DNA of 64,000 nt. It comes from Strigops habroptila. Lineage: Eukaryota > Chordata > Aves > Psittaciformes > Psittacidae. The notes beneath the pieces are model-generated. The model had not been told where the DNA came from and ran no database searches. It was given only the letters and a program-made list of their open reading frames with translations. The position numbers and the translations under genes were made by a program. Where the stretch lies: assembly GCF_004027225.2 (NCBI RefSeq), contig NC_044296.2, positions 4,831,943-4,895,942 of the forward strand, given 5' to 3'. Below are positions 1 through 64,000 of the stretch, in pieces (the stretch's first letter is position 1; the number at the start of each line of letters is the position of its first letter).

Positions 1-71
1 AGGGTGGGCTGTCTTCATTCTTACACAAGGGTCATCCTCAGTAAGAACATATGATCAAAAAGTTCCTTCTA

Positions 72-10086
<10,015 letters not shown>

Positions 10087-10221
10087 GGCGCCGGTGCTGC
10101 TCGAACCGGGGACACCGAGAAGCGATCGGGGTCAGAACCACGGTACCGGCCCGCCGGGAACCGCATCAATGGGACCGCGCAACCTACGGCCACGCCCCCT
10201 TTCTTCCCCCCCCCACACGCT

Positions 10222-10446
10222 ATTGGTCAACAGCCCGGCCGGTTCCAGCACTGATTGGTTACTGGCGGCTTTAGTCCCGCCCCCCGAGTCCTCCCACGCC
10301 GAAGCCTAACGGCTCCCGGCTGCGCCCGTGCCGCTCCGCGGGCGCGCGCCAACTGTATCTCGCGCCACAATTGAAACCGCTCCGTCCGCTCTCGCGGGGG
10401 CCCCGCCCACCGCCCCCACCCCCAAGTCTCGCGAGATCATGCAAAT
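10222..10446 (-). promoter_or_regulatory. Proximal UHRF1 promoter: two inverted CCAAT boxes, TCTCGCGAGA and an octamer
   Basis: ATTGG at 10222-10226 and 10254-10258 gives two CCAAT boxes on the minus strand, 32 bp apart and about 135-170 bp upstream of the UHRF1 ATG. Further upstream lie the palindrome TCTCGCGAGA (10427-10436), the known BANP-type CGCG element, and a perfect octamer ATGCAAAT (10439-10446). Paired CCAAT boxes with about 30-bp spacing are typical of NF-Y-driven cell-cycle promoters, which suits UHRF1. The motifs are seen directly; their use is inferred. Confidence 0.6.
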
Positions 10447-10984
10447 GGGATGCATTTGGGCGTCTTAAAGGGGCCCGTCACCGCCCGCCGGCCCGGTGCG
10501 AGCGAGCTCCCCGCGGCGCCGGACGGGCTGGGGGGGGGCGGCGGCCGCAGCCCCGCGACCCGCGCGCTCACCCGGGGAGGGGGCAGCTCCTTCCCTTCCG
10601 ACCGCGTTAAACCCCGCGGGTGTCAGCGGTGCCCTCAGCCCCGTCCGCATCACCCCCGAAAGCCAAACGGGGCGATGCCCCCCCCCAGGCACCGCTGGTG
10701 ACCGGCACCCCACGGTCCCATTGCAGGGCACGGAGCGGGGGTCGGTCCCGCTGCCGTGACCCCCGAGCGCCGCGTCCCGCCAATCGGCACCAGAGCGGCC
10801 GCGCCCCGCGGAGACCGGCCCCGAGCCGGGGTGTGGGGAGCAGCGGACCCGCGGCCCGGCAGCTGTCATCGGCCTGGGCGCCGCGGAGCCGCTCCCGCAA
10901 CAGCCCCGGCACGGACACGGCGGGGAAAAGCCCCTCCGCCCGCTATCCCCCCGCTCCCGGTCCCGGTGCCGCGGCGGGACTCAC

Positions 10985-11082
10985 CGGCGTGGCGGTGCTG
11001 GAGGCCGGTGCCGCGCTGCGCTCCGCGGGCTTTGGAGTTTGGCGCGGAAAAGCCCCGTGCGCGGCGGGCGCCCGCCCATTGG
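10985..11082 (-). promoter_or_regulatory. Distal UHRF1 promoter and possible non-coding first exon (E2F site, CCAAT box, splice donor)
   Basis: Read on the minus strand, a CCAAT box (11078-11082) is followed by an E2F consensus (TTTGGCGC on plus, 11038-11045) and then by a strong donor GTGAGT (10979-10984) directly after CACGCCG. This is the order expected for a short non-coding exon ending at 10985 that splices to an acceptor just upstream of the ATG exon (a CAG lies about 10 bases before the ATG). UHRF1 is a known E2F1 target in mammals. Exon use is inferred only. Confidence 0.45.
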
Positions 11083-11414
11083 CCGCCGCTGGCGGGAACG
11101 AGCGGGAGGGGCGGAGCCCCCGCCACCGCCTCCCGGGAGCCGGGGTCCGGGGTGGGGGGGGCACAGGGACACCCGCTGGGACCGGCGCTCCCCGGGGGCT
11201 GCACCGGGGATCCGCGACCCGGGAGACGCAAAATCCCGCAGTTCCCAAAGCGCGGGGTCCGGTGCCGGGAAAGCCCCGCGGCCACCGGGACCCGTTATTG
11301 TTCCACAAACCGGGCCACGGAGAGCCCAGTGGGAGAGGAGACCCGAGTGACCCCCCCCTCCCACAGCCACCCAATGCACCTCCTCAGCGGGGGCTCCCCA
11401 GCCCTTCGGGACTG

Positions 11415-11450
11415 AATAACCAGAATAATCCGAATAATCCAAACAATCCG
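11415..11450 (+). repeat. Four 9-bp repeats carrying TAATCC cores
   Basis: Four consecutive 9-mers related to AATAATCCG. Two contain the exact TAATCC core (11426-11431 and 11435-11440) and one contains CAATCC. The AT-rich block stands out in the GC-rich island. Confidence 0.8.
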
Positions 11451-11741
11451 CAAGAGGCCTCTAACCCCCCCCGGGCCGTTAGATCCAGGTCGCTCCAGGG
11501 GCTCCCGTCCAGCCCCGCTGGTGACACCGTGGCCTGGGTGACACGGCAGAGCGAAGCCGATGGGAAGCGCTGCTCTGGGAGGATGTTTTTCCCCCAAAAC
11601 TACAACTACAAGTAAATTGCGCATGGTAAACTTTGCCTCAGACGGGTGTGGGATGGAGTAAACTGCGAGCAGGGGGTTACCAAGAGGTTTCTGAGAAAAC
11701 TCAGCTTCAAAATGAGTCTAAAAGCATGAAAATTGGTGGTT

Positions 11742-11755
11742 GGGGGGGGGGGGGG
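11742..11755 (+). repeat. Poly(G) run of 14
   Basis: Homopolymer G14 at the right shoulder of the UHRF1 CpG island. It could form a G-quadruplex, and its exact length is prone to sequencing error. Confidence 0.9.
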
Positions 11756-12243
11756 AAGACACCGGGGCGGGAAAAGCGGGAATGGCGGCGGGTTGGGCGC
11801 TGCCGGAACAGCTCCGCTGACCCTGCAACCTGCGGACAAAGAGAACACGAGGCGCGCCAAGAGAAAGGCAACGCGGCCTCTCCCGGTTACCCCCAACCTC
11901 TCGCCCTCCAAACAACGGGCTGGGGGGGATCAGCAGCCTCCCGGCCCCAGCGCGAGCTGCCGGCTGCTGCAGTGAGCACGGATGCACAAGGGAACCTCAG
12001 CGTTGCTCCTGTCCTGTCTCAGGATCCATTTGGGATCCCTCGGTTAAGGCAGAGATCACAGGTTGGAAGTCGCTGGCCTAGATTCAGTTAGTCCCAAAGG
12101 TGAGGCGTGTGTCAGCGCACAACAGCCTTGGCTCTGACCTGCAGCACTCAGGCTCCGTTTCCTCTCAGAGCCGAGGGCTTTGCCTTCCCAGAAAGGCAGT
12201 TTTTCCCTGTTGGATGCACTGGAGCCTTACCCTTGCCCTTGGG

Positions 12244-12297
12244 CAGCCCCAAGCCCTGCAGCCTGAGGGGCAGCCGCAAGCCCTGCAGCCTGAGGGG
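12244..12297 (+). repeat. 27-bp tandem duplication
   Basis: Two adjacent 27-bp units beginning CAGCC(C/G)CAAGCCCTGC differ at one position. They lie in non-coding DNA and are a recent local duplication. Confidence 0.9.
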
Positions 12298-12593
12298 GCT
12301 CCTGGATGCTACAGACCTTGTAGAGAGAAGGAGGAAAAACTCATTGGAAAACACTGGAAAAATTGGAAAACATATTTTCACCCTTCTAAGGACAGGCTGC
12401 AAGTCTGAAGCGCCTCAGGTTTGGATGTCCTGGCTTAAAGTTCCAATTAGTTTTGCTTAACAGCACACCTGGATCCGTATCCCACCACCCACATACATCC
12501 CATTGCCAGAGGAGTGCAGAATCCACACCCCTCATGATTTTGAGATGCAGGACAGTTAAATGACAGATTTTTACTACCCTCTTTCAGGTCTTG

Positions 12594-12609
12594 CCCCCCC
12601 CCCCCCCCC
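12594..12609 (+). repeat. Poly(C) run of 16
   Basis: Homopolymer C16 in non-coding DNA; a G-run on the minus strand. Confidence 0.9.
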
Positions 12610-12997
12610 ATTAGGGTCCCATCTCACATCCATTTAGGAACTACCCATATGCATCCAAGCGTGCGACATGCACACACGTCCTTTTACCCTCAGCGGTTCC
12701 CCCCGCAGCGTGGGGAGCTTCCTCTAGGACACAGGCTGCTCAAGGCAAAGGCTTCAGGCAGTGGCTGCCTGTGACCAGTGTCAACTCAGAGTTAGAACAA
12801 GCAGCCACCACCTTCTAGAGAAGCTTCTACTCATTTAGTGAATCCACATAGAGCAAAAACCATGCTGCAGCCTACACACTGCTCGCTTGGGTCTACAGAG
12901 CACTTAAGGCCCAATTCTAGGTCATTCTAGTAGTGGAATGTTGCTCTCATTAGGAGTCGAATGATACCTGCTCTCCTTTTAAGGTCCTCCCTTCCAT

Positions 12998-13297
12998 TAA
13001 GGGATAGGACAAGAGGGAATGGGGACAGGACAAGGGGAATGGCTTTAACCTGCCAGAGGGGAGATTGAGATGAGCTCTGAGGCAGAAGCTCTTCCCTGTG
13101 AGGGTGCTGAGGCGCTGGCACAGACTTTTCCCAGAGAAGCTGTGGCTGCCCCATCCCTGGCAGTGTTCAAGGCCAGGTTGGACACAGGGGCTTGGAGCAA
13201 CCTGCTCTAGTGGAAGGTGTCCCTGCCCTGGCAGGGGGTTGGAGCTGGAGGAGTTTTAAGGTCCCTTCCAACCCAAACCACGCTGGGATTCTGTGAT
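12998..13297 (+). mobile_element. CR1 LINE, 3' tail (5'-truncated)
   Basis: Chicken-repeat-1 non-LTR retrotransposon tail. It shows the usual order: an ATGGCTTTAACCTGCCAGAG-type stretch, GAAGCTCTTCC, GTGAGGGTGCTGAGGCG, CATCCCTGGCAGTGTTCAAG, GGTTGGAGCTGG and a terminal GGGATTCTGTGATT. It is heavily 5'-truncated, as is usual for CR1. It shares a long matching block with the copy at 30,350-30,540, so both belong to the same subfamily. Confidence 0.9.
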
Positions 13298-16200
13298 TAA
13301 ACAAGAACATTGCCAGGGCAGCTCCCAGAGAACTTGGCGCTGGAGAGACAAAGCCTCAGGTTTCCATTGATTGTCAGCAAGAAAAGAACATGACTTGGTT
13401 ACATTGGAGTTATCCCAGAGGCTGAGGATTTTTAGTTTCCTCCCTTTCGGCTCATTTTAGGCATTTCTTTCCTTTGGAGTTGCAATTCTGATTGAAAACA
13501 CTGTTCTGCCATCTGGTAAATGCCCCATGCTGGGAGGAAACAATATCCCGGTCCTCTGCCAGCAGGGATGGCCAGTTCAGCTTATGAAAACCTAAAGAAT
13601 TGGTGAATTAACTTGCAAAAAGATGCAGTTAGCAAGAAAAGAATTCCAACCGTCTCCAGCCCATGGAAATATTGTTCCACGTGAAGTTTGGGCACAATGG
13701 TTTAGGAGAATCCAGAGTCCAGGCACGGACATAAGAACTGGCAGCTGATAAACATCATTAAAACAAGGCTTGGGTGAAGAAACATTGAGAGCTGCTCTTA
13801 CCAATTCCAAGCGGAGGCAAATGTATCCTTGGGTGGGCTGTTGGAGTCCCCACGATTCCCAGTCCATCCCTTACAATGCCTTTATAGCACTTGCCAGGAA
13901 AAATAGCAGGGCGCTGGTGCCATGAAGCCACAGGAAGCATCACAAGAGATCCCAACACCCTCTATATGTTTAACAGGGAGTTGTTCAGCTTGTGGGAAGC
14001 CATCCGGGTTCAGGAACGTGCACCTTTGGCTTCTCCTTCTGCAAACCCCCTGGATCCCACCAGCTCAAGAGGCCACATCTGCCTTGCCCAAGGGACTGGC
14101 CGTGGCGCTGGAATCATCCCAGCGATGGGGAAGCTGTAGAGGAGCAGCTACAGGAGAAGATCCTTTGCCAACCATGAAGGACACACGCAGGGGAAGGGAA
14201 ATGGACTGTTCTACCTGATAGAGGTGGAAAAAACGCCAAGAAGCGACCCTCGGCCCCAGCTCGCTGCGCGGCCTCCCCTCCTCAGTGTCCCGATGGAATA
14301 TTGCTGCTTTACGTGCAAATAACTTACTTCTGGCTTCCACCTTCCCTAAGAGAAATCCTTTGGGGTTTGTGGAGCTTGGAAATCAATGCTCAGATGTGGA
14401 AACCAGTGCAGGGAAACAGGTCCCAAAGCAAAACCATCTGAGCTGGGAACACAGAGGTCTCCCGTTGCCATTCAGATCCTTCACTTTCTCCTACTCAACA
14501 TCCATGAACTTCCACCCCGTTGCTGAATCTTCCTCCTGCCAATGTTTAAGCAATGCCTTAACTAAACTCTGCTACCTCTGTCCTGGGGTTTGCATGATGT
14601 TTCCCTTCTAGCACACGTTGTGTGGCTTAATCCCCAAGCCATGGGAAGTGCTCCGAGAGCCGGGACTCCCTGAACCAGGGCAGTTGGTTATGGAAAATCG
14701 AGATAGCTCCAACATACCACTTTTAACCTCTTGGTTTTGGGGGAAGCATTTGCAGTTGTGCTTTTATGGGAGCAAAAAGGTATTTCCTCCAATTTCCAAA
14801 CTACTTGGCATGAAGGTAGCCAAACTCCAAGACTGGGGAGCGCAAAGGAAGCCGGTGTCTCTGGTTACTGGGGAAGCAAGAGCAGGAGTCTCAGCAACGG
14901 GCTGAGATGGAGAGGACACACTCAGCTGGGCCAGGAGACATCTGTCATCTAGCAAAAACCAACCAGCACCGCGCTAACCCATCCCACCTTGACCTAAGGG
15001 ATGAGGTAGAGCTCAGCAGCAGAGGGAGGAGCAGATGGGTGTGGAGAAACCACCCTGAAAAGCAGCAGAAAGGTGAACGGGGAGACTGGGAGAGCAGCCA
15101 AGGAGCCAGGAGGCTGCTCCCTGCAGCCAGGGCAAAGCCTGAGGACGGGGCTCAGGGCAGGAACCGGCCCCAGCCGCTGCCGCTGCCTGTCCTTAAGCTG
15201 GGGTAGAGGTGCTGGAGGGGAAGCAGGGGCCGGGGAAGCTCCAGGGATGTGCAGCAGCAGCCGGGCAAGTCCTGTTTGCGCTGGAGCGGGGTGAGGGCAG
15301 CAGAGAGCTGCAGCACGTCCTGCAGTGGGAGAGCGCTTTGGAGGCTCGGAGAGCCCCGCGGAGGCAGGAGCCGGGCTGAAGCTTTGGGTACGGCTGCGGA
15401 AGGTCACAGCAGGCTGGTGCCTGCCGAGATCCGCATGCAAACACCGGTGAAAGAGACTGACCGATGGGTGGCGTAGGGCACGGTCCAGCAAGGAGCTGTC
15501 TTCTGCCACAGCCCTGCCTCCATCACTGTGCTCTGGATCCAGACACCCAGGACTACCTCAAGGACACAGGATGTTCCATCAGACTGTGGCCTTGGGCAGG
15601 GCTGCTGCGACAGGGCGCTCAGCAAACACCTTGTGGACTTTGCACAGCAACGAATGGCAAAGCTCACAGGCTGCCCTGTCCCCTCAGAGGGCTCCAGACA
15701 ACACGGTGCTGCAGCTCCTAAACCAAGGCCGCCGGAGCTCAGCAGCACTGAGCCTCTCCAGCAGCCTGCTGGAAGTCCAAGGGCTTTCCCTGACAGAGCC
15801 AAGGAGCAGAAATCAAAGCAACACATTCCTCACCCTTGAATCATCTTTTCTCGTGCCTCTGTGTGCCCCGGGGGAGGTGACCATGGCATGATGGCAGGTT
15901 ACTAACGCAGTAAATGCCACGGAAGAGCAACAAGACCATTTCCGTTGCAGCAGATGAACACTTGTAGATGTGGCGCTTCAGTGGCACGTGTGGTCCCCAA
16001 AGGGACGATGCTGAGCTGTGACGCACCAACAGAGCAGGGAAGGGAATTGCACCTGACAATGGGGACCCAACATCCTCCAAATCCTCCACATGCTCAACAA
16101 ACCCAACCAGCACTGGGACAGCTGAGCAGGATGGCGCTGGAGAGGCCTCGTCCCGTGCAGCCCCACGCTGAAACAAGAGCGGTGGGTTGGCAGCAGGGGT

Positions 16201-16467
16201 GTCCTGGCTGCCCACAGGCACAGGAGATGGGGCTTACGCCTGGGGATCACCAGGAGGATTCTGCCCCATGTCCTGATGATGATGTAGGGTTTGGACAAAG
16301 GCTGGAGTTACTGATGGGATGCTGCCTCTTGGAGGAAGCATCGCCCAGTGCCACAGGGCTTGTTGCGCAGCCAACACAACTCCCCTTCCCTTCCCCAAAC
16401 ATGTTTCTCTGCTTCCTCCCACGTCTTTCCCGCACCCACCAAACTCCTTAGAACTGATCTTGGTTCA

Positions 16468-16497
16468 GTATAAGCACCACATGTGTGGTGCTTATAC
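16468..16497. repeat. 30-bp near-perfect palindrome (14-bp arms, 2-bp spacer)
   Basis: The left arm GTATAAGCACCACA is followed by TG and then its exact reverse complement, TGTGGTGCTTATAC. All 14 arm positions pair. It lies in otherwise unremarkable intergenic DNA and could form a stable hairpin. Confidence 0.95.
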
Positions 16498-17389
16498 ACA
16501 GCTTATGTATATAATATATCTCGTTATGCTTATACGTAACAAGAACCACAGAAATGAGCATACAAACCTTTGCTCTGAAATTGCAACCTCCAGGTTTTCA
16601 GTGTTCTGGCACTGCAGGTCTCCCATCAAGCAGGAGCTCCAGGCATTGCTATTTTGACCTAGTAGCTAAAGCCACACTTTAGATATTAAACATTGTCTCA
16701 TTAATTATAATTATTGGTTATCTCATGCAAACCACTTGCCACTTGTGCTCACATTGGCCTGTGCCACCTTACAAGCCACATTAAGGTGTTCCGTGCAGAT
16801 AGTGCTGGTTTACCCGCTCGGGTGATGAAATACAACCTGCCTCATGGGACTTTCACCATCACCACCACAACTGGCCTACTCAGGCACTTCACAGCCATGA
16901 ACTCACTGACAGTTTGCACCATTGACGCTTTACCTGAGGATGCAGCTGCTCTCCATATACAGGCCAACATTCAGACAACACAGGAGTGATCTTGCTTCCT
17001 AAAACCCCCCAGCAATTCATCAGATCTTCAAAGGACGGACAAGAACATCCATTTTTTCCCCTTCACTCATCACAACCTCTAAAAGCCACCGCGTGACATC
17101 TGCTAAACAGCTTCAGTTCTAACACAAGACATGAAACACTTCACAAGCACGGTTCCCCCTGTGAAGGGAAGAGGATGACAGGAGGGACCATGCGCTGCCA
17201 GGGAGTTGGTTGGGTGAAGGGTTCCCAGGTGATGCTAGAATAGAAAGTTTATGTCACGCAGCCAAATGCACAAAATCTCAGCAGTGCAGGTGGTAAAACA
17301 AGAGGCAAAAGCCACAATAGAAGCTGCAGAAGGTCAGAGTGGACACTGAGAACTGCTTCTTCCTTAGGAGCGTAACGCAAGGCTGGATC

Positions 17390-17560
17390 CCCGTCCCAGA
17401 GAGGCTGTGAGAGATCCTCATCCCTGGGAGTTTTCAAGACTCAGCAAGACGAAGCCCACAGCAGAGCTGACCTGGCATTGCCAATAGTCCTGGCTCAAGC
17501 AGCAGGTTGGGCTGCCTGACCTCCAGAGGTCTTTCCAGCCAGCAGCTCCATGCTAAGCCT
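17390..17560 (+). mobile_element. Old, diverged CR1 LINE tail
   Basis: Degenerate CR1 3' sequence: a CATCCCTGGGAGTTTTCAAG-like block, then a GGTTGGGCTGCCTGACCTCC-like block and AGGTCTTTCCAGCC. It is clearly more diverged than the other copies here and lacks a clean ATTCTATGA-type end, so it is probably much older. Confidence 0.65.
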
Positions 17561-18537
17561 GGCTCAAGGGAGATTCCTTCCCACCTCAAAGCTGAGCACT
17601 GATAATTGCCTACATTTCTGTCAGCTTAACAGCACGTTTTCAAACAGCATTGACAACTCCTGCTCTGCCTTCACGGCTTACAGAAATGGGACCTGAGATC
17701 TCCTGCATTCACTGGCCAAAAACAAGGTGACTCAATCAGTTTAATAGCTTTAGAAGACTTCAGATCATTCTTCCCCATGCCTCAGCTTCCTCCCCCACTG
17801 ATCTTGAGAACAGACAACAGGAAGCTTAATTGATGGTTTCAAACCAGGTTTTGAGATCTGGAGATGAAAAGGCACAAATGGAAAAGCAAAACATTAACTA
17901 AACTTTAAATGATTTGTTATTGCTAATTAAAAAGCTGAAGCCTCCCCCAGGCAGACTCCTGCATTGTTGGGGCTCCTATCTTGAAAATCACAGCAAAGTT
18001 GAGCAGCAGCATGTTTCGCCATCGCTTATCTGCTGTAGCCAGGCAAGGGCTGAGAGTGAGAGAGCATGTCCTGCTCCTTGGGTAGTTACAGCACCCACGC
18101 TGCAGGGCAGGAGAGCTCTGCCAAGAACACATCGGAGCCGAGTGATGTTTCCACATCACAGACCCCACGTCCCACTTCTCTGGAACTGCTTGATGATATC
18201 TGTGATGCCGACAGGAGGAGCAGCCGTTGGCCTGATAAGCTCCACCACCCGCGCATGGACTCCCCAACCGCGCCACTCGCTGCTAACGCAGCCGCTCTGG
18301 GGGAGAAGCCAAGCACAAGCTGCACGTACCCACCCAGGGAACAGGCCCCTGCCCTGGGGAACGGGGCTGGGCTCCTGCCCCAGCACCCTCTTTCCAAGCA
18401 GCTCCAGCGCTGCAGTGAAGCCCAGGCTGAGGACGTGTTTCACATCCCCACTGTGGATGACAGGCAAGGCCCACTCTTGGGTCCGTGTCCCTACAATCAC
18501 AGATACACCTTCATGAGCAGGTCTTTGCGATGGTGTT

Positions 18538-18870
18538 TCATAGAATCATAGAGTCCCAGACTGGTCTGGGTTGGAAGGGACCTTAAAGCTCATCCAGCTC
18601 CAACCCCCTGCCACACGCAGGGACACCTTCCACTAGAGCAGGTTGCTCCAAGCCCCTGTGTCCAACCTGGCCTTGAGCACTGCCAGGGATGGGGCTTCTA
18701 CCACCTCTCTGTGCAACTTGCTTCATTGTTTTACCACACTCACTGTATAAAAATTCTTCCTTACATCTAAGCCTGAATTTCCCCTCCTTTAATTTAAAAC
18801 AATTCCCCCTTGTCCTATCGCTACAGGCCCTACTAAAAGTCTGTCCCATCTTTCATACAGGCTCCCTTGT
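18538..18870 (-). mobile_element. CR1 LINE, 3' tail on minus strand
   Basis: On plus it reads CATAGAATCATAGAG, then GGTTGGAAGGGACC, CTTCCACTAGAGCAGG, CCTTGAGCACTGCC, CTCACTGTATAAA and CCTTGTCCTATCGC. This is the reverse complement of a CR1 tail, with its 3' terminus at 18538. The 5' truncation point near 18870 is approximate. Confidence 0.9.
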
Positions 18871-19283
18871 CAGGACTAGCTCGCTCTCTGGCCAAGCCTT
18901 TCTTGGTGTCCTGAAGAAGGCGGCAGTGTTTGGGCTGGCATGGTGGCAAGCAGGATCACCCCACTCAGAGAGTAAGCCGAGGCATGGGAGCAGGAGCGGT
19001 GCCTGCAGGGTGACGGGCTGAGCCCATTTCACAACCACAACTTGGATTCCCACAGACTTCCATCACCTGCATCCCCCACCACCACCTCCCTGTCCAGGGT
19101 TGCTGTGGGGCAACGGACCCCATCGCATGGCCCCTGCAGTGCTTGAGGATGGACACCCCGGCAGCGATGTCCCTCTTTGGGGGCACCAACCAGCAGCACC
19201 CCAACACCAGCAGCACCCTGGAGGGGCCCCCACCTGCCTCCCGCACCCACAGCTCCCGCCCCTCTCCCTGCCCTCCCCTCCCC

Positions 19284-19409
19284 ATTGGCCAGGGCAGCAC
19301 CTGCAGCGTCTCGATTGGCTCCCTGAGCTGCCCATCAGCCCTCGGGGGTATTTATGCAGGCGAGGTGCAGCACTACCTGTGCTGTCAGCACTGGGAGCGG
19401 AGGAGCCAG
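19284..19409 (+). promoter_or_regulatory. PLIN3 promoter and non-coding exon 1
   Basis: Two inverted CCAAT boxes (ATTGG at 19284-19288 and 19314-19318, 30 bp apart) are followed by a TATA-like TATTTAT (19349-19355). A candidate first exon then ends in GGAGCCAG at 19409, directly before the donor GTGAGG. Spacing fits a start site near 19380 and a first intron of about 5.2 kb to the acceptor at 24651-24652. The motifs are seen; their assignment to PLIN3 rests on position and strand. Confidence 0.6.
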
Positions 19410-21852
19410 GTGAGGCTGGGCTGTGGGGTGGTGCATGTGGGACTGTGGCTTGGATCCGGGCTGGGGGGACCCCCCCCCCCCAGGATGCTCCTTGTTTACC
19501 CAGGGGCTCTGCAGCCTCTTGCCCGGGGTGGCTCTTTGCAGCCCTCCCAGGGACGGATGGTGGGGACAGGGCTTGGAGCTGGCTCCATCCCTAGATCTCC
19601 TGGCTGCGCTAAGGCTGAACTGCCCCTGCCGAGGGGCTTTCCCAGCTCCCTGGGGAAGCACAGAGCTGTGTGCTGTGTTTCTGCTGCTTTCCCCATCTGT
19701 GGGTGGGGGGTGTCTTGGCTTTCTGAGGCCAAAGGTGACATCTTATGGTGTCATGCTGTATCTGCTGTGCCTTGGGCAAGAGTTGAAAGGCTTCAGAGCC
19801 TTCTCTAAAGGCTTCCTAGACTTCTTGATAATGCCATGTGTCTGTGATTGAGCAGCTTTGGGCCCGAAAGCTCTTTTTTGCTTGTTGTCTGCTGAAGATC
19901 AAAGCTATGCGAGGGGGTGCATTGGAGGCAGCTCTCTCCCCCAGCCAGTGTGGGATGCGCACCCCGGCCATGACCCGCGGTGATGCTGGGGGAAGCGGTA
20001 TGTACTTCAGGAGGCAGCTGATCAGTTGGGCATTCCCTTCCTGTTGACAGTGCTTCCAGCCCTGCCTGTAGCTATTTCACATGATCATTCGGTGCAGGCA
20101 TGATAATAGAGCTCACAAAGGGGGTGGCTGGAGTGACAAGGCGCCTCTTGCTCAAGAGCACGGGATGTCTGCAGACGGAGGCTGCATCCGCGTGTGGCTC
20201 TGCCCGCCTGCTGCAGGGAGCCCTTGGCAAACTAGCTTTGTGTTTCTCAAGACCAACAAGGTTTTCAATGTGGCTTGGTGACTACCTGAAACTGTGTATG
20301 GCTGCAAAGGGCTTCAATTACCGAAGCTGGTTCTGCTGAAACTTCCAGATGGAAATGCGTGTTAAAGAGCAGCGTGCTGCTTGCTCTGCAAGTTACAGCC
20401 TCTGCCTGAAGCTGAGGTCTGTTCTCAAGGAAAGATGGGAAATGGGAAGCACTGGGAAGCTGAGAAGCTGTTTTAATTAAACCCCCTTTCCTCTTTCCTA
20501 AAGTACCTCCAAATTCTAGTAGCTTATGGTAACTCTGTCCCAAGGAGTTACTGACCTACAGCCACTGGTTGTGGTGCTTGATTTCTCTTGGAAGTGTGGC
20601 TTTAATCTTTGAGGTTCCCTAATGCTGATGGCTTTCCAGAAAGGTTAGATGAGCACCTCCGCCAGCAATTCCAAAACGGATGTCCTAAGGTCAAGGTTGA
20701 AGATGATCTGATCCTCTTCCTAAAGCAAGCTCTGCCCTCAGAGCATCTCCAGAGGCCTCCCTTGGCTGTGGGCAGTGCCATTCCCACTGCAGCAGACACC
20801 CTGTGACCCAGTTCTGCAGCTCTAGTAAGTGGGGTATCAGTGGCAAATCTCGAAAAGAATGTAAATAAGTGCTTTCACCACCAATGAGCCCTGATTAGCC
20901 CTCCCTGCTCATAGCTAAAGCACTCCTTCAGCTTTGTTTTCCAAAAGGGTCATTAAGGAATTGCCAGTTAAGCTATTGAGCAGGCATGCAGCTATGGCTC
21001 AATCTGTTTTCCCAAGGTAAAACACTTTTGGAAAGGAGAAAAGCTCCCTAAACAACAAGATCCTACCCCCGGTCTGCAGCCCAGCCTAACATGATCTGAT
21101 CTTCATGGGGCAGAGCTTCTTTCCAGAGGAAAAGAAAAGCCTTACCCAAGTTAAAGGACTAGTTGTGTGCGTGATGGTCATCGTCAGGGTGACAGGAATC
21201 AAGCCCCAGCAGGAAGGGACTTGTCCTGCTGCCAGGCTAACGCGTGGCACTGGCTGTGACAGTCGGACCTGCTGCTCTTGCTGGTTCACCCAGTTCAGGC
21301 AATGACCAGCAGTTGAGCTATTTTGCCATGCTAGAAATGTGTGCTGAAGAGTTTCATCTTTCTGAAGATGAAAAAGATGGTGGGAGCTGAGAGGACAGCT
21401 TTGACTGCCAGGTCATCATCATGCTGCACAAGTGTGTGTCAGCACCAACATGCTCCATGTGGAAGGTGCCAACAGGGCTGTGGGCAGGATACAGCCCTGT
21501 CCTGCTGAGGCTGGCAGATTTATTCCTCCATGCAGGCAGCAGCAATTCCCACTCCCCGGCTGCTTTTGCTAATGGAGCCAGCCCTGGGCAAGGGTTGCAG
21601 CATGTGGGATGCTCTCAGCCGTCTTTCCTGGGGACTCAGGCTGTCATCATCCCCCGCAGGGGCTGCCATCAGCCTGGGGGGACAGGCAGCATCTTGTCAC
21701 CGGTACCTGCCGCAGTGCTTTCCTTAATGACAAGCTCTGCTTGTCTGTCCCCTCAATTAACTCTGCTGTGCTGGCTCATTAGGCTGCACATGCTGAGAAA
21801 CGCCGCAGCAAAGGGATGCTGCAGTCTCACAGGCGTGCAACGCCGGTTCAGA

Positions 21853-21940
21853 AATGCACATAGACATACACACATGTCTCCCCATAGAGATACACATGCT
21901 CCTGAGCACACACACACGTGCCCAGACATGCACACACTGC
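21853..21940 (+). repeat. Degenerate CA-rich microsatellite
   Basis: An interrupted run of ACACAC and ACATG motifs in the candidate first intron of PLIN3. Confidence 0.75.
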
Positions 21941-24669
21941 GGACTACACATATTCCAGCAACATCCCCTCCTCCCAACTTTCAACTTTCTCCAGTAGTGA
22001 CCTAGTATTTCTGATGGAGCAATGGTATGAAACCATCCGCTTGTCATTTTACATCCAAAGCAAACTGTAACCAAAGCAACTGGTGATGCTGTTTCTGCTC
22101 TCCTGCCTTGTGGTTCCCCCACATGTGTGGGGTCTCTCTGTTGGGATTCCCACTTGCAACTACCCTGGCTTGAAACTGTGCCTTCCTCCAAAGGATTCTG
22201 AAGCAACCCACCAGAAGTACCAAGCACTGTGCTTTCCTGTGATCTCGAAAGGAAAACGAGGTCTGCTCAGCATTTTTGCAGGGAAAAAAGAAACTAAACC
22301 CATGCTGTGGGCTCATGCACCACAGATACTAGCATTGCAACACACCTAATTCCTCCTACGTGGAGAGCAAACCATGTTCTAACATGACTGTGCTGCAAGG
22401 ATTATCAGACACAGTTGCATCCATAATTAAGACAGGTTCCTAGTACTTCAGAGGTTGGTTCTAACCTTAAACTAGTTTTTCCACCAGGTGAGGAGTTACT
22501 TCTGACTTCTGCTAGCAACCAGAGTCCTCTCCTTTCTTTGCTGTGGCGCTAACCCTGACACCAAGGCCAGGAAGATGCTCTGCCGTTGAGTTTCTCCCAC
22601 CTATCTAGAAGTGTTTTACTCTGACCAAAGGGTTTGTTTGCAGTGGTGTGGAAATAGCTGTGCTTTGCCCTGCGACAGGGCTGCAGACTGATCCAGCCGC
22701 CTTGGCTTCCAAAAACCAACAAACTTGCCCTAAAGCAGAGCAAGAGGAATAAGCACTGAGTGAGCAAAGCCTGTGGACTTTGGGACTATGTTCAAGCCCT
22801 GCTTTTGTGTGGAGCAGTTCTCCCAGGCTGATAAAGTTCAAGCTGTGTTTCTGCAGTGCTGTTAAAGCCGGGAGCACCCTGGGCAGGGTGGTTACCACAA
22901 GAGCCTCTCACTTGAGATGCTGGAGGTCCCAGCTTTTGGGACCACTTTGCTGTAGACATGGAGCGCTCTGTGTCCCACTAAAATGCTGACTAATTGCATG
23001 GATCATGCAGCAGTGTTTGTCATCCTGCCAAGTTACCTCCTAAGAAGCCTCCCCTGGCTCTAGCCAAAGGCCAGGGCTGACAAATGCTTGTTTCACTACT
23101 TCTTCCCCAGCTCTCTGTTCCTGTTTCCACAGGAAAATAAAACCCTTATGCAAGTCAAAGAACACAAGAAACGAGACAATGGTCTCTTCCTGAGTCAGAT
23201 GGCAAGTTTTGGGGGGTAGAGTCTTCCAGTGAGCCTGGAGCAGTGCTTGCCTTGGGAATCCAGTTTGTGAGGAATTTTGGTTTGGGGGCTTTCCACTGGA
23301 AAATGCCATAGCAGTTCTAAGAATAGGGATTAACTGGCATGGGAGAGAAAAGCAGATGCTGCACTGAAGAACAAATATGCTGAAATCCCTGCTGTGCCTG
23401 GCTACGGGTAAGAAGCAATTCTGGATTATCACCCGATACTGGAATGTCCAGATACCGACCTAAATCTATGCTGGGGAAGCCAATACCCACTCAAGATACT
23501 GCATCATTTTTATACTTGAAGTTCTTTAATCCCGTGATGTCATGAGAACACTTCTGAGGTTTGGTTTCACAGGAAGTGAGGAGAGATTTCCTGCCTCGCT
23601 GGGCAGCAGGATGAGAACACCAGGAAAGCTTCAAAGGATCTTCGTATCCTTCCCTGAGCTGCGTCTGCCCCTGTTGCTGGAGCTGGTAGTGGTGGGGAAG
23701 TTGACAGAAGTTCCCCACCCTGAACACGGGCGCAGTGGGGTGACTAAATGACTCTCAGCTAAACATCCTTTGCAAAGGATCCTCTAGAGGAAAGGGGCTA
23801 TCAACACTGAAGGTGAAATCAGGTGAAATAAGCCCATTGCTGTTTCAGCATCTCTGGGCAGTCTCTGCCACCTTTCTGGAGGGGAGCTGAAGTCTTGCCA
23901 GTCTCTTCTTTTTTTTCTCCCAAAGAGGAAAAGGGATGAAGCCATTTGAAAACCCATCTCTACTTCAGACAAAGTGGGGGGATTCTGAGAGCTTTTGCCC
24001 CTTAAAGGGGATGAAGCAAGTTTTGACAGGTTTAGCTTTTCTCAAAACAAATATTTCTGGGTTTAAGCTCCATTATTAAACTGTTTGAATTTGCCACCTG
24101 TTAAAAACAAAACCTATTTAGATTACTGTAACAACCTGCCCTGCTGCAGCTCCATTTCAGCAGGGCTTGTAGAAGGACAGTAATTGAGTGAGACAACATT
24201 CAGTGATTCCTCACTTAGATTTGCTCTCCATAGGGCAGCTTGGTGGGCATGTGGCATCCAGACAGGGTCAACCCCCCACACACAAAATGCAGGACAGCTA
24301 AGAGAGTTCTCACCCACTTCTAAGCTGCTACTTTGAAGCCAGGTAAATGTTATCAGCAATAAAATAAGTAGGATGGTTATTTAAAGTATTTGGCTGCTTG
24401 GGGATTGAGGGAGGCGACTGAGTATACTCCTTGTCCTACATGAATATGTGCACATCACAAATCCTCGAGCCTCTTAAACATCTTTACCCTTCAAAGAAAG
24501 GTGAGTGATGCCACACTGATGTTCCTAGGACATGCTGAATGATGGATCCCAACTTTGGTGCTCTCTGCTTTTCACCAGTTTTGCTAGGACTTGAATTCAC
24601 TGGAGGAAATGAAGCTGTACTCACGCTGTTCTACTCTTGGTTTTGCTTTCAGCTGCAGCTGAATTCAGT

Positions 24670-27600
24670 ATGGCATCAGAGAAGACCACAAAAAAGGATG
24701 TGCTGAAGTCTGAGGAACAGCAGCAAGCGGTAGGTGCCAGGGCAGATAGAACTCTAACATGCAACAGTTAAACTCCCTGCTGAGATACACGAGTGAGCTC
24801 ATGTCTGTCCGCACCTCAAAACCAGGCTGGGAGTAACAGAAAGATTAACCATATGGAGCTGTGGCTAAATCTAAACTCACTTGATAGAGAAGCTCAAGAG
24901 AACTTCAGGGCTGGCTCAAGTAATTCTGAAACATGAGCTCTTACAGGTCCTGTTTCCACATCTGGGTTTGGTGCTGAAACTCAGAGTGACTCAGAATTCA
25001 TGGGCCCGGAGCCTGAACTTTTAATCCTGGCTTCTCACTGACGTGCTGTCAGTTTTTGGATGAGTCTCTTCAACTCTGAGTTTAAGAAGGATGAGGAGAT
25101 GAACTGGATATCTCCTTAGGACCCTTCTGCATAGGCACATGGCTTGTATTCACTCACAGCTTGAGGCTGGGGTCTCTAATGTCATTTATTTCTCTTGGGT
25201 TTTAGAGTGCTGTCAATCGAGTAACCAGCTTGCCCTTGTTCAACTCTGCATTTAACCTGGTCTCATCTGCCTACAACTACACCAAGGAGACACATCCTTG
25301 CCTCAGTGGTGTCTGCAGCGTGGCTGAGACCGTGGCTGCTGTTGCAGTAGGTAGCGTGGTTGGTGGGGCACAGCCCATCCTGAACCAGCTTGAGCCCCAA
25401 AGTAAGTGAAGAGTGACCCTTTCTACACAGACAAGTAGGTGGGGAGGGGACCTTCATGTGCCTGTTGGGTGATATCCATCTCCTATAGCACATTGTTCTA
25501 GTTAATTGTAGCACTGAGTCTTCCACTCGGCAGCTCCCAGCTGCTCAATGGACACAACATTGTTAACAGCCGAAACAAAGATTGGCCTCTTGTCTGTGCT
25601 TCCTTTAAATCACCAACCAAAACCTCCTTGCTCTTTATCTCTCTAAGCTATGAGCATCCCAACTGGTAGTAGCAGTGTCTGCCTTGGATATAGCTCAGTC
25701 TGTCCCATCCCAGCACTTCTCAACCCTTTAAGACTGATTGTCCTACCCACCCAGGGCAAGTATTACACTCCAGCTGGAGCAGTGTGCTGCCAATAGCTAT
25801 GAGAAGGCAAAATGGAGGCTATTTAAAGCTGCCTAATTGTAGGGTTTGTTCACTCTTCCAACAAGCCACCCCACCCCGGAAAGATGATCTGAGGGGGAGC
25901 TTGCTTTCATGAGTATCCAGTGTTGGCCATTGTAAGGTCAAAAGCTCCTCTCCCAACTGAAGAATAAACCAATATCTGTTGTATTTTCTAGTTGCACTTG
26001 TAAATGAATATGCCTGTAAAGGACTGGATCAGCTGGAGGAGAACTTGCCTTTTCTTCAACAGCCAGCAGATAAGGTAAATGAAAGGCTTTTCCTTATGGG
26101 AAGCCATGACTTGTCTCTTGCTTGATGGAACTGTTATGGGTACAGAATATGGGGAAACAAACTTCAGCAGCACTGCTTTGTCAGCTCAGGCCCTGGGATG
26201 GGCTAGAGGAGGCACTGTGAACTGATGAAAGCTGGAGAGATGCCTTCAGCATGTCCGTGTAAATACAGTGTACAGACTTCCCCGCTCTCCCACAAGGCTG
26301 CAAGCACAATTTAGCTGTAGGGAAAAGCTACTACAGGGAGGGAAAACCTATTTCAGGGAAAAACAAAGTCACTTTCTCTGCCTCTCCCTGTTGTAGGTAA
26401 TCTCAGACACCAAGCAGCTGGTTGCCACCAAAGTGACATCTGCTATGGATGCTGCCTGCGAGGCAAAAGAAGCAATGGCCAATAAAGTGACTGAAGCTGT
26501 GGACCTCACTAAAAATGTTGTTGGGGACAGTGTCAAGCTGACCAGGTCAGTGGTCACCTCCACTATTAACAGTGCTGTGGAGGCTGCTCATGGTGCCAAG
26601 GACCTTGTGGCCAACAAGGTGACCGAAGCAGTGGACCTCACTAAACACATGGTGGAGGACAGCATTGGACAGACCAAGTCTGCTGTAGCTTCTACTATTG
26701 TCAATGCTGTGGAGGCTGCCCAGGGTGCCAAGGACCTTGTGACCAACAAGGTGACTGAAGCAGTGGAGGCTGCCCAGGGTGCCAAGGACCTTGTGACCAA
26801 CAAAGTGACTGAAGCAGTGGAGGCTGCCCAGGGTGCCAAGGACCTTGTGACCAACAAGGTGACTGAAGCAGTGGAGGCTGCCCAGGGTGCCAAGGACCTT
26901 GTGACCAACAAAGTGACTGAAGCAGTGGAGGCTGCCCAGGGTGCCAAGGACCTTGTGACCAACAAGGTGACTGAAGCAGTGGACCTCAGTAAGCACATGG
27001 TGGAGGACAGCATTGGACAGACCAAGTCTGCCGTTGCTTCTACTATTGTCAATGCTGTGGAGGCTGCCCAGGGTGCCAAGGACCTTGTGACTAACAAGGT
27101 GACAGAGGCAGTGGACTTCAGTAAACATATTGTGGAAGACAGTGTTGGACGGACCAAATCTGCTGTTGCTTCCACTATTGTCAATGCTGTGGAGGCTGCC
27201 CAGGGTGCCAAGGACCTTGTGACCAACAAGGTGACTGAAGCAGTGGACCTCAGTAAACACATGGTGGAGGACAGCATTGGACAGACCAAGTCTGCTGTAG
27301 CTTCTACTATTACTGCTGCTGTGGAGGCTGCCCAGGGTGCCAAGGACCTTGTGACCAACAAGGTGACTGAAGCCATGGACCTAACCAAAGAGGCTGTTCA
27401 AGATGGTGTTGAGAAGACCAAATCAGTGGTCACTTCCACAGTCGGTACAGCTCTGGATGCTGCATATGGCACCATTACTAACAAAATAAATACAGCCCTG
27501 GAGCAGGGCAGAGAGGCTCTCCAGGAGGGTGTGGAAATGACCAACTCAGTGGTGACCAACAGCATAAGCAAAGCCAAGGCAGTGAGCCAAGCAGTGGGAG

Positions 27601-29236
27601 GTGGTGTGGAAGCTGTCCTGGGTATATCAGAAGACCTGGTGGATCACTACCTCCCCATGACAGAGGAGGAACTAGGTGAGAAAATGCTTGGTTGGCGGTT
27701 GTAAATGCAAGGCCTTGAGAGGCTGACTAGAGAGCAGCTGACACTGCAAGGCTCATCTTCTGAAGTAGCCAGGTAGCTCTGAGTTTGTCACCAATGCTGG
27801 GACAGAGCAAGCATTTGCTAGCTGGTCCTTGCCCATCAGCCTCAAGGCAAATACACACGTGGGTACATGCTTCAACCTATCTGTCAAGTCTGCTTATCTG
27901 AAGAGAACACGTTGAGCAGGGACCAACCTACCTTTAACATCTGAGCAACTACAAACCTCGCCTGTTTGCACAGCAAGCTTCAGCCTTCGTGATTTTCAAT
28001 GGGTGATCTTCCCTCTTCCTCCCCTTCCAGCTGGGCGAGCGGAGCACAGCTACAGCTCTCTTCTTGTTTCCTCCAGGTAAACTGGCCACCTCTGAGGGAT
28101 TTGGGATGGCTTCTGTGGAGGAGCAGAGACAGAACAAGAGTTACTTTGTGCGCCTGGGTTCCCTGTCTAACAAAGTGCGGCGCCGAGCCTACCACCTCTC
28201 CCTGGCCAAACTGCAGCGTGTCAGGCAAAGCACCCAGGACACTCTCTCACGGCTCCAGCTCACAATAAAACTGGTACAACCCTGCTCTTCCCTCTTTCCT
28301 CCTGTCTGTAGCCTTCCTGCCCTACTCTCCAGCTGGAAGCTCTTCCTCCATCCTGTACCAGCTGTATGTCACCTTGGATCCCTCCCTGGGAGGGAAGCAC
28401 TGGTGCTGCTCTGATTGTGTGTGCTTGCAATCCAGGCTCTTCCTCTCACTTTCTCCCCTCAGATTGAATCTGTGAAAGGGGAGATTGGCCAGAAGCTTCT
28501 GGACGCGCAGGAGAAGCTCTATCGGCTGTGGGTGGACTGGAGCCTGACCCAACCCAAAGGAAACCAAGTCAAAACTGCCTCCCAAGTAGAGGTATCCCTA
28601 GAAGGGTGTATTTAACCAGGCCTCTTGATGCCTCTCACCTGCTCTAGTAACTGAGCTCTATCTCTTTCCCATCAGGTAGAGTCACGGACTCTAGCTATGC
28701 TGCATATCATCACCCAGCAGCTACAACTTGTTTATGAGAACCTGAAAGCCAGCATCCAAGGCCTCCCCAGCAACATCCAAGAAGCTGTGTATCAGGCCAC
28801 TCGAAACATCCACAAGCTCCACAGATCTTTTTCCAGTGCTGTGTCTTTCCAGGACCTCTCCAGCACCACCCTGACCCAGAGCCAGGACCGTGTGGCAGAA
28901 GCCCGGAGGTCCCTAGATGAACTCTTTGAGTATGTAACTCAGCACACTCCTCTAAACTGGGTTGTGGGGCCCTTCAGGGCAATAGCTAATGTGTCACAGG
29001 GGAGCAGAAAGCAGAAGAAGAAGGATTTGGCAACTCCAATAAAATCACCTGTGCTGGAAAAGGCCACATCACCAAAGGAGGGGGCAAAGACACCTGAAGA
29101 ACCAAAGGGAGCACATGAGATCCTGGGGGAAGGGTGTGAGGTGCTAGAGAAGCTGGAAGAGAAGGCAGAGAAAGACACAGAGGTGGCACTGGCTGCAAAG
29201 GAGGTAAAAACTAAAGCACCAGAGGAGGATCTCTGA
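24670..29236 (+). CDS. PLIN3: Perilipin-3 with a large internal repeat expansion
   Basis: Lipid-droplet coat and retromer-linked protein of the PAT family. Coding exons: 24670-24729, 25206-25401, 25992-26074, 26397-27675, 28077-28273, 28463-28585 and 28676-29236. Phases agree and the sum is 2,499 nt, or 832 residues plus stop. PAT domain about 18-115 ([28 protein letters not shown]). Residues about 118-520 are amphipathic 11-mer-type repeats, mostly in 44-residue units, including five 18-residue units at 218-307. The C-terminal helical bundle spans about 541-746 ([34 protein letters not shown]), followed by an 86-residue Lys/Glu-rich tail. Human PLIN3 is 434 aa; the repeats resemble PLIN4, but position beside TICAM1 and the C-terminal sequence favour PLIN3. 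The exon at 28463 could instead end at 28591, adding a Val-Glu. Confidence 0.93.
26709..26978 (+). repeat. Five tandem 54-bp units in PLIN3 exon 5
   Basis: Five in-frame 54-bp units encode [18 protein letters not shown]. They are identical except for the Lys codon before VTEA, which alternates AAG, AAA, AAG, AAA, AAG. The alternation suggests that a 108-bp dimer was duplicated. Near-identity implies very recent expansion or gene conversion. The surrounding repeats are 44 residues (four 11-mers). Confidence 0.97.
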
Positions 29237-30120
29237 ACAATTCCAGCTCTCCTGGCCATGGCTCCCTGGCTAAAACACCACTTTTGTCTCTTTAGCATGT
29301 GCCCAACTGCCAATCGTGCCAGAAGTGCCTCCTGCTCCCTCACTGAGCTTACAGTAAGATGTAGTCTGGAAGGAGACTCAAAGCAAAGTGGGGTGATTCT
29401 GTATCTTGATCTGCTATTCTTTGTAAATCCTGCTGCTGCACTGAAAGGGAAGATGGGGCCCTCCCTCTACTTTGGCTTCTTAAGTCAGCCCAGATGTGTG
29501 CGAATGGGGGTTTCTTGCTGAAACAAGCTGTGGGAGAGAAGCAGTGATCTCAGCTGCAGGTTAATGTTGGGTTTGGTTTTAATTCATCCAAGCTGCAGAG
29601 CTCTTGGGGAGGATGTGCTTCACCTTGGAGAGTTTCCCTCCTCCTGCAAGTTTTAAACATCCATGTTACAGGTTAACTTCCTTTCTGCCTGTTGTGCTTC
29701 CAGCGAGGCTCAGCCCCAGATTGGGGCAGAGGGGGGAAGAGGCTGCCTCAAAAAGGGGCTTCTCCTTATGGATCAAACACTTTCTTTCATAGAGAAACAC
29801 TGAGCAAGGTGGGATTTTCTTTTAAGCATGGCAATTTGCAGGGGGATTATCTTGACTTCAGGGATGATCTGTTTGTGTGTGAGTAACGCCATGCAGGACA
29901 CGCTTTGCAGCCATCGGGAAGCTGGTAACTGAGGCAGCTTTTGCCAGGAGTTACTCTGCACAGTGACAGGATATCCTACTATTAAAATAGGGCTGATAAG
30001 TGCTGGGCATTTTCCTAGCAAACAATGCTTTGTCATCATTTTTAATGTAACTTATTTTGGTAACTCCTATCCTGGCATGGTCCCTATGCCAAGGCTGGAA
30101 TAATGGCAAGCAGGCGTCAG

Positions 30121-30126
30121 AATAAA
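30121..30126 (+). terminator. PLIN3 poly(A) signal
   Basis: AATAAA about 885 nt after the PLIN3 stop, followed within 50 nt by GTGTCTGTGTGTGTCT, a GU-rich downstream element. It sets the PLIN3 3' end near 30,140, about 0.7 kb before the TICAM1 exon 1 donor. Confidence 0.75.
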
Positions 30127-30349
30127 GCATGACCTGTGTCTAAAGAAATACCTGTGTCTGTGTGTGTCTAAAGATGCAGTGCTGTGTTCTCCCTTAGCCT
30201 GAGGTGTGAGCAAGCTTGCATTTAATGAATCACTTCCCTGGACAGCTGCTGTTTCCCTGATCTTGCTGGAGGAAAATCCAAGCCCACTGCTCTCAGGAGG
30301 TACCAGGTTCTGCCTCAGGCTTGAGCAGAAACGTATCTTCATTGAGAAA

Positions 30350-30540
30350 CCTTGAGAGGGGCTTCGGGCAAGGGACAGGCCAAGGGGAATGGCTTTAACC
30401 TGCCAGAGGGGAGATTGAGATGAGCTCTGAGGCAGAAGCTCTTCCCTGTGAGGGTGCTGAGGCGCTGGCACAGGGTGCCCAGAGAAGCTGTGGCTGCCCC
30501 ATCCCTGGCAGTGTTCAAGGCCAGGTTGGACACAGGGGTC
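30350..30540 (+). mobile_element. CR1 LINE fragment lacking its 3' end, beside the TICAM1 promoter
   Basis: CR1 sequence from the ATGGCTTTAACCTGCCAGAG block to CAGGTTGGACACAGGGG, closely matching the copy at 12,998-13,297. It then stops abruptly and CpG-island sequence begins. The ATTCTATGA-type terminus is absent, which is unusual because CR1 copies normally lose the 5' end and keep the 3' end. Confidence 0.85.
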
Positions 30541-30990
30541 GGTAACGCCGCCAGCCCCTCGCTACAGGCAAAAGCCGGTGCCAAGGCTCCGGGGGGAGGG
30601 TCCCTTCCCGCGGGCCCGACCTGCTCCTACCCGGGTGCCGGCCCGCCCGGCCCCGCCGCGCACGCTCCGCCCCGCTCCCCGCCGCTTCCTCGTGTGCTTG
30701 CGGGCTCCGGCCGCCCGGATCGCTCCCGCCTGGCCCCGGCCCGGGCACCGGGGGGAGCCGGCCTCGCCGCCACACGGCCCCCCGCGGGCAGCCCCGGAGC
30801 CGGGCCGGGAGCGGGGGGCGCCCGGCACACGGAGCGAGGAACGGGACAAGGAAGGGGACGGGGCTCCGCGGTGAGTCAACGGGCGGAAGCGCAGCCCCGA
30901 GCTGCCGGGGGTGGGGGGGTCCCGGGGCCGCCCTCGCCTCCTGCCACCGTTTCAGTGACCCGGGAGGTTTTCATGGGAAGAGCCGGCAAG
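30541..30990 (+). promoter_or_regulatory. TICAM1 CpG-island promoter and candidate non-coding exon 1 (donor at 30,871)
   Basis: A sharply CpG-rich block between PLIN3 and TICAM1. A strong donor GTGAGT follows GGCTCCGCG at 30870. The next good acceptor on this strand is CTTCTCACAG at 31681-31690, which begins the exon with the TICAM1 start codon. I therefore infer a non-coding exon 1 ending at 30870 and an intron 30871-31690. The start site is not resolved. Confidence 0.65.
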
Positions 30991-31869
30991 TTCCTCACGC
31001 GTGGCTTGAGCTCGTTCATTGGGCAATGGGAGGATTTTTATGAGACGGGAAAAAGAAGCCATTTGAAATGACAAACTTTCCGCCGTCCCGAGCGATTCCG
31101 GCCCGTTTGCTGCCCTTCCCTTTAAATAGGGAAAACTCTTCTGCCCGGCTCAGTCAGTGCCTGTGAGCAGGGACCCTCCAGGCACCCGCTGCCCCGCTCC
31201 AGGCACATCCTGCTGTTTAATTCAACCCTGGGCAGAGGCCTCTGGTGAGTGCAAGGGTTTAACAGGGCTCAGGGAGCAGATGGAGATACAAAGTCCCCAG
31301 TTACATGAGGCCGCCTGGCAGAGGTTACAACCCTCCCGGCAGGAGCAATCTGAAAGGGTTTCCTGTAAGTGTGCTTTATTCCTCACTGCCCACCACAAGG
31401 AGCCTGCGAGGCCCCTGGAACCAGCTGCCTGGAGGAGACAAGACACTTGGATTTACCTCAATGTATTATTAGTTGAGCAATTAGTTCAAAACAGTTGTAA
31501 TTAACGTGACCTGAACGCAGAGAACGTGCTCATTGCTTAATAACAGGCTTGGGATAACGTGTGGAGCACCGGCAGACCTGCAAGCGCTGAAGAGATGCGA
31601 AAGTACTTTAAAGCTGCGAGGGAGAGCTGGAGCATCCCCCCAGCGCCCCACATCACGAGTTTTGAACGTTGTCCTGTGTTCTTCTCACAGGTTCCTCAGG
31701 ACAGAGACACGCCAGTTCTGAGATGAGCTCCTGAGCAGCAAAGAGCCATCGCTTGGGCAGTACGTGACGTGTGGCCAGAGCATCACAGAGAAACAAACCT
31801 TCAAGTGCTGTGAAACCCCCCTTCCATCCATGCTGCCTTGGTCAATGGTCCAGGCCAGCAGCTGAGGAG

Positions 31870-33945
31870 ATGGCGCAGAGCACCCAGCTCCAGCCCAGCT
31901 TTGAGGACGTTTTTCATATTCTATCCCAGATCCCTCAAGAAAAACTCCTGAACCTCAAACATAAACTGAAGCACTTGGTATTTGGGCCCAGCAGCAAACT
32001 GCTGCAAGCCATGGTTCTGCTTGCTCTGGGGCAAGAAACGGAAGCAAGAATTTGTTTGGATGCCTTGGGAGATAACCGGGCAGCCCAGTATGTCCACCAG
32101 ACCAAACTGGGCGCTGCAGGAGTGCAGGAAGATGGGGAGGATTTGCAGCCTCCCGAGCTGGATGCGGGTGCCATGGAGCTTCTGGCCCAGATCTACACAG
32201 TGCTGGTGAAGGAGAAACTGTGCAGCCATGAAGCCATGGAGAAAGCCTGCCAGGCTGCCAGCGAAGCCTGCAAGGAAACTCCACCGGGACCACTCAGCAG
32301 CATTCCACCCAGGGAGCAGGGAGAACACGGCCCTGCTGCCAGCAGGGCCTCAGGTGACAAACGGCAGACGCTGAGATCTGATGCGGCCGCAGGATTTCTC
32401 CTTCCAGCCACCCCAAACTACGTGGTGAGAAGTTCTCCGGTGCAGACAGGCATCAACTCAGACCTGTCACGCCTTTCAGGCCCGCGGAGTTTGCGCTCCT
32501 CGGAGAGCCCCTCGTGCTCCTTGGAGGATCCCTCTTTCCCCAGTCACTTCGAGATCAGCGCGTCACCAACAGTCGTTCTTCAGAGCCAGACCCCCCCCCC
32601 GGCGCGTGCACAACAGCCTGACGGGGACAGGCAGAGCCGTGGCCTGCAGGGAACAACCTGCACCAGACCCAGCTCTCATCCTGCCCAAGTCCTCCCAGCG
32701 GAGAACGCGCCACAGGCCGGTTCACGTCATCCAACTGTCCCCATTCCTGACCCCACGATGGGTGCTGTGAACCAACCTGTTGAAAGCAGTGATGTCTCCA
32801 GCACAGTGGCAGCAGAACCTCAGGTGCCAAAAGAAAACACAGACAGAAAGCAAGGGGAAAAGCAATCATCTACAGGTCTTCCTGCCTCAAGGGCTGCAGT
32901 GGGTACTGGTCCTGCCCACGTGTTCACGGAGGAGTCCCATGTTCCAGGAGGCATTCCTTCTAACTCTGCATCTGCTTCCATTTCAACTCGTTCACTTCCT
33001 CCTCCGACCTATTCCTTCTCCTCAACCCTTCCCCCTCTTCAGGGACCTCATTCCAACTTGCCATATCCCCCACGCTCCCACTCATCCCCCTCTCTTGCCT
33101 GGCCTCCTCCTCTCCAAACTGCAGAACCAGGTCCCGCATCAGAGCCAGATGGTGGAAAGTTCTTCACTTTTGTTGTCCTGCATGCTAGTGAAGATGAGAT
33201 CGTTGCCCATCGGGTCAAGGACCTGCTGGAGAACATGGGGGTTCCCAACGGTGCTACACTCTGTGAGAACTTTGCCATTGCTGGACGCAGCCATATGACT
33301 TGCTTCCAGGATGCTATGGAAAACTCTGCTTTCATCATCCTTCTGCTGACCAAGAACTTCCCGTGCGACCTCTGTATGTTTCAGACAAACACTGCTCTGA
33401 TGGAGTCCATCATGAATCCAGCCAAGCGCGACTCAGTCATCCCTTTTATACCCGAGGAGAACCCCCTGCAGTGGAGCCAGATTCCTGCTGTGCTTGGTGG
33501 GCTCACACCTTTGGATGAGAAATCTCCTGGCTTCTCCCGGACAGTGCGGAACACCTTTACCACCAGCAGGATCAATGAGAAGAAAGACTCCTGGGACCTG
33601 CTGCAGAGAAAGAAACTGCAGCTGCGAGAGGAGCGGTACCGAACGCTGCCGAACGTGGCTGCCCTGAACCTTGGCTCCATCCCTCCATCGGCAACACGGC
33701 CCCCACTGCTGGAGCACCCACCCCACCAGTGGTGCCCCCCCGCTGGAGGTGGCCACAGGCCTGCTCACATGGGTTCTCCTCCTGGCCAGCCCCCCTCAGG
33801 CCACTACAACGTGCTGCCGGGTGCAGGAGGCATCCCACCCCTCATCATCCAGAACGCCCGCATGGTTCAGATCGGCAACCACAACGTGATGCAGGTCGAA
33901 ACTGTCACACCAGGTCCAAAGGCCACTGAGGAAGACTCCAGGTAG
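31870..33945 (+). CDS. TICAM1: TRIF (TICAM1), TIR-domain adaptor of TLR3 signalling
   Basis: Cytosolic adaptor linking TLR3 to TBK1/IRF, NF-kB and RIPK-dependent death. The whole protein (691 aa) is in one exon. I chose the ATG of MAQSTQLQPSFEDVF because it matches the TRIF N-terminus; the frame stays open 33 codons further upstream, within the inferred exon. N-terminal helical domain about 1-150; Pro/Ser-rich middle; TIR about 430-585 (FFTFVVLHASEDEIV, SAFIILLLTKNF); RHIM about 656-676 with core VQIG. Candidate TRAF6-type PxExxD/E motifs are PREQGE (147-152) and PKENTD (320-325). Two oddities: the BB-loop proline of human TRIF is Ala471 (ENFAIAGRS), and the pLxIS-type site reads SHFEIS (S230), with Phe where Leu is expected. 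The frame is intact. Confidence 0.97.
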   Translation: MAQSTQLQPSFEDVFHILSQIPQEKLLNLKHKLKHLVFGPSSKLLQAMVLLALGQETEARICLDALGDNRAAQYVHQTKLGAAGVQEDGEDLQPPELDAGAMELLAQIYTVLVKEKLCSHEAMEKACQAASEACKETPPGPLSSIPPREQGEHGPAASRASGDKRQTLRSDAAAGFLLPATPNYVVRSSPVQTGINSDLSRLSGPRSLRSSESPSCSLEDPSFPSHFEISASPTVVLQSQTPPPARAQQPDGDRQSRGLQGTTCTRPSSHPAQVLPAENAPQAGSRHPTVPIPDPTMGAVNQPVESSDVSSTVAAEPQVPKENTDRKQGEKQSSTGLPASRAAVGTGPAHVFTEESHVPGGIPSNSASASISTRSLPPPTYSFSSTLPPLQGPHSNLPYPPRSHSSPSLAWPPPLQTAEPGPASEPDGGKFFTFVVLHASEDEIVAHRVKDLLENMGVPNGATLCENFAIAGRSHMTCFQDAMENSAFIILLLTKNFPCDLCMFQTNTALMESIMNPAKRDSVIPFIPEENPLQWSQIPAVLGGLTPLDEKSPGFSRTVRNTFTTSRINEKKDSWDLLQRKKLQLREERYRTLPNVAALNLGSIPPSATRPPLLEHPPHQWCPPAGGGHRPAHMGSPPGQPPSGHYNVLPGAGGIPPLIIQNARMVQIGNHNVMQVETVTPGPKATEEDSR

Positions 33946-34229
33946 AGTGTTTGATCAGAGGAGCAGCAAGTCAGCCAAGGCTGGAGCTGCTCACGCTTAG
34001 TTTTAAACCCAAAATGAGTGATTCTGCTGGGACTGGCACTGCTTTTATTTCACTGGGGGTTAAAAGTGCCACGTTCCTGGAGCACAGGAGAAAATGACCT
34101 GCTTTTGTGTTGGACGAAAGAGGCTGCAGTCTCCTGAGACTATTTTCCTTCTGCTTCTTTGTAAGTAAATGAGAAAAGACTTTTTAACTGAGAAAACTCT
34201 TGATTTTGAGGCTTCTGGATGGGTTTAGA

Positions 34230-34235
34230 AATAAA
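34230..34235 (+). terminator. TICAM1 poly(A) signal
   Basis: AATAAA 285 nt past the TICAM1 stop, followed by TTGACTTGTGTTTCTCC, a U/GU-rich stretch. This implies a short 3' UTR of about 0.3 kb. Confidence 0.7.
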
Positions 34236-34844
34236 TTCTAATTAATTGACTTGTGTTTCTCCAGTTCTTCCCTGTAGAATTCCCAAAGGGGCAGCCAGGA
34301 ATAGCTGGAAAACTGGGGTGTGTGTCTGTACCTCGGGGGTGGAGGGGGCTGGGACATGGCACACGCTCACATCAGAGCCAGGGAGGTTCAGGAAAGCAGC
34401 TTCCGACTCCCAAGGGGCTGCAGACCCCCGCCTGGGGCAGCAGGAATCGCTTCCCGGTTCCCCTCAGGAACTGCAGCGAGAGCAGTTTGGGTGGTGAAAG
34501 ATGGAATTGCCCAGGACCCCTTCGGCAGGGCTTGAAAGGGTTTTGTATTGAAGAAAACTATCAAAGAACTGGGATTACCCACCAGGACCAAGGGGAAAGA
34601 AGGATCTTTACAGCAGAGCAGGGCTTGGAGAGGAGGGAGGACAATTACTTCATGAAGGTGGAATGAGAGGGGGAAATGTGGAGGAGGTTTGAGGCAGAAG
34701 CTGCGTGTCCATTCCTCCATTCTCACCTGCTTGTACAAGTCAGAGGTGGGAGCAGGGTGCTCTCAGCCTGGGGGTGCACAGAGGAGTGTTCTGTGCACAT
34801 TCCCCCCCTCTGTGTAACTTCCTTTGAGGGGAAGCTTCTGTGAG

Positions 34845-34877
34845 GAAAGCGAAAGCGTTGAGCAGAAACTGAAAGCG
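34845..34877 (+). promoter_or_regulatory. Duplicated interferon-stimulated response elements
   Basis: GAAAGCGAAAGCG (34845-34857) and GAAACTGAAAGCG (34865-34877) both fit the GAAANNGAAA core bound by IRF and ISGF3 factors. They are exactly 20 bp apart, and each continues into TTGAGC, so they look like one duplicated 20-bp unit. They lie about 0.6 kb downstream of the TICAM1 poly(A) signal. No gene with a recognisable product starts beside them. Confidence 0.7.
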
Positions 34878-37607
34878 TTGAGCGGAGCAATGCAGAAGGG
34901 GTGGAGAAAGGCAGGAATGGGGGAGGTATCCTGCAGGACCTGGGGGAGGGATATACCTGGCAGGTATCTCCTGAGCTTTTAACACAAGGAGGCAGCTGAA
35001 GCAAAGCCCCAGCCCCACACTCCTCCTCCAACAGCTTCTGCTGCAGCCGTTTGCCTGCTCCGTCAGTAGAGGTCAGCCCAAAGCCACCACTGCAGATGGG
35101 ACCGCAGAGCTCTGGAGTCAACTCCCGCTGTGAGGAAGGAGCCCCGGCGCTGCCAGGTCCTCACCACGGTGGACCTCAAAGGCCAGTGTGACTGATAAGA
35201 GGGAGGGGACCCCATTTGGGCTATTTCTGCAGGGGTGTGTGCACTCAGGTCACTCTGAAACCCTGTCCCGAAGGTTTCAAAGGGAGAGGAGTCACCAGGG
35301 TCTGGCAGCCAAAGCACAGGGCTCCTACAGGCCAGGCTGGAGCTGGGACTGCCCACGGTGGGCACTCACAGGGCCCACTTCTGGATTGGAGTCTTGTGCC
35401 CAAGAACCATCCACGCCTTACACCCAACACCTATGTAAGACGTTACTAAGCCCTTGAAGCAAAGACTGTGGAGCTGATGTTAATCCCCTCTCGGGGAGAC
35501 TGCTCACGGGGCTGAAGACTGTCCAATTCCCACTCCTCTTCCTCTTTGGCTCCGTCTGCCTCAAGCTCATTCTGCACCAAGAGCACCCTCCCAAGCAAGT
35601 ACCAGCCTACTAAAGAAAGCTCACAGCAAGACATGAATCCCCGCATTCATGAGAGGAGAACACAAGGGGAGTCTCTGCTTAGTCCTGGCTCCTCAGAGGA
35701 CAGCAGGTAACCATGAGGGGGACAGTCCCCTCCACCCGCCCTGGGGAAAGCTGCAATTGCTGCCTCTATTTCCCAGCAGCTCCTGCCCCTCAGGAGGGGC
35801 TGAGGGTGTCTGCAGGGTGCTGCTGGAGAGCCCAGGCACTGACCCAACCTCAGAGCAAGCTCCTGGGCACCACCAGATGGAGGAGCTCAGAGCTGATGTG
35901 CCCCTGCTCTTAAACTGCAACAAGGAAATAAGTGGCAAGAGTTCTGGAGCTCAGTCCCACAGCATTTCCTCTTCAAGAGGCCACAGGTCCTTCCTCATGG
36001 GTCTGGCCACAGGTTTCTCTGCTTCCCTCCCCAGCAGCTCAAGGAGGCTGAACTCCTCCTGGACGTCCTTGGTAGAGAACAAAAGGCCAGGCTTGGACAA
36101 ATCCAAGCCCTCTCTGTCCTGAGCAGAACAAGAACCCCATAAATACAACATTGCTATTTAAAACCTGCCATCAGTTGTTGGCTTCCAGCTTTGAACCAGT
36201 TCAGCTTTTAACTTGGAAGGACCCAGTGACAATGGATTAACCCATTTACTCTTTACATAGAGCCTGCTGGAGTCCTCCAAGTGCCTGGATTCCTTCTCCA
36301 TCCCTATTTAGCCTCCTCTACGTCACCCCTGCTCTGTAGGTGTTGTGTTACTGCTCTCCCCGTCACGCTGCAGTTGCTGCTGTGCTCCTCCCGTGGGGAG
36401 CAGACATACCCCTCACTCCTTCCCCGCTCCTCAGCTTTCTATTAATACAACCTCATGCAAAACAAGGCAACTGGAAGTTGCTCCAGCTTGTAAACAACCT
36501 CGGCAGAGTCACATCCAGCCTGCTTGCCCTGGAGCCAGGGAAAGCCGTGGCAGCAGACCGTAAAGGATTGCAGGGTTTGGGGTTTGAAGCCCTCTCTGTG
36601 TGTTCAACGAGATCGAAGGTTGCTGGGAGCAGATTCCACTGAAGAGCTTCCCACATTTTCAGGGCCCTCTTTGCTGTTGCTCACCCTGGAAAGGAGCTTT
36701 GCCACCCTGTGTTCAGCGGGAGAGCGCACGTGTGCCTGTGACCCCCCCTCGTCCTTCCCCAGTTTCTCTGGGAACATGGGAAGTGCAGGCACGGCACCTC
36801 CAGCTTTGTGCTCCAGGCCACTTTGTCAACAGGGATCTCATGGCATTAGGAGGCTCCAAAGACATCCATGGAAGGGCACCAGCAACTGCCTGCAGGAAAA
36901 GCCCAGTGAATCCCTCACCCCTGTGGCATTGCTAAGGAAACCTGCATCAATGAGAGGCTTTATTTTCCCAAGGGACAATCACCGGGATCCAAGAGAGAAA
37001 AGGGACATCTTGGGTTTGAAGAAAGGAACAAAAAGCAGCTGGTTTGTCCATGGCAGCATATGGCAGGGCTCCTGGAGAGCTACAGGAGGGTGTGCAGCCA
37101 CCTCAGCACAAAACCACCCTCCACTCTCTGCCCAAGAGAGTTACTCAGATACAACCATGCCTGAAACGTTTCCCTGCTCCCCACAAGCCTCTGGTTTGCC
37201 CCATGGACTGGAGCTGGCCCAGACAACACCTACAAGAACTATGGACTGTTCATTGAAATTACTCCTGAATTCATGCAGTCATTTCTCCCAGCCAGTAATC
37301 ACCATCAACGTTGGATTGCTGGGTCCTTCCTGTGTCATTACAGATCCTTTATGTGTTAAAAGAGAGCAAAAATTAAAGCCATTTTCTATCACACAAAGTA
37401 CTCTCTCCTCCTTGAGGCTCTTCTACACGAGTGGATCTTTGGAAATGCAAATCCTTGTGTGGAACTAACTCCAGCACCTCTGATTCCTCTGTCTGCTTCA
37501 TACCTCCCACTGACAGAGGTAGGGCTGAGCAACATGAACTGATGAAGCCCTCTTCCTGCTTGCTGTGCCCAGCTGAGGCAGGTCACACCTGAGGAAGCAG
37601 AACAGCT

Positions 37608-37872
37608 TCACGGAATGGTTTAGGTTGAAGGGACCTTAAAGCTCCTCCAGCTCCAACCCCTGCCCCGGGCAGGGACACCTTCCACTAGAGCAGCTTGCTC
37701 CAAGCCCCTGTGTCCAACCTGGCCTTGAACACTGCCAGGGATGGGGCAGCCACAGCTTCTCTGGGCACCCTGTGCCAGCACCTCAGCACCCTCACTTCTG
37801 CCTTATTTCTAACCTGAACTTCCCCTGTTGCAGTTTAAACCCATCACCCCTTGTCCTGTTGCTACAAGTCCT
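37608..37872 (-). mobile_element. CR1 LINE, 3' tail on minus strand
   Basis: On plus: GGAATGGTTTAGGTTGAAGG, CTTCCACTAGAGCAGC, CCTTGAACACTGCCAGGG, CAGCACCTCAGCACCCTCA and CACCCCTTGTCCTGTTGC, the reverse complement of a CR1 tail. The 3' terminus at the left has lost most of the ATTCTATGA repeat. Confidence 0.88.
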
Positions 37873-38120
37873 GGATATAGATAAGGCAAGTACATGAAGA
37901 GAGGTGTCACCTCAGTGTCATTGCCAAGGGAGATGCCTGCAATCACAGGGCAGACTGGCTTTTCCCAGGAGGAACGATGACATGAAACAATCCCATCTGC
38001 TGATTGCAAACCCCCAGCATTTCCACAGCCACCAGTGTAGCATCCTTAGGAAACAAGGTGAAAAGGGAGGCTCACCACCAAGAACGCCAAGGCACTTGCA
38101 TTCTAGCAGCCATTTGTTGG

Positions 38121-40025
38121 TTTATTATTTAAAGTTAAGAGCGCTCATCAGCTCACAAAGGAACAAATTTCCATTCCTGCAGTCGAGTTCAGGTTTCAGC
38201 CAAAAGGAAACAGAAACTAGAAGGCAGCTCAACTAACTCTGCACTTGACAGCTCCAGACAAGTGAGACCTCCTGGCTTTATAAATAAAGGTTATAGTGAA
38301 CACTGCAAAACTGTAACGGCAGATCTACAACAGCTCGAAGGGGCAGAGCGTTGGGTTAGTGAGGCATGTGGATAGGCTGGCTTATAAATACAAGCAGAGA
38401 AGCTTCCGTAGCATCTAGTGCATGCTTGGTTGCCAGGGTTCTGCTCTCCCAGTTCCTGACCTTTCTCCGAGCTCAGAGCAGCTGCTTCACCCCCAACTGT
38501 GGCTTCCAGCCTGCCCAGGGCCAGGCACTGAGCCACAGGCTGCCAAAGCCCAGTCTCTCCCCCTGCAAGATCAACTGCTGCAACAGCCTCATGTTCCCCA
38601 CCACTGGGTGTTTACCACCAAGGAGGGTGCTGCTCAGAGAGGCCACCACCACCCCGACAGGGAGGGCTTCAAGAGGAGACCGGGCTGGGTGCACATCCTA
38701 ACTCAAGCAGGAGTTTGCCCAAACAGTAGCCAAGTGAGATTCCAAATTCAACCTTTGAAGTAGCACCATCCTCAGTGAAGTCGCAAAAAGAATCAAAAGC
38801 CAAAAGCAGAAGCTAACAACCCCCCCCAGGCAGGGTTCCAGACTGGGATAAGGAAGAGCCCAATTGATTGATACCAACAAACCTCAGCAGAACAAGGAGG
38901 CACCTTTAACTTTCATTTCTTTCTTGTTTCTTCCTTCAGACCACCCTCATGTAAACGTGCCAGCAACACTCACCTGCTTTAACACCCATCCAAGCACCCC
39001 ACCCACAGCTCCCTCCCATCCTGGAGGGTTTGCCAAAGCACATCCTCAAAGATGGTTCGAGGTGCACTGGTTTGGCTCTGAACCTGGCCACATCCACCTC
39101 GATCCCTGCTGCCCTTGGGAGCTAAAGGACCTCGGGGCAGGGGAGGGAGGGAACGTTGCAAGAACGGGCGAGCCACGAGCCTGAATGCCACGGTAATGTT
39201 GTGTGTTGAAGGGAGCAGCTTTCCCTCCCCAGTCATAAAACCCACCATCTCTTGATGAAACTCTATAACCAGAACTGACCTTACTCTATCTTACAGGATT
39301 GAAGAAGTCTTGCAGCATAGATAGGGCCTGGCTCTAAAAGAGAAAAAATAACCCAGCTTTATGCACCATCGTGGACATCTCCGGCCTTTACCACCACTTG
39401 CTACTTGGCCAACCAAGGGAGAAACAAACCCCATCCTGAGCACACCCAGCCCTACTGCCATGCAAGGCGACTACCTCAGCAGAGCACAAGCCACTCGGCT
39501 CTTCCGCTCGGCCTGTCCCAAATCTGAGAAAGGGGGTGGGAAAAGAATTAGTTGGAAGATGTTTTATTCCTCACTTGCATTCCTATCTGCTCGGTACGTG
39601 GGATGGGAAGGGCTAGAGCACATGTGTGATGGGTAGCTGCTCCGAAGCTTAATGCTGAGTTAATCCGGCACTAACGGGAGAGGCAGCAGGTCCCAGGGAA
39701 TCTCCATGGTCCTTCCTTCTCAGGACAAGACGGTTGGCATGGGAGAGGCCAGGGGCTGCAGCCTTCTCTGGATACAGTGCACTGGAGCTATCTGGTACCT
39801 GCAGATGACACCACCGAGGGGCAGCCATGGGCTCTCGAGCCTCCTCTTCCCCTAGCCCTGCACACGCCAGCTTCATGGTGACAGCTGAGGACAAAGCTCA
39901 CATCCCACCTCAGCACAGCAACGGCCTTCGGCAGCTAGGCAAGGACGGCCTGAGATCTCAGGCTGCACGACCTCCGTGGGGTGGAAGAGGTGATGGGAGA
40001 GGCTGGGGACTCCAGCTCTCCCTCT
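38121..40025 (-). other. Probable FEM1A 3' UTR
   Basis: Non-coding sequence after the FEM1A stop on the minus strand. AATAAA signals on this strand occur at 39563-39568 (about 0.46 kb past the stop) and at 38121-38126, the latter in an A/T-rich context with TGTTG-type sequence. Which one is used cannot be told from the sequence. Confidence 0.4.
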
Positions 40026-42079
<2,054 letters not shown>

Positions 42080-42560
42080 GGCGACCGCACCGGGCACCTC
42101 CTGGCCATGGACCAGCTGCTCCTCCGCGCTCCCAACTCGGCCCGGGGCGAGGGGCGGCGGCGGGCGGGCCCCGGGGCGGGGGGGACGGAGCCCTGCGAGG
42201 CCGGAGGCGCCCGGCCGGAACCCGCTCACCTCAGCGCAGCAACCTCCGATCCCTCCGCCCGGCCGCCTCTTACGGTTGGACCGCGAAAACAAAATGGCGC
42301 CTGCTGGGCGAGGGGCGGGCCGGGAGGAGGAGGATGGGAAATGGAGTCCCCGCGCAACGCCGGCCGCCCCGCAGGTGCGGCCCCGCGCGGAACTCGGGCT
42401 TCCCGGCAAGGCAGCGGGAAAGGGGCGGGGCCGCAGCGGCGGCGGTTCCGCGGCGCTGCGCGGGGCACCATGGGAAGTGTAGTCCCGGGGAGGGAGAGGG
42501 GCGGCACCGAGCGGCGGCGGCGCCGCGGGCGGGGGCGGGGCGGGCGGAGCGGGGGGCCCG
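42080..42560. promoter_or_regulatory. FEM1A CpG-island promoter with two ZNF143-type sites and a YY1 site
   Basis: CpG-rich sequence upstream of the FEM1A ATG. TGGGAAGTGTAGTCCC (42471-42486) matches the TGGGAAnTGTAGT core of the ZNF143/THAP11 (SBS) element; TGGGAAATGGAGTCCC (42335-42350) differs from it at two positions. AAAATGGCGC (42291-42300) is a YY1-type element in plus orientation, raising the possibility of a divergent plus-strand transcript. The motifs are direct observation; activity is inferred. Confidence 0.6.
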
Positions 42561-42567
42561 GGGTCAC

Positions 42568-42900
42568 CTGCCCCTGGACCGTGCGCCCGTGCCCCTGCCC
42601 GTGCCCCTGCCCTGCTCCTGCCGCTGCCCCTGCTTACCCTGCCCTGCTCCCCTGCTCCTGCCCCTACTCCTGCCCCCAATCCCTGCCCCTGCTCCTGCCC
42701 TAACCCTCCGCTCCTGCCCCTGCTCCTGCCCTACCCCTGCCCCTAACCCTGCCTGCCCTGCCTGCCCCTGCTCCTGCCCCTAACCCTGCCCCTAACCCTG
42801 CCCCTGCCCTGCCCTGCCCCTAATCCCTGCCCTTGCCCCTGCTCCTGCCCTGCTCCTGCCCCTGCCCCTAACCCTGTCCCTGCCCCTGCTCCTGCCTGCA
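42568..42900. repeat. CCTGCC/CCCTAA minisatellite upstream of FEM1A
   Basis: About 330 bp of degenerate units built from CCCCTGC, GCTCCTGC and CCCCTAACCCTG. The telomere hexamer CCCTAA occurs six times (for example at 42698-42703), but not in uninterrupted tandem. The plus strand is almost pure C/T/A, so the complement is G-rich and G-quadruplex prone. It directly abuts the FEM1A CpG island. Confidence 0.9.
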
Positions 42901-43539
42901 GTAAATAGCCAGGCTGAGCTGAGCCAAGCTTTAGTTACCAGAACCTATTTTTAGGGCATAAGTTGAATTTAAGCAGCTCTAATCTTTCCATGGGAATTGG
43001 CACCGGGTTCCTCCTGTTGTGTTTTATTTATAGGTGTTTCTTCTCCTTTCCAGGAAAACAAATCAGCCTCGTTATTGCCACTATTATTATTCTGTCTGTC
43101 ATTATTATTATTCAGGCCATCCACCCATTTAGGTCCTGTCTGAATTACCTTGGATTATCCTGCTAATGCATGTTGCCTTCACATAGAATAGCATTTTTGT
43201 TGCTAAGAAACTGCTTTTTGCATCAACGGCTCATTTTCCCTTCAGCAGCTGTTGAAGTCAACAGGAGCAGCTCCTGAGAGCCGGAATGTCCATGGCAGGA
43301 TTCCCACACAAGCTCTGGGCTGCATGTGAACCTGTCATTGACGTGCGTGATGTGCTCAGGATGCAGCAGTTCCATGCTGGAAAAGGAGCAAATGTATTCG
43401 GAGCATTTCTGGTGTATCCGTGTTGTGTGAGTGTGGTTCCTTTGTGCTGGAATACAGGGAGTATTCCCGTGTCCCTTCCACACACCCGTGAATACACACC
43501 CGTGGTCACAAGATAACGGTTGTGTTCTCTTAAGTAGGT

Positions 43540-44316
43540 TGGTGACACTGAGCTGTGTGTCTGTGTGAGCACGCTGGAGGGAAAGGGGTGGGATCCAGAG
43601 GGACCTGGAGAGGTGGGACTGGTGGGACCCTCATGGAGTTCAACAAGGGCAAGGTCCTGCCCTGGGTCAGGGGCAGCCCCAGCACAAACACAGGCTGGGG
43701 CAGAACGGGATGGAGCAGCCTGGAAGGAAAGGACTTGGGGTGTTGGGTGAGGAGAAGCTCCCCATGACCCGGCCCAGAACCCCCCGTCTGCTGGGAGCAC
43801 CCCCAGAGCGTGAGCAGCAGCTCAGGGAGGGGGATCCTGCCCCTTCTGCTGCGCTCTGGGGAGCCCCCCCCTGCAGTCCTGATCCAGCTCTGGGGCAGCA
43901 GCACAAGAGGGACGTGGAGCTGCTGGAGCGAGGCCAGAGGAGGCCCCGGAGCTGCTGCGAGGGCTGGAGCAGCTCTGCTCTGGAGCCAGGCTGAGAGAGC
44001 TGGGCTGGGGCAGCCTGGAGAAGAGAAGGCTCCTGAAGGGGAGACCTTAGAGCAGCTCCAGTGCCTAAAGGGGCTCCAGGAAACCTGGAGAGGGCACTTT
44101 GGACAAGGGCCTGGAGGGACAGGCCAAGGGGGAATGGCTTTAACCAGAGAAGCTGTGGCTGCCCCATCCCTGGCAGTGTTCAAGGCCAGGTTGGACACAG
44201 GGGCTTGGAGCAACCTGCTCTAGTGGAAGGTGTCCCTGCCCGTGGCAGGGGGTTGGAGCTGGAGGAGCTTTAAGGTCCCTTCAACCCAAACCAGGCTGGG
44301 ATTCTATGGTTCTAAG
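43540..44316 (+). mobile_element. CR1 LINE, about 780 bp, longest copy in the window
   Basis: Includes the end of the reverse-transcriptase region and the 3' tail: GGGATCCAGAGGGACCTGG, GGAGTTCAACAAGGGCAAGG, GAAAGGACTTGGGGTGTTGG, GACGTGGAGCTGCTGGAG, then the standard tail ending CTGGGATTCTATGGTTCT. It is 5'-truncated near 43,540. It is non-functional; some internal segments are missing relative to the copy at 46,105. Confidence 0.9.
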
Positions 44317-44319
44317 TAA

Positions 44320-46100
44320 AGAGCTGCCAGCAACGACCTTGGGCACGTGTGGCCCATTTTGACCTGTGTGTGTTGTGTGCACATTGTGTGCACGAGGGGC
44401 TGTGCCTCCATCGCTGCTTGTGAACAGCCGTGTGTGAAACCCACGGCACTTGGGCTGTTTATGCTGCAGGTCAAGGCGAGACACGGTGACATTTCCCCTC
44501 CCTGCTGGCTCTCTGCTGTTTGCCATGGTGACCAGATGCACTCCACTTTTATCTGAAGTATCTGTTAACTAAAGCTTCCTATTAATTTCCCCTCCATAGA
44601 ATGCAGATGGAATTCACCGGAACACCAGGTAGGCTTTTTAGGTCCCAATTTACTTCAGAGCCTGCCTTTGGCTCTCGCCTGGGCTGTCAGAAACATCACA
44701 GGCTAGAAATGCAGCTGATGAAAATGGGTTTTTCCATGAATAAAGAAATTGCTTAGTAATGAGTAAAAAGCACGAGGAGGAGTGTCACAACAGCCTCTCC
44801 CTGTAGATCCGAGAACACGAAACGTACTCGAGCCTCAGTAGCTCACCCCCAGCCCAGCTCTAAATGGATTCTTTGGTGTGGGAAGTCACAGACAGCCAAA
44901 GGCTGTGGCCTTCAGAGCTGTGGCCACCCCTCGCCTGTACCTGCATCAGCCTGAAAGCTCTGGGGCAGGATTTGGACCATGTGAGGGGCAGAATCCAGAG
45001 GGACTCTGCTTCATCCTTATCAAATCCCTTTGTCACGGTTCTCCTGCGTCTTTGGCTTCTCTTGCTGAGGTCACCGCCAAAAGAGCGTCCTAAAGCAGGG
45101 CACGAGGGTGATGGAGACGTCACCTGGAGCTGGGAGGCTGTCTCCTGGGCCAGGTTCGCCACCAGAAGGTGCCGTTCTGCTTCCACTGACACAAACATCA
45201 GGAACAGCAGAATGTGCTGGTGTGTATCCCCCCATCCAAAAGTGTGGCTGAGTGAGGATGGGTGACCACCCACAGGGAGCTTCCGTGTCCTGCAGAGGCA
45301 GGAAAGCTTCCAATGCGAGTGAGAGCTCCGAGTAACACAGGGTGGGTCTGAGCACCCGCGATAGAAGTGAAGGACTCGGAACTCTCACATCCCTCATCTA
45401 CAGAATATCCTCCACAAGGCCCTGGAGACTCCCGGGAAGGGTTTGTAGGGCGATGCAGATAAAGCCTTAGTCAGTATTCTGAGGGTATAGAGGGAAATGA
45501 AATACCCACCAGAGGAAAGAGAAGATAAAACCTGAGCCGTTGTGACAGGGCTGCCAGATTGTGTGGCAGGAGGGTTAATTCTTTTTGAAGCTGCCATTTC
45601 ATATTCCCTTTCAGACAGGCTGAATTACACAGTGCTGCAGGAGCAGCAGCAATTTCTTCACAGAAATAATGACAGGGTACTTAAAAAGCAAGTGAATGGA
45701 TGGCTAAAGTATTGGGCAGGGACTTAAGAAGTCCAGGCTGAGACTTCACCTTTGCTAGAGACTCCTTTTGCAACCTTGGGCTGGTCATTTAATCTTCCTC
45801 AGTCTTATTTCCCTGCCAATAACATGGGAATAATAACTGTTCTTTATCTGTCTGCTTATTTAGACTGTGAACTCGGAATTTACAGCTTGGATTTCTCCGC
45901 TTGTAGGGCAGCCAAAGCCAAAAGCTTCAATTCATGCCTGGGATAACACAATATACAACGCTGATAATAATATGAGGGCTCAGTTACATGGTTTGGAACA
46001 TCTTTAGCATTAAAGGCTCAGGAGTTCCTCATCCGTTGTTCCACAGGTCTTCCCTCCAAATGTGGGAAAGTTTGGATCTGTGCTAAGGGTTCCAAAAGCA
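44320..46100. other. Intergenic, nothing recognised
   Basis: Unique sequence between two CR1 copies. Short reading frames on both strands have no recognisable domain or splice context. Confidence 0.55.
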
Positions 46101-46104
46101 TATG

Positions 46105-46704
46105 GATAATTTAGGAACAAAGTCCACGCTCGCAGCCCAGAAAGCCAACGTCAAGAGCAGCGTGAGCAGCAGGTCGAAGGAAGTGACCCTGCTGCTCTGC
46201 TCTGGTGAGACCCCACCTGCAGCACTGTGCAAGTTCTGGTGTCCTCAAGAAGGACATGGAGCTGCTGGAGCAAGTCCAGAGGAGGCCACGAGGATGCTCA
46301 GGGGCTGGAGCAGCTCCCGTATGGAGACAGGCTGAGAACATTGGGGCTGTTCAGCTGGAGAAGAGAAGCTGCGTGGAGACCTCAGAGCAGCTTCCAGTGA
46401 CTGAAGGGGGCTACAAGGATGCTGGAGAGAGACCTTCATCAGCGACTGCAGTGATAGGACAAGGGGTGGTGGGTTTAAACTGAAACAGGGGAAGTTCAGG
46501 TTGGATCTAAGGGAGAAGCTCTTCCTGTGAGGGTGCTGAGGCGCTGGCACAGGGTGCCCAGAGAAGCTGTGGCTGCCCCATCCCTGGCAGTGTTCAAGGC
46601 CGGTTGGACACAGGGGCTTGGAGCAACCTGCTCCAGTGGAAGGTGTTGGAACTGGACGATCTTAAGGTCCTTTCCAACCCAACCATTCCGTGATTCTATG
46701 ATTT
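46105..46704 (+). mobile_element. CR1 LINE, about 600-bp 3' portion
   Basis: Begins near GCTCGCAGCCCAGAAAGCCA and continues through CTGGTGAGACCCCACCTGCA, AAGAAGGACATGGAGCTGCT, GGACAAGGGGTGGTGGGTTT and CTTGGAGCAACCTGCTCCAG to CGTGATTCTATGATT, a typical CR1 3' terminus. Moderately diverged and 5'-truncated. Confidence 0.92.
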
Positions 46705-48849
46705 CTTGGATCCCTGAGTTACTTCTGAAAGTGTGAGCAGATGATTTAGATGCCCTGCAAAATCTCCTGCAAGGGCTTTGTGCTCGGCCTGTCCCTGCAC
46801 TGAGGGGCGGCAGCAGGCTGAGTTGAGAGCCTCGTCTTCCCCAAGTTTAACTGGAGCTTTGCAGGCAGCTCTGTCCCAGGTTTTTCTCAATCTCTTCAGC
46901 TTTTAGGGGTTTGCCTGATCTCCACTTGCCAGAGGATGATGGTTTCTGGGCTGCCAGGCCCACTGAAGACAAGAGCTATCTCCTTAAGCAACTACATGAG
47001 AAATGTGCTGTACAAAGGGAACAAGCCTAAAAATAGTGAGAAATGGCCACATGACATTAGGAGGAACAATGAGCCAATCCCCAACTTGCTGCAGGGGCTT
47101 TTGTCCTATAACTACCTTCATCATTAAGGCTTGTGATGACATTATTTTCTTGTGCTTTACATGAGGCCACAGCTACCTGGAAGGAAGGATTTTGATCAGA
47201 CTGCGGAAGATGAACAAGCAGAGAGGCAGGTTGGGTTAACACTAAATCAACGTCGTTTCATTTACATTAGACACCAGCCTGGCAATTCCAACATTAATGG
47301 TCGCACTGCTGCCCTCGGAGTTTTTGTAGGTTTAACAGATCAGTGGGGGAGTGGAGGAGAGGGGGAGTGTGGGTCCTTCTTACTTTATGATACGTGGATC
47401 TTTTCTTTCAGCCAGCATCAAAGGGCAGCGGTTTGCACAGTTGCTCAATTCTTTTGGCAATAGGATTTCCTGGGAGAAGCATTGCTCTGCTCCTGCCTCC
47501 CAGATTAGCCAAGGTGATAATAGCAGCTTTGGATCCCTCCCTCTCCCAGATGGAAAAGACAACAGACTGGCTCTGAGGCTAACAGTAAGATAGAGGAGAA
47601 TCAGATTTGGATCTAAACCTTAGGCTCAGGTTGCTTTTGTGTGTTTTGGCAAGTCATCACCTCTATCCCTGGCCACAGTTTTCCTGAGTAACGTGTGGCT
47701 GCCTCATAGGAGTCATGATGGAATAAGGGGCTCCAATACAAAAGGATGAGGGAGATATGAACTCCTAGACAGATAGAGAGCCAAGTTAGCCATCCTCCTA
47801 AAAGGCAAGAATCACTATTTCCTTTTACAGAGGCACCAAGTAAGGCAGAGGCTGGCATGACAAGTAGGAAATAGAACCTGGGAGTCCCGGTTGCTGTTCA
47901 ATAAGAGCTGTTCACCAAAGAAGTATTAGACCCTCTAAGAACCTGGATGTTATTAACTGGCTTCAAGGACTCTAAAGCATGTTTGTAAACCACAAAGCAC
48001 AGAGATCTGGAGGCCAATGGACTCTTTGCCTTGTAGACATCTGCTGTAACGTGCTCTGGTGCTCTGCTGCACCAGCTCCACAGATAATTGTCCAGGTAGG
48101 GTTCTGTTTTCCAAGCTAAGTGACCTAGGTGAAGGTAAAGCTGACAGGACTTAGGTTCCATATGCCATAATAACAATGATGTGTGTGATGCTGAGCATCT
48201 CCTGTTTAGCTTATTAAAAACTAAGAAAGAAAGAAAATGCTCGACAGCACCAACAACCCAAATTGTTAAAGACTTCAGCACTTACTGTCACCGCTGGCCT
48301 CGGTGCACTTCAGGAGTTTCATTTTCCCCCCTAAACACCTTGGAGAAGAGAGGCTCTGGGTGGTGTGGAACGTTTGCTCTTTTTACGTTTAAAAACCCTC
48401 TTGGAAGCAAAGGGCCTGATTTTCAATACAATCCCCTCCAGGCATCGAGGTACAAGCAGAGCCTGGGAATGCCCAGCACACCTCGGTGCTCTCAGCAGCT
48501 GGGGTGTGAGTCCTGACCCTGCCACACGTTTGCTGTGGGGTCTTGGGTTGAGACACATCACGATAGTGGATTTCAGGTGGGTTCTGTGCTTAGGGAGGGC
48601 TGCTCAGGGCTGCTGCAGCAGCCCCACGGCTTGGCTTCTTCACAGACGCTTCTGCTGCTTTGCTCAGAGCCCAGATTTGGGATCCCTTCAAGGGAAAGGG
48701 AACTGAGGAGCAGAAGAAGTCAGGATACGACCTCCGGTGTACCAAAGTGCTTAAATACATACTCAGCCTCCAGGTCCGGAGCGGCTGCATCGCAGACAGG
48801 GCTCTCTGTGGGCAGCAGGACCGCTGCCCCATGGCACAGCGAGGGTGCA
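46705..48849. other. Intergenic region downstream of mir-7-3, no coding gene recognised
   Basis: Unique DNA between a CR1 copy and the mir-7-3 hairpin. If the minus-strand miR-7 host transcript (MIR7-3HG in human) exists here, its 3' exons could lie in this interval. I cannot delimit them from sequence. Confidence 0.45.
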
Positions 48850-48945
48850 GGTCTGTGCTGGATGGCAGGCTATGATTTGTTGTCACCTTTATAAATCAGA
48901 ACAACAAAATCATTAGTCTTCCACACAGAGCCAGACCACCGAGAG
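48850..48945 (-). ncRNA. MIR7-3: mir-7-3 precursor hairpin (microRNA miR-7)
   Basis: On the minus strand the 5p arm (48900-48923) starts TGGAAGACTAATGATTTT with an intact seed GGAAGAC. After a loop containing CTGATTTATAAAGG comes the 3p arm (48861-48882), starting CAACAAATCATAGCCTGCC. The flanks (GTGGTCTGGCTCTGTG before, CAGCACAGACC after) match the shape of human mir-7-3. Position 11 is A instead of the canonical G, and the paired 3p base is U instead of C, so the stem still pairs. Strand and position, same orientation as FEM1A and upstream of it, match human 19p13.3. miR-7 is a deeply conserved neuroendocrine microRNA; the local host-gene structure is unknown. Confidence 0.95.
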
Positions 48946-49165
48946 CAGCGCTTCCTCCTCCGGGACACCCTCCTCTTATCCTTCCTCAGTTGCTCTCATG
49001 CTTTCAATGCTGTTTCTCATTTCAGGGCTGGACGCTGCCTGTTGCAGTGCAAAAAAAAGCAGTGTTCTTTGTGAGACAGTGTCAAACCTCACTACAATCA
49101 TCCGTGCAATTTGATGACTGTACCTGTACCTGTGAGTTTCTGCTCCATTGTCTCGCTCAGGAGGC

Positions 49166-49183
49166 TATATATGCATATAAAAA
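49166..49183. promoter_or_regulatory. Back-to-back TATA-like motif upstream of mir-7-3
   Basis: TATATATGCATATAAAAA contains the 12-bp palindrome TATATGCATATA (49168-49179). It reads as a TATA box in both directions: TATAAAAA on plus and TATATAG on minus. It lies about 245 bp upstream of the miR-7 5p arm on the minus strand, close enough to serve a short primary transcript. Function is inferred. Confidence 0.3.
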
Positions 49184-52100
49184 GTCAGATAATGTTTTTT
49201 GCAGGGATATCAGGGCTCAGCAGGGTCTCCTTTTCCCTTACCCTATGATAAACTTCTCCAGGAGTGCTCCGTCAACCTGTCTATCAGTTGTATTTTGGCC
49301 TGACTGAAATAAGCAAATGTAATATAGGCTCGGGAATGCTGGAGAAAAGGAATCAGCAAAGAAGAAGATAATGATAGTGCCGAGTTTCCTGGAATCCCAC
49401 TGAGAGACTGATTTAAGCAAGAAAAACAAAACCTCACTGCAGTTGCCTTTTCTCTGAATTTTTGATGAGCAATCTTTATTTCATGCCAGGTTTAGCTTTG
49501 CCTCCACTACCCGGCTTTTCTCTCTTAATACCTCGCAGATGGCATGAATAAGGTGGGAAAGGACAATGCTGCCTCACATCCGTGGAAAGGATCTTCCATT
49601 ATTCCTTCCGACTGCCATTGTCTGAGCGAGCCTTATGTACCTCAGCCACTGAAGTCAGACAAGGGGCAGCATCCTCCCTGTCTTCAAACCAAAAGGAAAG
49701 AAACAAAAGTCTCCTTCAGCAGCCTCGGCTCTGCGGAGCTGCTGCGGTGAAAGGCTCCTTTCATAGAAGGAGAAAGAGCATTCAGCCAAAGGAGCAGGTT
49801 TGCTGCTGCTGCCAGAGGTTGTGCCCCACGTCAGCTCCGAGGGAGCAGCGCAGTCTCTCTGCCCTCCCTCCCTCTCCCTCTCGTTGCCTTTTTTGACATA
49901 TGTGCTTTCTATGGGCACTTTAATCAAACTCCAGATGGGTTGTTTCAGTCTGGGGATTTGTGCTGCTCGGGAGATAACAGCGCTTTGCGCTGGCCGAGGT
50001 AGCGAGTGTGTTTGTGATAGCTGGAGCTGATACCAGGAGATGTCCAGGTGGTCTTATTTGACAGGGGTATTAGTGATACTGCCATTGTCCAGGAAATCAG
50101 ATAACGCTGTGCTCCAGGTGCTACCCTGCACCCTGTTTGTCCAACGCCATCGCCAACTGCTGCTTGCCACCTACAGCAGAACAGAGCCCAAGCGCTGCAG
50201 AGGGTGGTATTTGCTTGCACAAGGTTGTCGTCACCCCCAAACTACCCTTTCAAGTGCAAAATTGAACCTGAACGCAGCAGTGAGTGCGCACTCCTTGCTC
50301 ACACTTTACTCAGATAGCTGCCTCTGCCTGCCCTGGGCTTGGGTTTCCTAAACTAAGGAATTTCCTCTAAACCATCGTGTATTTTCCCGTCTGCCCTAGC
50401 GCAAAGTGTTCTCAAATGAAAACGTTTTGGGGGTGAGACAGTGTTTAGAAATAAGCTGCCCAGATCCATTCAACATTCTGCCATTAGAAGACAGAATGAA
50501 TTGTAAAGATGAATAAACTTGAGAAGGAGAGAAGATGGTTTGGGAAGTGCTAACCTGGAGTTTCAGGTGACAGGAACACATCCCAGTCCTTGTTCTGGCA
50601 CTGCGCAGCACAGTGATACACCAGGTCCAGGAATTGCCACAGATTATTGCTGGACAATCACGTCACAGTCAAGGCAGAAGAAGAAACTGCTCAGGGTGAG
50701 CAAGGGATGAGGTCCTCTTGCTGGTTCTACACCAGTTGGAGCAATGTATTTAGCAGAAGACACACATCCCAGGCTCAGGGTGTGCGAGACTCTTGTCTAG
50801 ACTGCACATAGAGGATCTGTCTCCGTAGGGCTGTATTTCTCACTGTGGTATTTTTCAGGATGGCATCTGCCACTTTGAGTTTGTCCCATCGTTTTCAGCC
50901 ATTGGAAGCTTACAGCTGCTTGTAACCCCGTGGTGCTGAGAGGCTGCTGTAGTTCCTTTGTAATTGTTTGTATAGATAGGATCTAAACTTAGCTACAGAA
51001 CATAAGGGAAAAAAGCCTGGGTAGGAAGAGTGGGGACTCAAGGGCTTAGCCTCCAGCTATGTTAGAAGAGGCTGAACATCCCAGAGTGATCCCCAGCTGC
51101 ACTTCCAGGCTGTAAATTAAACAAACACTATTTCCTATACAGCAGACCACAGGGATGGAAGAAAGAACAGCGCAGCCTTATTGCTGTTATTTCCTTTGGT
51201 TTCAATCTCTGTCCTCTGCCCCCCACCTCCTTCTCCAAGCAGTGCTGCCCACTTTACCCGATTGGTTATTTATTGCAACGGTTTAAAAAGAGGCAGGGGG
51301 AAAAATGCTCAGTGCAAATTATATTTTGAGCTGTTGTGCTTTGCCTCTTTGGCGGATAATAAATCTCTCTGGCAATGCTCCTCTGTATGGGATTTGTCAT
51401 TAAATGCAATTAAACAAACCCTGCAGGTGTCCATGATCAGGCCTGCAGCAGCCCATTCACAACTGCAATGTTATTATCATCCTGACAACAAAACACCAGA
51501 TATTTCCTGAGCTCCTCTGATCGATGAGCTTGCCCGACTTGGAAGTGGAGGGAGGAGAGAAGGGGGGAGCAGAGTGGTTCAAATGCTCTTTAGACTTATT
51601 GATGGCAAAGTCAAAAAGCTGCTCGGCAATCAGGGGGAAGGTGGGAAGAGAAAAAGGCAGAGGAACAGGAGGGCTGAGAGGGGAAAATGAGAGAGGAGTG
51701 TTTGGGGAGCAAAACGATAGAAGTGAGGCATTATGGTATCCATCTACCCAATGATTTTTCTAATGCACAAGGCTAGAATTTAGGAGGTATTTTAGGTATG
51801 ATTCTTCTCCTGTAACTTCAGCCTATTAATACTTATGCTCTCAGTGTTAGAGTCATGTAAGCTCCCTTTGCAGTCAGTGCAAAAATCCATCTCACCCTAA
51901 GACAGGAGTTGACTGGGAGGTTGACTTGTTGTCCAGGGCTATCTGTCTGCCTCTGTTAACTGGAGCTAAATGGTTGGATCAGATACCAAACTAATTGCAA
52001 ATCCCACCCGGACCAGCCAAAGGAATTGGCTTTTGCTGAATGCATGTTCCTTTCTATCTTCATTCACAAGGAGGCATTTCCTGGCACAGCTCTCGGGACA

Positions 52101-52987
52101 TGCTAGAGAGGCATTGCTAATAGTATTTGTAGAAAGCAGATGCAACAACATTTACACCAGAGCTGTTGTGGGCTCTGACAATCGGGGAACAGGGTTCACA
52201 TCACCCACCCCAGGCAGCCTGCAGAGTCTGGAGGTCAGGGATTCACAGGGAGAACAATCTGCAAACACCAGTTAAATTATTCTGCCTGAATCATTTGCTC
52301 GGCTCAGCCTCAGGGTGCTCTCAGGATGAACCTCTTCCCTCTTCTCTTCTCACCCCAGGAGTCCTAGTTTAGCCCAGTTGGTTGCTGGGGCACATACAGA
52401 ATTGCAGTGACAAGGGATTGCTTCTATCGCTGTAGTGCCTTTGCAAGTGCGTAGTACCACAGAAGACAAAGCTGGGTTTAGGCTGGATAAAGGGAATTCA
52501 GTGAGTAGGCTTCAGTAGTGCGGGTGCACATGGAGAGTGTAAGGGATGGTTATTTACTTCTACAAAGAAAAAGCTATCGTTAGGGTCTTTGACTAAGTTT
52601 TTATAGCCTCATCTGAGATGCTCAGTAGGGCAAACAGCAGCAAACCCTGTTTACTGGCATCAGAGGTGAAGTTGGGATTATGGCAGCAGAAGCCAGGATT
52701 TCTGCTATCAGCCCATGGGTCTCAGGCTGACAATTTCCCTGGCTCATACATCCAGACCTCCATGCAGGGCTGGTGCCTGGCTCTCGGGTTGCTAGGGCAG
52801 GCCAGGTTTCTATACCAAAGAATGTCCTCTTTCTGTTACTCTCCTGCTCAGACACTGGAGGATTTCCCTCTACCACTTTGTGTGTCCTTCTTTCTGCATG
52901 GTGTTACCACTTCATCTGCTGGTTTGTGCCATCAGCAAAGCAATGTGCAATTCTCTGGCAGCACAAAGTCAGCACTGGTCTACTGAA

Positions 52988-53123
52988 GCCCCAACCCTGG
53001 CAGTGTTCAAGTCCAGGCTGGATGGGGCTTGGAGCAACCTGGTCTAGTGGAAGGTGTCCCTGCTCGTGGCAGGGGGTGAGCTTTAATGTCCTTTCCAACC
53101 CAAACTATTCCATGATTCTGTGA
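52988..53123 (+). mobile_element. Short CR1 LINE 3' tail
   Basis: Contains CCTGGCAGTGTTCAAGTCCA, GGTCTAGTGGAAGGTGTCCC, CCTTTCCAACCCAAACTATT and the terminal CCATGATTCTGTGATT. Only about the last 135 bp of the element is present. Confidence 0.9.
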
Positions 53124-56100
53124 TTATTTATGAATAAGGCCACTTTGATGGCTTCACCCATAGATCCTGGGGGTGTTTGAGGAGATGCTGGCTCAGGACA
53201 TCCAGGGGAGCCATGGATACAAAACCAGCAGCCTTGCTGGTACCACGGCATTGCACCTCTCTACTTCCTCCCATTGCCCTTGGTTTCTGCCTGAGCTCTG
53301 CTCTCAGACACGTTGATTTCCTCCTCCCAGGTGCCGTGGGATTCGCACTGGGGTGACAAAGCCAACACAAAGGGATGTGCTTTCTTCTAGGGGAAAAAAG
53401 ACAAGAACTGGCATGTCCCGGCTGCCCGTCTGAGGAGCCCAGTGGCTGTTAATGAGTGTCACTGGGCCAGATCTTCAGCTGGCGTAAATGATTCGAAGTC
53501 CACAAGGACTTGAGTGGAACTCTGTTGATTTACACCAGAAGAGCTGGCTGGGGGAAACCCCCTGGCGTTTCCATCAGTGGGTGTGAGAGTGGGGTAGGAG
53601 CCGGCTGCGTGTGTGAAGGGGTGCAGAAAGCAAGGAAAGGGAAGAACAGGAACCACGCATCTTATTGGCTTGACTTCTCCAACAAACACTATTTCTGCTC
53701 TCTTCTTTCCACTTCTCTCCTTCCCCGCCTCCCTCTCCGTGCTGCTCATCTCCCTTTGTGCACCTCTTCCCTGCACTCTCCTCTCTAAACAGGTGCAGTT
53801 GCCACTCAATAGACTTTAATTACCACTTCAAGGGCTCTCACCAGGCTCTGTTGGGAGGCTGGAGATGAATTTTCTGAGGATTATGCCTATATCTGAGTTG
53901 TTTTCAGTCCAATGGCAATATTGCTGTCAGGCTGCATCCTTCGAGAGATTGTTGCTTCATGTTGTCTCTGCTTGTGTTAACAAAAACTGCTTCTGAGGGA
54001 TAAAAAACCCTCCAGCCATGAGGTAGATTAATTGTCAGGATGGCAAATAGGTCTAAAGAAACGTATTATGGACAATTTAAAAAACCCGGGAGTCTCAGTC
54101 TCTTCTCAAACATTATTTCTGCTTGCAAATAAGAAGCATCTCCAAAGCTCTCTATGGGAGACTGGGGTCTAAAAATACAAGTTGTTTTCAAGCACTTTAC
54201 CTTCTTTGTTGCTCCATGCTCTTCCCATCACAGCTCACTGGAGAAATGCTCAGTAAATGCATCCTGCTGGTACCCCGGGGATTCCTCCAGAGAAAAGATC
54301 TCAGTTGATTCCTGCCTTCAGCAGAGTTTCCTATGATGGAGAGTTATTCCCAATGTTTAACTAGTAACATAGCATTAGTTTTATTATTAAGATCCTCATC
54401 AAGAGACAAGCCTGAAGAATGCAGAGCAGAAGCTGCTGGATCTGCTTGAAACTGCACAGCATGTGAGCATGCACTTGTGTAGAGATGGAGATGCACACAG
54501 AGATGTATGCACACGCTGATACCTGCAGCACAGGAAAAGGCAGGAGCTGGAAATGGAATGGTGTCTTTTGGGGGAGATTTCCAAATATTCAAGAAGGAAT
54601 TTTGCTTTTGCTGAACATTAACATTTTTAATTCTCCTTCATAGAATGACAAGCCGGAAGGAGATTGTTTTATAGCAAATTGAGCAACATTTTCTTCTGCT
54701 AAAATTAAGTTTGTTTTCCTAAACAAGCAATTCAGCAAAGGGGGGGGGAATAGTGTAACCAAATCTGCATTTTTGCGTATGAAATATTTTGCCTAGCTCC
54801 AAAACATCCGGGCACTGCAATATCTGTCTGGCACCACTTCTGTACTGCTCCTGGTGCATGCACCAGTGCCCGTGTCAGGGGGCAATTCAGAGCCCTGCTC
54901 TGCCCCTCCTGCCTGTGCAGCACAGCCTGTGCTGAGCTCTCCTGCATCCATCCCACTGAGCCAGTTTGTACCTCTGGGTTAGAAGCCAGGCTCCTCGTAT
55001 CCCATGGGCATTAGCAGCCAGGTGATGGGACTCACACACTGGAGTGAGGTTCTTATGTGTAGTCATGTCTCTGCACCCAAATGGCCTTCACATCCCACCC
55101 GATGCAGTCCACCTCTGTGTGCTCCTGCCTGCTCCCAGCTCTGGGCTTTTGTTGGTACCTGCAGCATGAAGAAGAGACGAGGGAAGGACAGATGGATAAC
55201 ACTGATGGGAATACGCTGTTAAAAACCAGAGTAATCATAATTGCACTTCTGTCCTAAGTCTCTGCTTTAGTCTCCATGTGGGATGTTTTGGTCCTCCTTC
55301 CTTAGGCTCAGAGTGCAGCTGTGACCTGATGAAGTAACAAGGTGCATGACACCTCGGGCTCGGTCTGGGATGGCGCCTCTCACTGGCACAGGATCCATGA
55401 TGGGAGAAGGAAGAGGCATGGTGATGTGCCCTACAAGAGACTTCTCCCTGTGCAAGCACCACGTGTTCTGTGCTCCTGCCTCTGGACTTTCTCTTCACTC
55501 AGGGGGAGCTGTTTCCCTTTTCTTCCTGTACTGCTCCACCAGGAGCCCTGCAGTCCTTTTCTCTCCTATTGCTGCCCTTCCCAGCTTCTGCAGACCCACC
55601 AGCCCTCCTGACATTCCCACTCTCATGTCTCAGAATCTGTCCTACTTCTCACTGTAGCTTTCTTTCACCTTGTAGGATTTAAAAATCCTTCTACCTTCAT
55701 CGTCTCCTCTACCGCCACCACCCCCCTTCCTTCTCTTGTGCATTTTGCTTTCCAGGCCCATCTACCACATGTTCTCCTGCCGTTTCTGTAGGACTGGGAT
55801 GAACATTGATCACAGCCATCTCAAACCCATCGCTCTCTTTTCCCAAAGAGCCAATGAAAATGTCACCCATGAGATAATCATCATGTTGCTCACGTCCCTT
55901 AATTGCTCTCAAAAGTACACATGGAGGCTGCAGAGTCTCTTTGAAAGGCAGGTTCTGGCCTTTGGCACATTATTGACAGGCTTTTGATAGGCCCCTTTGT
56001 TGAGGAGCAATTTTGTCCCTTTTGCTGAACAGTTTTTGTTGGTTTTGTTGGTTGTTTTTTTTTAAAGACAGCCCTTTTAGAGAGAGTAGATTTTAAATAT

Positions 56101-57221
56101 AGAGCTGAGCTGTGAATGAACAGGCACCAGACTTACCCCTGAGAAGCAGCAGCATATGTGTGAGGTGGGAGCTCCCAGGATGTTTCATGCAAGACTCCAT
56201 ACAAGAAATCAAAGCTATGCCGACTGATGGCTTCATCCCGGTTGGTTTTTATTCCTTCCCCTCTTAGACCTGGTAATTAGGCGTTTACTTGCAGTGCATT
56301 GCTGAGCCATTAGATGTCTTGTGTGTTCCAGTGCGTCCTCCCTGGTAATCAAGGAAGAGGAAGTTGACACTCAAGCTGTGCAGCAGCCCATTTGTGTCTA
56401 TTAGGGATAATTCTTTTGTTTGCTTAATACCTGCTGATCAAAACAGACCAAGATTCCCTCATCACAGCAGCCCTTCACCATCACAGGTCTTTGCTGGTGG
56501 GCCTGCTTGGAAGGGACTATTGAGAGCAGAACAAAGCACGCTTGCTGTCATGGGCAGAGATCCTCCACCAGCAGGGTGAAGTCTATGACACCTACCTGAG
56601 CACTTCCCACATCAGCTGCTGATTCTTGCCATACACACGGGCTTTAAAGCCACCTCTTTATTACCACTTTATTTTAACATGTCCCCATGTAAGCTGGGGC
56701 CCCACTGTGGTAGATGCTGCACATATATCTCCAGTTAACCCTTTGCTAAAGCCTTCAGCATGGCACATGGCAGCACAAGCAAGCTCCAGCCCTCGCCTGA
56801 GTAGACTTCCAACACAATCCTTAGCAAAATCTCCAGCCTATATGCAACTGAACCCCAATCCTGACAGAAATGAAATTCTTTCCTCTCTGAAACAATGTCC
56901 CTTGGGATGATTTGGCTGTTAATGAACCCTGGCTGAGCTGCTGTATTTTGGAGCCACTGGTGTGCATTTTAACAAGGAGCTCTCTATGTGTGGATGTGCA
57001 TCAACAGAGCCAGCCCCCATAATGGAAGTCTGTTCAGCACTGTAAGTCCCGCATTAGGCTGTGCCTGTAGGAACCCTGGGATGTTCCACTGAGACTGCCT
57101 GGAGGTAATCATCTCTCCCAGCCTCCTGGCTGTCCCTAACCAAGTGCTCTGCTTGCATCTATTCCAGGAAGCAGCTCCAGAGATTATGAAGTTTAGACCC
57201 TAATGCATTCACTAGCAAGAA

Positions 57222-57241
57222 GGGGGGGGGGGGGGGGGGGG
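57222..57241 (+). repeat. Poly(G) run of 20
   Basis: Uninterrupted G20. It is a potential G-quadruplex and a likely site of length error in the assembly. Confidence 0.9.
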
Positions 57242-59429
57242 AAGTGATGTTTGATTATAAGTGAGAAGGAAAAATGCAAGGGTATTGAGAATGCATTGGT
57301 ATTGAGAAAAGCCTCCAGCATGCTGTGATTTGGTTGTTGAACCCTGTCAGGGACTGGAAGCCCTTGAACTTCATTGTTTTCTCTGAGCCAGTTCAGCCAA
57401 ATCATAAGCAGTGCTTGAAAAAACATCGTCCACCTCGAATTCATCTTAGAGTCCAGCATGATTAAAATGAGGCATCCCAGTACTTCCCACCACAGACACC
57501 TATTTCACACGTTACATCCACTTCAATACAGGTTGTGTGTGTGTGTATCAAACACACATGTCAGAGTGCAGAACATCCATGCATTATTGAGGTATGTTAC
57601 ACAGGATGGAGCCTGTTCTATCACAATTCAGGAAAAGGAGTTCCTTCCAACCCATTCTCTCACGGATAAGCTGGCAGAAAGATAGAATCGCTGTCTTTTA
57701 GAGGAAAAGAAATCAGCTGATTTATTGTGAACCCAGTAGTTGGCATCTATTGTTCTCCCTACCTGTGTGACACCGTGTCAGGTTGTGTGAAATCTGCCTG
57801 TACCTCTGTTGCCAAACACACCTTCATCAGCGTGTAGTGAGAACTGTGCTAAAATAAAACATCAGCTGAATTACATGGATTAGAAAGATCATAAAAGATC
57901 AAGGAGGAGAAAATAAGATGATAAATAGGTCTGGCAAGACAGATGGATAATCTTCCTCCTGGGCCAAACATGACAAGATAATAACCTCTTTCTTTTCTCT
58001 AGTCCCACGTGCTCTTAGAACTCCAGGGCTTTATGAATATCACTTCATTTGGTCTTCTGGTACCCCTGGGAAATGGCTATCACAATGCCCATCTTCACAG
58101 AAAAGGGATCTGAGGTGCAATTACTTAGGAATAGGTTTGATCTTCAGATTAGGATTGCAAAAATCAACCCAAGTGTTCTCTTTTGTTGGTCTGCTCTTAG
58201 CTACCCCCGTGCCTTGGGCACACTGAAGACAAGCTGGAGACACCAGAGAGCTATAGCCGCCTTTCACAGCACAGCCAGGCCTTGTCCTCTCCTTCCCAGC
58301 ATGTCCCTGTTCCCATCCCCAGCTCCTGGCACAGCAGCCAGGCAGTGTTTGGAGCCGCTGCAGCTTTCCTGCTCCCTTATCACATTGGGGTCTGGAAAGC
58401 AGCACCTGGCGATGGGATCAGGGCACTTCCCTCCTGTCCCTGTGCTTTAGAGCAGATCTAAACACCGTGGGTGAGAACTGATCAGCACGTTAAACACACA
58501 GGACCCTGCCGGTGCTTTCTGGGTGCAGAGGAGGCTCATCTGAGCTGTCCTGTGCTCTCCTCACCCAGGAGAGATCCCCTTTGTGAAATGCAGTGCGAGG
58601 TCTGCAGCCTGCAAAGCTCTGGAGCCTTTGCCTTCCACACGGTGACATCTCAACCGACTGGAAGGGCCTAAGTGAAGTTTGTTGTTGTTTCATGTCATTG
58701 ATTTCTCCACTTACATTCAACTGGCACCACGAAGCAATGGGATGTTTGATTAGACCCCAGAATTCCAGACCACAACCTTCAGAACTGCAGGAGTCGAACT
58801 GAAAAGATTTGCAGTTGTTCTCTCTGGGAACTGGGCAATATTCTCCTTCTTCTAAAGAGAAACTCTCCTTTCTGCTTTAACGGCAGGGTGTGTTGTCAGC
58901 TTACAGTAGCAGGTACTGACTATTCCTGCTGATCTGGGGGGCTTCAATCCATGCTGGCATCTTGTAGGTGGACTGTTCATCGTGGCTCTAGATCTTCAAA
59001 ACAAGTTAGCAATTTTGGATACCTTCTATTTGTCTAAGCAGGTGCTTAGAGGTCCCTGAAAATCAGGACTAATGGGAATACATCCTGCTTGGCACCCGAA
59101 AACATGAAATGCTTTGGAAAATCATGGCGGGGGGGTGTTCTGTTTCCGAACATGACTTGGGAAGACTGCACAGCCTTAAGTAATGTAGGAGAAGAAGAAG
59201 ACCTCTGCATAACATTATGGAGACATCTTTTAATCCTCAGTTCAGGCAAGTGTTTAACTTCAGGCATGTGTTTGAGTCCTGTGGGAGGTAAGTGCTGAAG
59301 TTTCTGCAAGTGCGTTAGTATTTGCCTTGAGTGGGGCCTGATGTGTGAGTTGCTGTGGGTTTGTTTGATGAACATTTCAGAGTCATTCTTCACATTAAAT
59401 TAAAACAAAAGGCAAAAGTCTCCCCTCTG

Positions 59430-59500
59430 TCATAGAATCACAGAGTGGTTTGGGTTGGAAAGAGCCTTAGAGATCATCCAGTTCCAACCCCTGGCCTGAA
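59430..59500 (-). mobile_element. CR1 LINE 3' end fragment on minus strand
   Basis: On plus: CATAGAATCACAGAGTGG, TTTGGGTTGGAAAGAGCC, GATCATCCAGTTCCAACCCC. This is the reverse complement of the last 70 bases of a CR1 element; similarity then fades. Confidence 0.88.
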
Positions 59501-62500
59501 GTGGGATGCTGAGTAGGACACGCAAGGCTTTGCCACCTCTCTGCACATCCATGCACTCACGTGCAGAGCCCCCCACTGTACCATGAAATGTCTATTCTAT
59601 GCACTTCACAAACCCCCCAGGCCTGAGCCACAGCCTGTGTTAAGCGCTGAACAAACAGAGAGGTGAGAGCCTCAGGCAGCCGGGCTGCTCCCCGTGCTCA
59701 CGGCGGGGCTGGAACTGGGGACTTGAATGAATGCAAGATTCCACACGGCTGCAAACATGCACTTGAAAAGCAAACAAGCCCCGATGCAAACAAAACCCAC
59801 CCAGCTGGAAATCCTGGCGTGGGTCAGAGCCTCCTCTTCCCGCTCAGAGGCTGCTGGAGGCAAAGTCGCGGCACTGACGCTTCGCTGCGCTTCTACACAT
59901 GCAGCGGCACGGTCTGTTTGTAAACAGGCTAAAACTAAGAACTCCACACTCATTATCCACTAGGAAAGGGCCGTATCTCCCAATCAAACCTCGCAGGAGC
60001 CATCTGCTCTCTGTAAATAAGGGCTCCTGGAGTCAGGGTGTGAGCGTGTTCTGATTGGAACACGTGAATAGCCCTATTCGTGCAAGTAGTATAGCAGGAG
60101 CTGAGCTAGTAGCGTGCTCCAGGCTCTGCTGAGTCAAACAAAACCTGGCAGGAAGGGCTTTTTCCCTGGTGCAGGGTCAAACCTGTAAGTTCAGGACTGA
60201 GCTTCTTTTAAGGCACGAGTTGGGTGCTTTCTGTGCACGCGGAGCCAGGACAGTGCTCATCTGGCAACAGTGAACTAGGATTTTCAAAGCTGAACACCTT
60301 GGATAGCCTGGGCAGCCTTAGGATACTCAAGCACAAACAGCAAGACTGAGTATTGTATTAACTGTTCCTTAGCTATTTAACTTTTCTTTGTCTGTTTTGT
60401 CTCTAGGCTTAAATTTTGGAAATTTTATTCACTATCTATCCCAGCATCTCTTTTCCTAAGGACGTGATTTACAAAGATAGTTTGGCATCTAAAGACAGAT
60501 CATTTTACTAGGATTTACCAAGGAATTTGGAGCCCCACTCCTACTTATTTTCAGGTGAGGTGCATGTGCCTTGTTTTACTCCTCCCACCAGGACCCTCAC
60601 ATTTGTTCTAAACTCACTCAGTTTTAAAAAGCCTTTAAACAATGACCCACTTTGAGGCCAGACAACTCTCAGCACAGTCTTGGAGGGAAGGCCCTGCCTA
60701 TATAGAATGTCTACATCAACCTGATCACCTGCTTTTCATCTCCTCTGTGCTTTGGGTCCTCCTCAGGAACTTAACAGAGACAATTCCCATTGATTTCAGC
60801 TAGCAGAAAACGCAACCTCTTTGCTCGGAGTTGTGCCCTAAGATCTCATTCCGGCCCTGGTTCAGTTGGGTACCTAAACCCTGCGGAGTGTTTGCTGACC
60901 TGAGGTGGCTGCAGGTGCTTACACGGAAGCGGGTGCTCCAATGCCCAGCTGAGGCAGCCCCTGGTCCCCTGTTGTCCAGCAGAGAGGATGGGGTTAGGCA
61001 GGACCGCGCTCGTGTCACAGTGCAGTGGTGGGCCATGGCACAAACACCCAGCCACGCACACACTCCGTGTGCATGAATGCAGGTGTTGGGAAGAGGCTGA
61101 ATGTAAAACGCATGTGAGTGCAGGTGCCTGGAGCAGGCAGAGAGAGCCCAGGTCTTCTGCCAAGTTCAGGTGTCTGCGGCGGAACAAAGCTCTGCCAAAG
61201 AGAGAAGAACCTCAACATGTTTATCCAAGCTCGAAAGCAGATCTCGCCTCTGAAATCCACTCTCTTCTTTTTCCTGCTGAGATTCCCAAGCACCTCCCAG
61301 TCTCCCAGCTACTCCCAGCCCCAAAACCCCACCAGGTGCCACGATTGTGGTGGAAAAGCAGCTCATTACTGGAGTGGCAGGCGCCGCACAGATAAATATT
61401 TGTGCAAGGCATAGAGAGCCCAGTGGCTGGAACACATTGTCTCTGATGGGAGGAGGAAAGGGAAGGAGGATCTTGCCTTCAGCAGAATTAAATAGCAAAA
61501 ATCTATAGAGTGCTCATTTCTAGCAAAGCTCAGACTGTTTCCTTCGAGCAGGCAGCGTGGTTACCTCCTGCCACATTGATTTCCAGTTTATGCACTTTGC
61601 TAAATACTTTAAGGCTTAGGAATTACATTGAGCTCAGTTCAAATCTCACCCTGAATGCCCTGTTCTTCAGAGCCCTCTCTGTTAGCATTTCTCAGAAGAA
61701 AGACAGGCTCGTGTCCTTCTATGAGATGGGTTTGGTTTGAGAGCTCCAGAGAACTGCCAGTAAAAACCAAGGTGACAAAATATGCCCCTTACAAATTGAA
61801 ATGTGACTTTGATAAGCAATACATGATGCACAATGCAAAATGCAGTTATTGGAGGATCTGATCTCCTCTGCCAGCCTATTTTTTAAATGAAATCTGAAAG
61901 CTGATCAGTTTCCCAGGATGCGGACACAAACCCATAAAAGCAGGAATAGGGATTTGGTGCAATATTATTTTCTGGCTTCTCCTCATGTTCTTTTGTGTGT
62001 CCGTTTGGGGACAGGAGCTAAAGGCCAACATTTCTTGCCCTTACGTTACAGCTGAACTTCAAAGGAAAAAGCCCTTTTATTGATGTGCGAGAGGAGGCAT
62101 TGCACAAACGGAGCCTCCGTGTTCTGTTGCACTGAAGAACGACCACAGACGGAGCCACTGTGTAGCCACCCAACTGATGGAAGATGTTAAAGGATTTACA
62201 GATAGATAACACAAAGGCATCTCTTATCTCTCCACTCCAATTCCACAGGCAAGCACTTCCACCATTAGCTTGTTCAACATATAGAATGTATATCTCTGAA
62301 GTCTGTGGTATATTCAAGGCCTTAAATGAAATAGCTACTTTCTTTTCAAGTGTTTTTCTTTTTTCCCCCCAAATATTTAAGTCTGAAACAGCAAATAGGA
62401 ATTTCCTTAAAATGGAGACCAGTTGGTTTCCTTTTCCTCTCGGAGATCCATGTTACTGAAGAGAAATAGGGGTGAGAAGGCAGGAGATGGGGCCAGTCTG

Positions 62501-63199
62501 AGCCCTGGATTACCTCTCCCTGCTGAGCCTCTGCTTAGCAAAGTGCTGGAACATCTGTTTGACAGGGCTGGGGGAGAATCTCCAGTGAACAGGGAATAGT
62601 CTCACCTTCCAAAAACGGAGATAAAGCCAATGCAGCAAAGTCACTTCAGCTGACAATAGTGCTGGGAAATGCTTTATTTCCAAAGGGCTTCAAGACTTTT
62701 AACATTTAACATTAACTTCAGACTTTTCACATTTTATCTTTTCTAAACTACATCGTATTGTTCAAATATCTGCGCTGAGGCAGAGTTCAAGACTTTATTC
62801 TTTTAGTTTTATCAAAATTAGAAAAGAAAAACTTGGTTTCATTTGATTCCACTCGATTTTTTGGGGAGGGGGTTGGCAGTCAGCATTTTGGGAAAATGCT
62901 ATAGCCATTGAGCACTTAAAGATGTCTGTTGAGGGACCTGAAATGTCCCACTAAAGCAAGACCAATTCTGAGTGCTCAGACAGAAGAAACTACTGAAGAA
63001 AAACGGGTTTCAAAGAACTGTTTCTTGAAGAATTTACCCCCAACAGCATCTTGGTGAAAGATCCCATTTCTCCTATAAACTAGAGAATTTAAGAGCAACT
63101 TTACAGATGAACCACCAGTCAGGCACATTTTCAAAGCAGGGATTTGGAGTTTCCCAGCATAAAGCTTTGACACTGGAGGAGACGGGGCAGATCTAGAGA

Positions 63200-64000
63200 G
63201 TCATTCTTGGCTTCCCGAAGTGTTTCTGTCCCTGCCCTACCCCAGACCTGCATCAGAGCGTGTGTCTCACCGGGGGCGCTCAGGGCTGCCCGCGGAGGTG
63301 CAGGTAAATCTGTTCCAATCTCCCTTTCCACCGACGCTCAGCCCTTGGCTCTCGGCAGACCCAGCGTTGCTGGGTGCAGCAGTGAGTGATCCTGGAGCGC
63401 TGTGTGTACCTGCCCGAGAGCAGCCGGACCACGAAACCACACCGGTGTTTGTGCCCCGCCACCGGGCACCGTGCGGGCTGACCGGGGCCGTGCCTGCTCC
63501 CCGTTCCCCGTTCCAGCTCCTTCCCTCTCCCGCCAGAAACCACTTGCCGCTGTCCCCTCCGGGACTGGACTCACCCTGGCCCCCTCCGGCCCCGGTGAAC
63601 CGTCCAGCGTCGCTTCCCAGGCTCGGGGTGGGGACCTGGCGGAGCTTCCCCGGGGGGAGAGTCCTGCCGCGACCCGCCGGGGGGGGTGCCGATACCCAGT
63701 ACCCGCTGCCGGTGCCCGTGCTTGGTGCCCGGTGCCCATGCCCAGTATCCCTGCTCGGTACCCGGTGCCTGCTGCCCGGTACCTGGTGCCCCTGCCCGGT
63801 ACCCGGTGCCCGCCCCGTCCCCGGCGGGACGCGCGGCTCGGGCCCTGTCCGTGGTGCTGATCCGCGGCTCCGGCGGGGCGGGCAGCCCAGCCCGCCTACC
63901 CCCGCCGCCCTTCCCCTCTGCCCCGGGGCTCTTCCCCCGGGACACTGCAGCCACCCGGGGTCCCTCTGCCGCTGGAGGAGCTGTCCGGCTCCCCGGCAGA
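63200..64000 (+). promoter_or_regulatory. CpG island at the right edge, predicted DPP9 promoter region
   Basis: GC and CpG content rise sharply from about 63,200 to the window end. Reading frames here are composition-driven. By synteny with human 19p13.3, the next gene after mir-7-3 should be DPP9 with its 5' end facing this side and transcribed on plus. No DPP9 coding sequence is visible, so the link is inference. Confidence 0.5.
63709..63818 (+). repeat. Degenerate GCCCGGTACC minisatellite in the right-edge CpG island
   Basis: About 110 bp of imperfect units related to TGCCCGGTACCCGG and GGTGCCCGTGC, with varying spacers. Confidence 0.8.

Follow-up and report, generated by a model that had tools for sequence, protein, structure and literature searches.

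Coding tandem repeats in the amphipathic helices of perilipins are best known from PLIN4. In human PLIN4, where the repeated unit is a 33-mer (the exon 3 VNTR), the 11-mer region is listed as 968 amino acids long (PMC5889406). The length of this region is polymorphic: alleles of 29 or 31 units are reported, with 40 units in a myopathy family (PMC7360652) and a single carrier of 43 units among 1,019 people sequenced (PMC12350158). According to PMC5889406, a longer PLIN4 helix is better targeted to lipid droplets, and a 33-mer made net negative becomes cytosolic and loses droplet targeting, a defect rescued by raised hydrophobicity; positive charge in the helix is described there as helpful, not essential. 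The 11-mer region of human PLIN3 comprises 90 residues (114–204 of 434; PMC5889406, Table 1). Human PLIN3 11-mers are reported to be disordered without membranes and helical with them, and to bind triolein droplets in a length-dependent manner, while the 11-mer region alone (114–204) is cytoplasmic in cells (PMC10238389). In yeast, the 11-mer regions of PLIN1–3 are reported as sufficient for droplet targeting (PMC4807253). Among the titles and abstract openings of the open-licence literature on avian or expanded PLIN3 repeats, no paper describing the repeat considered below was found, nor were any 18-residue perilipin or apolipoprotein repeats found in the open-licence literature.

The repeat is located in a perilipin gene of Strigops habroptila within a 64,000-nucleotide stretch of DNA (the window), to which all coordinates refer unless another locus is named. 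The coding part of the gene (24670..29236, plus strand) consists of seven exons encoding 834 amino acids, with GT-AG borders at all six introns and the reading frame kept throughout. Coding exons 1–4 lie at 24670-24729, 25206-25401, 25992-26074, and 26397-27675, and coding exons 5–7 at 28077-28273, 28463-28591, and 28676-29236. All four exon regions scanned, of the seven, match the Pfam Perilipin family PF03036; if a non-coding exon 1 is assumed in the numbering, the E-values are 8e-19 for exon 3, 2.3e-33 for exon 5, 5.4e-18 for a stretch of exon 6, and 1.6e-30 for exon 8. The repeat exon also gave a CaMKII_AD hit (29.6 bits against a cut-off of 22.1), which contains no single passing stretch and was dismissed as a repeat artefact; a PDB search with this exon found nothing even at an E-value limit of 1.

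The C-terminal part of the protein (28077..29236, plus strand, including the tail that follows) aligns with 1SZI, the mannose-6-phosphate receptor binding protein 1, which we take to be mouse TIP47/PLIN3, with a score of 206 bits over 233 residues. Two perilipin paralogues from the same genome reach 190 and 146 bits with approximate exon borders; the comparison covers these three proteins of one genome. The left neighbour of the gene is UHRF1, including its ubiquitin-like exon, and the right neighbour is TICAM1, with the TRIF N-terminal domain and RHIM. An ankyrin-repeat ORF, presumably FEM1A, also lies to the right of PLIN3. If the human order is UHRF1–PLIN3–TICAM1–FEM1A, as we assume, then the perilipin gene occupies the same syntenic slot as mammalian PLIN3/TIP47. 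About 1 kb from the FEM1A-like ORF there is a CCTGCC-type tandem repeat of 330 bp with a higher-order period of 119 bp (42567-42896). The PF03036 matches support a perilipin. The assignment to PLIN3 in particular, already proposed in the initial annotation, is well supported by the C-terminus, which fits PLIN3/TIP47 best, and by the surrounding genes UHRF1, TICAM1, and FEM1A-like.

As in mammalian PLIN3/TIP47, the PAT, 11-mer, and C-terminal bundle regions follow one another in the same order. Unlike it, the S. habroptila protein carries an 86-residue charged tail after the bundle, and its 11-mer region comprises about 408 residues versus 90 in human (PMC5889406). The tail, encoded by the last exon downstream of the 1SZI-aligned part (28976-29233), is 41% charged.

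The 11-mer repeat (amphipathic helix) region is encoded by a single long exon (26397..27675, plus strand; residues 114–540), which is organized as a chain of 44-residue units. Each unit splits into two halves, of 18 and 26 residues, both of which open with A-V-(E/D). One such unit (18+26 residues) occupies 26577..26708 on the plus strand, upstream of a shorter-period array; three more, starting at 26925, 27057, and 27189, lie downstream (26925..27320, plus strand), followed by a final recognisable unit (27321..27452, plus strand), whose 18-residue half is one base off the array unit and whose 26-residue half is diverged. The flanking units are therefore 132-bp repeats of 4 × 11 residues, in agreement with the initial annotation.

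The array itself (26709..26978, plus strand; residues 218–307) comprises five 54-bp units of 18 amino acids each, arranged head-to-tail inside the 435-codon open frame of the perilipin exon, with starts at 26709, 26763, 26817, 26871, and 26925. Tandem Repeats Finder delimits it at 26709-26983, with a period of 54, 5.1 copies, 98% matches, no indels, and a score of 536. Base-by-base comparison showed that units 1, 3, and 5 are identical (unit A), while units 2 and 4 (unit B) deviate solely at base 42, where AAG is replaced by AAA; this change is silent, and the same 18-residue peptide is encoded by all five units. Both the alternating Lys codon of five near-identical units and the 108-bp dimer pattern that it implies had been pointed out earlier, and the A-B-A-B-A order on the plus strand confirms them. 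The 54-bp unit corresponds to the first 18 residues of PLIN3’s own 44-residue (4 × 11) repeat, the 26-residue half being absent four times at the array. Because unit 5 continues into the remainder of an ordinary 44-mer, the excess over a plain 44-mer chain amounts to four units, i.e., two 108-bp dimers (216 bp, 72 amino acids), which can be placed at 26709..26924 on the plus strand, although the choice of which four of the five units are extra is a convention. The array is a real coding repeat in PLIN3, kin to the known coding repeats of perilipin helices. A search of the bird’s own genome with the repeat gave at least four matches, and the four listed all lie within the PLIN3 repeat exon (26574-27379).

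Two trivial origins of the array were rejected: chance is an implausible source of five 54-mers with one variable base among them, and a non-coding nature disagrees with the 435 open codons, the Perilipin matches, and the correct splice sites. Opposite the repeat exon, the minus strand carries two antisense open frames of 269 and 277 codons (26550-27397), which are probably a by-product of the repeated codons of the exon.

Nine 54-bp copies in the exon are comparable, namely the five of the array and those at 26577, 27057, 27189, and 27321. Unit A accounts for four of the nine (26709, 26817, 26925, and 27189), of which only the last, at 27189..27242 on the plus strand, lies outside the array, with 100% identity; unit B accounts for two. 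The remaining copies differ from unit A by one base (27321), three bases (27057), and four bases (26577). The copy at 26445 is a tenth and far older one, with 17–21 differences; it was excluded both from this count and from the substitution count. At the protein level, eight of the nine copies are identical, and the nine 18-residue halves contain seven distinct silent changes versus two replacements (crude N/S 0.094, Fisher p 0.004). For the 26-residue halves, four of six were used, the two diverged ones (26499 and 27375) being set aside, and nine silent and nine replacement changes were counted (ratio 0.29, p 0.036, likewise crude). These substitution counts indicate that the 18-residue sequence is maintained by selection on the protein, which explains part of the sameness of its copies.

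The long helix region as a whole is a larger finding than the 54-bp array. Residues 114–521 form a stretch of 408 amino acids with no proline and two aromatic residues, a PLIN4-like 11-mer region, though shorter than that of PLIN4 itself. The array has a net charge of −5 and the 408 residues one of −15, while PLIN4 carries +1 per 33-mer (PMC5889406). As in human PLIN4, a module derived from the 11-mer is repeated in tandem and in frame within the amphipathic helix, which is long, nearly devoid of aromatic residues, and weak in hydrophobic moment (0.257 in PLIN4 (PMC5889406) versus 0.234 for the 44-mer here, values that come from different programs). The resemblance does not extend to the register. 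The 29 33-mers of human PLIN4 are described as having no insertions or deletions between them (PMC5889406), whereas PLIN3 here combines a 44-residue unit with an 18-residue derivative outside the 11-mer register. The strict indel-free register of a PLIN4-type giant helix is therefore lacking: four extra 18-residue steps shift it by 72 amino acids, or 6.5 × 11.

The two paralogues mentioned above are arranged in tandem at L015:1011-3721 and L015:5261-7093 (C21, about 4996953-5003035), some 136 kb beyond the end of PLIN3. The pair is flanked by a semaphorin-6-like exon and a UBXN6-like exon, neither of which was recognised in a Pfam scan; we take the location to be the human PLIN5–PLIN4 slot. 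In the second paralogue (L015:5261-7093), the 11-mer exon encodes just about 100 residues. The first (L015:1011-3721) has an atypical 11-mer exon that is not confidently delimited, as well as extra exon-like fragments, one of them with a stop, and it may be decaying. A 292-bp stretch is 95.5% identical between the two genes, which suggests a recent duplication or conversion. Among the three perilipins examined, the long 11-mer region is demonstrated only for PLIN3. A 2017 study lists PLIN3 and PLIN5 in birds and assigns PLIN4 to mammals only (PMC5342826), so that two genes in the PLIN5–PLIN4 slot imply either that a gene was duplicated in this lineage or that this view has to be revised.

The helical geometry of the exon was followed by scanning 80–120 degrees per residue. 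Both flanks of the array peak at 98.1 degrees, as in a 3-11 helix. At 98.18 degrees the 44-mers have moments of 0.234–0.247, above those of shuffled sequences in all four cases tested (p 0.017–0.033), but in the consensus 44-mer the harmonic at 73.6 degrees is stronger (0.263) and that at 122.7 degrees equal, relative to the one at 98.2 (0.234). For the 18-mer, the moment at 100 degrees is 0.228, and 26% of permuted sequences do as well (p 0.26). The 80-degree harmonic of the 18-mer is its largest (0.31), and the array also peaks there in the scan. The amphipathic face attributed earlier to the 18-mer is thus weak when this unit is taken alone.

If a rigid 3-11 frame is imposed, the apolar direction runs from 273 degrees upstream through 221 in the extra units to 141 downstream, a turn of −132 degrees. 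With a piecewise twist (98.18 degrees in the flanks, 100 in the extra units), the three stretches face, in the same order, 273, 287, and 272 degrees, with a total moment of 0.241. Under a single twist along the whole length, the total moment is 0.122 at 98.18 degrees, 0.032 at 100, and 0.222 at the best uniform value of 98.8. Permuted 18-mers reach the piecewise-fit value in 6.3% of trials (p 0.063), which is marginal. Accordingly, the proposal in the initial annotation that 18 residues, making five turns, keep the apolar face in register holds in that the faces agree within 15 degrees, while its statistics remain marginal. The companion statement of a broken 11-mer phase is correct as far as the register goes, but in a 3-11 helix each 18-residue unit slips by just −33 degrees (+33 for 26 residues), and helices with 18 residues per five turns are an established type (PMC4786415). 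Coiled coils are described as accommodating register changes through this 18/5 periodicity (PMC4786415); in PLIN3 the contacted surface would be a lipid droplet, and the helix is a predicted one. An AlphaFold model of the repeat exon, built without an alignment, has a single helix over exon residues 96–204, with the array at 105–194, but its confidence is low (mean pLDDT 54), and it serves as a weak hint.

How the array arose is suggested by its junctions. The motif GC(A/T)GTGGA is common to all three kinds in the repeat exon: GCAGTGGAcctc (18 to 26), GCTGTGGAggct (26 to 18), and GCAGTGGAggct (18 to 18). An in-frame exchange between module starts is the simplest origin compatible with this sharing, and unequal exchange in frame is likely to have produced the array. 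The 18- and 26-residue halves have similar starts, between which unequal exchange or slippage would have multiplied the 18-residue half in tandem while omitting its 26-residue partner; a silent change would then have arisen in one unit, and the resulting 108-bp dimer, to which the alternating silent base points, would later have been duplicated. This order of events is one that we infer. The duplicated 108 bp show zero differences, so that at assumed rates of 1.5–2.5e-9 per site per year the last duplication would be younger than about 22–38 My if silent sites are considered, or than 6–9 My if all sites are free to change. Near-identical tandem units are a classic site of assembly error, and the true number of units might differ; we regard this as very improbable, since a single long read would span the 270-bp array, reading frame and splice sites are preserved, and an assembly of 1.149 Gb in 89 contigs suggests that long reads were used. 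The description of the array as freshly expanded fared less well: the copy at 27189, outside the array, matches unit A just as exactly, and the limit on age is a wide one; a recent expansion is possible. The same copy, along with the one-base difference at 27321, the small distances between the four 132-bp units (8–18 of 132 bases), and the strong constraint on the 18-mer protein sequence, would also fit an exon that evolves as a unit, with gene conversion and unequal exchange maintaining similarity among the 18-residue halves; the array itself may then be old but kept uniform. This explanation overlaps with the one preferred here, differing in age and process, and we consider it a minority possibility, though a serious one: the A-B-A-B-A pattern is most simply produced by a recent dimer duplication, while long-running conversion would be expected to fix or scramble it, and within the 132-bp units the 26-residue halves have diverged more than the 18-residue ones.

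A neutral variant of the exchange model deserves nearly even credence, falling slightly short of it. It shares the proposed origin and denies an effect: a length-tolerant region would have gained units by slippage without functional consequence, and the figure of 18 would reflect module spacing and not selection for five turns. The unit length is indeed explained by module starts 18 codons apart, and 18 and 26 residues are equally good in the 3-11 frame. With the length set by the module boundary and both lengths equally tolerable, the geometric fit is no evidence of selection for five turns. Among the 53 lengths from 8 to 60 residues, 14 fall within 33 degrees of register at 98.18 degrees and eight at 100 degrees, though just three (11, 18, and 29) do so at both twists. 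The constraint on the 18-mer protein sequence and the reported importance of 11-mer length for droplet binding (PMC5889406, PMC10238389) speak against a repeat without effect. We are reasonably confident in the overall reading of the array as a coding tandem repeat in the lipid-binding 11-mer region, born by exchange and compatible with the helix.

Under this reading of an exchange-born, helix-compatible repeat, 72 residues would have been added to the proline-free region, which, by analogy with the human 11-mers, is probably disordered in solution and helical on the droplet surface. The added piece would follow 18/5 in place of 11/3 geometry, a change that would cost the helix under 2 degrees of twist at each residue, and its apolar side could still face the droplet. 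The expected effect of the extra units would be a tighter or more extended coating of droplets; the net negative charge, considered together with the PLIN4 charge experiment, means that a gain in affinity cannot be assumed.

Two features make this PLIN3 of interest, its break with the 11-mer register and the total length of its helix region. It is conceivable, but on balance unlikely, that PLIN3 here has independently become a PLIN4-like giant helix, part of which was switched from 11/3 to 18/5 by a recent and possibly still variable coding repeat. If true, such a protein would test in nature whether a droplet coat depends on the 11-mer register or whether length and an unbroken apolar face are enough. 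A PLIN3 region more than four times the human length and made partly of 18-mers would allow helix length, 11-mer register, and charge to be separated in droplet binding. People differ in the length of the PLIN4 repeat, and one long allele is reported from a muscle-disease family (PMC7360652, PMC12350158); if the number of units varies between individuals in S. habroptila as well, the array would become a candidate source of inherited variation in fat storage.
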